A stretch of 64,000 bases of DNA, taken from positions 62,001 to 126,000 of the forward strand of contig JAJZIY010000002.1 of NCBI GenBank assembly GCA_021828475.1. The letters run 5' to 3'. Positions 1-64,000 of the stretch are shown here, piece after piece; positions within the stretch are counted from its first letter, which is position 1, and each line of letters starts with the position of its first letter. The notes below the pieces were generated by a model. The model searched no databases, was not told the origin of the DNA, and saw only the letters and a program-made list of their open reading frames with translations. The DNA comes from Actinomycetes bacterium. GTDB taxonomy: Bacteria > Actinomycetota > Acidimicrobiia > Acidimicrobiales > Palsa-688. A program made the position numbers and the translations under genes.

Positions 1-666
1 CCCCGTGCCCGAACGCCGGCGCACCGAGTGCTCGCGCTCGAGCCTGTCCAGCGCCTTGTAGGCCAACTCGGCCGACCCCTCGTCCAGCAAGGGCTTGGAG
101 TAGAACTCCAGCTTCGCCCGCGACAGCCGCAAGTGGCCATCCGGGCCGAGGATGTCGGCGCCGAGCTGGCGCGACACCTGAGCCCGCATCACCAGTAAGC
201 CCACTTCGGTCGCCACCAGCAGTGAGGCGTACGCCCCGGGGTCGGCGACACGACCGCCATGGTGCTCCTGCACCCAGCGCTGGGACGAACCCACCAACTC
301 GGCGAACATGGCGTCGGCGGCCGGGGAGCCGTCGGCAACAGAGCGGGCGAAATAGCGCAGCAGGAAAAGCACCACCGGGTGAGCTCCCGGCATCGGCCCG
401 GCACCGGGCTGCCGGCCGTCGAGCAGGATCTCCTCCTTCAGGCGCATGAGGCGGTCCAGTACGTAGGCGTCGCACGCCGCCCGGAGGTCCTCCTTGGAGC
501 CGAAGTGGTGCCGCACCAGACCCAGCGACACACCGGCCTCGGCGGCGATCTCACGCACCGAGGTGCCCTTTATCCCCCTCTCGGCGAAGAGGCTGACAGC
601 GGCGTCGCGTATGCGCGCCCGAGCTGTCATGTCCTCACGGGAAGGCGCACCCAACGGACCGCTCAC
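1..666 (-). CDS. TetR/AcrR family transcriptional regulator, 3' end cut by window edge
   Basis: The reading frame is open to position 1, so the C-terminus lies outside the window; about 222 residues are visible. The N-terminal helix-turn-helix is clear: RDAAVSLFAERGIKGTSV, then REIAAEAGVSLGLVRHHFGS, the usual TetR DNA-binding pattern. The rest is a ligand-binding domain I cannot assign to an inducer. Two starts are possible: GTG at 666 (adds 12 residues, ends in ...PSREDM) or ATG at 630; no strong ribosome site separates them. It lies downstream of the response regulator on the same strand with an 87-bp gap that holds its own candidate operator, so it is probably transcribed alone and autoregulated (inference). 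Confidence 0.85.
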   Translation of the reverse strand, partial: MSGPLGAPSREDMTARARIRDAAVSLFAERGIKGTSVREIAAEAGVSLGLVRHHFGSKEDLRAACDAYVLDRLMRLKEEILLDGRQPGAGPMPGAHPVVLFLLRYFARSVADGSPAADAMFAELVGSSQRWVQEHHGGRVADPGAYASLLVATEVGLLVMRAQVSRQLGADILGPDGHLRLSRAKLEFYSKPLLDEGSAELAYKALDRLEREHSVRRRSGTG

Positions 667-696
667 CCGAACGCCCCTTCACTCAGCTACCAGGCT

Positions 697-735
697 GACT
701 ACACTGTAGCATCGTTGACTGTACGCGTGTATAGG
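697..735. promoter_or_regulatory. candidate TetR operator/promoter region
   Basis: In the gap between the response regulator stop and the TetR gene there is a perfect 9-bp palindrome TACACTGTA (700-708), a second ACTGTA copy at 718-723 exactly 15 bp away, and a partly palindromic TGTACGCGTGTA (721-732). Repeats of this spacing just upstream of a TetR gene usually are its own operator. The link to this TetR is inference. Confidence 0.35.
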
Positions 736-753
736 GTCAGAGGTCAGCCCTGT

Positions 754-1425
754 TCAGCTGTCGTCGCCTGGCCGGACGATCCCCGACTCGTAAGCCAGGA
801 CGATGGCTTGGGCCCGGTCCCGCAGGCCCAGCTTGGCCAGGATGCGCCCGACATGGGTTTTGGTTGTCTGGTCGGCGATGTAGAGCCGGTGACCGATCTC
901 CTGGTTGGACAAGCCCTTGGCCAGCAAGCGGAAGATTTCGTTCTCCCTGGGGGTGAGCTCGCCCAGGTCGGCAGCGGGACGCTCGTCGTGTGCCCGCAGC
1001 CGGGAGAAGTCGGCGATGAGCCGGCGAGTCACCGAAGGCGCCAGCAACGCGTCACCGGCCGCCACGACCCGGACGGCGCGCAACAGGTCGTCGGCTGGGG
1101 CGTCCTTGAGCAGGAAGCCGCTGGCGCCCGCCCGAAGCGCCTCGTACACGTACGCGTCCAGGTCGAAGGTGGTCAGCACCAGCACCCGGGCGTTGATGGC
1201 GGCTGGGTCCGCCAGGATCTGGCGGGTCGCCTCCAGGCCGTCCATCACCGGCATGCGCACGTCCATGAGCACGACATCGGGATGCAGTTGCCGCCACAGC
1301 CCGACCGCTTCGGCTCCGTTGGCCGCCTGGCCGACCACGGCCATGTCCCCTTGCGCCGCGAGCAGCGCGCCGAAGCCCTGGCGCACCATGGCTTGGTCGT
1401 CGGCGACCAAGCACGTGATGGTCAC
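754..1425 (-). CDS. NarL/LuxR-type response regulator
   Basis: 223 residues. Receiver domain at about 3-120 with the acidic pair D9-D10, phospho-acceptor D55 (VVLMDVRMPVMDG) and the conserved K in FLLKDAPADD. A LuxR/NarL helix-turn-helix lies at about 155-215 (LTPRENEIFRLLAKGLSNQE). The GTG start at 1425 overlaps the stop of the upstream kinase gene by 4 bp (GTGA), so the two are translationally coupled and form a two-component pair. The pair is divergent from the export-type operon starting at 2968, a frequent arrangement in which the system controls that operon (inference). Confidence 0.93.
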   Translation of the reverse strand: MTITCLVADDQAMVRQGFGALLAAQGDMAVVGQAANGAEAVGLWRQLHPDVVLMDVRMPVMDGLEATRQILADPAAINARVLVLTTFDLDAYVYEALRAGASGFLLKDAPADDLLRAVRVVAAGDALLAPSVTRRLIADFSRLRAHDERPAADLGELTPRENEIFRLLAKGLSNQEIGHRLYIADQTTKTHVGRILAKLGLRDRAQAIVLAYESGIVRPGDDS

Positions 1426-2798
1426 CGGGGGCCGCTGGCGACCGGCTCTTCCAGCGGCAAGGCGGCGCTCACGACGAACCCCCCGTCGAGAGTGAAAGTG
1501 GCCAGGGACCCGCCGAGCATGCTCACCCGCTCACGCATCCCGACGAGGCCATGACCAGGCCGCCCGGAGGCCAGCCCTGGGACGGGCCCGGCGGGAGCGC
1601 CGTTGGCCACCTGCAGCCGCAACTCTTGGGCGACCCGCTCCACCCGTACCTCGACGGCGGCGCCGGGGGCATGGCGTCCGGCGTTGGACAGCGCTTCCTG
1701 CAAGATGCGATAGGCACACACCCCCACGCTGGGCGGCACGGGACCGGTGTCGTCCGCCATGGCCAGGCTGACCGGCATCCCCGCCCGCCGGCTGGCCGAC
1801 ACCAAGGTGGCGACGTCGTGGAGCGCCGGCTGGGGGGCGCGGTCAACGGGAGCGTCGTTGCGCAGCACGCCAAGCAGCCGGCGCATGTCGGTGAGCGCCG
1901 TCCGGGCCTGAGCGCTGATCGAGCCCAGTTCGCCGAGCGCAGAGTCGGGTAGGTCACCGACGCGGTACCGAGCCGTTTCGGCTTGCACGGCTATGAGCGA
2001 CAAGTGGTGTGCAACCACGTCGTGGAGCTCCCGGGCGATCCGGTTGCGCTCGGCCAGCACGGCGCCCCGGGCCTCCTCCTGCTCACGCCGCGCGGTCTGG
2101 GTGGCCAGCGCCAGCTGCGACCGGGCATGGACGTCGAGAGCGATGGTCACCGCCAGCAGCACCACGGCGAAGACGGTGAAACGGCCCAAGCCCGGTCCGG
2201 TCCATTGCCACAGCGGGTACAAGGTGGCAGCGGCCATTGTCCACCGGGCCGGCCGGCGCCGCCCCACCGCTGCCAGGAGGAACAACAGCGGCTCGACTGG
2301 GCCGAGGGACACCTGGGCTGGGAGGAACGGGACGAGCACGCACCACACGAGCCCGATCCGCCAGGCCATGAGGGGCCGCGCGGCGGCCAGGAGCAGGGCC
2401 CCCAATCCGACCAGCAGAGCGGGCAGGTCGAGGGCCACGAAGCCGGGCGAACCCATGACCAACGACGGCAGCCGGACCACGACCGGTTCGCTCGGTTGTA
2501 GGACCCCGAAGAGGCTCAGGGCCTCGCCGACGGTGAACAAGGCGGCCAGCACCAGCAGCGCGCCGCCTATCCCCACCGCCACGCGACGCAGACGCCGGAT
2601 GGCCAGGGCGGGCCGCGGCCGCCCCGGCTCGGGGCGCACGAGGGTCTCGGCCAGGCCGTCGGCCACGACCCGGGCCAGCCGGAGGACCGGTGCCCGGGGG
2701 AAGACACGGTCCGCCGGAGCCGCGTCCAACCGGTCGCGCGCTCCCGGAACCTGGCGGCCGGGGCTCATCGCAGTGGCGTGGGACCGCCCAGTCGACAT
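1422..2798 (-). CDS. sensor histidine kinase of the HisKA_3/NarX type
   Basis: 458 residues from ATG 2798. The N-terminal half has several hydrophobic segments (for example GIGGALLVLAALFTVG and ALLVGLGALLLAA), so it is an integral membrane sensor without a recognisable input domain. The dimerisation/phospho-acceptor motif is ELHDVVAHHLSLIAVQAE (histidine in ELHDVVAHH), typical of kinases paired with NarL regulators, and the ATPase domain shows LQEALSNAGRHAPG and GHGLVGMRERV. A much longer open frame runs upstream on this strand to 4469, but it is antisense to the export operon and is not coding. The 3' end overlaps the response regulator start. Confidence 0.92.
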   Translation of the reverse strand: MSTGRSHATAMSPGRQVPGARDRLDAAPADRVFPRAPVLRLARVVADGLAETLVRPEPGRPRPALAIRRLRRVAVGIGGALLVLAALFTVGEALSLFGVLQPSEPVVVRLPSLVMGSPGFVALDLPALLVGLGALLLAAARPLMAWRIGLVWCVLVPFLPAQVSLGPVEPLLFLLAAVGRRRPARWTMAAATLYPLWQWTGPGLGRFTVFAVVLLAVTIALDVHARSQLALATQTARREQEEARGAVLAERNRIARELHDVVAHHLSLIAVQAETARYRVGDLPDSALGELGSISAQARTALTDMRRLLGVLRNDAPVDRAPQPALHDVATLVSASRRAGMPVSLAMADDTGPVPPSVGVCAYRILQEALSNAGRHAPGAAVEVRVERVAQELRLQVANGAPAGPVPGLASGRPGHGLVGMRERVSMLGGSLATFTLDGGFVVSAALPLEEPVASGPR

Positions 2799-2891
2799 CG
2801 CCCCGATGGTACGCCCGGGTCGGCGGTCCCCGCTGTAGCCCAATGGGTTGAGGTACTTCGGTATGACGGGGCCCCGGGTGCGGCCAGTCGT

Positions 2892-2904
2892 CCACCTACG
2901 GTGG
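2892..2904. promoter_or_regulatory. inverted repeat in the divergent kinase/lipoprotein promoter region
   Basis: CCACC-TAC-GGTGG is a 5-bp inverted repeat with a 3-bp centre, 64 bp before the lipoprotein start and 94 bp from the kinase start. It could be the binding site of the adjacent response regulator. Only its position and symmetry support this. Confidence 0.3.
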
Positions 2905-2967
2905 CAGGACGAAAATGGCTCCTCGTCGTGACGACGGCGACTGGAGACGGTCCCTAGCGTCGGCGCC

Positions 2968-3564
2968 ATGGCACTGCACCCTCCAACCCGCCTCGGCGGG
3001 CTCCTGTCGACGCTCGGCCGCCGTCCCCTCAGAGCCGGGCATCGGTGCACCCTGATCGCCGCCGGCCTGCTGGTGGCCGGCGTTGTCAGTGGCTGCGGCG
3101 GAGGCGGCTCGACGCCCAAGGTGGCCAGCCTGGGCCGGCACGCCACGACGACCACCACGCAGGCGCCGGCCGTGCCTGGCCAGCCCAGCCCGGCCACCGA
3201 GTACGCCGACGGGCTCAGGTACGCCAAGTGCATGCGGGCCCATGGGGAACCGAGTTTCCCCGATCCGCAGAACCCGGGCGGGTTTTCCTCGGCCGAGCTC
3301 CAGAGCCTCCACCCCAGCGCCCCGCAATTTGCCGCGGCCAACTCCGCCTGCGCCCACCTGTTACCCAATGGCGGACAGTTCATGCCGTCCCAGATCCAGG
3401 TGTTCGAGCAACGGGGCCTGGCCCTGGCCCGTTGCATGCGGGCCCACGGGATCGTCAACTTCCCCGACCCGGGGATGCAGGCCAACGGACAGGCCACCTT
3501 CGACTTCAGCCACGTCGACATGGGCAGCCCCCAATACCTCAAAGCGATGAGCGAGTGCCAGTGA
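2968..3564 (+). CDS. secreted lipoprotein with two CMRAHG motifs
   Basis: 198 residues. A basic N-terminus and hydrophobic stretch (CTLIAAGLLVAGVVSGC) end in a lipobox-like VSGC followed by glycines, so the mature protein is probably lipid-anchored outside the membrane. Two repeats share the pattern CMRAHG-x(3)-FPDP (CMRAHGEPSFPDP and CMRAHGIVNFPDP) and a further cysteine ends the protein (MSECQ). I know this repeat pattern from actinobacterial lipoproteins located before peptidoglycan-binding/ABC transporter genes; its function is not established. It is the first gene of a four-gene operon, and its stop overlaps the next start by 4 bp. Confidence 0.85.
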   Translation: MALHPPTRLGGLLSTLGRRPLRAGHRCTLIAAGLLVAGVVSGCGGGGSTPKVASLGRHATTTTTQAPAVPGQPSPATEYADGLRYAKCMRAHGEPSFPDPQNPGGFSSAELQSLHPSAPQFAAANSACAHLLPNGGQFMPSQIQVFEQRGLALARCMRAHGIVNFPDPGMQANGQATFDFSHVDMGSPQYLKAMSECQ

Positions 3565-4691
3565 ACGATCGAAGCGGCCCGTCCTCGGGCAACGAGGCGG
3601 TCGGCACGGCTCCCCCTCGCCGTGGTCGCCCGGTGGTGGTGGGCATTACTGCGGTTGCCCTGGTCGCGCTGGTCATCGCAGCCTGGTTGGCGGTGGCCTA
3701 CCGCCACCCGAGGGTGGCCGCTGCCGGGCCACCCTCTGCCACCGGCCTGGCCAGGGTGCGCCGCCAGACCATCGTTGCCCAGACGGAGCTGAGTGCCACT
3801 CTCGGCTACGCCGGCAGCTACACCGTGGTCAACCACACCGTCGGCTCGGCCTACACCTCCCTGGCCTCCGTCGGCGCCACCGTCGCCGACGGCCAGGTCC
3901 TCTACCGGGTGGACAACATCCCGGTCGTTCTCCTGTACGGAGGCGTGCCCGCCTACCGCAGCCTCCAGGACGGGGCGCGCGGCCCCGACGTGGCCCAGCT
4001 CAACGCAGACCTGGTCGCCCTGGGCGACGCCGGGCCGGCGGCGGGCGCACTGGCCGGTTCGGACGACTTCGGCGCCGCAACCCGGACGGCGCTCCGGCGT
4101 CTGCAGGCAGCCGAAGGTCTGCCTGTCACGGGGACCTTGCCGCTCGGCTCGGTCGTTTTCCTGCCTTCCGCCGCTCGGGTCACGTCCGACCGGGCCACCC
4201 TGGGCGCCCCAGCCAACGTCGGCGACCCGGTGCTGTCCGCCACCTCGACAGCCCGGGAGGTGACCATCGCCCTCGACGCCTCCCAGGAAGCGGAGCTCCG
4301 GACCGGCAACGCCGTCACCATCACCCTGCCGGACGGTACGACGACACCGGGAACGGTCGTCTCGGTCGGGACGGTAGCAACCTCGGGCGGGACCTCGGCG
4401 ACGGTGCCCGTGCTCGTCCGGCCGACTGATCCGGCCGCCACGGGCAAGTGGGACCAGGCCCCGGTGCAAGTGGCGGTCACCACAGCCACGGCCACGAACG
4501 CCACGGTGGTGCCCGTCGACGCCTTGCTCGCTCTGGCCGGAGGCGGGTACGGCGTCGAAGTGGCTCAGGGCAGAGGTCGACGCAAGTTGGTCGGTGTGAG
4601 CCTGGGCCTCTTCGACGACGCCGCCGGCCTGGTCCAGGTGAGGCGGTCAAGGCTGCGGCCGGGCCAGCGCGTGGTGGTCCCGGGGGCGTGA
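3561..4691 (+). CDS. membrane-anchored peptidoglycan-binding / membrane-fusion-like protein
   Basis: 376 residues from GTG 3561, which overlaps the lipoprotein stop (GTGA). One N-terminal membrane segment ([23 protein letters not shown], residues about 24-46) anchors an extracytoplasmic protein. The middle carries a PG_binding_1-like helical segment ([20 protein letters not shown]), and the C-terminal half resembles the beta-barrel and hairpin parts of periplasmic adaptor proteins ([38 protein letters not shown]). It probably links the MacB-like permease to the cell wall or substrate. The stop overlaps the ATPase start by 4 bp. Confidence 0.85.
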
Positions 4692-5413
4692 GCACGGCGG
4701 AGCCTGCGGCTTGGACTGCGGCGTCGGTCGAGCCGGTCCTGGAACTCGAGGGGGTGACCAAGGTGTACCCCGGCGCTCCCCCGGTGGTGGCGCTCGACAA
4801 CGTGAGCTACACCATTGGGGCCGGCGAACTGGTAGCCATCGTCGGGCCGTCCGGATCAGGCAAGACGACCCTGCTTCATGTCATGGGCACCCTGGACCGG
4901 CCGACGGCGGGACGGGTACGCCTGGGTGGCATCGACGTGGGGGGTATGACCGACCGGGAGCTCGCCGCCGTGCGCGCGACCTCGGTCGGGTTCGTGTTCC
5001 AGGAGTTCTTCCTGGCCGAGCACCGCAGCGCACTGGACAACGTGGCTGACGGCCTCCTCTACGCAGGTGTGGCTCGGGCGGAGCGGCGCCACCGGGCCAT
5101 GGAGGCACTGGATCGCGTGGGCCTGTCCGACAGGGCATCGGCCCGGCCCACGCAGCTCTCCGGCGGCCAGCGCCAGCGGGTGGCGGTGGCTCGAGCGCTG
5201 GTGGCCCGGCCGGCGCTCCTGCTGGCCGACGAGCCGACGGGCAACCTCGACACCGCTACCGGCCTTTCCATCCTGTCGCTGTTCGAGGAGCTCCACGGCG
5301 AGGGCGCCACCATCCTCGTGGTCACCCACGACCAGGCCCTCGCCGGCCGCCTCCCCCGGCGCATCGTGATGCTCGACGGCCGCGCCATCCTCGACACCGG
5401 AGACGGCCGGTGA
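4688..5413 (+). CDS. ABC transporter ATPase, MacB/LolD type
   Basis: 241 residues from GTG 4688. Walker [11 protein letters not shown]-loop [11 protein letters not shown], signature [15 protein letters not shown], Walker [14 protein letters not shown] and the H-loop VVTHDQ are all intact. The [12 protein letters not shown] wording is typical of the MacB/LolD/FtsE branch, which powers mechanotransmission permeases and not importers. Start and stop both overlap neighbours by 4 bp, so its synthesis is coupled to the adaptor and the permease. Confidence 0.95.
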
Positions 5414-6612
5414 GAGGCCGGCGGGCGCCGGCACTGCGCCTGCTGCCAGCGGACCTGCTCCGGCTGTCCGGATTGGGCCTGGGCACCCGCCGGCTGCGCT
5501 CGGCGCTGTCCACCCTGGGCATCGCCATCGGGGTGGGGGCCATCGTGGCAGTGCTCGGCCTGTCCCAGTCGTCGTCGGCCGGGCTGCGCCGAGAGATCAG
5601 CGCGCTGGGCACCAACCTGCTGACCGTCGGCCCGGGACAAACCCCTGAGGGCACCCAGGGCCAGCTGCCGGAGACAGCGCCGGCCATGATCGGGCGCATC
5701 GCTCCCGTCCGCACAGTGGAGGACACCGGACAGGTGCCCGTCGACGTGTACCGCAACCCGTTCATCCCCACCGTCGAGTCCAACGCCCTGGCTGTGGAAG
5801 CCACCAGCCTGGGCCTGCTCTCCACGGTCGGGACCGGTATGGCTTTCGGCGCCTGGCTCAACCGTGCCACGGCCCAGGAGCCGGTGGTGGTGCTGGGCGC
5901 CGCCGCCGCTACGCGCCTGGGCATCGACCGGGTGTTCCCCGGGGAGCGGGTGTGGCTGGGTGACCATTGGTTCTACGTGAGCGGCGCCCTGCGGCCGGCG
6001 CCGCTCACCCCCGAGATCGACAGCTCGGTGCTGATCGGTTATCCGGCGGCCGAGCGGTACCTCGGCTTCAACGGTCATCCCACCGAGGTGTACGTCCGGA
6101 CGGCGCCGAGCCAGGTCAACGCCGTAGACGGGGTGCTGGCCGCCACGGCCAATCCCCACCACCCCGACGAGGTGGCGGTAAGTCAGCCGTCCGCCGCCCT
6201 GGTGGCGGAGGCGGACGCCAGCGCCACCCTGGACAGCCTGCTCCTCGGGCTGGGTGGCGTGGCGCTGCTGGTGGGTGCCATCGGGGTGGCCAACGTCATG
6301 GCCATCGCCGTGCTGGAACGCCGCTCCGAGATCGGGCTGCGACGGGCCCTCGGGGCGACCCGGGCCGACATCGCAGCGCAATTCCTGGCTGAGTCGGTGC
6401 TGCTGTCGCTGGTCGGCGGCGCCGCCGGCATCGTGCTCGGTGCCGGAGCGACAGCCGTCTATGCCAGCACCCGGGGCTGGCCGGTGGTGGTCCCGGCCAC
6501 GGCCTGGGCGGGCTCAATCGGCCTCACACTGGTCGTGGGCGTGGTCGCCGGCATCCTGCCCGCTGTCCGAGCAGCCCGGATGTCGCCGACCAGGGCCCTG
6601 TGGAGCATCTAG
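5410..6612 (+). CDS. ABC transporter permease, MacB/FtsX type
   Basis: 400 residues from GTG 5410, overlapping the ATPase stop. Layout is that of MacB: one N-terminal membrane helix ([19 protein letters not shown]), a large extracytoplasmic MacB_PCD-like domain (about 50-265), then three helices near the C-terminus ([59 protein letters not shown]). The [11 protein letters not shown] cytoplasmic coupling loop is present. Together with the upstream genes it forms a lipoprotein-adaptor-ATPase-permease complex; substrate unknown. Confidence 0.93.
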
Positions 6613-6617
6613 TCCCA

Positions 6618-6650
6618 GTGACCCCCGTGCTCCCCTGCGGGCCGGGTCAC
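6618..6650. terminator. possible bidirectional hairpin between convergent genes
   Basis: GTGACCC (6618-6624) pairs with GGGTCAC (6644-6650) across a GC-rich loop, just after the permease stop and before the end of the convergent LarA-like gene. No T-run follows. Confidence 0.35.
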
Positions 6651-6775
6651 CTTCCTCGTAGCAGCCGGTCGTCCACCTTGCGGCTCAGAAGGCACTTGCA
6701 GGGGCGCTAGAGCCGTTGCGATCACCGTGCGGCGAGGCAGTCGCCCATCGCACTGGCGACATCCATGTCGGCCCT

Positions 6776-8053
6776 TCAGCGGACCGCCTGGCCGGCACCA
6801 AAAAAGAGCAGGCCCCCAATGGCCTGTAGCTCACCGGCACCGGAAAAACCAGCCCGCAGGCCTTCACCCACCAACTCGTAGCCAGCCTCGACGGCTGCGC
6901 CGACCAGGTTGGCAGACAGAGCCAGGTGAGTGACTTCCAGTGTGTTTGACATCGCCACGACACGAGGGCTGTCCGCCCATCGACCGACCACCGAGCCGAG
7001 GCACAGCTCGAGGGCCTCTTCGTCGGTCGCCACCACGAGTGGCAGGCGTGCCCCCGAGAGCACCTTCGAAGCCCGCGCATTGGCGTACGTGTAGGCCCAG
7101 TCGACCTTGTCCCTCAACCTGGCGGTGACGACGTCCGCCGCCCCAACCCCGATGGCGTTGCCCCCTGCGTCCGTGCGCAGGTCCAGCACCGCGAGGTGAC
7201 CGACGCGGGTGGCCGGCGCCAACAGGGGGTCCGGGAACCGTCCCGTGACATTGGGGTCCATGCCCGATCCGGAGACCGTCTTGCCCATCTCCCTGATCAG
7301 CAGCACGTCCACATCGCTGAACGGGAGCCGGCCGAAATGCCCCCAGGCCTCCTGGAGCAGGCGTCGGTCGCCTGCGACGATGGCGTCTCCAGGCACCACT
7401 TCGGCCCGGACAAGGCGGTGCCAGGTGTCCTCGACCAGGGCGACGCCGAAGGGGACCCGCAGGGTGCTGAGCACCAGTGCCGCCGCTTCGGGCAGGACCT
7501 CACCGAACGCACGGAAGCCGGCACTGTGCAATGCGGACGCCCCGACCTCCTTGCCCAACCCGATGGTGAGCATCTTCGTGAGGCCGCTCTCGACATCGCC
7601 TCTGAAGTCGGTATGAGGCTTCACCCGGTTGACCGGGACCACGGCATCACACTCGAGCGCAGCCGTGGACAGGTAGACAGGCAGGCCGCTTCGTAGCCGG
7701 CCCACGAGGCGCACGTCCATGGAAGCGTCCACCTCCGCCCCCATCTCTTCCGGCCGGATCCCGAGACCCCGCAGCACGTCCGCCTGCCCGGCGCTCGTCG
7801 CCCCACCGTGAGAACCCATGGCGGGCACCAGTACCGGGCGGGCCCCTGCCTCCCGGAGGACGCCCACGACCGCCCCGACCACCTCAGCCAGGCGGGCTAT
7901 CCCGCGGCTCCCGACCGCGACCCCCACCCTCGCCCCAGGTCGGAGCTGTCGCGCCGCTTCAGCCAGCGACCGGCTCAGCTCGGCCGCCGAGAAGTGGTCC
8001 TCCGGCGGCCGAACGAGCACCTCCGACCACTCGAAGTCCCCTGCAGCTGTCAT
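6776..8053 (-). CDS. LarA-like (DUF2088) domain protein
   Basis: 425 residues. It resembles the lactate-racemase (LarA)/DUF2088 family: an N-terminal half with GVAVGSRGIARLAEVVGAVV and the glycine/histidine motif MGSHGGATSAGQ, and a middle section NRVKPHTDFRGDVESGLTKM with further conserved histidine and aspartate. In LarA these regions hold the Ni-pincer cofactor. This gene stands alone, with no larB/larC/larE in view, so an active lactate racemase is doubtful and it is better called a LarA-like protein of unknown substrate. It is convergent with the export operon. Confidence 0.75.
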   Translation of the reverse strand: MTAAGDFEWSEVLVRPPEDHFSAAELSRSLAEAARQLRPGARVGVAVGSRGIARLAEVVGAVVGVLREAGARPVLVPAMGSHGGATSAGQADVLRGLGIRPEEMGAEVDASMDVRLVGRLRSGLPVYLSTAALECDAVVPVNRVKPHTDFRGDVESGLTKMLTIGLGKEVGASALHSAGFRAFGEVLPEAAALVLSTLRVPFGVALVEDTWHRLVRAEVVPGDAIVAGDRRLLQEAWGHFGRLPFSDVDVLLIREMGKTVSGSGMDPNVTGRFPDPLLAPATRVGHLAVLDLRTDAGGNAIGVGAADVVTARLRDKVDWAYTYANARASKVLSGARLPLVVATDEEALELCLGSVVGRWADSPRVVAMSNTLEVTHLALSANLVGAAVEAGYELVGEGLRAGFSGAGELQAIGGLLFFGAGQAVR

Positions 8054-8344
8054 TGGCGTCTCGTCAACCTAGCCGGAAAGGCGCTCGTCCAGGCTGGCGT
8101 CGGCGCATGGGCGTATTCTGCTCCTGGCGGGGGGTGACCCACAGACAACCCGTCGCTCGGTCCTCCACCGGCCCCAAAGGCCGCGGACGGCGAGGGCGCG
8201 GTCGGGACGTCGTCGTCGGCGCGCTCAGCGGACGTGCTGCTCTAGCAGGTGAAACAGGCTTAGGGACCGCTGCCCGGCCGTGCCAACGTGAACCCGCCTA
8301 AGGTTGGACCAGAGGCTGACCTCATACCGGCCGGTGAAGGACCC

Positions 8345-8350
8345 GATAAT
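8345..8350 (+). promoter_or_regulatory. -10 box GATAAT placing a leaderless GTG start
   Basis: GATAAT lies 6 bp before GTG 8357 and fits a -10 element whose transcript would begin at or next to that GTG. No convincing -35 is visible. Confidence 0.4.
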
Positions 8351-8356
8351 GTACGA

Positions 8357-9193
8357 GTGGGCAGATTGACGACCGCGGTGGTAAAGCTCTACCGGACTGC
8401 AACCTTGTCCCAGCGCCTGGCCCTCATAGTCGTTGTCTCCGTCGTAGGCTCGGCAGCCTTCTGCTACACGGGCTACGCCGTGATCGGCCTGCCTGTCCTG
8501 TCAGGGGGCGTCGGGGGCATGGTCGCCTTCTGGGCCCCCATCGTGACCCCGGCCGTGGTGGCCCCGATGGTCATGCGCCCGCTCGAACGGGCCAACCGCC
8601 GGGCGCTGGTACTGCTGGGCCAGGTCGAGCAGGCACGCGCGACGCTTGCCGCCGAGATGGTCGAGCGCCAACGGGCGCAGGAGCGCCTCGAGCACGAGGT
8701 CAGCCACGATCACCTCACAGGTGTCCTCAACCGGCGCGGCTTCTTCCAAGCCTGCCAGTCCAGGCCCGCAGTCCCGATGACCCTGTGCACGGTTGACGTG
8801 GACCAGTTCAAGGCGATCAACGACAGCCTCGGCCACATGGCGGGGGACATGGTGCTCTGTGCGCTTGCAGAAGCGTTGCTGGCGTGTGCCGGCGAAGGCG
8901 CCTGGGTAGGCCGCCTAGGAGGGGACGAGTTCGTCGTCCTCGATCCCGACCCGTCGGCGGGCCGCATTGTCGCCCAGTGCATGGCCGGATGGCAGGTGGT
9001 ACTGGGGGAGGGTGTCTCATGCTGGGTCGGGGCGTCGGTGGGCACCAGCTTCCTCGAGGCAGGGGCGTCGGTCGACCAGGCGCTCAGTGCTGCTGACCGG
9101 GCGATGTTCCGGCACAAGAGGGCGCGTGCCACGGACCGCGACCTGTTGGCCTCCCCGGCTCCCAGGCTCGCGGAAGCCGAGATCGCCACCTGA
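8357..9193 (+). CDS. membrane-anchored diguanylate cyclase (GGDEF)
   Basis: 278 residues. Two N-terminal hydrophobic segments (LALIVVVSVVGSAAFCYTG and GGVGGMVAFWAPIVTPAVVA) and a coiled linker precede a GGDEF domain. The active site GGDEF is intact at about 188-192 (GRLGGDEFVVL), and the substrate-binding DVDQFKAINDSLGHMAGD is present, so it should make cyclic di-GMP. A start at GTG 8288 would add 23 codons, but those have low GC at third positions and no ribosome site, whereas GTG 8357 sits just behind a GATAAT box. I therefore prefer a leaderless start at 8357. No RxxD inhibitory site is evident. Confidence 0.88.
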   Translation: MGRLTTAVVKLYRTATLSQRLALIVVVSVVGSAAFCYTGYAVIGLPVLSGGVGGMVAFWAPIVTPAVVAPMVMRPLERANRRALVLLGQVEQARATLAAEMVERQRAQERLEHEVSHDHLTGVLNRRGFFQACQSRPAVPMTLCTVDVDQFKAINDSLGHMAGDMVLCALAEALLACAGEGAWVGRLGGDEFVVLDPDPSAGRIVAQCMAGWQVVLGEGVSCWVGASVGTSFLEAGASVDQALSAADRAMFRHKRARATDRDLLASPAPRLAEAEIAT

Positions 9194-9246
9194 GCTAAAC
9201 CGCTCTCACGGTCTGCACTGGCCCCGGGCGGCCGGTCGCTAGCGCT

Positions 9247-11154
9247 TCAGGGGCCCAGGCTCTCGACCGGAGGGCAGGCCGACGCCTCACGCTCGAGCCA
9301 GGAACGCAGGGCGGCGGTCGCCTCGACGTCGTTGCGGTTGTAGGTGAGCAGCCACTCCCGGGCTGCGGCCGCAGCGGCGCCGTCCTGGCCCACGGCCTCG
9401 TCGTAGCGCAGCATCGACAGCTCACCGCCGGGATCGTCGACCTCCCAGGAAAAGCCCGAAAGAGGGGCGGCCTTCTTCAGGCCGACCGACGTCCCGGTGA
9501 GCAACTGGGAGTCGAAACTGGCCAGCAGGTCCACCCACTGGTCCGAAGCGATGAGCGCTTCGACCTCTTGGCGCAGGCCCAGACGATCGGCGATCCGTCG
9601 CATCTGGGTGTCCTCGGCCGCCTCGTTGTAGCAGTACGCGCACAGGCTGAGCCTGCGCGCGGCCGCCTCGGTGCGCAGCGCCTCGAACCAGGCCCAGAAC
9701 CGCCCGAACAAGCGGGCCTCGGCAGCCGCGTCGAGGCTGTCCCAGGTGACGAAGGCCCGGTAGCCGGTGGGCAGCCCGCCGGCGGCTGACCGGTCGCTCA
9801 CGAGCACCCCCCACAGGTAGACACCGTCTTCGACGTTCTCCATGTCGACGTCCACCTCGACGTCGGCACGGCGCACCTCGACCCGCCCGACGCCGCGGCG
9901 GCGGTACGCGGGGTCTGGCCCGAGACGGGCACGGGCCATGTCCACCTGCTCGGCCAGTCCGGCCATCGGCTCGTCACAGTAGGAGGCCGTACGGGCGCAC
10001 AGCCCTCGGGCGTCTGCCAGGACGGTGACACCGGCTTCGGCGAGCCGGGCCAGCTGGGCCTTCTTCTTGTCCCCGATGACAGCCCCGACCGGCGTCGAGC
10101 CTGGGAGCTCGCCGACCGCTGCCAGCAGGGGGCGCAGGTCGACCTTGGCCGCGACCAGGCCGGCGGTGCGGTAGTCGAGCCCGGCCAGGTCGGCAAGGTC
10201 GGCCACCCCGTGGTCGCGGTGGGCGCGGAAGACCTTCCAGCCACTGCGGGGCAACAGGCTGACATTGCCGGCACCCGCGCTCAGCTCGGTGCTGCAGTGC
10301 CCGTCCCACGGGCAGGTGGCGCACTCGACGGTCCTGACCGGCACCACCACCAGGTCCACCGAGGCCTCTGCCAGGTGACGGGCCGCCACGACCATGATGT
10401 CGAGGCGGAAGTCGAACTCGAAGTCGTACACCTCCAGGGTCGAGCGGAGCTTGGTCCTGGCACTGGCAGACGGGGTCGTCCAGAGCGGTGCCTCCAGGTC
10501 GTACCAGGCGACATCGCCCTCGGTCCCGATGACCCCGCCGGACGCGGGCCCAGGCGCACCGAAGCCGCAGGCCTCCAGCATTCGCTGGTAGTGGGCGAGC
10601 TGGAGCATGTCGCTGCGCCGCTTACGTGCCGATGTGCCCGGGCGCTCCTCGGCGTCCTCCCACCTCGGAGAGGAGAGCCTTGACCAGACCGCGGCGAAGC
10701 CGGCAGCGGCGGGGCCCTGGACCGAGTGGGCCTTGACCTCGACAGCGCGGTAGGTGGGCCTCGCTTCGCGGGACTGCGACCCGGCCCGTACGAGCAGGTC
10801 AGGCTCCCCGGCCCTCCGGCCTGCCAGATCCACCGGCAGCCTGCCACCGGCGATCAGGGGCACGCCGGCGCTCATGGCGAGCAGGGTGAGCCGCTCGCGC
10901 TCGGTTGGGCTGTCAGCGCTGACCACCGCCGTGCCAGGGTGCAGGGCGAGGATGCTCTCCAACGCCATGGCCTGGAAGGCAATGCCCCGCTCGGTGCGCC
11001 GTTGCGCCGACGGCGAGGAGCCCAGCGGCTCGCAGGGCCGCAGCACGTCGAGCTGGGCCCGCACCGGGCAACGGGACGCCAGGTAGGCGCCCTGGGGACG
11101 GACCTCCGACACGTCGTAGCGGGTGACCACGTCAGCCGATCGTAGCCAGGGCAT
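9247..11154 (-). CDS. TM0106-type RecB-like nuclease with RNase H-like C-terminus
   Basis: 635 residues from ATG 11154 (MPWLRSADVVTRYDVSE). The N-terminal half is a RecB/Cas4-type PD-(D/E)XK region: early cysteine SRCPVRAQLD, the catalytic-type segment PDLLVRAGS ... YRAVEVKAHS, and a C-terminal cysteine group VECATCPWDGHC, the layout of iron-sulfur RecB nucleases. The C-terminal half resembles the YprB/RNase_H_2 ribonuclease fold (DMENVEDGVYLW, YCYNEAAEDTQM, LLTYNRNDVEAT). This combination is the TM0106 family, of uncertain biological role, perhaps DNA repair. The frame extends further upstream to 11400, but that part has no family resemblance. Confidence 0.85.
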   Translation of the reverse strand: MPWLRSADVVTRYDVSEVRPQGAYLASRCPVRAQLDVLRPCEPLGSSPSAQRRTERGIAFQAMALESILALHPGTAVVSADSPTERERLTLLAMSAGVPLIAGGRLPVDLAGRRAGEPDLLVRAGSQSREARPTYRAVEVKAHSVQGPAAAGFAAVWSRLSSPRWEDAEERPGTSARKRRSDMLQLAHYQRMLEACGFGAPGPASGGVIGTEGDVAWYDLEAPLWTTPSASARTKLRSTLEVYDFEFDFRLDIMVVAARHLAEASVDLVVVPVRTVECATCPWDGHCSTELSAGAGNVSLLPRSGWKVFRAHRDHGVADLADLAGLDYRTAGLVAAKVDLRPLLAAVGELPGSTPVGAVIGDKKKAQLARLAEAGVTVLADARGLCARTASYCDEPMAGLAEQVDMARARLGPDPAYRRRGVGRVEVRRADVEVDVDMENVEDGVYLWGVLVSDRSAAGGLPTGYRAFVTWDSLDAAAEARLFGRFWAWFEALRTEAAARRLSLCAYCYNEAAEDTQMRRIADRLGLRQEVEALIASDQWVDLLASFDSQLLTGTSVGLKKAAPLSGFSWEVDDPGGELSMLRYDEAVGQDGAAAAAAREWLLTYNRNDVEATAALRSWLEREASACPPVESLGP

Positions 11155-11344
11155 ACGACGGTGCTTCCGGCGCCGGGTACAGGTCGTTGTCGGGCACGCC
11201 CAACAGCTGCGCCCGTGACACAACACGCCGGTCCGCCATCCCATCATGCCGTCCTCGCACGGCACAGGAGTGCCCGGCAACCGGGCTTTGGCAGGTAACG
11301 ACAGACCCTCCCTCGGCGCCCAATCGGGCCGTACCGTGGAACCA

Positions 11345-11592
11345 ATGGACAGCCGGAGCGAGGGAGAGGAGTTCCGGGCGTGCCGCCGGGCTCGGACCAC
11401 TCCCGAGCAGGTGGGCCTGCCCGCCTATGGCGGCAGTCACCCGGTGAAGGGGCTGCGCCGCGAGGCATCTTGGACCTGGTGGCGGTCCCGGCGTGGGTGC
11501 GCAACGCCCGCCACGCTCCGGACCTGCCGGCCGGCTGGGCCACCACCCTCGACCAAGAGAAGGCGCGGATTGCTGAGCCCATCGACCGCTAG
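11345..11592 (+). pseudogene. relic of an XRE/MmyB-type regulator fused to an unrecognised fragment
   Basis: From ATG 11345 the first 35 codons read like the start of an MmyB-type HTH regulator: EFRACRRARTTPEQVGLPA then HPVKGLRREA, closely following the family pattern of RxRRxxxxPExVGLP and PGLRREEVA. After about 11450 this frame becomes nonsense, and a different frame (open to TAG 11592) carries a protein-like stretch, VAVPAWVRNARHAPDLPAGW. Both halves have high third-position GC in their own frame. I read this as a deletion or frameshift that destroyed a regulator gene. It directly precedes the dehydrogenase operon it may once have controlled. Confidence 0.5.
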
Positions 11593-11639
11593 CCGCTGCC
11601 CGTAACGGGCGAGGCACACAGCGAGAAAGGAATTCCGAT

Positions 11640-12674
11640 ATGCGAGCAACGATCATCCACGGCGCCGGCGACATCCGCGTCGAGACCGTCCCCGACCCCG
11701 AGATCCTCGAGCCGACCGACGCACTGGTCCGGGTCGTCACCGCCTGCATCTGCGGCAGCGACCTGTGGCCGTACCGGTCCATGGCCCCCTCCGAGGAGGG
11801 CAACCGCATCGGCCACGAGTTCATCGGCATCATCGAAGACATCGGCGCGGACGTGGCGGGGTTCGAAGCCGGTGACCTGGTGGTCGCCCCGTTCGTGTGG
11901 TCTGACGGCACCTGCGACTTCTGCGAGGAGGGCCTGCAGACCTCGTGCCGTCACGGCGGGATGTGGGCCCGCAACGGCATCGACGGCGGCCAGGGAGAAG
12001 CGGTGCGGGTGCCCCAGGCGCAGGGCACCCTGGTCAAGCTCCCCGTCGGGGCCGACTCGGCCCTCATGCCGTCGCTGCTCAGTCTGTCGGACGTGTTCCC
12101 CACCGGCTACCACTGCGCCCGCACGGCCGGGGTCAGCCCCCGGACCACCGTGACCGTGATCGGCGACGGTGCCGTCGGCCTGTCCGCCGTGCTGTCAGCC
12201 AAGCGGCTCGGCGCCGAGCGGATCATCTTGATGGGCCATCACAAGGACCGCACCGACCTCGGACGGGAGCTCGGCGCCACCGACGTGGTCGCTGAACGCG
12301 GCGAGGAGGGCATCGAGCGGGCCCGGGAGCTCACCGGCGGCGACGGCACCCACACCGTCCTCGAGTGCGTCGGCCTGGTCGAGGCGATCGAGACCGCCTT
12401 CGCCGTCGTGCGCGACGGCGGGACTGTCAGCCGGGTCGGCGCCCCGCAGTATGGCGACGTCCCCATGCCGTTCCCGGTCTTCCTGCGCAATGTCACCCTG
12501 ACCGGAGGTGTCGCCCCGGCCCGGGCCTACATCCCCGAGCTGCTGCCCGACGTGCTCGAAGGCAGGACCGAGCCCGGCAAGGTGTTCGACCTGACCGTCG
12601 GCCTCGACGACATCGCCGACGGGTACCGGGCCATGGCCGACCGGACCGCCCTGAAGGTCCTCGTCCGGCCCTGA
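11640..12674 (+). CDS. zinc-dependent alcohol dehydrogenase family protein (MDR)
   Basis: 344 residues with a good ribosome site (GAAAGGA) before ATG 11640. Catalytic zinc ligands fit CGSD near residue 38 and GHEFIG near 59. Only three of the four structural zinc cysteines are visible (TCDFCEEGLQTSC); an aspartate (in WSDGTC) stands where the first is expected. The NAD(P) fold is VIGDGAVGLSAVLSAKRLGA. It should oxidise an alcohol or reduce an aldehyde; substrate unknown. The cupin gene follows 47 bp later and the carboxymuconolactone decarboxylase further on, a common small catabolic or detoxification set. Confidence 0.9.
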   Translation: MRATIIHGAGDIRVETVPDPEILEPTDALVRVVTACICGSDLWPYRSMAPSEEGNRIGHEFIGIIEDIGADVAGFEAGDLVVAPFVWSDGTCDFCEEGLQTSCRHGGMWARNGIDGGQGEAVRVPQAQGTLVKLPVGADSALMPSLLSLSDVFPTGYHCARTAGVSPRTTVTVIGDGAVGLSAVLSAKRLGAERIILMGHHKDRTDLGRELGATDVVAERGEEGIERARELTGGDGTHTVLECVGLVEAIETAFAVVRDGGTVSRVGAPQYGDVPMPFPVFLRNVTLTGGVAPARAYIPELLPDVLEGRTEPGKVFDLTVGLDDIADGYRAMADRTALKVLVRP

Positions 12675-12721
12675 GCGAGCCATCACGAAGACGAACACGA
12701 ACACGGAGAGGAGATCGTTCG

Positions 12722-13120
12722 ATGGAGATTTCAGCCAAGCCGCCCACGGCCAAAGGCCCGGCCGCGACTTTCACCGGCGAAGTCTGGGTGGACCCGATCA
12801 CCCGGGGACTGCCGGCGTCACAGCTCAACGTTGCCGCGGTGCGCTTCACCCCAGGGGCGCACAGCGCCTGGCACTCCCATGACGGCGGCCAGACCCTGTA
12901 CGTGACCGAAGGCAGAGGCCTGGTCCAGGTGCGGGGCGAGGAGGCGGTCGAGCTTCACGCCGGGGACGTCGTGCACGCCCCTGGCGGCGAAGAGCACTGG
13001 CATGGAGCCACCCCCGATGACTTCATGACGCACCTGTCCATCACCGAGGGCGCCCCCCGCTGGGGTGACCACGTCACCGACGAGGAGTACGCAGCCGCCC
13101 GCCCGAAGCAGCAGCGCTAG
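12722..13120 (+). CDS. single-domain cupin protein
   Basis: 132 residues from ATG 12722, preceded by ACGGAGAGGAG. Cupin motif 1 shows the metal ligands in HSAWHSHDGGQTLYVTEG (H, H, Q/E region) and motif 2 the second set in HAPGGEEHWHGA. It is a small beta-barrel protein of the type annotated as a cupin-domain carboxymuconolactone-decarboxylase partner; it may be an isomerase or a binding protein. It shares a transcription unit with the dehydrogenase upstream. Confidence 0.88.
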   Translation: MEISAKPPTAKGPAATFTGEVWVDPITRGLPASQLNVAAVRFTPGAHSAWHSHDGGQTLYVTEGRGLVQVRGEEAVELHAGDVVHAPGGEEHWHGATPDDFMTHLSITEGAPRWGDHVTDEEYAAARPKQQR

Positions 13121-13346
13121 GTGCCCGGCTCCACGGCTGCGGCCTGGAGCGCAGAGGACCTGGACAGGACCGGCGGTGCCGAGGAGCTACGGCCCGCCTC
13201 CCCCCGCCCGGACGGTCTGCTCAGGCCGTGTACGACCGGCACGGCCCCCGCATCGCCGGTCACGCGGTCGGGACCGACACCCACCCGGTCACCGTCCGGC
13301 TCGTGCCGGTGACCAACAGCCGAGGAGGAACCCATGGCCATCAGTG
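13121..13346 (+). pseudogene. DUF2255 gene with internal deletion
   Basis: From GTG 13121 the frame begins WSAEDLDRTGGAEELRPA then SPRPDGLLRP, matching the N-terminus I expect of DUF2255 proteins. At about 13225 the similarity jumps to another frame, AVYDRHGPRIAGHAVGTD then HPVTVRLVPV, which matches the family C-terminus. The central 60-70 residues are missing and the frame is shifted, so no functional protein can be made. It begins at the base after the cupin stop, consistent with a former operon member. Confidence 0.55.
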
Positions 13347-14089
13347 ACACCGCCCGCAAGAACCACGACGAGCTCTTCCCCGACCGCGTACCCACCCTTG
13401 CCGCCACCGACCCGGAGCTGGTCGAGGTCTTCGACAACTTCGCCTTCGACGAGGTACTGGCCCACAGCCGGCTCGACACCCGGACCAGGCTCATGGTCCA
13501 GCTCGCTGCCCTGATCGCGTGCGGGGCGCCGGCCGAGTACCGGGTCATGCTCGGTGCCGCCCTCACCGCCGGCGTCACGCCGGTCGAGGCCAAGGAGATC
13601 GTCTACCAGGCCGTCCCCTACGTAGGCATGGGACGGGTCTTCGACTTCGTCCACGCAACCAACGACGTCCTCACCGACCGCGGCATCGAACTGCCCCTGC
13701 CCGGGCAGTCCAACACCGCCCCGGGAACACGCGCCGACAAGGGCCGGGCGGTGCAGGAGCAGATCGCCGGCGCCGACCGGGTCCAAGCGATGTACGAGAA
13801 CGCAGGCGAAGACGAGCTGCACTTCCAGCAGTTCCTCTCGGCAAACTGCTTCGGCGACTACCTGGCCCGCTCCGGGATCGACATCGTCACCCGCGAGCTG
13901 ATCACCTTCGCACTGCTGGTCTCCCTCGGAGGAGCCGACCCGCAAGCCAGGGGGCACGTCGCCGCCAACCTCAACGTGGGCAACACCCGCCAGCAGCTCC
14001 TCGACGTCATCACGGTCCTCGTCCCGTTCATCGGCTACCCCCGCTCGCTCAACGCCCTGGGAGCCGTGAACGGCATCACCCGGTCATGA
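13334..14089 (+). CDS. carboxymuconolactone decarboxylase family protein, two CMD domains
   Basis: 251 residues with a strong ribosome site (GAGGAGG) before ATG 13334. Two alpha-helical CMD units are visible: the first around 40-105 (LMVQLAALIACGAPAEYRVM), the second around 165-235 (ELITFALLVSLGGADPQA, GHVAANLNVGNT). Most enzymes of this family with a CxxC are peroxidase-like; here the first domain keeps only one cysteine (IACGAPAEY) and the second none at that site, so an AhpD-like activity is unlikely. The role is probably catabolic, together with the dehydrogenase and cupin. Confidence 0.88.
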   Translation: MAISDTARKNHDELFPDRVPTLAATDPELVEVFDNFAFDEVLAHSRLDTRTRLMVQLAALIACGAPAEYRVMLGAALTAGVTPVEAKEIVYQAVPYVGMGRVFDFVHATNDVLTDRGIELPLPGQSNTAPGTRADKGRAVQEQIAGADRVQAMYENAGEDELHFQQFLSANCFGDYLARSGIDIVTRELITFALLVSLGGADPQARGHVAANLNVGNTRQQLLDVITVLVPFIGYPRSLNALGAVNGITRS

Positions 14090-14211
14090 CCACGACTGGC
14101 CCATCCGCCAATCCGGCGCCAGTCGGTCACGTGCCGCCCACGTGGCCGGCACGGCGCCAGGGCATGCCCATTGGGAAACCCACCGTCGAAGAAGGGCGCG
14201 CGCTGTCGTAA
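14086..14211 (+). CDS. small ORF of 41 residues, possible N-terminal stub
   Basis: ATG 14086 overlaps the decarboxylase stop by 4 bp (ATGA), the arrangement used by real coupled genes in this window, and third positions are GC-rich. The sequence contains PTWPARRQGMPIGKPTVEEG and ends at TAA 14211. I do not recognise it. Its position just before a truncated mannosidase suggests that it is the start of a gene whose remainder was lost. Confidence 0.3.
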   Translation: MTTTGPSANPAPVGHVPPTWPARRQGMPIGKPTVEEGRALS

Positions 14212-14277
14212 CGGTACCACCGGCATTTTCCACCCAGGGCGACGCTGCGGCGCTCGGGGTGCGAAGGCGCCGGTCCG

Positions 14278-15420
14278 GTGACTTGCCAGGCTACGTCGGG
14301 GCCCGCCCGTCGGGCCTGCGACGCAAGCACGGCTCCGACGTCGTGTGCCAAGCTCGCCTCCGGTTACGGTGTGACGAGGCTCGAGAACGACCTGCTGCGC
14401 GTGGCACTGGACGACGACGGCCACCTGGTCTCCCTGTTCGACAAGAGGGCGGCCCGCGAGGTCGTACCGGCCGGGTTTGTGGCCAAGGTGCTGCAGCTGC
14501 ACCCCGACTACCCCAACAACTGGCCCGCTTGGGATATCGACCCCTTCTACAACCACTCCCACCTCGATATCGGCCGGCCCCGGAGCATCGCCGTGCGCAG
14601 TTCCGGGCCCGAGGAGGCAGTGCTCGAGCTGGAGTACGAGTTCAGTTCCTCCCGCGTGACCGAGACCCTGCGCCTGGAAGCCGGCAGTGAGGCCCTCGTA
14701 GTCGAGCTCGAGGTGGAATGGCACGAGCACGAGCGCCTGCTGAAGCTGGCCCTGCCTCTCGATGTGCATGCGGACGAGTCGGTAGCCGAGATCCAGTTCG
14801 GGCATCTTCGCCGGCCCACCCACAACAACACCTCATGGGACAACGCCCGGTTCGAGACCGTGGCTCACCGCTACCTCTACCTGGGAGAGGCGGGTTACGG
14901 CGTGGCGCTGGTCAACTCGGGCACCTACGGCCACGACGTCTCGTCCCTGCCCCGACAGGGTGGCGGTAAAGCAGCACAGGCCCGGATGACGGTAATACGC
15001 AGTGCCAACTTCCCCGACCCGAGAGGGGAGAGCGGGCTCCATCGGTTCGGCTACGCCATCGTGCCCGGGGCCACGGTCGAGGACGCGGTGCGCCATGGGT
15101 ACTGGTTCAACCTACCCGCACGTCGGGCAAATGGTGCGGCGCCTGTGGCACCCCTGGTGGCTCTGAGCAATGACGCCATCGTCGTGGAGGCCGTCAAGGC
15201 CGCGGACGACCGCAGCGGTGATGTGGTCGTACGCTGCTACGAGGCGCTCGGGGGCCGGGCCGACGGGGTGCTCACCACCTCGTTCTCCCTGGCAGGCGCG
15301 GAAGTGACAGATCTGCTCGAGCGCCGTTTGGAGGAACTGTCCGTGGCTGCGGGCAACCAGGTCCACCTCCAGCTCCGTCCGTTCCAGATCCTTACGCTGC
15401 GCCTGCGTCCGGAGCAGTGA
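14278..15420 (+). pseudogene. C-terminal fragment of a GH38 alpha-mannosidase
   Basis: From about 14345 the protein matches the C-terminal beta-sandwich of GH38 alpha-mannosidases: LENDLLRVALDDDGHLVSLF, DKRAAREVVPAG, the WPAWDIDPFY segment, LPLDVHADESVAEIQFGHLR, FANFPDP-like SANFPDPRGESG, and the ending LRPFQILTLRLR. A full enzyme is about 1000 residues with the catalytic barrel first; here the entire N-terminal two thirds, including the nucleophile aspartate region, is absent, and the first about 20 codons of the frame are unrelated. No ribosome site is seen. The remaining about 360 codons are still open, so the truncation looks recent or the fragment is under some constraint. Confidence 0.75.
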
Positions 15421-15590
15421 CGGTCCTCCCGTGCCGTCGCGTGGCCGGTCCCGAGAGGGCGGCCGAGCGGGACAGGGATGACCCGTGCCGTGCCACCTAG
15501 ACTGCACCTGGCCTCTCGGGCATGGGCGACGACCCGGCCTGGCGACGGCCGCAGGCCGGTTACATCGGCCCCGACAACCAAGGAGAAGAC

Positions 15591-16625
15591 ATGCGTTTTC
15601 GCACACTAGGCAACAGCGGCTGCTCGGTTTCGACACTGTGCCTGGGCACCATGACCTTTGGCTCGGAGTCCGACGAGAAGACCAGTCACGCTCAGCTCGA
15701 CCGGTACATCGCTGCCGGGGGCAACTTCATCGACACAGCTGACGTCTACAGCGGCACGGAGTCAGAATCGATCATCGGGCGGTGGTTGGCGAGGCAGTCA
15801 GCTGGGACCAGGGAGTCGGTCGTGATCGCCACGAAGGGCCGCTTCCCGACAGGTGACAGCACCAACGAGGTCGGCCTGTCCCGTCGCCACCTGTGGCGGG
15901 CCATCGACGCCTCCCTCAGTCGCTTGGGAGTGGAGTGCATCGACCTCTACCAGGTGCATGCCTGGGACCCCCTGACCCCGCTCGAGGAGACCTTGCGGGT
16001 GCTCGACGACGCCGTGCGGGCGGGGAAGATCCACTACGTCGGCCTGTCGAACTTCACCGGCTGGCAGCTCCAGCGGGCCGTCGACGTCTCCGCTGCCCGG
16101 GGCTACACGCCCCTGGTCAGTCTCCAGCCTCAGTACAACCTGCTGGCCCGAGAAGTGGAGTGGGAGATGGTCCCGGCGTGCGCCGCCAACGGGCTTGGCC
16201 TCCTGCCCTGGTCGCCGCTCGGGGGCGGGTGGCTGACGGGCAAGTACAAGCAGGAGGAGGTGCCCACGGGCGCCACCCGTCTTGGCGAGAACCCTGACCG
16301 CGGTGTGGAGTCGTACTACAGGCGCAGCCGCCAGCAGAGGACCTGGGAAGTTCTGGACGCCGTCGGTGCCGTGGCCAAGCAGACGGGGGCCTCCATGGCG
16401 CAGGTGGCCCTGACCTGGCTGCGTGAGAGGCCCACCGTCACCTCGGTGATCCTCGGCTGCCGGACCATCGAACAGTTGGAGGACAACCTGGGGGCAGCGG
16501 AGCTCGACCTCGGGGCTGAGCACGTCGCCGCACTGGACAGCGCCAGCGACCCAGGTGCGGCCGACTACCCGTACGGCGAGCCGGGCCAGAACCAGCGCAG
16601 CCGCAAGATCGCCGGGGGGCGTTGA
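15591..16625 (+). CDS. aldo/keto reductase
   Basis: 344 residues from ATG 15591, preceded by AAGGAGAAGAC. The catalytic tetrad is present: D and Y in FIDTADVYSGTESE, K in VVIATKGRF, H in DLYQVHAWDP. The NADPH-binding C-terminal part has TSVILGCRTIEQLEDNL. It belongs to the AKR branch of Tas/YajO-like reductases acting on aldehydes or sugars. It lies between the mannosidase fragment and the ROK regulator, so a sugar-derived substrate is plausible (inference). Confidence 0.92.
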   Translation: MRFRTLGNSGCSVSTLCLGTMTFGSESDEKTSHAQLDRYIAAGGNFIDTADVYSGTESESIIGRWLARQSAGTRESVVIATKGRFPTGDSTNEVGLSRRHLWRAIDASLSRLGVECIDLYQVHAWDPLTPLEETLRVLDDAVRAGKIHYVGLSNFTGWQLQRAVDVSAARGYTPLVSLQPQYNLLAREVEWEMVPACAANGLGLLPWSPLGGGWLTGKYKQEEVPTGATRLGENPDRGVESYYRRSRQQRTWEVLDAVGAVAKQTGASMAQVALTWLRERPTVTSVILGCRTIEQLEDNLGAAELDLGAEHVAALDSASDPGAADYPYGEPGQNQRSRKIAGGR

Positions 16626-17028
16626 CCTTGCAAGCCACCTCGGCCAGCTCCACGTACTGTCTCAGTCGACGTTGCGGGCCGCCCGGCGCAGATGGCAAGG
16701 GTTGTCGTAGCCTACGGCCCCGAGGACGCCGACGTCTCCGTCGAAGTGCACGGGCCCGGGCAGAGCCCGGGCGGTGCCTGAGAGGGGCAGCTGAGCCCAT
16801 TGCCGTCCGGGGTGCCCGGTCGTCGATCGTGATGCCCGTCCAAAGGCCCCGGGCTGGCAGGCCCCGGGCATAACACGCCGGGGCCGCCCCTGCCCGAGGA
16901 GTGGTCGTTGGACGTCGGCTCCTGTCACCGTGGCGGCGACCTCGGCTCGCTGGTCGTCACCTGTCGCTCCCGGTACCACCCATCGACACCTGAGTAGCGG
17001 CGCGTGGCCCCTGTTGCAACCAGTTGCG
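16626..17028. other. non-coding stretch between convergent genes
   Basis: About 400 bp separate the convergent aldo/keto reductase and ROK genes. No frame on either strand looks like protein. The only clear structure is the hairpin at 16861-16884. A short GC-rich duplication (GGCCCCGGGC, near 16846 and again near 16860) is next to it. Confidence 0.5.
16861..16884. terminator. possible terminator hairpin
   Basis: GCCCCGG (16861-16867) pairs with CCGGGGC (16878-16884) over a 10-nt loop, between convergent genes. No U-tract. Confidence 0.35.
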
Positions 17029-18261
17029 CTAGGCACTGACCAGGTCGGCCGTGCTCGGGGAGTAGGCGGCGTGTAGTACAAGGGACGCAGCGCCCAGAGC
17101 GGCCCCCGCATCGGCCATGTCCGAGATGACCACGCGCATGGTGTGGGTCTTGCGGGCCAAGGGTCGGGAGCTGACGAGCTCGCTCACCCGCTGCTGGTAG
17201 ATCTGGGCGACGTGGTTGACGCTCTTGCCTCCGATGACGAGCAGGTCGGGGTCCAGCGCATTGGCGATGACGACGGCGCAGGCCCCGATATAGTCGGCCA
17301 CCCGGTCCACCACCTGGCGTGCCACGGGGTCTTCGGCCACCGCAGCCAGGCAGATGGACTGATGGTCCAACAGCTCAGGGTCCCGGTCGAAGACACGGGA
17401 CAGCGAGCTCCTCTTCCCGAGGGCCAGTTCGGCTCGGACGGCGCGGACGATGGCGGCCGGGCTGCACATGGACTCGAGGCAGCCTGTGTTGCCGCAGTAA
17501 CAGAGATTCCCACTGGGCTCGACGACTATGTGGCCGAACTCGCCTGCGTTGCGTGAGGCGCCGCGGTAGATCTCGTTGGAGAGGAACATGGCGCCACCGA
17601 TACCGGTGCCGAGGTACAGGAACGCGAAGTCGGAGGTGGTGCGCCCGTGGCCGCACCAACGTTCACCGATGGCCGCCGCGTTGGCGTCGTTGTCTATGAT
17701 GACGTCGAAGTCCATGTACCTCTTGAGCAGGTTCTTGATGGGCACCTGGGTCCAGCGGTCCTGTCGGGGCGGCGAGATAACGAGGCCCTGGTCCTGGTCG
17801 ATTGGCCCAGGACATGCGGCACCCACGCCCAGGATCCGGGAGCCTGGGATGCCAAGCTGCTCCAACTGTCTGTGCGCGATGTCCGCCGTCTCGGCGATGA
17901 TCTCCTCCGGCTCCAGTTCGGGTGAGATCGTCTTGCGGGAGTGCGCCAACTTGCGGCCCATCAGGTCCACCACGACAACGGAGACCTCTATGGGGTCGAA
18001 GTGGATGCCGACGGCGTAGGACGCATTGGCGTTTACCCGGAGCGCCGTGCGGGGCTTGCCACCACCGGAGGGGACCGGCCCGCCCTCCTCCACGATCCCC
18101 TGGTCGATCAGACGGCGCACGATCACCGACACGGTCTGGGCGGTGAGGCCTGTCTGCTTGGCGATCTCGACCCGGCTGATACCCTCACCGGCCTGGATCG
18201 CACTGAGCACGACGTTCATGTTGTAGCTGCCGATACGAGGCAGGTTGGTGCCGCTGAACAT
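17029..18261 (-). CDS. ROK family transcriptional regulator (NagC/XylR type)
   Basis: 410 residues from ATG 18261, with GGAAAGGTGGG as ribosome site. N-terminal winged helix (SRVEIAKQTGLTAQTVSVIV), then a ROK sugar-kinase-like domain: ATP-type loop LGVGAACPGPID, sugar site DNDANAAAIGE, phosphate loop FLYLGTGIGGAMF, and the zinc motif GEFGH ... CYCGNTGCLE. The HTH fusion makes it a sugar-responsive repressor and not a kinase. Its target may be a carbohydrate gene nearby, such as the reductase or the lost mannosidase locus; no operator could be assigned. Confidence 0.92.
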   Translation of the reverse strand: MFSGTNLPRIGSYNMNVVLSAIQAGEGISRVEIAKQTGLTAQTVSVIVRRLIDQGIVEEGGPVPSGGGKPRTALRVNANASYAVGIHFDPIEVSVVVVDLMGRKLAHSRKTISPELEPEEIIAETADIAHRQLEQLGIPGSRILGVGAACPGPIDQDQGLVISPPRQDRWTQVPIKNLLKRYMDFDVIIDNDANAAAIGERWCGHGRTTSDFAFLYLGTGIGGAMFLSNEIYRGASRNAGEFGHIVVEPSGNLCYCGNTGCLESMCSPAAIVRAVRAELALGKRSSLSRVFDRDPELLDHQSICLAAVAEDPVARQVVDRVADYIGACAVVIANALDPDLLVIGGKSVNHVAQIYQQRVSELVSSRPLARKTHTMRVVISDMADAGAALGAASLVLHAAYSPSTADLVSA

Positions 18262-18500
18262 AAGCCCACCTTTCCGTACCGCATCGTAGGTCCCAGGCTG
18301 CCCCAACTCAAAGACCGGGCGAGAGCGTCCCGGAGCCCAGGGCGCTTCAGGTCGCCGGCCTGGGCCGAGTGACGCAGGTAGCGGTAGCTTGGCGCGCCGC
18401 CGTGTGGGGCACGGCCTTGGGCCAGAACAGCTCTGGGACGCGCCGTGCCACGGCCCGGTCCGCCACCTGTTCTGTTGGGCGCCCCGTCGGGGCCAACAGG
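18262..18500. other. non-coding stretch upstream of the ROK gene
   Basis: Holds the ROK gene's promoter region; no protein-like frame and no clear repeat was seen. Confidence 0.4.
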
Positions 18501-18599
18501 CTCCGCGCACACGTCGATGAGCGCCACCGGGGTGGCGCACTTGTAGGTGGCGCAGAAGCGGCCGCCGTCGAGCAGCTTGTCGGCGAAGCGCAGGGGACC
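18501..18599 (-). pseudogene. small relic resembling the N-terminus of actinobacterial HNH endonucleases
   Basis: In one minus-strand frame 33 codons read PLRFADKLLDGGRFCATY then KCATPVALIDVCAE. This resembles the conserved opening of a family of actinobacterial restriction-type HNH nucleases (pattern FADKLL...GRF.ATYK.A.L.ALIDLC). Before and after it the frame is arginine/proline-rich nonsense. The identification rests on memory of the family pattern only. Confidence 0.35.
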
Positions 18600-18675
18600 G
18601 TCCGAAACAGACGGGCCGCTGTGCACGGCCTGGCGTCTGACGTTCTGTGCTGGACGTCGGTGTGCACTGGCTTGC

Positions 18676-19056
18676 TCAGGGTTCCTGGACACTGAGCGAC
18701 CGTCCGGTTGCGGTTGCGATGGCCTCCAGGTCGCCGCGGTCGGAGCTGATGACCAAGTCTACGCGGCGCAAGGCTCCCTCAACGACGCTGGCGTCGACGA
18801 TATCCGTGGTGGCCGCCTTGGCTACCACCGACCCGACTCTTCGCGCCTGGTCATCATCGAGCGCTTCAACGTCGCAGCCGACGAGGAGCCTCGAGAGCAA
18901 CGCCTGGCGGCTACCACCTCGCCAGGTCTGGGCGACTACACCAGCCGGGACGGTAGGGAGCGTTCGGTTGGCCAGGAGCGCACCGTGCCGAGCCCACATC
19001 CGCCGTTCGCCGCGCTCAGCAGCGATGAGCGCTCCCGAGTCGTAGGTCACTCCCAT
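18676..19056 (-). CDS. PIN-domain ribonuclease toxin (VapC type)
   Basis: 126 residues. The PIN acidic residues are in place: D6 in VTYDSGALIAAERG (with the nearby E), the central D pair in TTDIVDASV, and the last in ISSDRGDLEAIA. PIN toxins cut RNA, usually tRNA or rRNA, with Mg2+. The start ATG at 19056 shares one base with the antitoxin stop (TGATG), the usual coupling in toxin-antitoxin operons. Confidence 0.88.
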   Translation of the reverse strand: MGVTYDSGALIAAERGERRMWARHGALLANRTLPTVPAGVVAQTWRGGSRQALLSRLLVGCDVEALDDDQARRVGSVVAKAATTDIVDASVVEGALRRVDLVISSDRGDLEAIATATGRSLSVQEP

Positions 19057-19331
19057 CAGGCGCTGCGCGTACCCCGGGGCCGGTCGGGACGCAACTGCCC
19101 GACGACTTCACGAGCCCAATGCTCAGCCTCGGCGATCTCTTCGGAACTGAAACGGCCGTATTCGCGTTCGAACTCGGCGACGGCTTCCAGGCCGGCTCTT
19201 ATCTTGAACTCCTTCAGCGCCGTGGCCGCCAACCAGGCGCTGTAGCTGACCCCGGCCTCAGTAGCAGCCGCTTCGATCTGCGCGTCGAGGTCCGGTGGGA
19301 TCGACACCGATCGCTTCTTCCTGACAGCCAT
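19056..19331 (-). CDS. ribbon-helix-helix antitoxin paired with the PIN toxin
   Basis: 91 residues from ATG 19331. The N-terminus is a ribbon-helix-helix strand and helices (KKRSVSIPPDLDAQIEAAAT, VSYSAWLAATALKEF), which bind DNA as dimers; the acidic C-terminal part (EYGRFSSEEIAEAEHWARE) probably wraps the toxin. It has no ribosome site, and the candidate operator begins only 9 bp upstream, so the transcript is probably leaderless or nearly so. Confidence 0.85.
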   Translation of the reverse strand: MAVRKKRSVSIPPDLDAQIEAAATEAGVSYSAWLAATALKEFKIRAGLEAVAEFEREYGRFSSEEIAEAEHWAREVVGQLRPDRPRGTRSA

Positions 19332-19339
19332 GCCCGTAC

Positions 19340-19359
19340 AGTAGCACAAGAGTAGTACA
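19340..19359. promoter_or_regulatory. direct-repeat operator of the toxin-antitoxin operon
   Basis: AGTAGCACA (19340-19348) and AGTAGTACA (19351-19359) are direct repeats with 11-bp period, one helical turn, immediately upstream of the antitoxin start. This is the layout bound by cooperating RHH dimers in autoregulated operons. Confidence 0.5.
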
Positions 19360-19473
19360 GCCGGGCGACGGCGCCACCGCGATAGGGCTACCTGCGTGGG
19401 CCCCGGTCGAGAGGCGCAGCCGAAAGCGATAATCCGCTGGCAGGACATAGCAGTTGTGCGCTTAGCTGACCAG

Positions 19474-20226
19474 GTGAGCGCCGTAGCCCCTGCCCAGTCG
19501 CACCTGATCTGTGGCACCCCGAGGACCGGCAGCACCTTGCTGTGCGGCTTATTGGCCGCTACGGGCGTCGCCGGCAAGCCCGAGTCGTACTTCCGGCTCC
19601 CCGACGAGCCTTCCTATGCGGAGGCATGGGGTGTCCGGCGCGGCCCAGATGGCCCCCTTGACTACCGGGAGTACGTTGGTGCTGCGATCGTGGCCGGCAG
19701 TACGTCCAACGGTGTTTTCGGAGCACGAGTCATGTGGGGAACCATGGACGAGGTGGTCGCCAAGCTTCGTGCCGCCCACGGGCACCAGGTCGGCACCGAC
19801 CTGGAAGTCATCCAGCCCGAACTCGGCGAGACGCGTTTTGTGCACCTGTACCGACGTGACGTGGTGGCCCAGGCTGTGTCTTGGGCCAAGGCGGAGCAAA
19901 CGGGGTGCTGGCAGGACGGTGACAGTGTCGTCCCCGGCCGACGCCCCATGATCGACATCGACGACATTGACCGTTACGTAGGGACGATCAGGGAACACAA
20001 CCTGGCCTGGCGTGAATGGTTCGACACGACCGCTGTCGTCCCGCTTGTCGTCTCCTATGAGGACTTGGTCGCGGACATGGCCGGTACCGTCGGCCGCATT
20101 ACGCACTTCCTGGGCCTCGAGCTACCAGCTGGCCATGTAGCGGAACCGCTCACTCACCGGCAGGCTGATGGGGCCAACCGGTATTGGGCGGAACGATACC
20201 GTGCCCAGAGGCCTCTTGAGTTTTAG
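19474..20226 (+). CDS. Stf0-type sulfotransferase
   Basis: 250 residues from GTG 19474. The PAPS 5'-phosphosulfate loop is HLICGTPRTGSTLLCGLLA, and the rest follows Stf0, the family whose mycobacterial member sulfates trehalose (RDVVAQAVSWAKAEQTGCW; YEDLVADMAGTVGRITHFLG). The frame extends back to GTG 19396, but those 26 codons have poor third-position GC, and the family normally begins a few residues before the PAPS loop; TTAGCT at 19462-19467 could serve as a -10 for a leaderless start at 19474. The acceptor is unknown; a trehalose or glycolipid is possible. Confidence 0.85.
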   Translation: MSAVAPAQSHLICGTPRTGSTLLCGLLAATGVAGKPESYFRLPDEPSYAEAWGVRRGPDGPLDYREYVGAAIVAGSTSNGVFGARVMWGTMDEVVAKLRAAHGHQVGTDLEVIQPELGETRFVHLYRRDVVAQAVSWAKAEQTGCWQDGDSVVPGRRPMIDIDDIDRYVGTIREHNLAWREWFDTTAVVPLVVSYEDLVADMAGTVGRITHFLGLELPAGHVAEPLTHRQADGANRYWAERYRAQRPLEF

Positions 20227-20573
20227 CCCCAGAGTGGTCGTTCCGCGCCGCCGGAACACTAACGGATCACCAGGGTAACCAGCCCATATGGACGGGCATG
20301 GAGGGCGGAGCGGAGCAGAGCGCGGCGACCGAGCGCGGCTGAAAACAGGGCCGCTGCGGGCCCACTGTCGGTCACCAGTCTCCTTGCCCGCTCTCAGAGT
20401 TCCGGCCCGCACCCGCTGCTCGGCTGGTTGTCGCTCCAGGGGTCGCTTCCGGCGGGTTCGTGGACCCGTCTGAGGACAGCTGCTCGACGAGCTGTAGCAC
20501 CGGTGCCTGACGAACCCGGACGAGTCCGGGGGTCTTGGTCTCGCCCACCGATCCCGCTCGTGTGGGATCGGGT
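20227..20573. other. stretch without an intact gene
   Basis: Downstream of the sulfotransferase. Only arginine-rich frames are seen on both strands, with no hairpin of note. It may hold the degraded end of the relic at 20574-20690. Confidence 0.4.
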
Positions 20574-20690
20574 GCCAGCCTTGGCGTCCCGGATCTTCCT
20601 GGCCAGCTCGGCGAGGTGGTCGGTGGCTTCGGTGTGGGCTCGGAGCCACGCTTGGCGGGCGGCTTGGGCTGTCTCAAGCTCGTGGAGCGC
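20574..20690 (-). pseudogene. fragment of a small helical protein, frameshifted
   Basis: One minus-strand frame gives a clean amphipathic helix pattern, ALHELETAQAARQAWLRA then HTEATDHLAELARKIRDA. Just upstream the plausible continuation (HPERDDSYYAERDLVPAG) is in another frame, so at least one frameshift separates them. The fragment overlaps the end of hicB. It resembles small helical actinobacterial proteins that I cannot name. Confidence 0.3.
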
Positions 20691-20964
20691 CCGGCGGGGA
20701 CAAGGTCCCGCTCGGCGTAGTAGCTGTCGTCCCGTTCGGGGTGGGCGCGCTCTCGTCAGGCGACATCGACCAGCCCAGTGGCGCTCCGGGGTGGGGTACG
20801 GGATGCCCGGAGTCGCGCAAGTCGTCCAGGTAGGCGCCGATCGCTTCGACGATCAGGGTCTCGAGCTCGGCCCGGGTGGCTCCCACGGCGACACACCCGG
20901 GAAGGTCGGGGACGTAGGCGCCCCAACTGGTGTCTCCCTGCTCGTAGACGACGCTGTAGCGCAT
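20674..20964 (-). CDS. hicB: HicB-type antitoxin
   Basis: 96 residues. The partial RNase H-like HicB fold is clear: MRYSVVYEQGDTSWGAYVPD, LPGCVAVGATRAELETLI, then VEAIGAYLDDLRDSGHPVP. HicB binds and blocks the HicA ribonuclease. About 25 low-complexity residues (S, T, P, G) follow the normal end, and their DNA overlaps another degraded frame, so the natural stop may have been lost. It lies 10 bp downstream of the hicA remnant on the same strand. Confidence 0.75.
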   Translation of the reverse strand: MRYSVVYEQGDTSWGAYVPDLPGCVAVGATRAELETLIVEAIGAYLDDLRDSGHPVPHPGAPLGWSMSPDESAPTPNGTTATTPSGTLSPPGAPRA

Positions 20965-20974
20965 CAGGGCCTCC

Positions 20975-21211
20975 TCATCGCCGTCCGGGAGGGTCGATCC
21001 CGGCTTGGCGGTAGATCGCTGCCAGGGTACCAGCGGGCATGTCGGTCCCCTCGTTGCCGGCGATCACTACCCGGCGGTCAGGGTGGTCGGGGTGGCGGTA
21101 GACACGGTGGCTCCCCCGTCCGCATGGGCGTCTTTGCGGCCTTGGACTAGCGCATCGCCAGCCGCTACCACATAAAGGCCCTGGACCTCGGCACCGCCGC
21201 GGCGTCCTCAA
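20975..21211 (-). pseudogene. hicA: hicA toxin remnant with scrambled N-terminal half
   Basis: The C-terminal 47 residues match HicA: GRGSHRVYRHPDHPDRRVV then GNEGTDMPAGTLAAIYRQAG, including the catalytic histidine in GSH. The N-terminal 30-odd codons in the same frame (rich in R, P, C) lack the conserved first strand and helix of HicA, and the other frames contain stops (TAG twice in one). No ATG or GTG with a ribosome site is available for the conserved part. A dead toxin beside a preserved antitoxin is the simplest reading. Confidence 0.55.
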
Positions 21212-24069
21212 TCAACGTTGCCGCCAACATGTGTCAGGCCTGGAAGGGCTGGGAGTTGTGCGCGGTTGGTGATCCCAAGCTTCTGGTAGGCGCGGGTGAG
21301 GTGCCCTTCGACGGTTCGAGTGGTTATGAACAGGTTTTGGGCGATGTCGCGGTTGGTAAGGCCGACGGCGGCTAGCCGGACGACGCGACGCTCGCTTGGG
21401 GTCAGCGAGTCGGGTCCCGTGAGGAGGAGTCGTCGGGGTCGCCCGCCGGCGGCGATGAGCTCGGTGCGAGCCCGTTCTGCCAAAGCGAGCGCCCCGCAGC
21501 GATGGGCGAGGTCAAGCGCCGGGCGCAGCACCTCGCGGCTCTCCGTTCGCTGCCCGGCGCGCCGCAGCGCTGCTCCAAGGTCGGTCATGGCGCGGGCGTG
21601 CTCGAGTCGCGCCCCGGAACCCTCGAGCACCCGTACCGCCTGGCCGAGCAGTTCGATGCCACGCCTGCCGTCCTCCGCGAGGCCGGTTGCCCGCAGCGCC
21701 ATGCCGAGAACACGCCGGGCGTTGTAGGCCTGGGCGAGCGCGAGCTCTTCGGCCGCGAGCGCCCTCGCTTCGTCCTGTTGGCCGAGCGCCAGGTGGGCAA
21801 GGGCGGCGTCGGAGCGCCACGGCGTGGTCGGCGGGCTCGGGTTGTGGATGCGAGTGAAGAGGTCACCGGCGGCCAGGAGGTCTTTGAGCGCCGCCGCCGG
21901 ACGATGCTTGGCGAGGCTGAGCCGGCCTCGGGCCGCCAGCACATAGCCGCCGTAGACCATAGACGGGTACTGCTCGGCGAGCCGGTAGCGCTGATTGGCC
22001 GCTTCGGCCGCCTCGAGTTCACCGCGCTCCGCAAGCGACTCGAGCAGCACCACGAGGGCGTGGGCGGCAGGGGGCCCGGGCGGGCGGGGGGCAGTCTCGA
22101 GCGCGGCGCGGGCGTCCGCTTCGGCTTCGGCGAGGTTGCCGAGGCGGAAATGAGCAAGGGCGCGGTAGCACGAAACGACGAGCACGTGCCGCAACGAGCC
22201 GAGCCGGCGGGCGTCCGCTAGAGCTTCGTCGAAACGCGGCAGCGCCTCGTCGTAGCGCTCCGCGAGGACAAGCGCGGCGCAGGGATAGTAGAAGAACTGG
22301 GGTCGCTCGCGCACCACCGACAGGAACTTCGGGGCCTCCTCGAGCGCGCGGAGCGCGAGTCGCACGACCGTCTCCGCCGGCTCGATCGCCATGGAAGCGG
22401 CGAGCGCCAGCGTGCCGAATACGTTCGACGGAACGTCTTTCTCGTCCAACCCGCGCAGGTGCGCGATCCGCGTTGCGGCCGCGTCCGCGGTGTCAGCGTC
22501 GAGCTGGGCCACGCCGAGGGCGGCAGCCTCGAGCGTCAGGGCCGCAGTACGGTCGAGACCGCTGAGACGGGCGCCTGTTTTCTCGAGCACCGCTAGCGCC
22601 TCGCGGGTGCGGCCATCGACCTGAAGCAGGGCTGCCAGTTCGAGCGCGATCGTGACCTGGGCGCTCGCGTCGGTTGCTGCCTCGAGTGCAGCCTCGAGAT
22701 CGGTCACCGCTAGCGGGTCCTCCGCGTAGGACTCGGCGAAGCCCAGCTGGCGCAGGAGATCGGGGCGAACGGGCTCGGGCGGGGGCTCGGCCAACGCCCG
22801 CCGCAGATGCGCGACGGCCGAGCTTGGAGCGCCGTTCGCGATCGCGGTCTTGGCGGCCGCGCAGAGTGAATCGACGACCCAATCGTCCCGGGCGGGATCG
22901 GTCGCCAACAGGTGGGCCGCGACGAGCTGCGCGGACGCGCCCTCGTTCGCCAGGGCGCGCGCCGCCGCCGCGTGCAGGGCTGCCCGCTCACCGGGGTTGA
23001 GGTCCGCCTCCACCGCCGCCCGTACCAGCGGGTGCACGAAGCGCAGCGGCCGACCCTCCTCCAGGAGCCCGGCGACGGCCAGCTCGTCGAGCCCGGCACC
23101 GGCTCTCCTTAGGTCCAACCCGGCGAGGGAGGCAGCCAGTCGAAGCTCGGCCTCACCTAGAACGGCGGCCGCTCCTGCCAGCCCGCGGGCGACGGCTGAC
23201 AGGCGGCTCAGCCGCCGCACGACCCACTGCGAAACCGCGCGGGGGGCGAGCATCTCGAGGCGCGGACTGGCCGCCGCCGTCGGCTCGATGCCCTCCTCAC
23301 CAATGGCGCGTACGAGCTCCCGCACGAGAAATGGAACGCCGCCGGTGACCTGATGGCAGGCGTTCCCGAAAGCCGGCTCCACGTCGGAGCCGAGACCCAG
23401 CCCCACCAGCTCGGCCACCGCCCGCGCGGTCAACGGCGCAAGCGCAACCACCTCCGTGGGAGGTTCGCCGGAGAGGGCGGCCAGAACCGGCGGATCATCA
23501 GGCGACCGAGCGGGCCGTGCCGCAGCCACGACCGCGATCGGCAGCTCGTCAACCCTTCGCCCGAGGTAGTGCAAGAAGCGCAGCGACGCCTGGTCAGCCC
23601 AGTGGACGTCGTCGATGCACAGCAGCAGCGGGGAGAGCCGGCCCAGGTTCGCGCACAGCCAGTAGAGGCCGTGCAGGATCGCGAACGAAGGGTCGGGCAG
23701 CGCCTCGGTGACCTCACCCTCAGGTGGCGCGACGCCGAGCAGGGCCGCCGCGTGCCCGGCCGCGCCCGCAAGCAGCTCCGCTCGCTCCGAGGGCGACGCC
23801 GCGACCAACAGAGCCTCGAACAGCTGGCGCACCAGCCCGTACGCGAACTCCCGCTCTAGTTCCGATCCCCTGGCGCTCAGGGTCGTGAGGCCAAGCTTGC
23901 GACCACGTAGGCCTGCCTCCAGGATCAACCGCGACTTGCCGATCCCCGCCGGCCCCTCGAGCAGCAGCAGCGAACCGCGGCCCGCGATCGCGTCACCCAG
24001 GCGCTGATCGATCCGGGCTAGAGGCGCGTCTCGCTCCAGAAGCACTGGCGCGACTACAACCGTGGTCAC
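21208..24069 (-). CDS. large AAA-ATPase LuxR-family regulator
   Basis: 953 residues. N-terminal ATPase with Walker A GPAGIGKSRLILEAG and Walker B LLLCIDDVHWADQASLRFL, the DVHWAD form of the ATP-dependent LuxR (LAL/MalT-like) regulators; a long TPR-like helical middle (about 380-850); and a C-terminal LuxR helix-turn-helix, LTPSERRVVRLAAVGLTNRD then IAQNLFITTRTVEGHLTR. Such STAND regulators activate target operons after binding an inducer. It stands alone here, ending against the hicA remnant and divergent from the PKD-protein gene, which is a candidate target. Confidence 0.93.
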   Translation of the reverse strand: MTTVVVAPVLLERDAPLARIDQRLGDAIAGRGSLLLLEGPAGIGKSRLILEAGLRGRKLGLTTLSARGSELEREFAYGLVRQLFEALLVAASPSERAELLAGAAGHAAALLGVAPPEGEVTEALPDPSFAILHGLYWLCANLGRLSPLLLCIDDVHWADQASLRFLHYLGRRVDELPIAVVAAARPARSPDDPPVLAALSGEPPTEVVALAPLTARAVAELVGLGLGSDVEPAFGNACHQVTGGVPFLVRELVRAIGEEGIEPTAAASPRLEMLAPRAVSQWVVRRLSRLSAVARGLAGAAAVLGEAELRLAASLAGLDLRRAGAGLDELAVAGLLEEGRPLRFVHPLVRAAVEADLNPGERAALHAAAARALANEGASAQLVAAHLLATDPARDDWVVDSLCAAAKTAIANGAPSSAVAHLRRALAEPPPEPVRPDLLRQLGFAESYAEDPLAVTDLEAALEAATDASAQVTIALELAALLQVDGRTREALAVLEKTGARLSGLDRTAALTLEAAALGVAQLDADTADAAATRIAHLRGLDEKDVPSNVFGTLALAASMAIEPAETVVRLALRALEEAPKFLSVVRERPQFFYYPCAALVLAERYDEALPRFDEALADARRLGSLRHVLVVSCYRALAHFRLGNLAEAEADARAALETAPRPPGPPAAHALVVLLESLAERGELEAAEAANQRYRLAEQYPSMVYGGYVLAARGRLSLAKHRPAAALKDLLAAGDLFTRIHNPSPPTTPWRSDAALAHLALGQQDEARALAAEELALAQAYNARRVLGMALRATGLAEDGRRGIELLGQAVRVLEGSGARLEHARAMTDLGAALRRAGQRTESREVLRPALDLAHRCGALALAERARTELIAAGGRPRRLLLTGPDSLTPSERRVVRLAAVGLTNRDIAQNLFITTRTVEGHLTRAYQKLGITNRAQLPALPGLTHVGGNVD

Positions 24070-24379
24070 CGGTGCCGATCATACCCCGCCAAAACTCCTC
24101 GGTCGGCCCCCGCAAATACAGGTGGTCTCCCACGTCGCGAACCCGACCCGGCTCCGCTACCGTCCGACCTGTTGACCCAAACGCGGCGAGGCCCACACCA
24201 TGATCCGTCCCTACATTGCCAGGAACACCGAGTGTCCGTTCCGGCCGCGGCCCCAGGGGCAGCAGGGGCCGCCTGCTTTGGGCCGAGGCTCAACCTACGA
24301 ATTTGTCGCACACCCCCTACGGGTTGCATTTACGCCATTGGCTAGGTGCATCGGGTTGAGGGGCGCATCACATCGAAGT

Positions 24380-24494
24380 CCGACCTGCTGTGGGTCGGTA
24401 GCGTACCGAGAGGGGTTCCGCGTTGCGTTGGCATCGGCAGTCACGTGTCTTTTCGAAGGGCGAGGCGGTAGCTCCGTCCCTCAGCGGCGACGGA
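24380..24494 (+). promoter_or_regulatory. structured leader of the PKD-protein gene
   Basis: Two hairpins lie before the start codon: CCGACC (24380-24385) with GGTCGG (24393-24398), and TCCGTC (24473-24478) with GACGGA (24489-24494), the second within 25 nt of ATG 24519. They may be part of a 5' leader RNA. I could not match it to a known riboswitch. Confidence 0.3.
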
Positions 24495-24518
24495 ACAGCT
24501 GAGCTGCATCGGCGGAGA

Positions 24519-27500
24519 ATGCGCCGTGGCCGCCTCCCGCGGCTCTTCGCGTGGCCTCGAGGGGGCAAGGCGCGCTGGGCTGTGGCGGCGCTCGCACCGG
24601 TCGTCGCCTCCGGGCTGGCCTTCGTGGCTCCGGCGTCGGCGACCCCGACCGGCTCGCCCACTGCCACCATCCCCGTCGGGAGCAATCCGACAGCCGTGGC
24701 GGTGAATCCCACGACTCAGATGGTCTATGTGGTCAACAACAGCTCCAACAGTGTGTCGGTGATCGACGAGGCGACGAACCAGGTGACCGCCACGATCGAT
24801 CTTACCGCCGCCGCCGGTTCTTTTCCAGGGCCTGGCCATGACTCCATCGCAGTGAACCCCGCCACCAACACCATCTATGCGGCGTATGAGACGACCGTGT
24901 CGTTGACGATCGGCGGCTCCACTTTGAGCGTGTTCCAGGGCCAGGTGGCGGTGATCGACGGGGCTACGAACCAGATCGCGACCACGATCACCCTGCCCTT
25001 AGATCCAGCCGGCGCCCGCATGCTTCCCCAAGCCATGGCAGTGAACCCCGTCACCAACACCATCTATGTGGCAAGTTATCCAACCGCAGACGCAGATGAC
25101 GCGGTCGCGGTGATCAACGGCTCGACCAACCAGGTCGCCACCTCGATCGATTTGCCCGACTTGGAAATCCCGACCGGTGTCGCGGTGAACTCGCTCACCG
25201 ACCGGGTCTATGTGACGACGCAGGACAATCTCTGGATCATCGACGGTTCGACCAACACGCCTTCGCCGTCCACCGGGATGGCCGGCGACCTGCTCATGGG
25301 CGTGGCGGTGGACGAGAGCACCGACATGGTCTACGCGACTGCCGGGCTTAGCGCATTGGTGCCGCTAAACGGGGCAAACAACGTAACCGGGTACATTCCG
25401 GCCAACCTGGCTGGCGCCGAGGGCGTCACGGTGGACGCCGACACCTCGTACGCCTATGTGACCAGCGATAACAACACCGTGACGGTGGTCAACCTGGCGA
25501 CAAGTCAGATCACGGCCAGTTTCGCAGTGGGGAGCGGTCCGACCGGCGTGGCGGTCGACCCCGGCACCGACAGGGTCTACGTGGCCAACTCCGGCTCGAA
25601 CACCGTGTCGGCGATCGCGATCGCGCCGCCAACCGTTTCGGCCGGTGGCGGGTACAGCGGGCAGGGAGGTTCGCCGATCGCCGTCAGCGGTACGGCCTCG
25701 GACAACTACCAGTCGGCTCCCGCCACGGCCTGGAGCGCCACCGCCAACAGTGGCGCCTATGGCACCTGCTCCTTCGCCGACGCGGCTGCACTGACCACGA
25801 CCGTCACCTGCAACGGTCCGGGCACCTACACCTTGACCCTGACCGCCGACGACGGGCTCACCGTCCCGGCGACGAGCACGGCGCAGCTGACGGTCACCCC
25901 GGCCCCCATCACCGTCTTCGACACGGCGGTCGTCGACCAGTACACGCTGACGACTGCGAGCCCCGTCACCGTCGACGCCAACTGGTCCGACCCCGACACC
26001 GCTGACGTAGAGAGCGCCACCGTCGACTGGGGCGACGGCACGATTTCAACACCGCTCCCCGGCGTCGTTACCCCCGGGTTTGGTTTCGTGTCTGCTACCC
26101 ACACCTATGCCAAGGCGGGTACCTTTACGGCGACGGTGACGGTGCGCAATGGCCTCAACCCGCCGGTCACCGCTTCCCAGTCGATCCAGATCACCGTCGT
26201 GGCCAACACGCCCCCGACCGTGAGCGCTGGAGGGCCCCTCTATAGGGGAACCGAAGGCAGCCCGGTCACGTTGGACGGTTCCGCCGTCGACCCGGACGGT
26301 GACACCCTGACGAGCCAGTGGAGCATCCCTCTAGGCGCCGAGTCCGGCAACGGCACATGCACCTTCGCCAACCCGGCCGCCCTGGACACCACGGTGACCT
26401 GCACCGACGAAGGACACTACGAGCTGAGCCTGACCGTCAGCGACGGGGTCAACAACTGGACGACCTACTTCTCGACGGCAGGGCTCACGCTGGCCAACGC
26501 CCCGATCACGGTCGGAGCGATCACCGGACTACCCGCTCTCGGCGCCTCGGTGAACACCCCCGTCACCGCCAACGCCACCTTCAGCGACCCCGGCACCGTC
26601 GGCGCTCACACTGCGACCATCGACTGGGGTGACGGCACCACCACAACGGGAACCGTGACCGAGACGGTGGGCTCGGGGGCAGGTTCAGTGAGCGGCAGCC
26701 ACTCCTACGCCACCCCAGGCACTTACGCGGTGTCGGTGTCGGTGTCGGACCAGGCAGAGTGCGTGCCCGACGGGTTCTATGGGGGGATGTGCCTCCCCGG
26801 CAACACCCTCTTAGCGGCGGTGACCGGGACCAACTCTGCACAGGTCGTCGTCAACGCGCCCATCACCGCGAGCGCCGACGGGCCGTACAACGGCGCCGAG
26901 GGCTCGGCGATCAACGTCAGCGGCACCGCAACCGACAACGTCGGGGCAACCGTCACGACCGCTTGGAGTGCGGCCCCGAGCAGCGGCACCGACGGCACGT
27001 GCACCTTCGCCAACCCGGCCGCGCTTGCCACCACCGTCACCTGCACCGGCGACGGCACATACACCCTCACGCTCGCCGCCAACGACGGCATCAACCCCAC
27101 GGTGACGAGCACGACCCAGTTGACGGTCGGCAACGCGCCGATCGCGGTTGGGACCGTCACCGCATCACCGTCTGCCGCGGTGCCGATCAACAGTCCCGTT
27201 ACGGTCAGCGCCAACTTCACCGATCCCGGCACCGCCGACGCCCACACCGCGACCATCAACTGGGGCGACGGCACGACCACAACGGGAACCGTGACAGAGA
27301 CCGTCGGCTCAGGCACGGGTTCGGTGAGCGGGAACCACGCCTACGCGGCAGGTGGCTCCTACAGCGTGACGGTGACGGTAAGCGATGGCGATGTCCAGCC
27401 CGGGACCGGTAGCGGCTCGACGCAGGTCATCGTCAACGCGCCCCCGACCGTCGACGTCGGCGGACCGTACAACGGCGCCGAAGGCTCGGCGATCAACCTG

Positions 27501-29069
27501 AGCGGCACCGCCACCGACAGCGACGGGGACACCGTCACGACCGCCTGGACCGCTACCGCCAACAGCGGCACCGACGGCACCTGCACCTTCGCCAACCCGG
27601 CCGCGCTCGACACCACCGTCACCTGCACCGACCAGGGCAGCTACACCCTCACCCTGACCGGCAGCGACGGCGTCAACCCCACGGTGACGAGCACCGCGCA
27701 GTTGACCGTGAGCAACGCCCCGATCACGGTCTCCGCCCCCGCTGGACAGCCGAAGAGCACCTCGCTTGTGGTCAGCACCAACTTCACCGACCCTGGCACC
27801 ACGGACGCCCACACCGCGACCATCAACTGGGGTGACGGCACCACCACACCGGGGACGGTGACCGAGACCGTGGGCTCGGGCACGGGTTCGGTGAGCGGCA
27901 GCCACATCTACGCCCAGCCGAGTACCTACACCGTGACGGTCACCGTGAGCGACGGGGATTCACCGGCGGGAACCGGGACCAACTCGGCGCCGTTCACTCT
28001 GAACACGCCGCCAGTCGTGAGTGCGGGCGGGGGCACCGGCGGATACAGCGGCGCCGAAGGCTCGGCGATCAACCTGAGCGGCACCGCCACCGACAGCGAC
28101 GGGGACACCGTCACGACCGCCTGGACCGCTACCGCCAACAGCGGCACCGACGGCACCTGCACCTTCGCCAACCCGGCCGCGCTCGACACCACCGTCACCT
28201 GCACCGACCAGGGCAGCTACACCCTCACCCTGACCGGCAGCGACGGCGTCAACCCCACGGTGACGAGCACCGCGCAGTTGACGGCGTCCAACGCCCCGAT
28301 CACGGTCGGCACTGTGACCGGACCGTCTGCTCCGGTGGCGATCAACACCTCCGTCGCGGTCAGTGCCAGCTTCACCGACCCTGGCAGTGCCGACGGCCAC
28401 ACCGCCACCATCGACTGGGGTGACGGCACCACCTCGGCGGCGACCGTGAGCGAAACCGCGGGCACCGGCACTGGCACTGCGAGCGGCAGCCACACCTACA
28501 CCGCGGCCGGCGTGTACACCGTGACCGTCACAGTCAGCGACGGCAATTCCCCGGCAGCCACCGGCAGCAGCACCTACCAGTACGCGGTCGTCTACGACCC
28601 CGAGGCCGGCTTCGTCACCGGCGGCGGCACGATCAACTCCCCCGCCGGCGCCTTCCCCGCCGACCCGACCCTAACCGGTCCCGCCCACTTCGGGTTCGTC
28701 TCCAAGTACCAGGTGGGCAGCAACACGCCCGTCGGGCAGACCGAGTTCCAGTTCTACGCCGGCGACGTGAACTTCCACTCCAGCAACTACGACTCCGGGT
28801 CGCTAGTGATCTCGGGCCCGCTCGCCCGCTATACCGGCACCGGCACCATCAAGGGCTCAACCGACAGCTACACCTTCCTTGTGGAGGCCTACGACTGCGA
28901 CGTGACCGGCAGCTGCGCCACCAGTCCGGACGGCTTCAGGATCCAGATCACCGACACCACGACCCACACCCTGATCTATGACAACGTGGCGGGCGGCAGC
29001 GGGGCGCTGAGCCAAGCGAACACCGAGCCGATCGCCTCGGGGGACATCGTGATCCACAAGTCGTCGTAG
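24519..29069 (+). CDS. giant secreted protein with YVTN beta-propeller and five PKD double repeats
   Basis: 1516 residues from ATG 24519 (GGAG nearby); a TTG at 24423 in the same frame would add 32 residues before the signal peptide. Signal peptide: RWAVAALAPVVASGLAFVAP, cleaved near ASA-TP. Residues about 40-370 form a YVTN-type beta-propeller (repeats of AVNPxTxxVYVxN). Then come five double units of about 190 residues, each an Ig/cadherin-like part (TVSAGGPYNGAEGSAINLSG) and a PKD part with DWGDGTT and GSHTY. The C-terminal 150 residues (FVTGGGTINSPAGAFPADP, FGFVSKYQVG, EFQFYAGDVNFHS) resemble a domain I recall being labelled post-COAP-1. It is probably an exported adhesion or matrix protein; no sortase or membrane anchor is seen. 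Confidence 0.9.
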   Translation: MRRGRLPRLFAWPRGGKARWAVAALAPVVASGLAFVAPASATPTGSPTATIPVGSNPTAVAVNPTTQMVYVVNNSSNSVSVIDEATNQVTATIDLTAAAGSFPGPGHDSIAVNPATNTIYAAYETTVSLTIGGSTLSVFQGQVAVIDGATNQIATTITLPLDPAGARMLPQAMAVNPVTNTIYVASYPTADADDAVAVINGSTNQVATSIDLPDLEIPTGVAVNSLTDRVYVTTQDNLWIIDGSTNTPSPSTGMAGDLLMGVAVDESTDMVYATAGLSALVPLNGANNVTGYIPANLAGAEGVTVDADTSYAYVTSDNNTVTVVNLATSQITASFAVGSGPTGVAVDPGTDRVYVANSGSNTVSAIAIAPPTVSAGGGYSGQGGSPIAVSGTASDNYQSAPATAWSATANSGAYGTCSFADAAALTTTVTCNGPGTYTLTLTADDGLTVPATSTAQLTVTPAPITVFDTAVVDQYTLTTASPVTVDANWSDPDTADVESATVDWGDGTISTPLPGVVTPGFGFVSATHTYAKAGTFTATVTVRNGLNPPVTASQSIQITVVANTPPTVSAGGPLYRGTEGSPVTLDGSAVDPDGDTLTSQWSIPLGAESGNGTCTFANPAALDTTVTCTDEGHYELSLTVSDGVNNWTTYFSTAGLTLANAPITVGAITGLPALGASVNTPVTANATFSDPGTVGAHTATIDWGDGTTTTGTVTETVGSGAGSVSGSHSYATPGTYAVSVSVSDQAECVPDGFYGGMCLPGNTLLAAVTGTNSAQVVVNAPITASADGPYNGAEGSAINVSGTATDNVGATVTTAWSAAPSSGTDGTCTFANPAALATTVTCTGDGTYTLTLAANDGINPTVTSTTQLTVGNAPIAVGTVTASPSAAVPINSPVTVSANFTDPGTADAHTATINWGDGTTTTGTVTETVGSGTGSVSGNHAYAAGGSYSVTVTVSDGDVQPGTGSGSTQVIVNAPPTVDVGGPYNGAEGSAINLSGTATDSDGDTVTTAWTATANSGTDGTCTFANPAALDTTVTCTDQGSYTLTLTGSDGVNPTVTSTAQLTVSNAPITVSAPAGQPKSTSLVVSTNFTDPGTTDAHTATINWGDGTTTPGTVTETVGSGTGSVSGSHIYAQPSTYTVTVTVSDGDSPAGTGTNSAPFTLNTPPVVSAGGGTGGYSGAEGSAINLSGTATDSDGDTVTTAWTATANSGTDGTCTFANPAALDTTVTCTDQGSYTLTLTGSDGVNPTVTSTAQLTASNAPITVGTVTGPSAPVAINTSVAVSASFTDPGSADGHTATIDWGDGTTSAATVSETAGTGTGTASGSHTYTAAGVYTVTVTVSDGNSPAATGSSTYQYAVVYDPEAGFVTGGGTINSPAGAFPADPTLTGPAHFGFVSKYQVGSNTPVGQTEFQFYAGDVNFHSSNYDSGSLVISGPLARYTGTGTIKGSTDSYTFLVEAYDCDVTGSCATSPDGFRIQITDTTTHTLIYDNVAGGSGALSQANTEPIASGDIVIHKSS
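27473..27706 (+). repeat. 234-bp perfect direct repeat, copy 1
   Basis: Identical, base for base by my reading, to 28049-28282. The offset is 576 bp (192 codons), one double PKD unit, so copy number could change without breaking the frame. Confidence 0.9.
28049..28282 (+). repeat. 234-bp perfect direct repeat, copy 2
   Basis: Second copy of the repeat at 27473-27706; the sequence diverges at the base before and the base after each copy. Confidence 0.9.
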
Positions 29070-30001
29070 CGGCCCGGGACGAGGAGACAACGAGTGCGGT
29101 GTGCCGGGGCCGACCCGGCCCCCACACTTTGTGACCCTCGGTGAAGGGTGCATGGCGCCCCACAAAGGCAGATGGCCAGAGTTCTCGCACCGGCCCTGAC
29201 CTGCTCGTTCGTTGGTCGCGGGGGCGGACGTCGAAGTTGCGACCGCCGAGGTGTTAGAACACCGGGTCGGGCGTCCCATACCACCCAGCGAGATGGAACT
29301 GGGGCATGCCCACTAAGTGCCGCTCGGGGATGGTCGTCCGGGTGATCGCGGATATGACCTCCGGGCTGCCCTATATCCCGGTCGTGATCGCGTCCCCGCC
29401 CACCGTCACCCTCGCCAGGTAGAGGTGTCTGCCGAGGCCGGATAGAAGACGGGCGATGGGAGACGAAGCGGGAGGATGAGCGGCTGGGGATGGGACGGCT
29501 GAGAGGGAGGCGAGGATGGGGAAAGCCAGGACAGGGAGGGAGGGAGAGAGTGACGGTCTTGGGAGGGGACGGGGCGGGCATCGTCAACGACGTGGTGCGC
29601 GGCCGGTGCGCGGCCGGTCGCCGGGGCCGGCTGTCTGGTGGTGGTTGCCGGCATCGCCTACAGCTCCGGGCCGCCGGGATCGACTCGGTTCGGCTCGCAT
29701 ATCCGAACGCCTTCTGGCCGGCCAGGGTCTGCTCGTAGAGCCGCCGGGCGGCAGGCGCTTCCATCCCGGCCGCGGCGGCGATCTCCGCCCAGCTTGCACC
29801 GGCCTTGCGGGCGGTCTCCATCGCCAGCCACCGGTGCCGGCGCATCCGGTCCTCCAACTCCCGGCGCGCCGCCAACGCCAACAGTGCCTCATCCTTCGAC
29901 GGGACACGGCGCAGCAGCACGGTGATCTCCACATCGACCACCGCCCCCAGCACATCCGTCGACGCCCACCGATCCAACGGCAGGCCCGGCCCGGCGGTCA
30001 C
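28976..30001 (-). CDS. helical HTH-like protein with a doubtful run-on C-terminus
   Basis: Starts at GTG 30001, overlapping the excisionase stop (GTGA). The first about 105 residues look real: DEALLALAARRELEDRMRRH, RWLAMETARKAGASWAEIAA, GMEAPAARRLYEQTLAGQKA, a helical protein with an HTH-like WAEIAAAAGM segment often found in mobile regions of actinobacteria. Beyond about 29686 the frame is rich in P, R and S and finally overlaps the end of the PKD gene antisense by 94 bp, so the original stop was probably lost by a frameshift. The true protein is likely about 110 residues. Confidence 0.5.
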   Translation of the reverse strand: MTAGPGLPLDRWASTDVLGAVVDVEITVLLRRVPSKDEALLALAARRELEDRMRRHRWLAMETARKAGASWAEIAAAAGMEAPAARRLYEQTLAGQKAFGYASRTESIPAARSCRRCRQPPPDSRPRRPAAHRPRTTSLTMPAPSPPKTVTLSLPPCPGFPHPRLPLSRPIPSRSSSRFVSHRPSSIRPRQTPLPGEGDGGRGRDHDRDIGQPGGHIRDHPDDHPRAALSGHAPVPSRWVVWDARPGVLTPRRSQLRRPPPRPTNEQVRAGARTLAICLCGAPCTLHRGSQSVGAGSAPAHRTRCLLVPGRYDDLWITMSPEAIGSVFAWLSAPLPPATLS

Positions 30002-30207
30002 CCCGCGTCTCCCGGAGAGACAGCCATCCGCTCGATCGCCGAGCGAGGCACCCGCAAGAGACGGCCCAGCCGCTGCACCGGCAGTCCGCTCTGCCCGCTG
30101 GTGTGCCGCCACCGCTGGGTGAGCAGATAGGCCGAGGTGCGTCCGATGCGCAACACACGAGCCGCCTCCTCCACCGTCAAGAACTCCGGTAAGTCGTCGA
30201 GTGCCAT
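29998..30207 (-). CDS. excisionase-like MerR-type DNA-binding protein
   Basis: 69 residues. The single domain reads EFLTVEEAARVLRIGRTSAY then GLPVQRLGRLLRVPRSAIER, the helix-turn-helix plus wing of excisionase/AlpA-type proteins. It is coupled to the gene downstream by a GTGA overlap and lies about 510 bp from the 3' end of tRNA-Gly, the classic integration target, but no integrase is present. It is probably the last part of a decayed integrative element. Confidence 0.8.
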   Translation of the reverse strand: MALDDLPEFLTVEEAARVLRIGRTSAYLLTQRWRHTSGQSGLPVQRLGRLLRVPRSAIERMAVSPGDAG

Positions 30208-30314
30208 CTACACCTCCACCTCTATGGACAGCCGGGCGTCACGTAGCCGCTGGCGCTTCCCGCCATGAGGGCCGCCTGGCCGCCAGCTGTCCGTGATGAG
30301 TCGAGTGACCATGA

Positions 30315-30569
30315 CAAGACCTCCTCCTCACCCCCCACCGAAGCCACCGACTCAAGGTCGCCTTCGCCGATGGCACGGTACGCACGGTCGACCTAGAGGC
30401 GAAGCTCTCCGGACCGGTCGGACCCGTCTTCGAACCCCCACGCGAGGTCGAGTTCTTCGCCCAAGCCACGATCGATCCGGAGACCCGCACGGTCGTGTGG
30501 CCCAACGGAGCCGACCTGGCACCCGACGCCCTCCACGACGGCGCCTTTGACTCCATCGGCGCGGCCTGA
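30315..30569 (+). pseudogene. DUF2442 domain gene without a start codon
   Basis: The frame open from 30315 to TGA 30569 reads RLKVAFADGTVRTVDLEAKL, GPVFEPPREVEFFAQ, TVVWPNGADLAPDAL, a near-complete DUF2442 domain (strand pattern LKVxFxDG ... VVWPNGADLAPExL). There is no ATG, GTG or TTG in frame; a TGA precedes the frame at 30312, and the nearby ATG 30311 is in another frame. DUF2442 usually follows a DUF4160 gene in a toxin-antitoxin-like pair; the partner is not visible. I take it as a 5'-truncated relic. Confidence 0.6.
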
Positions 30570-30664
30570 ACCCACCCCGCACCCGGCAGAGAACCCACGC
30601 GCAACTCCACGCCGCCCCAAACCGTTCGCGCACGAATCGCGCACGCCAGCCCCAAGACACGACG

Positions 30665-30690
30665 AAAGCGCCCCCCGAGGAGGGCGCTTT
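30665..30690. terminator. terminator downstream of tRNA-Gly
   Basis: AAAGCGCCC pairs with GGGCGCTTT around a GAGGA-type loop, 30 bp past the 3' end of the tRNA on the minus strand. The A/T ends give a T-run on either strand, so it can work in both directions. Confidence 0.75.
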
Positions 30691-30719
30691 ATAGGCCTTG
30701 ACCAGGACTTTTTCGAGAG

Positions 30720-30790
30720 AGCGAGCGACGGGAATCGAACCCGCGTTCTCAGCTTGGGAAGCTGATGTACTGCCTCTGTACGACGCTCGC
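30720..30790 (-). tRNA. tRNA-Gly (anticodon CCC)
   Basis: Cloverleaf on the minus strand: acceptor GCGAGCG with CGCTCGC, anticodon stem TCAGC/GCTGA with loop TTCCCAA (anticodon CCC), T-arm GCGGG-TTCGATT-CCCGT, discriminator T. CCA is not encoded. Length 71 nt, normal for tRNA-Gly. The 3' end faces the excisionase-like gene and relics, so it is a plausible attachment site. Confidence 0.95.
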
Positions 30791-30868
30791 AAGACGGTTG
30801 TCCGGGCGCTCAGCCTACCAAACCAGGTCCGGCCGGATGCTGTCCCAGCCTCTTCCCGGGCCCTCGGC

Positions 30869-33094
30869 CTAGTGGCCCGTCGGCGGTGCGCCCACGCCTT
30901 GGAGGGTATCTGCCACGCCTTCTGTCAGCTCGGCATCGTCCTCGGCCGGTCCCGGCCGCAGCCAGTGACCCCCCGGGAGGCCGGCCCGGGGAGCGGTCCG
31001 GGCCCTCGGCAATGGCACTGGGGCATCCTGCTCCCCTGGAGTGGCCGCGGTCTCGGCGTCGAGAGCCGGTGCGCCATCGACAGCCGGTAGAGGGTCGGCT
31101 GACGGTGTGGCTGTGCCCGCCGCATCGCCCACCACGTCGGCCGCCACCTCGCCTGGTTCGCCTGGGCTCGCCATGGCCTCGGTGAACGCGCTGGCGGAGG
31201 TGGCCTCATGGGCGGCGAGCGGGCGGAGACGGGCTCGTCTGGAGGACTGGGCGTCGGTCGGCTCCGCTCCCGGCAGCTCGTGCCCCGTCCGCCGGGGCAA
31301 CCCGCCCTTCATGTCCAGCAAGGCCTCGACCGGGCCGGGCCGCCCGAAGTGGTAGCCCTGCCCGAGGTTGCACCCGTTGTCGAAGAGGACCCGGGCCTGC
31401 TGCGGCGTCTCGATCCCTTCCGCCACCACCATGATGCCCGTGGCCCGGGCGAGCGTGCACACGGCCGAGATGATGGGCGCCTCGGTGGCCTCCTCCGTTA
31501 TGGCGGACACGAAAGACCGGTCGATCTTCACGTAGTCGATGGGCAGGTTGGACAGGCGGCTGAGCGAGGAGTACCCCGTGCCGAAGTCGTCCAGGGCGAT
31601 CCGCACGCCGTAGCGGCGCAACTGGTTGAGGTTGGCCAGCATCACGCTGGAGTCGTTCTCCAGGCGGGACTCGGTCACCTCGATGACCAGGCGCTTGGGG
31701 CTGAGCCCGGTATGCGACAGCGAGTGCAGCAGGTCCAGCGCGAACTCGGGCCGGTCGAGCTCGGGGCCGGAGGCGTTCACCGACACCCGGATACCCCAGG
31801 GCCAGCTCGACATCGCCAGTGCCGACTGGCGCAGGACCTCACGGCCCAGCTCGACGATGAGGCCCGTCTCCTCTGCCACAGGGATGAACTTGTCCGGTGG
31901 CACCATGCCGTGCTCGGGGTGCTGCCAACGCACGAGGGCCTCGCAGCCGACAAGCTCGCCGGTCGGCAGCGACACGATCGGTTGGTACAGGACGCGCAGT
32001 TGGCCGTCGGTGATCGCAGTAGCCAGTTCGTCGGCCTGACGCCAGTCGTTCACGCGCACGGTGGAACGGTCCCGCCCGGGCTGCTTGGCCTCGAACAGGG
32101 CACTGCGGGCACGGCCCAGCATCAACAGGGCGCTGTCGTTGGGAGCCACCTGTGTCAAGCCGACGCTGCAGCTGAGCTCGCCGTCCACCGATGCGTGCAA
32201 CCGTTCCGATGCTGCTTTGGCCTCCTGGACATCCAGGCCCTCGAAGACGACGGCGAAACTGCCACCCCCGTAGCGTGCAACGAGAACTCGCTGCGACAAG
32301 GCGCCTCTCAGGATCCGGGCGACGCGGCGGAGCAGGTCGTCGGCTGCGTCCTGGCCCATGCGCCGGTTGACCAGGTCGAGGCGGTCGACGTCGATGAGGG
32401 CGAGGGAGAGCGCCTGTCCGGTGCGGCTCGCGTTCACGACAGCGAGCTGCAGGCGCGCTTCGAGAGCGGACCGGTTCGGTAACCCAGTCAGCTGGTCGGT
32501 CACAGCTGTCTGCTGGGCCGAGCGGACCAGCGAGGCGATGACGGTCGACAGGGCAACCGTAGCCGTGACGAGGGTGACCGCCTCGGCCCCGGGTATACGC
32601 CCCGTCGAACCCTCCACGGCGATGCACGCGGCGGCGACCATCTCGGTGAGGGCAGCAGCCCACAGCCGGCAGAAGAGGAAACTGGAGACCGGTATGTAGA
32701 CGTACACGACGGCAGCGGCGCCGGACATCTCGCGCTGTCCCGAAAAGAGCACGAAACACGTGAGCAAGACCAGGCCACCGAAGTTGATGGCGCGGTGGGC
32801 CCAGCGCGGGAACGAGGCCCGCCTGGCAAAGGACAGGACCGAGACCGCGGCGGCGACAACCGCGACATCTGCCAGTAGCAGCCGGGCCTCATAGCCACGG
32901 TCGGCCCAGGGATAGGCGATGTCGAGCGCTGCCGCTCCCAGGGCGACGGACGCGGTGAAGAGCGCCGTCGTCGTGGCCACGGCGACGGGCGTAGCCAGTG
33001 CCGGCATGGGCTCGCCGGCCAGGAGACGCTTCGGCTCCTTGTTCACCATGTGCTCAACCGGCCGCCCGCTCCTCGCGCCCGCCACGGTCGCCAC
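30869..33094 (-). CDS. membrane protein with degenerate GGDEF and intact EAL domain (c-di-GMP phosphodiesterase)
   Basis: 741 residues from GTG 33094; ATG 33049 (MVNKEPKRLL) is an alternative. About six hydrophobic segments fill residues 30-185. The GGDEF domain follows but its active site reads GGGSF (about residue 273), so cyclase activity should be lost, possibly leaving a GTP sensor. The EAL domain keeps EALVRW (about 383), the metal sites DDFGTGYSSL and DYVKIDRSF, and VAEGIE, so hydrolysis of cyclic di-GMP is expected. The last 130 residues are low-complexity (A, P, G). It sits upstream of cheR on the same strand but 148 bp away. Confidence 0.92.
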   Translation of the reverse strand: MATVAGARSGRPVEHMVNKEPKRLLAGEPMPALATPVAVATTTALFTASVALGAAALDIAYPWADRGYEARLLLADVAVVAAAVSVLSFARRASFPRWAHRAINFGGLVLLTCFVLFSGQREMSGAAAVVYVYIPVSSFLFCRLWAAALTEMVAAACIAVEGSTGRIPGAEAVTLVTATVALSTVIASLVRSAQQTAVTDQLTGLPNRSALEARLQLAVVNASRTGQALSLALIDVDRLDLVNRRMGQDAADDLLRRVARILRGALSQRVLVARYGGGSFAVVFEGLDVQEAKAASERLHASVDGELSCSVGLTQVAPNDSALLMLGRARSALFEAKQPGRDRSTVRVNDWRQADELATAITDGQLRVLYQPIVSLPTGELVGCEALVRWQHPEHGMVPPDKFIPVAEETGLIVELGREVLRQSALAMSSWPWGIRVSVNASGPELDRPEFALDLLHSLSHTGLSPKRLVIEVTESRLENDSSVMLANLNQLRRYGVRIALDDFGTGYSSLSRLSNLPIDYVKIDRSFVSAITEEATEAPIISAVCTLARATGIMVVAEGIETPQQARVLFDNGCNLGQGYHFGRPGPVEALLDMKGGLPRRTGHELPGAEPTDAQSSRRARLRPLAAHEATSASAFTEAMASPGEPGEVAADVVGDAAGTATPSADPLPAVDGAPALDAETAATPGEQDAPVPLPRARTAPRAGLPGGHWLRPGPAEDDAELTEGVADTLQGVGAPPTGH

Positions 33095-33242
33095 CGGCAG
33101 CGATGCCGTGCTGCCGACCGTGTTACGTCGTCCGAGCTCCTATCGACCGGGAAATCGACCTGCTTAGCCAATGGCGCCGGCGGGGTGGGGCGATCGACAT
33201 GTGCAGCGGAGCCATGCCCCACCCTCGCGACCGGACCGCATG

Positions 33243-34070
33243 TCATCCGACTGGCAGGTGGTACACGACGGTGCCGTCCGTCGGCATGGGAACGAGGTCG
33301 GGACAGAGCCCGCTGGGGGTCTCGGCAGTACCGAGGAGCATGTAGCCGCCCCGCGCCATCTGCTTGACCACACGGCAGAGCACCTCGGTTTTCACCTTGG
33401 TGTCGAAGTAGATGAGCACGTTGCGCAGCAGGACCACGTCGAAGGTAGGCATCGGAGGCCACTTGCCCACCAGGTTGAGCTTGACGAAGCGCGAACGGTC
33501 GCGGACGGTCTCCCTCGCTCTCCAGTGAGCCCCCTCCTTCTCGAAGTAGCGCACCAGAAGGTTGGCCGGCATGCCTCGGTTGACTTCGAGGTTGCTGTAA
33601 AGGCCCTCCGTCGCGCGGCGGACCATCTCGGTGTTGAGATCGGTGCCCACCAGCTCCACCTGCCAGCCGCGGCGCAGCTGAGGGAACTTCTCCTCCAGCA
33701 GGATCGCCAGGCTGTACAGCTCCTGACCAGTGGAGCAGGCGGCGCTCCAGACCCTCAGCACCCGCGACGCCCGCTTGCGCTCGATCAACGCGGGTAGCAC
33801 GAGGTGCTCGAGGGCGTGGAACGGCCTGGTGTCGCGGAACCACGAAGTCTCGTTTGTCGTCAGCGCCTCCACGATGCGCTGCTCCAACGCCGGGTCACGC
33901 CGCGAGCGGGCGTGGTCCACGACCCCGTTCACGTCGGCGACGCCGATGGCGCGGGCGAGCGGCGCCAGGCGGGCGTCGACCAGGTACGACTTGTCCTCGG
34001 TCAGCACGATCGCCGAACGCTCCATTACCAGTTGCTGCACGTAGCGGAAGTGTTCTGCTGCTACGGTCAC
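33243..34070 (-). CDS. cheR: CheR-type protein-glutamate methyltransferase
   Basis: 275 residues from GTG 34070 with GGGAGGAG as ribosome site. N-terminal helical CheR_N, then a SAM-dependent methyltransferase: TTNETSWFRD (CheR signature), SAM loop VWSAACSTGQELYSLAI, GTDLNTEMVRRA, and FDVVLLRNVLIYFD. It should methylate glutamates on a chemoreceptor-like protein. No receptor, CheA, CheW or CheB is in the window. The receiver-CheX-like gene lies 33 bp upstream in the same operon. Confidence 0.92.
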   Translation of the reverse strand: MTVAAEHFRYVQQLVMERSAIVLTEDKSYLVDARLAPLARAIGVADVNGVVDHARSRRDPALEQRIVEALTTNETSWFRDTRPFHALEHLVLPALIERKRASRVLRVWSAACSTGQELYSLAILLEEKFPQLRRGWQVELVGTDLNTEMVRRATEGLYSNLEVNRGMPANLLVRYFEKEGAHWRARETVRDRSRFVKLNLVGKWPPMPTFDVVLLRNVLIYFDTKVKTEVLCRVVKQMARGGYMLLGTAETPSGLCPDLVPMPTDGTVVYHLPVG

Positions 34071-34103
34071 CGGCGCTCCTCCCTGAGCCCTGTGGTCACA
34101 GGC

Positions 34104-34958
34104 TCAGGCGCTGAGGAAACCGGCACGCCCCGAGAGGTAGCCGGGGACCCGCACCTCGACCGGTCCCCGCCACCAACCCGGCTGCGCCGCCAGTACTTCC
34201 TCGTGCTCGGACAGCAGGGAGAAGACCTTCATCCCCTCCAGGAGCCACCGTTGCCCGTAACCGGGCACGGCCTTGGACAGCACGTTCACCACCTCGTAAA
34301 CGTTGGCCTCGACGGTCTCGGGGAGCTCGGCGTCCGCCACCATTTCCTGTACGGCACCGGCAGGCACCCTCGACAGCGCCGCTCCGAGGCTCGCAGCCAC
34401 CTCGAGCTCGGCGACGAACAGGGCCCGCTGCGACTCGCCGTCGCCGCGGTAGCGGGCCACCACACCTGCCTTCTGGGGGCGCGGGGGCTCGGACGGCGAC
34501 GTCGTCACGTCGCAACCGAGGAGACCGCAGAGGACGGAGGCAACCGTCTCGGGGCCGTTGGAGACCGCCGCGCCCAGGCCGTCAGCCTGACGATGGCCAC
34601 CCAGCGCCAGCTCCACCTGGTCGGCCAGGTCGTTGCCCGAGAAAGGCTTGGTCACGACGAAGTCGGCCCCGGCGTCGAGGGCATCGCGGTGCATCAGGGG
34701 CGTGGACTCGGAGGTCACGAACCCGAAGGGCACCTGGTTGCCTTCCTTGCGCAACACCTCGAGCAAGTTCATGCCGGTCATTTCGGGCATGTTCCAATCG
34801 GAGAGCACAAGGGCGACGCCGCCGTCACGGATGCGCTCGAGAGCCTGTCGCCCATTTTCCGCTTCCATCACATCGCGCGTTTCGTAGCCGGCCTTGCGCA
34901 GCTCGCGCATCACTATCATGCGCATCGCCCTGCTGTCGTCCACGACCAGGATCGCCAC
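34104..34958 (-). CDS. response regulator receiver fused to a CheC/CheX-like phosphatase domain
   Basis: 284 residues from GTG 34958 (AGGAGAGG ribosome site). Residues 1-120 are a CheY-like receiver: ILVVDDSRAMRMIVMRELRK, phospho-acceptor in LVLSDWNMPEMTGMNLLEVL, and the conserved K in FVVTKPFSGND. The C-terminal 150 residues contain AELPETVEANVYEVVNVLSK, in which E-V-V-N fits the E-x2-N active site of CheC/CheX/FliY phosphatases. Such a fusion would carry both the phosphorylated signal and its eraser. It forms an operon with cheR, 33 bp downstream. The CheX assignment is moderate. Confidence 0.8.
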   Translation of the reverse strand: MAILVVDDSRAMRMIVMRELRKAGYETRDVMEAENGRQALERIRDGGVALVLSDWNMPEMTGMNLLEVLRKEGNQVPFGFVTSESTPLMHRDALDAGADFVVTKPFSGNDLADQVELALGGHRQADGLGAAVSNGPETVASVLCGLLGCDVTTSPSEPPRPQKAGVVARYRGDGESQRALFVAELEVAASLGAALSRVPAGAVQEMVADAELPETVEANVYEVVNVLSKAVPGYGQRWLLEGMKVFSLLSEHEEVLAAQPGWWRGPVEVRVPGYLSGRAGFLSA

Positions 34959-35261
34959 AGACGCCTCTCCTTCCTCCACCCGCCAGGTCCCCGAGACGGC
35001 CTCGCAACCAGGTTGTTCCTCTTTCGGCATCGGCGGAGTGGGCATTAGGCCGTCTGGTCGGACCAGGGCCGTTGGTCCCTGACGGGGCGGGCTGCAAAAT
35101 AGGAGCAGCGGCGTCCGCGCAGGGCTCTGACCAGCCGTGACGCGTCCGGTGCCGGCCACTGTGCGTGGTGGGGGCGGTGCCGCAAAAGTGGTACCAAACT
35201 CGCGAAATGCCCATCGAAATCGGAACCGCTCCCACCTTTGGCCTGCCTTCGTCGCGCACAC

Positions 35262-35290
35262 TTGGCAACGGCGTTCGTGACGTGTAATCT
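35262..35290 (+). promoter_or_regulatory. strong sigma-70-type promoter
   Basis: -35 TTGGCA (35262-35267), 17-bp spacer, -10 TAATCT (35285-35290). This is the best match to the housekeeping consensus noticed in the window. Transcription would start near 35297 and run toward the hairpins and the SpoIIE gene. Confidence 0.7.
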
Positions 35291-35296
35291 CACACC

Positions 35297-35387
35297 CGGA
35301 GCGGGAACCCGCCGCCTGCTCCGCAGAGCGGATCCGAGATCCGCCGCTCGATCTGCTCCGTCAGTGGCGCCCTTCGGGGCGCCACTG
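35297..35387 (+). ncRNA. candidate structured small RNA or leader, three hairpins
   Basis: Directly behind the promoter three hairpins follow: CGGAGC (35297-35302) with GCTCCG (35318-35323); GCGGATC (35328-35334) with GATCCGC (35338-35344), loop CGA; and an 11-bp perfect stem capped by a TTCG tetraloop (35362-35387, CAGTGGCGCCC with GGGCGCCACTG counted from both ends). The last may end the transcript, giving an RNA of about 90 nt, although no T-run follows. Otherwise it is the structured 5' leader of the phosphatase gene 240 bp downstream. No protein-like frame occupies the region. I do not recognise a known RNA family. Confidence 0.45.
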
Positions 35388-35626
35388 GTGTGTCCGGAGT
35401 ACGCCGGCGGTCGGCCCTGTGCCACCTGCACCCACGTTGCGGGTACCGTCGGCGCTCACTTCCCGCGGCCCTCGTGCCGATGAAGATGAGGCGGAGTTCG
35501 CACCCTCAGCCGGGAGGTGGTCGTGAGCGGGTCGGCCGTAGCGGTCTCAGGGACCGCGACCAGGGGCGTCGACGGCAGCCCTCCCCGTGCTGCTAGTAAC
35601 GGACCGCGTGAGGAGCCATACCGCCC

Positions 35627-37084
35627 ATGTTGAGCAGCACTCTCGGCGGGACCGGGCCCCTGCCCGGTCTGAGCACTGACGCGGCAGTGGCCCAGCCTGG
35701 CGGCACCGGCGGGCCCAGGCCACAGGGCGCCGCGCCGGTGACGCACGAGGCGTCCCTGGCCCGGCTGTGGGCCGAGCGCGAACACCTGGAGGCCGAGAAC
35801 AACCGCCTCAGTGCCGATGTCGCCCGCCTGGAAGCAGTCCTCTGTCGGCTCGGGACGCTCACATCGCAGGTCGATGCCGAGGATCTGGCTTACGGCGTCA
35901 CCGAGGTGGCGCGAGACGTGACGGGTGCGCCTCTTGCCATGTTCGTGCCGGCCGAGGCCGCGGGCCCGCACGGCCCCTCGGTCGCGTGCGACGACGGCTT
36001 CCTGGCCGAGGCGCCCGAGCCCGCACGGGTCCCGCTGCTGGCGGGAGCGCTGTGGCGGGTCACGCCGCTGCGCATAGACGACGCCGCCGAATGGGACGCC
36101 GGGCAGCTCAACTACGGCCGCCTCTCGGACGGGCGCGCCCTGCGAAGCTGGGTGGGGGCCCCCGTGCGGTCCCGCTACGGTGACGCGCTGGGCGTCCTCT
36201 TCGTCGCCCACCCCGAGCCCAACGCCTTCACCAGCAGGGAGGAGGACCTGGCCCAGGGCCTGGCCGCCCACCTTGGCGGCACTCTGGACAACCTGGCGCT
36301 GTTCCAGGAGCGCGCCCGCGTCGCCGGTGCACTGCAGCAGACCCTGCTCCCACCGGTGCTGCCCGACGTGCCCGGCTTGGAGGTGGCCGCCCGCTACCGT
36401 CCGGCCAAGGCGCTGGCGCAGGTGGGTGGGGACTTCTACGACCTGTTCGAGGTCCGGCCCGGCGTGTGGGGCCTGCTGCTCGGCGACGTGTGCGGCGTCG
36501 GCCCCGAGGCGGCGGCGCTCACGGGCATCGCCCGGTACGCGACCAGGGCGCTGGCAACCCAGGAGCGCTCTCCCGGGCGGGTGCTCCTGCAGCTGAACGA
36601 CACCCTGTTCCGCTTCGACCTGCAGGACAAGTTCTGTACTGCCATCTACGCCGAACTGAGGCCCAAGGACGGCGACATCCATGTGACCATCGCCAACGGC
36701 GGCCATCCCTACCCCTTCCTCATGAGGTCCGACGGCCACGTCGAGGAGCTGATGGTCCAGGGGACCCTGCTCGGCCTCGTGCCCCAGATCACCGTCGACG
36801 AGCACGAGATCATCCTCGGCCCCGGCGACATAATGGTCGCCTACACCGATGGGATCATCGAGGCTCGCGATCCAGACGGCAACATGTTCGCCTCCGAAGG
36901 CGTCGCCGGGGTGCTCCCCCAGTGCGCCGGTGGCCACGCGTCCTCGATCGCCCGCCGCCTCGAGCTCGCGGTGCTCGAGCACCAGGCCGGCGGGACTTCC
37001 GACGACATGGCCATCGTCGTCCTGCAGAACACCGGGCAGGGGCAGGGCGCTGGCCGGGCCGGGGGGCGGCGCAGGAAGGGCTGA
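35627..37084 (+). CDS. GAF-domain PP2C/SpoIIE-type serine phosphatase
   Basis: 485 residues. A coiled coil (LARLWAEREHLEAENNRLSA) and a GAF-like sensor (about 85-225) precede a SpoIIE/RsbU phosphatase: LQQTLLPPVLPDVPGLEVAA, the metal-binding KALAQVGGDFYDLFE, DVCGVGPEAAALTG, TIANGGHPYPFL, YTDGIIEARDPDG and TSDDMAIVVL. These enzymes dephosphorylate STAS anti-anti-sigma factors; a STAS/kinase pair is at 55820-56730 in this window. The start follows a long leader with a candidate RNA. It is followed closely by vsr. Confidence 0.93.
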   Translation: MLSSTLGGTGPLPGLSTDAAVAQPGGTGGPRPQGAAPVTHEASLARLWAEREHLEAENNRLSADVARLEAVLCRLGTLTSQVDAEDLAYGVTEVARDVTGAPLAMFVPAEAAGPHGPSVACDDGFLAEAPEPARVPLLAGALWRVTPLRIDDAAEWDAGQLNYGRLSDGRALRSWVGAPVRSRYGDALGVLFVAHPEPNAFTSREEDLAQGLAAHLGGTLDNLALFQERARVAGALQQTLLPPVLPDVPGLEVAARYRPAKALAQVGGDFYDLFEVRPGVWGLLLGDVCGVGPEAAALTGIARYATRALATQERSPGRVLLQLNDTLFRFDLQDKFCTAIYAELRPKDGDIHVTIANGGHPYPFLMRSDGHVEELMVQGTLLGLVPQITVDEHEIILGPGDIMVAYTDGIIEARDPDGNMFASEGVAGVLPQCAGGHASSIARRLELAVLEHQAGGTSDDMAIVVLQNTGQGQGAGRAGGRRRKG

Positions 37085-37095
37085 AGGTCGGCGGC

Positions 37096-37572
37096 GTGGC
37101 TGAGCGGTGGCGCCAGCCGTTCGCCTCCAGCGAGGCGGTGCGCCGACGGATGAGCGCGCAGCGCCGCGAGGGCACCGGGCCCGAGGTCGCCCTGCGCCAC
37201 GAACTGCACGCTCTCGGCCTGCGCTACCGGCTCCACGTGGCGCCGGTGCCGTCGCTACGGCGCAAGGTCGACGTGGTCTTCAGCCGCGCCCGCCTAGCCG
37301 TCTTCGTCGACGGGTGCTTCTGGCACGGCTGCCCCGAGCACGGGCGGCGACATCATGGCGTCAACGGCTGGTACTGGCCTGACAAGATCGCGCGCAACCG
37401 GACGCGCGACCTCGACACCACGGCGCGCCTCGAGGCGGAGGGCTGGCGGGTCGTGCGGGTCTGGGAGCACGACCTCTCGTCCCCCGCCGGCACCCGCGCC
37501 GTCGCCTTGGAGATCAGGGCACTCTGGCAACGGGCTACCGGAGGCGGCGCCCCACCGTCCGGGCAACTATGA
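37096..37572 (+). CDS. vsr: very short patch repair endonuclease (Vsr)
   Basis: 158 residues from GTG 37096. Vsr hallmarks: ASSEAVRRRMSAQRREGTGP, ALRHELHALGLRYRLHV, the catalytic aspartate in KVDVVFSRARLAVFVDGC, and the zinc motif CFWHGCPEHGR ending with GWRVVRVWEHDL. Vsr nicks 5' of T:G mismatches produced by deamination of 5-methylcytosine. No cytosine methylase gene is within the window, so either the partner lies elsewhere or the enzyme is an orphan. It is 11 bp after the phosphatase stop, and its end overlaps the convergent protease gene by 6 bp. Confidence 0.9.
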   Translation: MAERWRQPFASSEAVRRRMSAQRREGTGPEVALRHELHALGLRYRLHVAPVPSLRRKVDVVFSRARLAVFVDGCFWHGCPEHGRRHHGVNGWYWPDKIARNRTRDLDTTARLEAEGWRVVRVWEHDLSSPAGTRAVALEIRALWQRATGGGAPPSGQL

Positions 37573-39216
37573 CGGGGGCCCGCTCGCCAGGGTGACCGTG
37601 CCGGTGTGCGACGCGCCCTGGGCGTCGGTCCAGGTGATCGACGCCTTCTGGCCGGGATGGTAGGGCACCAGTAGGCGTGTCAACTGCGCGCCACTGGTCA
37701 GCGGCCGCCCGCCGAAACTGGTGATCGTCGAGCCACTGGTGACGCCTGCGGCACTGGCGGGGGAACCGCCGATGACCTGGGACACCGGCACCCCTCTGAC
37801 TGGCACGGTCGTGGTGGCACCCACACCACCCAAGGGGTTGGTGGACGCACTGGACAACCCGATCATCACCCCCAGAAAGGCCGTCGGGCCCACATGGACG
37901 ACGCTGTTGCCGCTGCCCGACCGGATGACCCCGGCGATGGCGCTGGCCTGGGAAATGGGTATGGCGTAGCCCTGGTTGCCCTGCGCCGAGAAACTGAAGC
38001 TGTCGGAAGCGGCCGTGTCCATGCCGATGACCTGGCCCTGGCTGTCGACGAGCGGCCCGCCCGAGTCCCCCGACTGGATGTTGGCGTTGACCTCGATCAG
38101 CCCCGAGAGGCTCTCCGACCCGCCCGTCAGAGCGTCGGACGCATTGATCGACTGGTCGAGGGCCGTCACCGAGCCGCCGGCGCTGGTCGGGGTGCCGCCC
38201 GTCCCGCCGGCGTTGCCGATGGCCACCACGGCCTCGCCCGTTGAGGGCGGGCCCGTCGCCAGTGTCGCCGCAGCCAGGCCAGATGCCCCCTCGAGCTGCA
38301 CCAGGGCGACGTCGTGGGTGTCGTCGTAGCCGACGACGGTGGCGGTGTAGGTCTGGCCATTGCCGACGTCGGTGGCCGTCAGCTTGGTCGACTCGGCTAT
38401 CACGTGGTTGTTGGTCAACACCAGCCCGTCCGAGCTGAGCACGATGCCCGTACCTGCGCCCGACTCGCCCTGGTAGTTGAAGGTCGAATTGATGTCGACG
38501 ACGGCCGGGTCCACCTTTGCCGCTATGGCCGACACATCGGAAGGGGCACCGGCTCCCTCGGTCGGCGTGGCCCCGCTACCCGCACCGGTCCCCCCGCCAC
38601 CGAAGGACGGGAACAGGCCGCCGCTGCCATTGCCGCCCCCGACCGGGCTGGTGGTCGGCGTTGTCACCGGCGGCGACGCCTGGTTGGCGTTCGTTCCCGT
38701 GTTGCCGGGCCACACGGCGCGGCTCACGCCCGCGCCGGCGACAGCCGCAGCCACGACGACCAGTACAGCGGCGGCAACCCTCAGAGCACGCGCTCCCTGG
38801 GCGGGGGTGCCCGGCGCGCGCTGCCCGCTGTAAGGGTACGAATTGGTGGGTGGCCCGGGCGACCACGAGCAAGGCGCCTGCGGGGTGCCCGGCCCCGGGG
38901 TGCCCGGCCCCGGGCTGCCCGGCTGCGGGCTCCCGGCTTCGGGGTAGGCGTAGGGCGCCGCAGGTGCGGTCGGGTACCCGTAGGGCGCCTGAGCATGGAC
39001 CGGAGCCTGCGGGGTGCCCGGCCTCGGGGAGCCATGGGGCCCGCCCTCTGCGCCGTGACCGGTGCCCGGGTACGTGCCAAGACTGGGCCCGGGGTGCCCG
39101 AAGGTACCCTGCGGCCACACCGGGCCGTGGTCGTGCCCCTCCACCGGGCCGGTGGGGGCGTCTGGACGCGCCGAAGCTTCACCCTCGCTCCGAGCCCACT
39201 CGGGGTGCTCGCTCAT
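37567..39216 (-). CDS. HtrA/DegP-like membrane-anchored serine protease with PDZ domain
   Basis: 549 residues from ATG 39216 (GGAGGGG ribosome site; a GTG four codons upstream is also in frame). The first about 150 residues are a cytoplasmic proline/glycine-rich tail with PGPGTPGPGTPQ repeats, followed by one membrane segment (VAAAVLVVVAAAVAGAGV). The trypsin-like domain holds the triad H (LTNNHVIAES), D (YDDTHDVALVQL) and S (IQSGDSGGPLVDS). A PDZ domain ends the protein (VIGGSPASAAGVTSGS). It should act outside the membrane in protein quality control. Convergent with vsr. Confidence 0.92.
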   Translation of the reverse strand: MSEHPEWARSEGEASARPDAPTGPVEGHDHGPVWPQGTFGHPGPSLGTYPGTGHGAEGGPHGSPRPGTPQAPVHAQAPYGYPTAPAAPYAYPEAGSPQPGSPGPGTPGPGTPQAPCSWSPGPPTNSYPYSGQRAPGTPAQGARALRVAAAVLVVVAAAVAGAGVSRAVWPGNTGTNANQASPPVTTPTTSPVGGGNGSGGLFPSFGGGGTGAGSGATPTEGAGAPSDVSAIAAKVDPAVVDINSTFNYQGESGAGTGIVLSSDGLVLTNNHVIAESTKLTATDVGNGQTYTATVVGYDDTHDVALVQLEGASGLAAATLATGPPSTGEAVVAIGNAGGTGGTPTSAGGSVTALDQSINASDALTGGSESLSGLIEVNANIQSGDSGGPLVDSQGQVIGMDTAASDSFSFSAQGNQGYAIPISQASAIAGVIRSGSGNSVVHVGPTAFLGVMIGLSSASTNPLGGVGATTTVPVRGVPVSQVIGGSPASAAGVTSGSTITSFGGRPLTSGAQLTRLLVPYHPGQKASITWTDAQGASHTGTVTLASGPPS

Positions 39217-39357
39217 CATCCCCTCCACTCTTACCTGGATCGTCCTCCTACAGCGATCAGTGAAGGCCCTGGGCCTGTGACGTCGCTGAGCGGGCGCTGA
39301 AGCCCCCTCGAGCGCGGGCGCCGGCGCGTCCCGCTGCCGGCGAGCGCAGGCCCCCTG

Positions 39358-39912
39358 CTACTCGCTCTCCGTGATGGTCACGGACTCGATGACCACCTGC
39401 TCGCGGGGCTTGCCCGAACCGGTGCCGATCGCGTCGATGGCCGCCACCACGTCAAGGCCGTTGACGACCTTGCCGAACAGAGAGTACTGGGGTGGTAGCC
39501 GCATGCCGTTGGGCCCGCTGATGACGAAGAACTGGCTGCCGTTGGTGTCAGGACCTGCGTTGGCCATGGCGAGCGAGCCCAGTTCGTAGCGGCCGGGCTT
39601 GGGCAGCTCGTCCTCGAAGCGGTACCCCGGGTTGCCCGTGCCCGTGCCCGTCGGGTCGCCGCCCTGGAGCACGAAGCCGGGTATGACCCGGTGGAAGACG
39701 ATGCCCTCGAAGTAGTGGTAACGGGCCAGGAAGACGAAGTTGTTGACCGTCCTGGGGGCGCCCAGAGCGTCCAGGGCTATGACCATCTTGCCCTTGGAGG
39801 TGCTCATCTCGGCCCCGTAGCGCCGGGCGGTGTCGATGCACATAGGTGGCGGGCCGTCGAAGCGCTGGGTCTTGGGGCTCGATCCGTCGGGGGCTGGGCA
39901 CGCTGTGGGCAT
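39358..39912 (-). CDS. cyclophilin-type peptidyl-prolyl isomerase
   Basis: 184 residues. Core motifs VFHRVIPGFVLQGGDPTGTG, RYELGSLAMANAGPDTNGSQ, FFVISGP and YSLFGKVVNGLDVV include the catalytic arginine and the substrate pocket. The N-terminal PPPMCIDTARRYGAEMSTSK is a feature I associate with actinobacterial family members, which supports the start at 39912. No signal peptide is seen, so it is probably cytoplasmic. It lies 141 bp upstream of the protease gene on the same strand, consistent with a protein-folding neighbourhood. Confidence 0.92.
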   Translation of the reverse strand: MPTACPAPDGSSPKTQRFDGPPPMCIDTARRYGAEMSTSKGKMVIALDALGAPRTVNNFVFLARYHYFEGIVFHRVIPGFVLQGGDPTGTGTGNPGYRFEDELPKPGRYELGSLAMANAGPDTNGSQFFVISGPNGMRLPPQYSLFGKVVNGLDVVAAIDAIGTGSGKPREQVVIESVTITESE

Positions 39913-40004
39913 GCCGCCCTGTCTAGCCGCCGACGGCGGCTACAGGTGGACCGCTACCGGTGCACGGCTGCGGGTGCACGGCTACGGGTGCACGGCCTGC
40001 GAAC

Positions 40005-40400
40005 CTAAAGATCGCCGGTACGGGCGGGCCGGGTGACGCCCCCCTCCGCCATCTGCTGGTGCTCCAGGCAAAACCTGGCCGAGGGTACCGCCTCGAGCCT
40101 TTCCTCGCCGATGGGACCTCCGCAGGCCTCACACAGCCCGTAGGTGCCCTGCTCCAGCCGGGTGAGCGCCGAGTCCACGTCGTCGAGGTCGGAGCGGATC
40201 TGCTCGAGCAGCGACTGATCGCGCTCCATTGTGAAGGTCTCCGTGCCGATGTCCGCCGGGTGCTGGTCGACGCTCGACAGCTCCCCGATGGCGACCCCCT
40301 CCGCCTGACCGACGAACCCGCCCGTGACCAGCGACTCCCGGGCGTCTATCAGGCGCTCGTGCTCCACGTCCAACCTCGACCTGATCTCCTGTTCGGTCAT
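40005..40400 (-). CDS. DksA/TraR-type C4 zinc-finger protein
   Basis: 131 residues. An N-terminal coiled coil (about 1-80) and the zinc finger GLCEACGGPIGEERLEAVP then ARFCLEHQQ. In most family members the last pair is CxxC; here the fourth ligand is histidine (C-x2-H). DksA-type proteins enter the RNA polymerase secondary channel and tune promoters under stress. The acidic tip residues are not obvious, so DksA-like activity is uncertain. Monocistronic, 92 bp upstream of the cyclophilin start on the same strand. Confidence 0.85.
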   Translation of the reverse strand: MTEQEIRSRLDVEHERLIDARESLVTGGFVGQAEGVAIGELSSVDQHPADIGTETFTMERDQSLLEQIRSDLDDVDSALTRLEQGTYGLCEACGGPIGEERLEAVPSARFCLEHQQMAEGGVTRPARTGDL

Positions 40401-40680
40401 ACCTCTGGCTTACCCGCCCCGCCGCCCCTGAAAGCCGGCGGGCGGCTGCCTGTCAACGACCCTACCGCGCTCCAGCGTGGATAGCCCGGCTGCGGCGTCC
40501 CGTCCACGGCCGCGGGCGCCGCGGGGCTCAGTCGCAGCTGCCTGGCTCGGGCTCCTCAGCTGCTCGGCCTCGCTGCCGATCGAAGCCCCGGGTTGCCGAG
40601 CGGCCGTAACGGACCGCGGGCCGCCGGCTAGAGGACCGAACAACCAACAGCCCGGGCCCCCTCAGGAGGGTTGAACCGCG
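40401..40680. other. divergent intergenic region
   Basis: 280 bp between the DksA-like gene and the giant lectin-protein gene. It must hold both promoters. I see an AGGAGGG ribosome site before 40681 but no clear -35/-10 or repeat. Confidence 0.4.
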
Positions 40681-43600
40681 ATGAACAGCCAGGGACGGCG
40701 CACCAGTGCGATGAGCGGGCGAGCAGGGGTACCTGCACGGGCGCGACACTGGGCGCACCTGCTCCTGAGCGTGCTCACGACAGCCGGCGGCCTGTACGCC
40801 GTCACCGCTGCGGTCGCGCCCGGCACGGCCTCGGCCACGGCTCCGAGCCTGGCCATGAGCATGCGCCAGGAGGACTTCCGCCAGTCCCAGCTGGACCAGC
40901 CCGGCGCCTGGCAACTACCCGCCCTCGCCTCGGGGGGAACCAACGTCGCCTGCCTCACCGCCTCCTCGTCCAGCGCACAGGCGCCTGTTCCCGGCTGCTC
41001 CGCCACGCCAGACTCGTCCGGCACCGGAGCGCTGCGCCTGACCGGGCCGGGCACCGGGCTGGAGGGAGGCATCGTCTCCTCCTCCCCCCTGCCGACAGGC
41101 TCGGGCCTGGACTTCACGTTCGACACCTACCAGTACGCCGGGCCGAGCACAACCGACCAGGGCGACGGCCTCTCGTTCTTCCTGGCCGCCGCCAACCCGA
41201 CAGGCAGCGGCAGGCCCCCCGCCCTCGGACAACCCGGTGCCGGCCTCGGGTACTCCTCGACGTCCACCGGCGCAGGCATGAGCGACGCGTACCTCGGGGT
41301 CGGTCTCGACGTCTACGGCAACTACACGACCCGCTCCGCTGACGGCAGCGGCTGCTCAGACCCCTCCTGGGCGGGGACCTCATCGCCCGTGCCCGACCAG
41401 GTGACCGTGCGTGGGCCAGGCTTCGGCCGCTCGGGGTACTGCCTGCTCTCGTCGAGCTCGGCCGACGGCGGGCTCAACGGGGCTCTCGCCTCGGGGACAT
41501 CGCAGTCGCGGGCCGCGTCGCTGGTGCCCGTGGAGGTCGCCGTCAACCCGACGGGCTCTCCCGAGGGCACCCTCAGCGGGCTGCCTGTGCCGGCCTACTC
41601 CTACGTCGTAGCCGTTACGCCGCTGGGATCGGCCACCCAGGTCTTCTCCGGCACCCTGCCGTACGACACCTACCTGCCTGTCGGGGACGAGGCCTGGGCC
41701 TCGCCCACCACAGGGGTGCCTTACCAGGCCTACTTCGGCTTCGCCGCCTCCACGGGGGCCGCCTTCGACACCCACGAGATCAGCAACCTGGAGGTGGCCC
41801 CTCTCACCTCCACCTCCGCGCCGGTGCTCGGCCTGTCGCTCTCGGACGACGCCGCCCACGTGCTGGTGAAGGGCGCCACCGTGAACTACACGGCGAGCGG
41901 GCTGCTCTCGGGCACAGGCGGTGACGAGGCGGGCGCGCCCGTACTGCAATTGAGCTTCCCGGCCGGTCTCACCCCGGGGAACGCCGCCGGCACGGCATGG
42001 TCGTGCTCGACCTACGCCACCACGGCCACCTGCGAATACAAGGGCCCGCTGCCCGTGAGCGCCGGGACCACCCTGCCACCCGTCACGTTGCCGGCAGTGG
42101 TGGCCACGAACGCGAGCGGGCCCCAGGTGGTGTCCGGCACACTGAGCGAGCCCGGGTCCGTCGGCGCGACAGCGACCGACGCCGGCGCGCTCGCGGCCAC
42201 GGCCCCGTCCTCCCCTGTGCTCGGGCTCTCCCTCTACGACAGCGATGCGGGGCGCCTGGCGCAGGGCGGACAGGTCACCTACACCGTCGCCGCCAGGGCG
42301 TCGAGCGCCGCACCCGCTCCGGGGCCCAGCCCCGAGATCACCGTCGACCTGGGCACGGGTACGCAGGCCACCTCGGTCAGCGGGACGGGTTGGGCCTGTG
42401 GGTCGCTGCCCGCCACGACGCTCAGCTGCTCGTGGACCGGGGCTGCTCCGTCGCCCGGTACCGCTCTGGCGCCCCTACAGGTTTCGGCCGACGTCGGTGC
42501 CGGCGCATCGGGGATCTCGGTCACGACGGCCGCGCTCACCGACGGCACAACCAGTGCCACGGCCTCCGACCCGGGCATCGTCGCGTCGCTGCCAGAGCTC
42601 CGCCTCTCCGTCTCGGACAGCTCGTCCGGGAAGCTCTCACCCCGCTCCGGTGTCGTGTACACCGTTGCAGCCAACGAGGTGGGGACGTCGGCGGCAGAGA
42701 CCTCGGCACCCGTGGTCACGGTCCAGTTCCCACCGGCGCTGACGGCTGTCTCGCAGGACACCTCCACCAGCAACGAGTGGGCCTGTACCGCAACCGCCAC
42801 CGCTCCGGCACTGAGCGAAACCTGCACCTACCAGGGCGCTCTGCCTATATCGGGGAGCGCGCTGCAACCGGTCGTCTTCGACACCACCGTCAAGGGCCTC
42901 GCCACCGGTTACACGGCCGACGTCGCCGCCTCGGTGGTCAGCCCCGAGACGGGGCCTGCCACAGCGGACGACTACGCCCGGGTCAACGCCCCTCCGGCGC
43001 CCAACTTCTCAATCAGCACGTCGGCGCCCCCGACGACGCGGGGCTCCTACCAACTGTCCGTCGACGGCTTCGTCCTCTCGAGCGGGGGCACGGACTCGGC
43101 CGGCGCCGCCCTGGAGGTGACACTGCCTGGCGACGAGGTCTTCGCCGGCACCCCCAGCGCCGCCGGCTGGTCCTGCTCCCTGCCTGCTGCGGCCCGCCTC
43201 GCCTGCACCACAACCGGGCCGTTCGGGAGCGGGACGCCGCTGCCGGCCCTCGCCGCCGACGTCCAGCCGCGTGGTACCGGCCTGCACACAGCCCAGCTGG
43301 TCCTGAGCGACACCGGGGACGGGGCCTTCAGCGTTTCCACGTCGTCCACGACGGTGTCAGTGCCCCCGGTGCTGGGCCTGAGCACGGCCGGCGCGCCTAC
43401 CAAGGGCTCGGCCGGCAGCACCTTCCAACTGCCGGTCACGGCCTCGACCGAGAGCTCGGGCGGCGAGGCGTACAACGACCTGTCACTGCGCGCCGACCTG
43501 TCCGGGCCGGCCACGATCACATCGGTGCCGGCAGCCACGGGGTGGGCCTGCTCGCTCGGCGGTGGCTCGCAACACCTCACCTGCACCTACGCCGTCACCG

Positions 43601-46600
43601 CCACAAGTCCCCTACCGCCGGGCTATCACCCGGCCCCGCTGTCGCTGCCCGTGCGCGCGTCAGCCAATGCCACGGGGACTCTGATGGCCACCTTCACGCT
43701 GAGCGACGCCGGTGACGGTGCCACGGCGGTCACCCAGGCCGTGCCCGTGGCCTTCAGCACCACGCCCACCATGGCCCTCTCGGCCACCGCCCCGGCCGGG
43801 GTCTCGGCTGGGACGACCTACGCCCTTGCGGTGTCTCCCGGCGTCGGGACCGCCGGAGGGCCCGCCTACTCCGAGCCCGCCCTCATGGTGACGCTGCCGC
43901 CCGGTCAGACGGTCACCCCGGCCGGGCTGGACGCTCCGGGGTGGCAGTGCACGGTGGCACCCGGCGGAGGAAGCTTCGCCTGCGTCTCGACCGCCTCGCT
44001 GCCCGTCGGCGGGGGCTCGTCCCTGGGCGACGTCGCCGCCACCGTGGCCGTGGCGCCCAGGGCACGCGGCCTGTCCACGGTGCAGGCCAGCCTGTCAGAT
44101 ACGCCCGACGGGGCCCTGAGCGCCCTCGCCGCCGTGCCCGTCGACGTGACCCCCCCTCCGGCTCTGGCACTGGCCATGTCCGGAGCCCCGGCCAACGCCT
44201 ACATCGGCACCACCTACCAACTGCACCTGAGCCCCGGCACGACCTCCGCCGGGGGGCCGGCCTACCACGCCGCCCGACTGACGGTCGCACTACCCGATGG
44301 CGAAACCCTCGCTCCGGTACCTTCGCCGGCCGGCTGGTCCTGCTCGGCACCCTCGGCAGGACAGCTCACCTGCACCTCGACGGCGCCCACACCGACCGGC
44401 CCCGGCAGTCTGGGGGCCTTCAGCGCCCAGGTCGCGGTCGGCCCCGGCACCCCGGCTGCCGTTACGGTCACGGCCACCCTCTCCGACGCCCTCGACGCTG
44501 CGGCACCGCAAACCGTGACCAGCAGCGGGTCCGCCTCAGCCCTCCCTCAGCTCAGCCTGCAGGCCGGCGGCACGCCGCAGGAGGCGCCCGAAGGAAGCAG
44601 CTACGAGCTGTCACTCACTGCGGCACTACTGGGCACGGGAGGGCCGGCGCACAGCCCGCTCTCGCTGTCGGTGACCCTGCCCGGCGGTGAGACGTTCGGC
44701 ACGGTGCCTGCAACTCCCGGATGGTCCTGCATGCTGGCGGCGGCCGGCGCCGCCCTCGACTGCACCCCGACCTCCGCTCCACCGCTGTCCGCACCGTCCA
44801 ACCTGCCCACACTGGACGTGCCCGTGCAGGTCGGGGCCAAGGCGTGGGGCACTCTCACCACTGTCGCGACCCTTTCCGACGGAGGCGACGGGGCCACCCC
44901 GGTGACGGTCACGCCCGCCGTGGCCGTCACCTCCAGCGGCCCCAGCGTGATGCCCCTCCCCGTGGTCACCGTCTCCACCACGACCACCACGACGCTGCCC
45001 ACAACCACGACGCTGCCCACAACCACGACGACGGCTCCGGGCAGCGCCACGACTGTCCCGGGCACGCCAACGTCGACCACCACGCCGGCCTACGGCACCA
45101 CGACGACGACGGCTCCGGCAACGTCCACCACGACCGTTTCGTCGACGACCACCACCGTGACCGGTGGGGGCAGGGCAGGCACAGGCCCGCAACAGCCGAC
45201 CGTCCTGCCTGCGGTCCTGCAGCTGTCGCTGACAGCGCCCAGGAGCGCGCCGGCCGGTGGCCACTTCACCCTGGCTGTGGCCGCCACGCTGGCGGCCAAG
45301 GGCGGCCCGGCGTACCACGGAGCAAGCTTCAGCCTCGACCTGCCAGTCGGCCTGCGCTTCGCCGGGGCTCCCACACAGGCGGGTTGGTCCTGCGGTACCT
45401 CCGCCGCCGGCACCGTGCTCGTGTGCACCTGGAGCGGCCACGTACCCGTGGCCGCCGGGAGCGGCATGGGGACCGTGCGCGCCATGGTGGACGTGGCCAA
45501 GTCGGCAGCGGGCACCGCCATCGTGAAGGGCACCCTCACGGACACGCCGGATGCCGCCCGCCCGACGACCGCCTCCGCTGCCATACGGATAGCCCAACCC
45601 CGGCAGCGGAAATCGCGCAAGAAGAAGCCGGCGCACCCGAAGAAGAGCCACGGCAAGAAGCCGGCGCACCCCAAGAAGGGCCACGGCAAGAAGGGCCACG
45701 GCAAGAAGGGCCACGGCAAGAAGCCGGCGCACCCCAAGAAGGGCCACGGCAAGAAGGGCCACGGCGAGGGCAAGGGCGCCAAGAGCACGCCGGCGAAGCT
45801 CTTCGGGTACCGCCTGGCCGCCTCGGACGGGGGTGTGTTCGCCTTCGGGAACGCACGCTTCTCGGGCTCCTGCGACGTGAAGCGCAAGCCCTGCGGCGCC
45901 TTCAAGGTCCCGCGGGTCACCGGCACCGCCAATGCCCCGGGGACACGCGGCTACTGGCTGGTCGCCACCACCGGAGGCGTGTTCAGCTTCGGAGGTGCCC
46001 ACTTCCACGGCTCCTGTCCCGAGGTGCGCGAGCCGTGCGGCCGGCTGTCGTCGCCCGTCGTGGGAATGGCGGCGACCCCTGACGGGGGCGGCTACTGGCT
46101 GGCGTCGGCCTCCGGCTCGGTGTACGCCTTCGGCAACGCTCGCAACTTCGGGTCCTGTGCCCGCGACACCCGCGTGTGCCGGGCCCAGCACTCCCGCGTC
46201 GTCGGGATCGCCTCGACCCCGGACGGCCGCGGGTACTGGCTGGCCGCAGCCAACGGCAGCGTCTGGGCGTTCGGCGATGCCAGCCGGACGCTGCCCTGCC
46301 ACACCTCGGCCAAAGCGTGCGGCCGGGTGATCGGCCACGTCGTCGCCATCACGGCCACCAGGTCGGGCCGGGGCTACTGGCTCACAGGGTCGACCGGTCG
46401 TGTGCTGGCCTTTGGCAACGCCAGGTTCCTGGGCGACGCCTACAGCACCGGCCTGGTGGCCAGGCACCGGCTGAAGGCGGCGGTGGTGGCCATGAGCGCC
46501 ATGGCGAACGGCAAGGGCTACTGGCTGGCCTGTGCCAACGGGGTGGTCGTGGCGCTGAAGGCGGCCCGCTTCGTCGGCGACATACAGACCACCAGGATCG

Positions 46601-46641
46601 AACACCTGCGAGGCCCGATAGTGGCTTTGGCCGCCACCTGA
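40681..46641 (+). CDS. giant secreted protein: lectin-like domain, nine DUF11-like repeats, Thr linker, Lys/His tract, six GYWL repeats
   Basis: 1986 residues; signal peptide ending near TASATAPSL. Residues about 55-385 look like an L-type lectin/concanavalin fold (GLDFTFDTYQYAGPSTTDQG, DGLSFFLAAANPTG, SDAYLGVGLDVYGNY). Then follow eight Ig/DUF11-like repeats of about 120 residues, most with the disulfide-like pair GWSC...LxC, a threonine-rich linker (about 1430-1495), a ninth such repeat, a lysine/histidine tract (about 1645-1700), and six C-terminal units of about 48 residues with GYWL-x4-G-x2-FAFG, four of which carry a Cys pair. The last resemble repeats common in Acidimicrobiia surface proteins and may form a propeller. 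It is probably an adhesin or carbohydrate binder; no anchor is seen. Confidence 0.88.
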   Translation: MNSQGRRTSAMSGRAGVPARARHWAHLLLSVLTTAGGLYAVTAAVAPGTASATAPSLAMSMRQEDFRQSQLDQPGAWQLPALASGGTNVACLTASSSSAQAPVPGCSATPDSSGTGALRLTGPGTGLEGGIVSSSPLPTGSGLDFTFDTYQYAGPSTTDQGDGLSFFLAAANPTGSGRPPALGQPGAGLGYSSTSTGAGMSDAYLGVGLDVYGNYTTRSADGSGCSDPSWAGTSSPVPDQVTVRGPGFGRSGYCLLSSSSADGGLNGALASGTSQSRAASLVPVEVAVNPTGSPEGTLSGLPVPAYSYVVAVTPLGSATQVFSGTLPYDTYLPVGDEAWASPTTGVPYQAYFGFAASTGAAFDTHEISNLEVAPLTSTSAPVLGLSLSDDAAHVLVKGATVNYTASGLLSGTGGDEAGAPVLQLSFPAGLTPGNAAGTAWSCSTYATTATCEYKGPLPVSAGTTLPPVTLPAVVATNASGPQVVSGTLSEPGSVGATATDAGALAATAPSSPVLGLSLYDSDAGRLAQGGQVTYTVAARASSAAPAPGPSPEITVDLGTGTQATSVSGTGWACGSLPATTLSCSWTGAAPSPGTALAPLQVSADVGAGASGISVTTAALTDGTTSATASDPGIVASLPELRLSVSDSSSGKLSPRSGVVYTVAANEVGTSAAETSAPVVTVQFPPALTAVSQDTSTSNEWACTATATAPALSETCTYQGALPISGSALQPVVFDTTVKGLATGYTADVAASVVSPETGPATADDYARVNAPPAPNFSISTSAPPTTRGSYQLSVDGFVLSSGGTDSAGAALEVTLPGDEVFAGTPSAAGWSCSLPAAARLACTTTGPFGSGTPLPALAADVQPRGTGLHTAQLVLSDTGDGAFSVSTSSTTVSVPPVLGLSTAGAPTKGSAGSTFQLPVTASTESSGGEAYNDLSLRADLSGPATITSVPAATGWACSLGGGSQHLTCTYAVTATSPLPPGYHPAPLSLPVRASANATGTLMATFTLSDAGDGATAVTQAVPVAFSTTPTMALSATAPAGVSAGTTYALAVSPGVGTAGGPAYSEPALMVTLPPGQTVTPAGLDAPGWQCTVAPGGGSFACVSTASLPVGGGSSLGDVAATVAVAPRARGLSTVQASLSDTPDGALSALAAVPVDVTPPPALALAMSGAPANAYIGTTYQLHLSPGTTSAGGPAYHAARLTVALPDGETLAPVPSPAGWSCSAPSAGQLTCTSTAPTPTGPGSLGAFSAQVAVGPGTPAAVTVTATLSDALDAAAPQTVTSSGSASALPQLSLQAGGTPQEAPEGSSYELSLTAALLGTGGPAHSPLSLSVTLPGGETFGTVPATPGWSCMLAAAGAALDCTPTSAPPLSAPSNLPTLDVPVQVGAKAWGTLTTVATLSDGGDGATPVTVTPAVAVTSSGPSVMPLPVVTVSTTTTTTLPTTTTLPTTTTTAPGSATTVPGTPTSTTTPAYGTTTTTAPATSTTTVSSTTTTVTGGGRAGTGPQQPTVLPAVLQLSLTAPRSAPAGGHFTLAVAATLAAKGGPAYHGASFSLDLPVGLRFAGAPTQAGWSCGTSAAGTVLVCTWSGHVPVAAGSGMGTVRAMVDVAKSAAGTAIVKGTLTDTPDAARPTTASAAIRIAQPRQRKSRKKKPAHPKKSHGKKPAHPKKGHGKKGHGKKGHGKKPAHPKKGHGKKGHGEGKGAKSTPAKLFGYRLAASDGGVFAFGNARFSGSCDVKRKPCGAFKVPRVTGTANAPGTRGYWLVATTGGVFSFGGAHFHGSCPEVREPCGRLSSPVVGMAATPDGGGYWLASASGSVYAFGNARNFGSCARDTRVCRAQHSRVVGIASTPDGRGYWLAAANGSVWAFGDASRTLPCHTSAKACGRVIGHVVAITATRSGRGYWLTGSTGRVLAFGNARFLGDAYSTGLVARHRLKAAVVAMSAMANGKGYWLACANGVVVALKAARFVGDIQTTRIEHLRGPIVALAAT
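45621..45765 (+). repeat. tandem DNA repeats coding the Lys/His tract
   Basis: Units of 12 bp coding KKGH-type words and 30-36 bp units coding KKPAHPKKGHGK recur in phase. Such repeats can slip, so tract length may vary between strains. Confidence 0.8.
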
Positions 46642-46698
46642 GCATCATCAGGCAGGCGCGGGCCCGGCGCAGGAGCTCTCCCGACCACGGGCCCGGGC

Positions 46699-46719
46699 GG
46701 CCCGCCACCCTGGCGGGCC
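46699..46719. terminator. bidirectional terminator hairpin
   Basis: GGCCCGCCA and TGGCGGGCC form a 9-bp perfect stem around a 3-nt loop between the convergent giant-protein and DUF2630 genes. Confidence 0.55.
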
Positions 46720-46726
46720 CGCGGGC

Positions 46727-46969
46727 CTACTGACGGTAGTTCTCGACCACGGACTCCGGGCGGGTCGCCACCTCCTCCGGATCCTGGCCGGCGGCCCGGC
46801 GGGCCCGGCGTTGGCGCAGGAGGTCCCAGCACTGGTCGAGTGTGACTTCGATCCGGCGCAGCTCTTCTACCTGCTCCGGCGTGCGGCTCTCCCCTTCGTG
46901 CGCCCGCTCCAGCAGGTGCTCCTTGTCCGCCAGCTCCCCGATGCGGCGCACGATCTCGGCGTCGTCCAC
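46727..46969 (-). CDS. DUF2630 family protein
   Basis: 80 residues. The sequence IVRRIGELADKEHLLERAHE, TPEQVEELRRIEVTLDQCWD and LLRQRRARRAAGQDPEEVA follows the DUF2630 pattern, a short helical cytoplasmic actinobacterial protein of unknown function. Start ATG 46969. The gene is convergent with the giant protein and divergent from the DUF218 gene. Confidence 0.85.
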   Translation of the reverse strand: MDDAEIVRRIGELADKEHLLERAHEGESRTPEQVEELRRIEVTLDQCWDLLRQRRARRAAGQDPEEVATRPESVVENYRQ

Positions 46970-47109
46970 GACTGTCCTCCTTGTCCTCGGCTGTGCCCAC
47001 CATAATGATGGGTGACGATGGCTTCGCGACCCGCCGGCCTCCTGTGCCCGGGGCGGGTGCGCCGCGGAGTTCTCGCCTGTTGGCCTCGAGCGCGACCATC
47101 ATCGGTCGG

Positions 47110-47676
47110 ATGGCACGAACCACCCTGACGGCACGCACCCGGCCAACCAGCAGGGCCCGCCGCCGCCTCGTGGCAGCGACGGGTGTATGCACCCTCGGGC
47201 TCTTCCTGTCCCTCACGGCCAAGCTCTTCGTTTGGCCGGCGCTGGACCCCGTCGAGGGCACGAGCGCCGATGCCGTCCTGGTCCTGGGTGGGCCGGGGCC
47301 CCGCTTGGCCGTGGCCGCCGCGCTGGCCCGGCGGCACGCCGCCCCGTGGATGCTGGTCTCGGTGCCCTCGGTGAAGTGGAACTGCCCCCACTTCGGCGTG
47401 GAGGGTGTCAGAGTCGTCTGCTTCCGCCCCGATCCTTTCTCGACCCAGGGAGAGGCCCGCTATTTCGGCGAGCAGGCGCAGCTCCACGGATGGCGCAGTG
47501 TCGTCGTGGTGAGCTCGGTGGCCCAGGCGACCCGGGCCAGGTTGAGGGTACGGCGCTGCTTCCCGGGGACGGTCAAGGTGGTCGGTGCTCCCCTGTCGCC
47601 CGTCGTGTTCGCCTACGGCGTGGTGTACGAATGGGGTGCCCTGGCCAAGGCGCTGCTCTGGCAGACTGGCTGCTGA
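47110..47676 (+). CDS. DUF218/YdcF-SanA family membrane protein
   Basis: 188 residues from ATG 47110. One N-terminal membrane segment (LVAATGVCTLGLFLSLTA) and an extracytoplasmic domain with DAVLVLGGPGPRLAVAAALA, ARYFGEQAQLHGWRSVVVVS and TRARLRVRRCF, the DUF218 (SanA/ElyC/YdcF) pattern implicated in envelope metabolism. The frame extends to 46981 but the earlier codons overlap the divergent promoter region. It is followed by the convergent glpD gene 22 bp later. Confidence 0.82.
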   Translation: MARTTLTARTRPTSRARRRLVAATGVCTLGLFLSLTAKLFVWPALDPVEGTSADAVLVLGGPGPRLAVAAALARRHAAPWMLVSVPSVKWNCPHFGVEGVRVVCFRPDPFSTQGEARYFGEQAQLHGWRSVVVVSSVAQATRARLRVRRCFPGTVKVVGAPLSPVVFAYGVVYEWGALAKALLWQTGC

Positions 47677-47698
47677 GCCTCCCGGCCGGGGACAGTGG

Positions 47699-49465
47699 TC
47701 ATGGTGTGTTCGCCGCCAGCCGCGCTGCGGCGGCATCGTCGGGCGCCTCGACGGCTCTGGCCAGCAGCTCGGCACCCTCGCGGTAACGACGGATCTCTTC
47801 GGCCACGGTTGCCGGGCCCCACTGGAGAGGCGGGGCCATGAGAGACGCCACCTCCGCAGCGAGGTACACGGCACCGTCGGGCTCCTCGATGGCGAGGCGG
47901 GCCCGGCGCGCCATGACGTCGTCGAGGTGCAGAGCCCCCTCGTGGGTCACGGCGTGCACGACCTCCGCCCGCAGGTACCGGGTCGGCCGCCCGCAGGCGG
48001 CGCCGAGCGGCGCCCCCAGAGAGGGGTTCTCCGAGATCGGGCCGAGGACCTCGCCCACCTGACCTCCGTAGCGGTGCAGGAGGTGCTCGGCACCGGCAGC
48101 GTCCTGGCCCTGCTGGCCCGGGGCGGAATGGCCGTCTGCCAGGACCTGGGCGAAATGGCGGGCACCCAGCAGCGGGATGGCGCGGGTGCGCGACGCCGGC
48201 GCCGTCAGGCCCGCTTCTCGCACCGCGGCGTCCACGGCATCGGCGGCCATGACGCGGTAGGTCGTGTACTTGCCCCCCGAGACGACGACGAACCCCGGCG
48301 CAGGGCACCCCACGGCGTGCTCACGTGACAACTTCGCCGTGGGCCCGCTCCTCTCGCTGTCCGCGCCGCTCTCACCAGGCCCGCGCACCACGCCCTCCCC
48401 GGCGACCAGGGGCCGCAACCCGGCGAAGGCACCCGTCACGTCGCCGCGTCCCAGAGGACGGCGCAGGACGCCGTTGACCCGGGCCAGGATGTAGTCGACG
48501 TCGGCGGCCGTCGGCAGGGGCCGGGACTTGTCGTACGGCCAGTCGGTGTCGGTGGTCCCGATCACCCACCGGCCCTGCCACGGCAGTACGAAGAGCACGC
48601 TGGTCTCGGTCCGCAGGATGAGGCCCGCCCTGCTGTCCACGCGGTCAGCGGGCAGCACCAGATGAACCCCTTTGGAGGGTCGCACCCGGACTGCCCTGCC
48701 CTGTCCGGCCAGGTCCTCGGTGTCCTCCGACCAGACGCCGGTGGCGGACACGACGACGCGGGCTGCCAACTCGTGCTCCCGACCGGATTCGGTGTCGACG
48801 ACCCGGGCGCCGACGACCCGGCCCTGCCGGGTCAGCAGGCCCGTCGCCCGGGCCCGGTTGACGACCACGGCACCGTAGAGGGCTGCCGTGCGTACCAGTT
48901 CGGTCACGAACCTGGCGTCGTCGACCTGCCCATCGTGGTAGAGCACAGCACCGCAGAGCGCCGAAGGCCGCAGCGCCGGTGCCGTCGCCAGGGCCTGTCC
49001 CCGGCTCAGGTGGCGGTGCCGGGGGAGCGAACCGTTGCCCCCGGAGCGAGCCACGGCCCCGCCCATCAGGTCGTAGAGGCCGACGCCGGCCCCGACAGCG
49101 AGGCGCTCGAGCACGGGCGTGTGCAGCGGGTAGAGGATGGGCACCGGCGTGACCAGGTGCGGGGCCAGTCGCCCGAGCAGCAGGGACCGCTCCCGCAGGC
49201 CTTCGTGCACCAGGTGGAAATCGAGCATCTGCAGGTAGCGCAAACCGCCGTGCACGAGCTTGCTCGACCGGCTCGAGGTCCCGGCAGCCCAGTCCACGGC
49301 CTCGACCAGGCCGGTCCGCAGGCCCCTTGACGCCGCGTCGAGGGCGACGCCGGCACCGGTGACGCCTCCGCCTATCACGAGGACGTCCAACACCTCATCT
49401 GTGATGCGCCTCAGCTGCTGCACACGGGCGGCGGGGCTCAGCTCGCTTGCGGGGTACCTAATCAC
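47699..49465 (-). CDS. glpD: FAD-dependent glycerol-3-phosphate dehydrogenase
   Basis: 588 residues from GTG 49465. FAD fold [20 protein letters not shown], then the GlpD signature [59 protein letters not shown] and [20 protein letters not shown]; a C-terminal cap domain follows. It oxidises glycerol 3-phosphate to dihydroxyacetone phosphate at the membrane and passes electrons to quinone. Divergent from glpK with only 47 bp between the starts, so both share one regulatory region. The frame upstream of 49465 overlaps glpK and is not coding. Confidence 0.95.
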
Positions 49466-49512
49466 CTGACGCCCGAAGCCTAGCCTTGGGGGGATCGGAA
49501 GGGAGGCCCGTG

Positions 49513-51027
49513 GTGCCTGAGCTCGTGGGTGCACTGGACCAGGGGACAACGAGCACGCGTTTCATGGTCTTCGACGGCGAGGGCCGCGAGGTGGCCAGGC
49601 ACCAGCTCGAGCACGCGCAGATCTTTCCCAGGGCGGGTTGGGTCGAGCACGACCCCGTCGAGCTGCTCGAGCGCGCGCGCACAGTGATCGGCGCCGCGCT
49701 GCGCTCCGCCGGGCTGACCTCGGCCGACCTGGCCGCCCTGGGCATCGCCAACCAGCGCGAGACGACGGTCGTATGGGACAGGCGCACCGGGCGCCCCTAT
49801 GCCAACGCGATCGTCTGGCAGGACACCCGTTCGGCGCCCCTCATGGCCGCGATGGCTGCCGACGGGCGTGGGGACCTCGTACGCGAGCGCAGCGGGCTCC
49901 CGCCGGCCACGTACTTCTCAGCCGGGAAACTGGCATGGGCGCTCGACAACGTCGACGGCCTGAGGGCTGCGGCCGAGGCGGGCGACGCGTGCGCAGGGAC
50001 AGTCGACAGCTGGCTGGTGTGGAACCTCACCGGTGGCCCTAGAGGGGGGCTCCACCTGACCGACGTGACCAACGCCAGCCGCACGATGCTCATGGACCTG
50101 GGGACCAGGCAATGGGACGACCAGCTGCTCGGGGCCTTCGGCGTTCCCAGGCGCATGCTCCCCGAGATCGTCGCCTCTTCGGGGGAGCTGGCCGAGGTCC
50201 ACCTGGCCGAAGCGGGCAGCGCCCCCCTCGCGTTGGGCGCCCTGCTCGGCGACCAGCAGGCGGCGATGGTAGGCCAGGTCTGCCTCTCGCAGGGCGACTC
50301 CAAGAACACGTACGGCACGGGCAACTTCCTCCTGATGAACACCGGCCCGCGCATAGTGCGGTCACGCCACGGGCTTGTCACCACCGTGTGCTACCAGGTG
50401 GCCGGCGAGGAGCCCAGCTACGCCCTCGAAGGCTCCATAGCCGTCACCGGCTCGGCGGTGCAGTGGCTGAGAGACCAGCTCGGACTGATCACAGATGCAG
50501 CCGATACCGAGGCACTGGCCGCCAGGGTGCCCGACACCGCCGGTGTGTACTTCGTGCCGGCGTTCTCCGGGCTGTTCGCTCCCTATTGGCGCCCGGACGC
50601 CCGCGGCGCCATCGTCGGGCTCACCCGAGCGGCCACGCGGGCCCACCTTGCCCGGGCCACCCTCGAAGCCATCTGCTTCCAAACTCGCGACGTGCTGGAT
50701 GCCATGCGGCGGGACACCGGCACGGGGCCCGAGGTCCTCAAAGTGGACGGAGGTGTCACCGCCAACGCCTTTTGCATGCAACTGCAAGCGGACGTGCTCG
50801 GCGTCCCGGTTTCACGTCCTGTGGTCTCCGAGACGACGGCTCTCGGCGCCGCGTACGCGGCAGGTTGCGCCGTCGGCTTCTGGTCGGGCACCGACGCGCT
50901 CCGGCAAGACTGGAAAGAGGGTCGGCGGTGGGAACCGGGCTGGGACGCCGAGCGGCGCGAGGCCGCCTACGCAGGCTGGCAGCGGGCGGTTGAACGGGCG
51001 CTCGGTTGGGAGGCCCTCACGCCTTGA
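49513..51027 (+). CDS. glpK: glycerol kinase
   Basis: 504 residues, the normal length. The ribosome site GGAAGGGAGG supports GTG 49513 (GTG 49510 is also possible). Motifs of the FGGY family: [38 protein letters not shown], the active-site region [23 protein letters not shown], and [20 protein letters not shown]. It phosphorylates glycerol to glycerol 3-phosphate, the substrate of the divergent GlpD. No glycerol facilitator gene is adjacent. Confidence 0.96.
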
Positions 51028-51180
51028 GCAAAGGAACCAACGTTTACGACGGGAGGGCGTCGGGAGGCGGCGCCGGCAGGGCACCGGCCGGCCGCGGGTG
51101 GCACAGCCCGGCTACGTGTGCAACGCTCAGGGGCGCCGCGCGGGGCCCGGACGCCGGCGGGTAGGTAGCCGGGGGAAGAG

Positions 51181-52077
51181 GTGGCAACCGTGAGGGTCCT
51201 CGAAGCGAGGCTGTGGCAGGAGGCCCACGCCGTACTGGGCGAGGGCCCGAGCTGGGACTCGCGCACCAACCGCTTGTCGTGGATCGACATCCTCTCCTCG
51301 GCCGTGCACGTGGCCGGCGCCGAGGGCGACCCCATCACGAGCTACCAGCTCCCCGGCCATGTCGGGGCGGCCCTTCCGGCCGCCGAGGGAGGCTGGCTGG
51401 TGGCGCTGGCGGACCGGCTGGCGCACCTGGACGAGGCGGGCACGCTCTCGGACATCGCTCCGCTCGAGGCACACCTGCGCGAAAATCGTGCCAACGACGC
51501 CAAGTGCGACCCTGAGGGCCGCGCCTGGGTGGGGACGATGAGCTACGACGAGAGCCTGGTGAGAGGCACGTTGTACCGGGTCGGGCCGGGCGGTCAACCG
51601 GCAGCGGTGATCGAGGGGGTCGGCATCGCCAACGGGCTCGGGTGGAGCCCCGACGGGCGCACGATGTACTTCATCGACACCGTGACACACGAGATCCGGG
51701 CCCACGACTACGACCTCGGCACGGGCCGTGTCGGCAAACCGAGGGCCCTGGTCCGGGTCGACCCCGCTGACGGCCATCCCGACGGCATGTGCACGGACGA
51801 CGACGGCTGCCTGTGGGTCGCGCTCTTCGCCGGAGGCAGTGTCCGGCGCTACACCCCTGACGGTGAGCTCGACACGGTCGTCCGCGTGCCCGCCACCTAC
51901 ACGACGAGCTGCTGCTTCGGGGGCACCGGGCGCGACCGGTTGCTCATAACGACCGCCACGCGGGACCTGGACGAGAGCGGGAAACTGCGCGAGCCCCTGG
52001 CCGGCAGCGTCTGGGCGGCCGAGCCCGGCACAACCGGCCCGGCCGCCACCCCATGGGTTAGGACGACCGCCGGCTGA
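51181..52077 (+). CDS. SMP-30/gluconolactonase-type six-bladed propeller lactonase
   Basis: 298 residues from GTG 51181; GTG 51190 has better spacing to GGGGAAGAG. Metal ligands of the SMP-30 family are visible: E in LGEGPSWDSRTNRLSWIDI, N in RANDAKCDPEGRAWVGTM, N in GVGIANGLGWSPDGRTMYF and D in HPDGMCTDDDGCLWVALF. It should hydrolyse an aldonolactone or similar sugar lactone in the cytoplasm. It is 153 bp after glpK on the same strand and 44 bp before glgX, a carbohydrate neighbourhood. Confidence 0.9.
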   Translation: MATVRVLEARLWQEAHAVLGEGPSWDSRTNRLSWIDILSSAVHVAGAEGDPITSYQLPGHVGAALPAAEGGWLVALADRLAHLDEAGTLSDIAPLEAHLRENRANDAKCDPEGRAWVGTMSYDESLVRGTLYRVGPGGQPAAVIEGVGIANGLGWSPDGRTMYFIDTVTHEIRAHDYDLGTGRVGKPRALVRVDPADGHPDGMCTDDDGCLWVALFAGGSVRRYTPDGELDTVVRVPATYTTSCCFGGTGRDRLLITTATRDLDESGKLREPLAGSVWAAEPGTTGPAATPWVRTTAG

Positions 52078-52121
52078 CGCCGGGCCGCCAGTTGGCCATA
52101 CCCGACCGGTAGCTTTGGCCG

Positions 52122-54182
<2,061 letters not shown>

Positions 54183-54212
54183 CACGGGCACCGGCAGGTG
54201 CAGGCTGAGGGG

Positions 54213-54680
54213 TCAGTGGCCGGTCGGGCCGTGCACCAGCTTGTCGGGTGCTTTCACCACAACCACCGCGCAGTGGGCATGGGACACGCAGTACTCGCTG
54301 ACCGACCCGAGCAGTACTCCCACCAGCTCGCCGTGACCCCTGCTCCCCACCACCAGCAACGAGGCGTCCTTCGCCGCCTCTACGAGGGCCTGGGCGGCAT
54401 AGCCGTGGACCACCCGCTCGCGGATCTCCACGGCCGGGTGCGCCTGAGCCACGGGGGCGACCACGCCTGACAGCGTGCGGGTGGCGTCGGCGCCGGGATC
54501 GTAGTCGCTCACGGGGACAAGGGGGGCACCGTAGTTGGCCGGCCACTGCCAGACGCTCACAGCCTCCACCGGGCTCCCCGTCAGCTCGGCCTGTACGACG
54601 GCCCACTCGAGTGCCGCCCTCGAAGCAGGCGAGCCGTCCACCCCCACGACTATGAGGCTCTGCCGGTCCATCGTGCTCAT
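54213..54680 (-). CDS. universal stress protein (UspA family)
   Basis: 155 residues, with GGAGG before ATG 54680. Single Usp domain: IVVGVDGSPASRAALEWAVV and the ATP-binding loop VVGSRGHGELVGVLLGSVSE (G-x2-G-x9-G-S). Probably ATP-binding and induced in dormancy or stress. It is convergent with glgX. Confidence 0.93.
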   Translation of the reverse strand: MSTMDRQSLIVVGVDGSPASRAALEWAVVQAELTGSPVEAVSVWQWPANYGAPLVPVSDYDPGADATRTLSGVVAPVAQAHPAVEIRERVVHGYAAQALVEAAKDASLLVVGSRGHGELVGVLLGSVSEYCVSHAHCAVVVVKAPDKLVHGPTGH

Positions 54681-54919
54681 GGCAACCTCCTACGCGGTGG
54701 GCCCGGTGACGTCCCACCTCGTCCGTACCAGCTTGGCCCCACCAGGAGCACCTGCTCCAGGGTCGTAGGTCCCTCGGGTTGCGCCAGGCAAGAGGGCTCA
54801 CCCGGCAGCGCCCAGCCCGGCGGCGCCCGGCCCGGCGGCGCCCAGTCCGGCGGCTCGCCGTCACCCGGCAGCTAGCTTGGGCCGATGACCAGGCTGCCCT
54901 CCAGCACCGGGCGCAGGCG

Positions 54920-55693
54920 ATGACGGCCGACGGTGGCCCTGAGGACGCCGGGAACGGCCCTCTGGCCCTGGTGGGCTCGGGCGAGTACCTGGCAGAGATG
55001 GCGCCGCTCGAAGCCTCCCTCCTGAGGGGGCGCCCGAGCCGCTACGTCCAGCTGGCGACGGCCGCCGTGCCGGACGGCGAGCAGGTCGTGCGCAAGTGGG
55101 AGCGCATGGGCCGCGAGCAGGCAGAGCGCCTCGGCGTCGAGGCGGTAACCGTGCAAGTGCGTACGCGCCGGGACGCCGACGATGCCGGCCTGGCCCGGGC
55201 CGTGCAGGGCGCCGGGCTCGTCTACATGTCGGGAGGCCATCCCGCCTACCTGGCACAGACGCTCAGGGGCACGGCGGTGTGGCAGGCCATCGTCGAGGCC
55301 TGGCAGGCAGGCGCTGCGCTGGCGGGTTGCAGCGCCGGCGCCATGGTCATGGCCCGCCACGTGCCGGCGGTGCGCGGCGGAGCCGGGGACGGGGTGCCAG
55401 GTCTGGCCCTGCTCCCCCACGTGCAGGTCGTGCCCCACTTCGACGCCTTCACCCGGCGTATGCCCGATCTGGTGGACCGGCTCCTTGGCGGTATCGGGGA
55501 GGGGGTGGCCCTGGTCGGTGTGGACGAACTGACTGCGATCGTGGGCGGACCGGAGCACTGGAGGGTCGAGGGCGCGGGATCCGCGTGGTTGCTGGGGCCT
55601 GACCGGCGGTTGGCCTTCCGGGCCGGTAGCTCGCTGTCGACGCCGGTCGGCGGCTCCAGTGCTCGCGTGCCCCATGCCGGGGAGGGGATGTAG
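54920..55693 (+). CDS. peptidase S51 (cyanophycinase/dipeptidase E-like) protein
   Basis: 257 residues from ATG 54920. The nucleophile serine lies in AALAGCSAGAMVMARHVP (G-x-S-A-G), with GSGEYLAEMAPLEASLL at the start, GLVYMSGGHPAYLAQTL and HVQVVPHFDAFTRRMPD. The same fold occurs in cyanophycinase, peptidase E and related amidases, so the substrate is open. The frame continues upstream to TTG 54779, but that part contains imperfect 14-bp GC repeats (CCCGGCGGCGCCC-type) and codes only arginine/proline. No clear ribosome site. Confidence 0.85.
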   Translation: MTADGGPEDAGNGPLALVGSGEYLAEMAPLEASLLRGRPSRYVQLATAAVPDGEQVVRKWERMGREQAERLGVEAVTVQVRTRRDADDAGLARAVQGAGLVYMSGGHPAYLAQTLRGTAVWQAIVEAWQAGAALAGCSAGAMVMARHVPAVRGGAGDGVPGLALLPHVQVVPHFDAFTRRMPDLVDRLLGGIGEGVALVGVDELTAIVGGPEHWRVEGAGSAWLLGPDRRLAFRAGSSLSTPVGGSSARVPHAGEGM

Positions 55694-55819
55694 CAAGAGA
55701 TGAACAGCCGGCCGTCGTAAGTGCTGGTCATGCCCGACGGCGTCAGCCGACGGCCTCGGAGCCCCTGGAGTGGCACCGGGGCCATCCGGGTAGGTCCGTA
55801 CGCAGAGGGATTGGACGTG

Positions 55820-56221
55820 ATGGGCTGGAGGGCAACCCCTTTGACAGTGCAGGAGCGAGACGAGACGGGCCAGGAGCTCGTGATCGTGTCCTTCGACGGA
55901 GAGTTGGACGCGGGCGACCCGAGCTGCGAGGACGAGCTGCAGTCCATAGTCGCTGCTGGAGCGCGCAACGTCGTCGTGGACATGTCCCAGGTCTGCTTCA
56001 TCGATTCTTCGATAGTGCGCGCCCTGCTGCTGACCCACGAGGCGGTGGAGGGGACAGGGGGTTGGCTGCGCCTGGTGTACACCCACCACATGGTCCGCAG
56101 GGTGATCGAAATCTGCGGGCTGGGCGATGTGCTGCCCCAGTACTCCTCGCTCCAGTCGGCACGCCGCGGGGTGCAGGCAACAGCGCCCCCGGGCGACATC
56201 GGGCAGGAGGGGCGCCGGTGA
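55820..56221 (+). CDS. STAS-domain anti-sigma factor antagonist
   Basis: 133 residues from ATG 55820 (GAGGG upstream); an in-frame ATG at 55721 would add an unlikely basic extension. STAS fold with ELVIVSFDGELDAGDPSCED and the regulatory serine site in VCFIDSSIVRALLLTHEAV. Unphosphorylated STAS proteins bind the kinase/anti-sigma and free a sigma factor. Its stop overlaps the kinase start by 4 bp. The SpoIIE phosphatase at 35627 is a plausible activator. Confidence 0.88.
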   Translation: MGWRATPLTVQERDETGQELVIVSFDGELDAGDPSCEDELQSIVAAGARNVVVDMSQVCFIDSSIVRALLLTHEAVEGTGGWLRLVYTHHMVRRVIEICGLGDVLPQYSSLQSARRGVQATAPPGDIGQEGRR

Positions 56222-56730
56222 CGGTGCGTTCCGCCCTCGCGATCAGCCTGCCCTGCGACCTCGCCAGCGTCACCGTCGGCCGCCACTTCGTGCGCGACGT
56301 GCTCAACGCCTGGCACCTGCCCCGCCTCGTCGACGACGCTCAACTGGCCACCAGCGAGCTGGTGGCCAACGCCGTGCGCCACGCTGGCACGGGTCTCGTG
56401 CTCAGCGTGAGCCTCGAGGAGGGGGTGGTCATCGCCATCGAGGACTCGCGCCCGGAGATTCGCCACCCGGTCCTGGTGGGCCCGGGCTCGATGGCCGAAA
56501 GCGGCCGCGGGCTGCACATAGTGGCCGCGGTGAGCAGCGACTGGGGCATCAGGGCAACACCCACGGGCAAGGCGGTGTGGTTCGCCCTGGCCCTACCCGA
56601 CAGCGCCTCACCGGACGCCGAGATGCTCCAGTTGCGCCGTCCCGGGCCGAGCAGGGACGCCAGGGGCATCGGCCCGCGAGCCAACCTTCGCTCGGAGGAC
56701 CTCAGGGACCAGGCGGGCCGCCTCGGCTGA
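56218..56730 (+). CDS. RsbW-like serine kinase/anti-sigma factor
   Basis: 170 residues from GTG 56218. A small GHKL ATPase: QLATSELVANAVRHAGTGL (N-box), VIAIEDSRPEIRHP (G1 region), MAESGRGLHIVAAVSSDWG (G2) and ATPTGKAVWFALAL. It should phosphorylate the STAS partner encoded just upstream and bind a sigma factor. No sigma gene is adjacent. The C-terminal 30 residues are a basic tail. Confidence 0.9.
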   Translation: MTVRSALAISLPCDLASVTVGRHFVRDVLNAWHLPRLVDDAQLATSELVANAVRHAGTGLVLSVSLEEGVVIAIEDSRPEIRHPVLVGPGSMAESGRGLHIVAAVSSDWGIRATPTGKAVWFALALPDSASPDAEMLQLRRPGPSRDARGIGPRANLRSEDLRDQAGRLG

Positions 56731-56851
56731 GGATCGCGGTCTCGAGATGCTGCTCGTGCACACCGGCGTGCCAGCGCACATGAGCGGCCAGCCAGCGCAA
56801 CGCCGCAACGGGGACCCCCCAACCTCCTCGAGCCTGAGCCCCGAAAACGCC

Positions 56852-56880
56852 GCCACCGGCCACATTGCGCGGCCGGTGGC
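56852..56880. terminator. terminator of the STAS/kinase operon
   Basis: GCCACCGGCC (56852-56861) and GGCCGGTGGC (56871-56880) form a 10-bp perfect stem with a 9-nt loop, 120 bp after the kinase stop. Confidence 0.55.
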
Positions 56881-57100
56881 AACGAGCGACGGGGGCGGGG
56901 GGACGACCCTCAGGGCTATGAGAACGCTAACATCAGCGGCCGCGCGCCGTCAAGGCTTCGCGCGCACAACCAGGGCAGCGCTGCCCCTGCGAACACGTGG
57001 CTCCACGTAGGCAGGCCAACTCTACACCCGCGCCCCGGGGCGTAGCGGTCATTTCGGGCACCCCCGCCAAGCGGGTCGCAGTCCCGACGGGGGCCCTTGC

Positions 57101-57126
57101 AACGTTGGATTGTGAGCGATAACGTT
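57101..57126. promoter_or_regulatory. LacI-family-type operator of the sugar importer
   Basis: TGTGAGCGATAACG (57111-57124) fits the LacI-family pattern TGTnAnCGnTnACA at all fixed bases but the last, and resembles the E. coli lac operator with one central base missing. It is framed by two AACGTT hexamers (57101-57106, 57121-57126). A TTGCAA at 57098 and ATAACG at 57119 could be the -35/-10. It lies 127 bp before the binding-protein gene. No lacI gene is in the window. Confidence 0.5.
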
Positions 57127-57250
57127 CCGGCGGTATGAAGCGGCGACGCCAACCTGCGGCTCCACATCCGTCCGCTGCGCGTCGCCGCCTTAGGGTGGCG
57201 CGTCTGCGCCGGGCCCGGCCAGACCCCGGGGAAAGGTAGGTCAGACAAAA

Positions 57251-58360
57251 ATGGGTACGGAACCCTACGAGGTCGACCCGAAGAAGTACGAGGCATCCAG
57301 ACGCCGCTTCCTGCGCAACGCAGGCGTGGCGGCAGCTTCCGTGCCCTTCCTGGGCACGTTCATGGATGTGCTGGGTGAGCGTGGTGCGAGCGCCCAGACC
57401 TTCAGCGACAGCAACATCCCGATGTTCACGAAGCATCCGGGCTACAGGTTCACCTTCGTGAACCACGTAACGACGAACACCTTCTTCACGGCCACCATCT
57501 ACGGCCTCCAAGACGCCGCCCACCTGCTGGGCATACCGGTGCCACAATGGACCGGCTCGCAGAACTCGATCGTGTCGGAGATGGTGGCGGCCATGGACAC
57601 GTCCATCGCCGCCAACGTCAACGGCATTGCCGTCGCCCTGATCGACCCGAAGGCCTTCAACACGCCTACCATCAATGCCCTCAACAAGGGCATCCCGGTG
57701 GTTTCCTACAATGCCGACGAGCCGGGCAACAAGCGCATGGCCTACATCGGCCAGAACAACATCACGGCCGGTGCGGCGGCAGCCAAGCGGATCGTCGACT
57801 CCGGGCTCGTCCACAAGGGCCAGCTCGTCGGCATGATCATCGCCACTCCCGGTACGGGCAACATCCAGCCCCGTATCGACGGCGCCAATCCGATCTTCAA
57901 GGCGGCCGGTTACCAGACCGTCGAAGTCGCCGGTGGCGCGGCCCAGACCGCCGAGCTCGCCGCCGTCGAGGCGTGGTACCTCGGCCACAAGGACGTCAAG
58001 TTCATGTACTCGGTCGACTCCGGCGACTCCATCGCCGTCGCCACCACGATCAAGAAGCACAATCTGCAGGGCAAAGTCGGGGGCTCGGGCTGGGACGTCG
58101 GCGTCCCGGTGCTGCAGGAGGTGGCTTCCGGGGGCTTGTCCTTCTCCATCGACCAGCAGGCCTACCTGCAGGGCTTCATCCCCACGGTCCAGATGTTCCT
58201 CTACAACATCTCGGCCGGCCTCATGAAGCCGTGCGACACCGACACCGGCCTGGGGTACGTGGACCGTTCCACGGTGGGCGCATACCTGCAGCACAAGACG
58301 CGTTGGGAAGGCAGCGGCTCAGCCCAGACCGCTTTCGCTCCTCCCAAAGCCATCAGCTAA
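57251..58360 (+). CDS. sugar ABC transporter substrate-binding protein, Tat-exported
   Basis: 369 residues. The N-terminus has a twin-arginine signal (ASRRRFLRNAGVAAASVPFL). The mature part is a Peripla_BP_4/RbsB-type binding protein: FVNHVTTNTFFTATIYGLQD, AANVNGIAVALIDPKAFN, GIPVVSYNADEPGNKRMAYI, GWDVGVPVLQEVASGGLSFS and DQQAYLQGFIPTVQM. The fold binds monosaccharides such as ribose, xylose or inositol; the ligand is not predictable here. First gene of a three-gene operon, 3 bp before the permease. Confidence 0.92.
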   Translation: MGTEPYEVDPKKYEASRRRFLRNAGVAAASVPFLGTFMDVLGERGASAQTFSDSNIPMFTKHPGYRFTFVNHVTTNTFFTATIYGLQDAAHLLGIPVPQWTGSQNSIVSEMVAAMDTSIAANVNGIAVALIDPKAFNTPTINALNKGIPVVSYNADEPGNKRMAYIGQNNITAGAAAAKRIVDSGLVHKGQLVGMIIATPGTGNIQPRIDGANPIFKAAGYQTVEVAGGAAQTAELAAVEAWYLGHKDVKFMYSVDSGDSIAVATTIKKHNLQGKVGGSGWDVGVPVLQEVASGGLSFSIDQQAYLQGFIPTVQMFLYNISAGLMKPCDTDTGLGYVDRSTVGAYLQHKTRWEGSGSAQTAFAPPKAIS

Positions 58361-58363
58361 CCG

Positions 58364-59410
58364 ATGGACCAGGCGGCTGTCAGCACCCCTGAGGGCCGTT
58401 CGCCGAAGGCTCCCGTCCTGCCACTCGACAGGGCAGGGCGGGAGTCGGCGCCACTGTCGCTACTGAAGACAGCGATACAGCGGCGTGAGGTGACGGTCGT
58501 GGTCGTGACGGTGGGCGTAGTGCTCTACTTCGCCTTCCGGACCGGAGCGTTCTACTCGGTGGCGAACATCATCGTCATCGCGCAGTACACGGCCCCCATT
58601 GTCGTGATAGGCGCGGGAGAAGTCCTGCTCCTCGTCCTGGCGGAGATAGACCTCTCCGCCGGGCAGACCTACCTGACGGCGCCATGGTTCGCCTACTGGT
58701 TCTGGTCGGCGGGGATCCCTGTCGGGATTGCGATCCTCATAGCTCTGGCCCTTTCGCTACTGATCGGTTTCGTGAACGGCTTCTTCACCGTCCGTCTGGG
58801 AGTGCCCTCGCTCATCGTCACCCTGGGCACCCTTTACACCCTGTTCGGGCTCGTGCTCGTCAAGTCCAACTACCAGCAGGTCGACATGCCCGGTGGCACC
58901 GGGACAGCCGGCAAGATCTTCGGGATCGGGGCGTGGTCGACGATCCTGTGGGCTCTGCTCATCATGGCGATCATCTGGGTCCTGCTCAAGAAGACACGCT
59001 TCGGCGTGCACACCACGGCAGCCGGTGGCAACCTGCTCGGAGCAGCCGAGGCCGGTATCCCCGTTGGCCGGGTCAAGATCTGGTGCTTCATGATCATCGC
59101 CCTGGTCTCCGGCTACGCAGGCATCCTCGACGCCGTCAGGATCGGGAGCATGAACCCGGGCAACACCGGCCTGGACATCGTCCTCGCCCCGATCGTGGCA
59201 GCGGTCATCGGCGGTACAGCCCTCACCGGGGGCCGGGGTACCGTGCTCGGCACGGTCATAGGCGCCTTCTTCCTCGGCGTCCTAGAGGACGGCTTCAACA
59301 TCATCGGCGTCAACGCCCAGTGGTTCTACTTCGCCGAAGGCGTTGTGATCCTGGTGGCCATGGCCATCAACGTCCAGCTCAGCCGGGCAACAGCAAGGAT
59401 GAAGAGATGA
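58364..59410 (+). CDS. sugar ABC transporter permease (RbsC type)
   Basis: 348 residues with eight to ten hydrophobic helices. BPD_transp_2 family: LVLAEIDLSAGQTYLTAP (membrane loop of the family), FFTVRLGVPSLIVTLGTLYT, and the EAA-like coupling region FGVHTTAAGGNLLGAAEAGI then PVGRVKIW; the C-terminal GGTALTGGRGTVLGTVIGAF is also typical. It forms the channel with the ATPase downstream, whose start overlaps its stop (ATGA). Confidence 0.94.
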   Translation: MDQAAVSTPEGRSPKAPVLPLDRAGRESAPLSLLKTAIQRREVTVVVVTVGVVLYFAFRTGAFYSVANIIVIAQYTAPIVVIGAGEVLLLVLAEIDLSAGQTYLTAPWFAYWFWSAGIPVGIAILIALALSLLIGFVNGFFTVRLGVPSLIVTLGTLYTLFGLVLVKSNYQQVDMPGGTGTAGKIFGIGAWSTILWALLIMAIIWVLLKKTRFGVHTTAAGGNLLGAAEAGIPVGRVKIWCFMIIALVSGYAGILDAVRIGSMNPGNTGLDIVLAPIVAAVIGGTALTGGRGTVLGTVIGAFFLGVLEDGFNIIGVNAQWFYFAEGVVILVAMAINVQLSRATARMKR

Positions 59411-60246
59411 CGGCGCCCCAGGCTCCCGGCGGGGCCGTCCCGGCCGGCGGCCAGGGAGGCCCCGAAGCCGACACCGCCATCCTCCGGGCTGTCGGGATCA
59501 CCAAGCGGTTCGGTGCCGTGGCTGCCCTCCGTGGCATCGACATGCACCTCAACCGGGGTGAGGTCCTCGGCCTGGTGGGAGACAACGGCACTGGCAAGAG
59601 CACCTTCGTCAAGGTCCTGTGCGGCTTCCACAGGCCCGACTCCGGTCAGCTCTACCTCGACGGCAAGCAGGTCAACTTCCACTCCGTGCAGGATGCCCGG
59701 GCGCACGGCATCGAGGCCGTGTACCAGGACCTGGCTCTGGTGCCACAGCTGCCCGTGTACCAGAACATGTTCCTGAACAGGGAGGAGACCCGGCTGGGCA
59801 GACTGGGCTTTCTCTCCAACCGGAAGATGCGCAAGCTGGCAAAGGACTACCTGTCCAACATCAAGGTCGACATCCCCGACATCGACGCCGAGGTGGAAAT
59901 GCTCTCCGGCGGCCAGCGCCAAGCCATCGCGGTGGCCCGGGCGACCCGCCAGAACGCCAAGATCCTGCTTCTCGACGAGCCTTTGGCAGCCATGGGCGCA
60001 CGCGAGTCCGCCCTCATCATCGACCTGGTCCGCGACCTGTCGCAGCGGGGCGTGTCGATGATCGTGATCGACCACAACTACACCCACCTCTTCGAACTGT
60101 GCGACAGGCTCAACATCATCCAGAGGGGGCGGGTCGTCTTCGACAAACTGGTCAGCACGACCAGCGTGGAAGAGCTCACGGAGCTCATGGTGTCGGAGTA
60201 CAAGCGCCAGCTCCTCGCCGGCCACAGCGACCTCGAGAGCGCCTGA
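59407..60246 (+). CDS. sugar ABC transporter ATPase, single nucleotide-binding domain
   Basis: 279 residues from ATG 59407. Walker A GLVGDNGTGKSTFVKVLCGF, signature EMLSGGQRQAIAVARA, Walker B KILLLDEPLAAMGARES, and IDHNYTHLFELCDR in the H-loop area. RbsA/XylG-type ATPases normally have two fused domains of about 500 residues; this one has a single domain, as in the FrcA-like branch, and works as a homodimer. The operon ends with a hairpin 4 bp after the stop. Confidence 0.94.
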   Translation: MTAPQAPGGAVPAGGQGGPEADTAILRAVGITKRFGAVAALRGIDMHLNRGEVLGLVGDNGTGKSTFVKVLCGFHRPDSGQLYLDGKQVNFHSVQDARAHGIEAVYQDLALVPQLPVYQNMFLNREETRLGRLGFLSNRKMRKLAKDYLSNIKVDIPDIDAEVEMLSGGQRQAIAVARATRQNAKILLLDEPLAAMGARESALIIDLVRDLSQRGVSMIVIDHNYTHLFELCDRLNIIQRGRVVFDKLVSTTSVEELTELMVSEYKRQLLAGHSDLESA

Positions 60247-60249
60247 TGC

Positions 60250-60276
60250 ACGGGGGCGGCCCCAACCCGCCCCCGT
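60250..60276 (+). terminator. terminator of the sugar importer operon
   Basis: ACGGGGGCGG (60250-60259) with CCGCCCCCGT (60267-60276), a 10-bp perfect stem with 7-nt loop, directly after the ATPase stop. Confidence 0.7.
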
Positions 60277-60282
60277 AACTCC

Positions 60283-60339
60283 TTGACTCCGGTCGCCTGT
60301 CAGGCTTATCCTGACAGTAGAGTCAGGTTTATCCTGACA
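60283..60339 (+). promoter_or_regulatory. promoter overlapped by two palindromic operators
   Basis: -35 TTGACT (60283-60288) and -10-like TTATCC (60306-60311) are 17 bp apart. Two palindromes with a common core TCAGGnTTATCCTGA lie on and after the -10: TGTCAGG-CTTAT-CCTGACA (60298-60316) and GTCAGG-TTTAT-CCTGAC (60322-60338), 23 bp apart. Bound protein would block the promoter. The adjacent HTH protein is the obvious candidate for autorepression. Confidence 0.6.
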
Positions 60340-60363
60340 GGTATGGCCACGAGGAGGAGACGG

Positions 60364-60759
60364 ATGACCAGTCCCGCTGCGAAGAAGTCCCCAAGGTGCT
60401 CTTTCTGTGGCAAGGACGCCAGCTCCGTCCAGAGGCTCGTGGCCGGCCCGGGTGTGTACATCTGCGATGAGTGCGTCGGCCTCTGCAACCGGATCATCGC
60501 CGAGGAGCTGGCGAGACCGGCGCCTTCCGGCCTGCACGAGCAGGGCGGCCCCGCCAGGATCAAGGCCTGGGAGCGCCTGTCGGACGAGGAGCTGCTGGAG
60601 GAGATGGTCAGGGCGCACGCCGCCCACGACAACGTCGACAGGGCCGTCGCCCATCACGTCGCAGTGCTACGTCAGAGAGGCACCAGTTGGGCACGCATCG
60701 GCGAGGCCCTGGGCATGACCAGGCAGTCAGCGTGGGAGCGGTTCTCCGGTGAGGAGTAG
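60364..60759 (+). CDS. ClpX-type C4 zinc finger fused to an HTH-like domain
   Basis: 131 residues from ATG 60364 (GAGGAGGAG ribosome site); ATG 60343 is weaker. Residues about 10-50 are the ClpX zinc-binding domain ([38 protein letters not shown], pattern C-x2-C ... C-x2-C). The rest is helical and ends in an [23 protein letters not shown] then SAWERF. No AAA+ ATPase domain is present, so it is not ClpX. The zinc domain may recruit a partner while the HTH binds DNA. Twin operators cover its promoter. Confidence 0.85.
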
Positions 60760-60833
60760 GCCCGCTGAGCGGCCCTCACGACGTCCCAGGCTTCACTGAC
60801 GAGGTAGCGGACCAGCGCTCCCACCTGACCTGA

Positions 60834-60862
60834 GGACCGGAGGGCTCCAGCAACTCCGGTCC
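60834..60862. terminator. bidirectional terminator hairpin
   Basis: GGACCGGAG (60834-60842) with CTCCGGTCC (60854-60862), between the convergent zinc-finger and VOC genes. Confidence 0.6.
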
Positions 60863-60888
60863 CGCCTCAGCGCCGCCGGGGCCGGCCG

Positions 60889-61245
60889 CTATTTGAGGCA
60901 AAGGCAGAAAGGGTGGCCGGCGGGGTCCAGCATCACCCGGAAAGTCGTGCCGGGCTGGTAGTCGTGCTTGGTCGCCCCGAGGTCGACGGCCGCTGCCTCG
61001 GTGGTGTCGAGGTCGTCGACCAGCACGTCGATGTGCATCTGCTGAGGCGTCCGCTGCGACGGCCACTCCGGGGCCACGTAGCCCTCCACCTGCTGGAAGC
61101 TGATGCATTGCCCGTCGTCGGCACGTACCTCGCCCCACCCGGGGGAGATCTCGACTTTCCAGTCCAACAACGCCCCGTAGAAGCGGGCCAGGGCAGCGGC
61201 GTCGGGGCAGTCGACCACGATGCCGGGAGAGCGCGCAATAGCCAT
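60889..61245 (-). CDS. VOC/glyoxalase superfamily protein
   Basis: 118 residues. Two beta-alpha-beta-beta-beta modules: GIVVDCPDAAALARFYGALL ... QQMHIDVLVDDLDTTEAAAV ... MLDPAGHPFCLCLK. The metal-site residues H (in QQMHID) and the late PAGHPFCL are kept. The closing pattern GHPFCLCLK is typical of small actinobacterial glyoxalase-like proteins, some of which confer drug tolerance; substrate unknown. Confidence 0.9.
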   Translation of the reverse strand: MAIARSPGIVVDCPDAAALARFYGALLDWKVEISPGWGEVRADDGQCISFQQVEGYVAPEWPSQRTPQQMHIDVLVDDLDTTEAAAVDLGATKHDYQPGTTFRVMLDPAGHPFCLCLK

Positions 61246-61256
61246 GGCCGCAGGTT

Positions 61257-61479
61257 AACCGAGCCGTCGCCCTCATCAACACCAACACCTCCTCCAGCGA
61301 GACTGTCACCTTGCGGTCGTCCCTCGGCGAAGGCCACCAGCTGAAGACCTGGACCTACAGCGCCGGGGACCAGAACGCGTCCAACTCCCAGATCGTGCAG
61401 GGCACGATGGACGCCTCGGCCCTGCGCACCGGGGTAGTCCTCCCGCCCGAGCCCATGGTCGTACTGGAGCGCTGTGGAC
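61257..61479 (+). pseudogene. C-terminal relic of a secreted glycoside hydrolase
   Basis: One plus-strand frame reads VNRAVALINTNTSSSETVTL, then LKTWTYSAGDQNASNSQIVQ, then TGVVLPPEPMVVLE, resembling the closing beta-sandwich of secreted glycoside hydrolases (the pattern VALINxNxSSSxTVTL ... LPPESVxVLE). The catalytic part is absent: the fragment starts 12 bp from the divergent VOC start, and the frame runs on without a normal stop. The exact GH family cannot be given. Confidence 0.45.
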
Positions 61480-61587
61480 AGGCCGGCGGCGCCGCGACCC
61501 ACTTGCTCCCCCGGTGGGGCCGGCGCCGCTTGTGTTCGCCTCGATGCTGCGCCGTGGGTGCCGAGGGGTGCCTTGGCCCGCTTCGCT

Positions 61588-61610
61588 GCCCGGCGACGTC
61601 GTCGCCGGGC
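61588..61610. terminator. terminator of the secreted-repeat gene
   Basis: GCCCGGCGAC (61588-61597) with GTCGCCGGGC (61601-61610), 10-bp perfect stem and 3-nt loop, 8 bp past the stop on the minus strand. Confidence 0.65.
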
Positions 61611-61617
61611 CGGTGGC

Positions 61618-62208
61618 CTACTTGTAGCCGGAGCTGGCCGACGTCGTGGTGGTGGCTTTCGAGGCAGGCGCTGTCGGAGGAGCCACCAGCGCGGCGGGAC
61701 GCAACAGTTCCCAGGTCCCGCCGAAGGCGACGATGCCCTCACCGTGGCTCTGGCCCGGCCCCGTGTCCTTCACGAACGTGTAGACGGGGTAACCGTCGAA
61801 GGTGACCTCCTTGCTGGTCTTGCTGAAAGGCAGGAAGCCGACTTCGCCGGTGACGCCTGGGCCCAGGGTCACGTGCGTAGTGGACTTGCCAACGATTAGA
61901 GGTGGCCAGAAACCGAGGCATTTGCCGGTGCAGACCATCTTGCCGGCCGAGTCCGCGAGTGTGTACAAGCTGAGGCCGTGCGAATCGACCAGGACAGCAC
62001 CGAAGCGGCCGGCGTGCCCGGCGTCGAGCACGCCGCTGAGCCCCGCCTGCGCCGGTGCGGCCGATGCAACTTGGGCGGCGAGGCCAGCGCCTGCGAGGCT
62101 GAGCGCCGCCGCGCCAGTGGCGACCGCTACCAAGCGAAAGTGCCTCGCACGCGGCCGCGCCGTCGCTCGGGAGGAGTAGGCCGTAGTTGTCCGGGTGTCT
62201 CTGCCCAT
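61618..62208 (-). CDS. secreted protein with SCO0930-type secreted repeats
   Basis: 196 residues from ATG 62208 (AAGGAG ribosome site). Signal peptide: LVAVATGAAALSLAGAGLAA then QVASA-AP. The mature protein holds two units of the secreted repeat family (PF03640): GLSLYTLADSAGKMVCTGKC then LGFWPPL, and EVTFDGYPVYTFVKDTGPGQ then GTWELLRP, with the paired cysteines CTGKC. A TTSASS-type tail ends it. Function of the family is unknown. Divergent from a second gene with the same domain and sharing an upstream motif with it. Confidence 0.88.
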   Translation of the reverse strand: MGRDTRTTTAYSSRATARPRARHFRLVAVATGAAALSLAGAGLAAQVASAAPAQAGLSGVLDAGHAGRFGAVLVDSHGLSLYTLADSAGKMVCTGKCLGFWPPLIVGKSTTHVTLGPGVTGEVGFLPFSKTSKEVTFDGYPVYTFVKDTGPGQSHGEGIVAFGGTWELLRPAALVAPPTAPASKATTTTSASSGYK

Positions 62209-62312
62209 CGGGGTCTCCTTTGTTCGTCGCCGCTCTGACGCTTGGCCCGCAGGCGCGGGGCTGTCCGGCGCCTCGGTCGGCTGCCCCCGAACGGCACGGC
62301 GGACCAGCCGAC

Positions 62313-62430
62313 GGGTAATACGGTCGCAACGCTCGCATGGATGCCTCCGCCACGTCCCGGTTACTACGTGCGGGCGCCGCCGGGTAGCGCAAGGCGCGCC
62401 ATCGCTTTTGCCCGGCACTGCGTATTACCC
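62313..62430. promoter_or_regulatory. 10-bp motif present in mirrored orientation before both secreted-repeat genes
   Basis: GGGTAATACG (62313-62322) and its exact reverse complement CGTATTACCC (62421-62430) lie about 105 bp before the minus-strand gene and 72 bp before the plus-strand gene. Each gene thus reads CGTATTACCC upstream. This could be a shared promoter element or operator. Confidence 0.5.
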
Positions 62431-62501
62431 CATCGACGTCGACGGCCGCGCCGGCACGAGCGCACGGGTGGCCGTGGCAGGCGCTTGAAGGAGGGCGCAC
62501 G

Positions 62502-63470
62502 ATGCCGTCGCACATGACCGTGCAGGTGCGACCCGGGGCCAGCGCCGGTCAGCCACGGTGCAAGGCCGGCAGGCACCGGCTCCTTGCTGTGGCCGGCGCC
62601 ACGCTATTGCTGGCCAGCGGCTTGGTGCACTTGTACCTCTACTTCAACGGGTACGGGCCGGTGCCAACGATCGGCACTTTGTTCTTGGTGCAGTTCGGGG
62701 CCTGCGTCCTCATCGCTCCCGCCATCCTGGCGACGGGGGGTGTCGTGGCCCCGGCAGCGGGTGCCCTGTTCGCCCTGGCAACGCTCGGCGGTTACCTGCT
62801 CAGCCTGACCGTCGAGCTCTTCGGCTTCAAGGAGGTCCCGACGTCGTACGGGGCCCTGGCCGGCGCCTTGGAGGTCGCAACCTTCGCCGCCCTCTCCACC
62901 GTGGCTCTCTCCAGGCTGGCTCTTGACGCGCGGGCCCAGGGCGCAGCAGCGGCCATCGTGCGGCGCGCCCAGGGGACGCTCGTCGCCGGGTTGGCGCTTG
63001 CTGCCGCTCTGGCCCTGGCTCTCGAGCTGCTCCTCGTCAGCCCTGTCGCCGGCGCCGGTGCAGCCGGCGCGCGGTCCACCGCGGGAGCAGCCACGGTGGT
63101 GCAGCTGCGCCTTGCCCACTACGGCGAGGTGCTGGCCACCCCGGGCCACGTGACGCTCTACCTGCTTTCTGACGAGAGCCCAGGCCACATCACCTGTAAC
63201 TCCGGGTGCCTGTCGATCTGGCCGCCGTTGCTCCTGCCCCCCGACCGGGCAGTACCCCGGGGAGCGCCTGGCGTGAGGGGGAGGCTCGGGACAGTGGACC
63301 GGGGCAACGCACGCCAGGTCACCTACAACGGGTTCCCCTTGTACACCTACGCCGGTGACCCGGGGCCCGCCGGCTCGGCCGGCCAGGGCATCGCGTCCTA
63401 CGGGGGGACGTGGTACATGGTGCGGGCCGCGGCCATGGCGCACTCGTCGACACCGGTCAAAACCGGCTGA
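62502..63470 (+). CDS. membrane protein with four helices and a C-terminal SCO0930-type repeat domain
   Basis: 322 residues. Membrane helices at about 27-48 (LLAVAGATLLLASGLVHLYL), 60-80 (FLVQFGACVLIAPAILATGG), 84-105 and a last one near 165-185 (TLVAGLALAAALALALELLL), then an extracytoplasmic domain with VTLYLLSDESPGHITCNSGC, LSIWPPLLLP and QVTYNGFPLYTYAGDPGPAG, GTWYMVRAA. This is the same repeat as in the divergent gene, here tethered to the membrane. The integral part resembles small DoxX- or cupredoxin-like helical modules, but I cannot name it. Confidence 0.85.
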   Translation: MPSHMTVQVRPGASAGQPRCKAGRHRLLAVAGATLLLASGLVHLYLYFNGYGPVPTIGTLFLVQFGACVLIAPAILATGGVVAPAAGALFALATLGGYLLSLTVELFGFKEVPTSYGALAGALEVATFAALSTVALSRLALDARAQGAAAAIVRRAQGTLVAGLALAAALALALELLLVSPVAGAGAAGARSTAGAATVVQLRLAHYGEVLATPGHVTLYLLSDESPGHITCNSGCLSIWPPLLLPPDRAVPRGAPGVRGRLGTVDRGNARQVTYNGFPLYTYAGDPGPAGSAGQGIASYGGTWYMVRAAAMAHSSTPVKTG

Positions 63471-63530
63471 GCTCGCGCACCCGCCCGGCGAGCACCGGCT
63501 CCGCCGCCTCGAAGTCTGCCCAAGCCGCCG

Positions 63531-64000
63531 TCACGGCCGGCTGGGCACGCTCGGGGCCGAGTGGGCTGCCGGCTCCGGTGCCGCCCTCCCCCCGGCCGGG
63601 CGGCGGAGCACGGCACCAAGCACCGTCGGCTCCACGGCGTCCACCACCGAGTACGCGAGCGGCCGCAGCAGCGTGAAGGCCAGCACCACCGCCGAAGACA
63701 GGAGGTAACCCGCCACCACGTCACCGGGGTAGTGCGCACCCACGTAGACCCGGGCGAAACACAGCAGGAGCCCGAACACCACGTTGGCCCCGACGAGCGC
63801 CGGGACGGCTCTCGGAAGGGTGCGCCGGCGTTGGGCGGCTCCGGCGAGCGCGTGAGCCATGTGCTGGCGGCGGCTCCAAAGCTCGCCACCCAGCACCAGG
63901 AGGACCGAGAGGGTCAGCCCGCCGGCGACGATCGAGTGGTCGGAGGGGAAGGCGTAGTCGTTGGCCTTGGGCACGAGCACCAGGACGTGGGGATGGGCCA
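63531..64000 (-). CDS. PAP2-family phosphatase, 5' end beyond window
   Basis: The frame is open to 64000; about 156 C-terminal residues are visible. PAP2 motifs 2 and 3 are present: NDYAFPSDHSIVAGGLTLSV (PSDH) and ARVYVGAHYPGDVVAGYLLS (R-x5-H-x3-D); motif 1 is outside the window. Several membrane helices alternate with these. Substrates may be phosphatidate, undecaprenyl pyrophosphate or similar lipids. Convergent with the membrane protein upstream. Confidence 0.9.
   Translation of the reverse strand, partial: AHPHVLVLVPKANDYAFPSDHSIVAGGLTLSVLLVLGGELWSRRQHMAHALAGAAQRRRTLPRAVPALVGANVVFGLLLCFARVYVGAHYPGDVVAGYLLSSAVVLAFTLLRPLAYSVVDAVEPTVLGAVLRRPAGGRAAPEPAAHSAPSVPSRP

Follow-up and report, generated by a model that had tools for sequence, protein, structure and literature searches.

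Three hairpins and two C-rich loops: evidence for a new family of small RNAs in the Acidimicrobiales

Results

In the window, by which we mean the whole 64,000-nt stretch of contig JAJZIY010000002.1 analysed here, a candidate small RNA of a new family with three hairpins lies at 35297-35391 on the + strand (positions 1-106 of the model correspond to window 35293-35397). It is flanked by a divergent gene encoding a response-regulator receiver domain (34104-35261, - strand; Pfam PF00072, E 4e-24), a mechanically called ORF of uncertain true start that lies outside the RNA, and by a downstream gene for a GAF-SpoIIE phosphatase (35627-37084, + strand; Pfam PF07228, E 3e-36), which we do not regard as a target in cis. 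Immediately upstream, a promoter-like element at 35262-35290 (+) combines a -35 hexamer TTGGCA (35262-35267) with a -10 hexamer TAATCT (35285-35290) across a 17-bp spacer. This arrangement had been proposed in a sequence-only reading of the same DNA; the sequence agrees with it and the motif recurs in the closest relatives, where a block resembling CACTTGGCAA-N-TA[AC]T[CG]T, with a TAnTnT-like -10, is found at the same distance. The promoter call rests on this conservation, because a strict sigma-70 consensus scan (at least 9 of 12 matches) does not list the TTGGCA-17-TAATCT site. TAATCT has been reported as a sigma-A -10 element in C. glutamicum (PMC10012870).

The RNA folds into three successive hairpins, all on the + strand. 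Hairpin 1 (35297-35323) has the stem CGGAGCGGG/CCTGCTCCG and the loop AACCCGCCG at 35306-35314, hairpin 2 (35326-35358) carries the loop AUCCGCCG at 35339-35346, and hairpin 3 (35360-35391), of the form GTCAGTGGCGCCC-TTCG-GGGCGCCACTGGT, resembles an intrinsic terminator, its fold at 35360-35389 consisting of 11 perfect pairs and further basal pairs with a UUCG loop. The three hairpins, the last with an 11-bp stem and a TTCG loop, had likewise been noted from the sequence and were borne out by folding, as the minimum free energy of 35297-35392 is -59.4 kcal/mol (z = -4.3), with none of 200 shuffles being equally stable; a slightly longer stretch around the RNA gave z = -4.4. A protein frame, which the earlier reading had also failed to see, is excluded by stops in all three frames across the members and by length steps that are not divisible by 3. 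The source genome holds one copy. The 5' and 3' ends of this copy are predictions, and its U tail is weak (GTGTGTCC), as it is in many members. A closing helix CACAC/GTGTG that emerged from the single-sequence fold is not kept in relatives and was rejected. Elsewhere in the window, a tRNA gene at 30720-30790 (-) is the sole Rfam match at gathering score.

By blastn, 22 genomes of its own taxonomic family contain the element. A covariance model built from 19 own-family sequences (R1) matched 23 of 32 own-family genomes and 80 of 298 genomes of the order Acidimicrobiales, and a second model built from 57 sequences (R2) matched 200 of 397 Acidimicrobiales genomes, distributed over 127 of 203 genera. 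R2 scores 93 bits in the window (E 3e-15), the window sequence being among those from which the model was built. For the half or so of the order genomes that have no match, assembly gaps or strict filters are perhaps the cause in some. In a phylum-wide sample all 13 matches fell within Acidimicrobiales, and in a class-wide sample every match but one did so. The exception (L190, in genome G434 of the same class and another order) is a 57.9-bit R2 match on a 3.3-kb contig, which may be a true outgroup member or contamination. Among the named members found by a pattern scan are the cultivated Acidiferrimicrobium sp. IK and Acidimicrobiaceae MAGs.

The structure is conserved with compensatory changes, as would be expected of a stand-alone sRNA. 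In the wide alignment of 57 diverse members, which was fitted to the model and is biased towards the structure, 97% of cells are paired, compared with 78.6% in shuffles and 36-48% when the partners were slid; changes on both sides, the test that the sequence-only reading had suggested, are present in 32 of 34 pairs against 19.2 in shuffles (0 of 500 shuffles reach 32), and double-change cells number 341 against 83. The first alignment, which was not fitted to a model, has 98.6% of its cells paired and 35 double-change cells versus 10.5 in shuffles, and individual distant sequences fold alike unaided (z from -5 to -7). Cells with G-U exceed those with A-C by 113 to 16, which fixes the + strand.

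While the stems change, the loops do not. Each column of the CCCGCC core of loop 1 is kept in at least 55 of the 57 members as the stem pairs around it compensate, the UCCGCCG core of loop 2 is kept in 55-57 of 57 above stem pairs that covary, and the G within both CCCGCC and UCCGCC is invariant (57/57). The family consensus is UUCCCGCCA for loop 1 and, for loop 2, the same AUCCGCCG as in the window. The core of hairpin 3, GGCGCC, is palindromic and nearly invariant, beyond what a terminator needs. We also observed that the GGCG arm of hairpin 3 (window 35360-35391, and in other members) is complementary to the CGCC of both loops; intramolecular competition between this arm and the loops is possible on the basis of this complementarity.

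The genes around the RNA vary. Within its own family, a GAF-SpoIIE gene follows the RNA in its own genus and in some further ones, other loci have an SPFH/Band-7 gene upstream together with a CoA-transferase or a photolyase gene, and in another genus dcd lies upstream. The signalling island described in the earlier reading holds for the source genome, where receiver-domain and GAF-SpoIIE genes adjoin, and not as a property of the RNA family. Outside its own family the RNA usually sits between nth (named by reading the protein) and hisD (named by Pfam), the median distance to hisD downstream being 324 nt over 40 loci. These distances were measured using the LDLRG motif, and the 44-locus hisD cluster includes fragments with approximate starts. 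A gene of some 70 aa intervenes between the RNA and hisD; in 37 of the 40 loci it occupies the opposite strand, and in the other three the same strand. This small gene is itself conserved (L113, L114, L154 and 37 further loci) and usually convergent with the RNA, with a consensus of ...ELSSVATALDELTRRVTAIAE...ERALRGARRRL. Furthermore, a TANNNT motif ends 6-12 nt before the start of hisD (34 matches in the 40 loci), from which we infer that hisD is probably served by a separate, near-leaderless promoter and that its transcripts may be leaderless. Own-family genomes retain hisD on other contigs; of these hisD genes only that of G006 has a strong RNA match upstream. Taken together, the varying neighbours, the small gene in between and the separate -10 of hisD indicate that the RNA is the leader of neither SpoIIE nor hisD, and the RNA is independent of its neighbouring gene; a constant 5' UTR position before one gene class, as in a cis leader, a riboswitch or a T-box, was not found, as the neighbours change.

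Signals at the two ends recur in subsets of the members, in which the RNA appears to have a promoter and a terminator of its own. Runs of at least four T near the 3' end are present in 28 of 84 members as compared with about 1% of control stretches. Among 61 distant members, 17 carry the motif GGAAC-N18/19-GTT at 6-10 nt upstream, compared with 0.3% of control stretches. This motif equals the published SigE/SigH promoter consensus (PMC10012870) and is absent from all 22 own-family members.

The impression that this is not a recognised RNA family was upheld, as Rfam 15 contains no match to the RNA at gathering or at lax thresholds (window and 12 diverse members), and none of its leader families matches in the window or in these 12 members. 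For 6C (RF01066) the window gives no match at gathering or at E up to 10, and with the limit at E 5 the 12 diverse members give none either, in a scan in which the 6C loci L071 and L072 score 46-47 bits. 6C is present in 2 of 99 order genomes, its loci do not match R2 at E 0.5, and one genome (G084) holds both 6C and the new RNA on different contigs. Loops with runs of about six C, a trait of 6C, are not found; the loops are CCCGCC and UCCGCC. As the models do not cross-match and both RNAs occur in G084, membership in 6C was rejected. CcsR1 (RF02791), by its Rfam name a stress-induced sRNA with a CCUCCUCCC motif, would share C-rich motifs and stress-linked expression with the new RNA, and it is known from other bacteria; its lone match (18.9 bits versus a cut-off of 65.3), at one locus, lies outside the new RNA on the opposite strand and was dismissed as chance. 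A search of the literature on sRNAs in Acidimicrobiia turned up no report of a regulatory RNA from Acidimicrobiales.

Target tests covered 674 kb of stretches from the source genome. There, GGCGG shows little enrichment at the Shine-Dalgarno position (24 at the peak, 14-22 per bin ahead of it), in contrast to GGAGG (46, versus about 5). Complementarity to the loops near starts was seen in 26 genes as against 11.8 +/- 6.3 for shuffled loops, a composition-sensitive measure for which 2 of 30 shuffles were as high.

Discussion

We propose, with a probability of roughly 0.65 for the explanation as a whole, that the element is a free-standing, trans-acting sRNA of about 95-105 nt that pairs through its two C-rich loops. 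That it is an autonomous sRNA of a new family seems very probable from the sequence comparisons. The sequence-only reading had offered either an sRNA of about 90 nt or a leader of the SpoIIE-phosphatase gene, and it is the sRNA that is supported, by covariation, by promoter-like and terminator-like ends and by conservation throughout the order. A role of the loops as RNA-pairing seeds appears probable, and that the targets are mainly translation-initiation regions is a tentative suggestion, which we hold at a little under even odds. Counting against the proposal are the slight enrichment of GGCGG at the Shine-Dalgarno position, the only modest excess of loop complementarity over shuffled loops, the weak U tail of this copy and of many members, and the lack of a match in about half of the order genomes.

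In mycobacteria, pairing of the C-rich loops of B11/6C with ribosome-binding sites represses the mRNAs concerned (PMC10470900). The new RNA resembles 6C/B11 in belonging to the Actinomycetota, in its size of about 100 nt or less, in its two hairpins with C-rich loops and in being a stand-alone gene; it differs in having UUCCCGCCA and AUCCGCCG in place of C6 loops and a separate third hairpin as terminator. In our reading 6C/B11 is its nearest counterpart in kind, and the RNA may work like 6C while belonging to a separate family. It would be transcribed from its own promoter, of housekeeping type here and of ECF stress type in many relatives, and would expose its two CCGCC loops as ready-formed single-stranded seeds. 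These seeds might base-pair with mRNA segments that contain GGCGG, probably close to translation starts, and the pairing might lower translation and stability of the targets, as described for mycobacterial 6C/B11. Hairpin 3 would terminate the transcript and protect its 3' end. The RNA might act on a handful of specific targets, or it might have a protein partner.

Such a partner is at the centre of one competing explanation, namely that the conserved loops bind, instead of mRNAs, a protein, to sequester a regulator or to provide a scaffold. A dimeric RNA-binding protein would call for a pair of similar loops held in fixed hairpins, and the enrichment of the loop complement at ribosome-binding sites is weak; however, no candidate protein came to light, in the precedent known from this phylum C-rich loops pair with RNA (PMC10470900), and we consider protein binding as the sole role of the loops unlikely. 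Another view is that the RNA is a divergent 6C member, given the shared phylum, two C-rich-loop hairpins of like size and the occurrence of 6C within the order. Yet 6C is not recovered in the window or in the diverse members even at lax thresholds, its loci fail the R2 model, G084 carries the two on separate contigs, and the CCGCC loops and distinct third-hairpin terminator depart from the C6 design, which makes this view quite improbable.

The other two explanations would tie the element to its neighbours. As a cis-regulatory leader or attenuator it would control the downstream gene, SpoIIE here and hisD in most relatives, and three points would fit: it shares a strand with SpoIIE and lies about 230 nt before it, it also precedes hisD, and hairpin 3 looks like a terminator. 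For SpoIIE this was rejected on synteny, since the structure is kept where the next gene encodes a photolyase, an opposite-strand CoA-transferase, or hisD behind another gene. For hisD, to which the nth-RNA-hisD context had pointed, it was rejected because of the intervening, mostly opposite-strand small gene and hisD's own adjacent -10; moreover, own-family neighbours are unrelated, with some on the opposite strand, and hisD in that family lacks a strong RNA match except in G006. We thus regard a leader as very improbable. A DNA or transcription-termination element, serving convergent genes in both directions without a functional RNA, is still less credible. At the nth-hisD site the small convergent gene does have its 3' end facing hairpin 3, whose conserved GGCGCC core is palindromic, but hairpins 1 and 2 with their loops are also conserved, in a strand-specific manner, and they persist where the RNA has moved beside other neighbours.

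If the RNA is a trans-acting sRNA as we propose, it could be a global regulator throughout the order, an RNA driven by stress sigma factors whose near-identical CCGCC seed loops would act on a regulon of GGCGG-containing mRNAs, with a seed code of its own that is independent of 6C/B11 and a terminator whose GGCG arm would be able to pair with the loops. We offer this wider picture as speculation that we consider possible and rather less likely than otherwise. Acidimicrobiales are widespread, mostly uncultivated Actinobacteria, and in about half of their sampled genomes there is now a well-supported RNA family, for which a covariance model is ready and whose loops suggest a seed that can be tested. 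C-rich-loop sRNAs would then be present in no fewer than two distinct sequence families of Actinomycetota, with the seed kept as the rest drifts, and an sRNA would be linked to ECF-type stress promoters.

Two variant forms of the RNA were observed. Three genomes of one genus (G058, G107 and G142) carry two copies each, which have diverged from one another (L096, L100 and L151 versus L098, L152 and L153), and in the second copy the flanks of loop 1 are altered (GUGCCCGCCAAGC). Members in family f10 (L136, L137, L141 and L144) are shorter and have a small second hairpin of the GAGCGGUCCCGCCGCCGCUC type, but keep the CCGCC loop and the ECF-type promoter.
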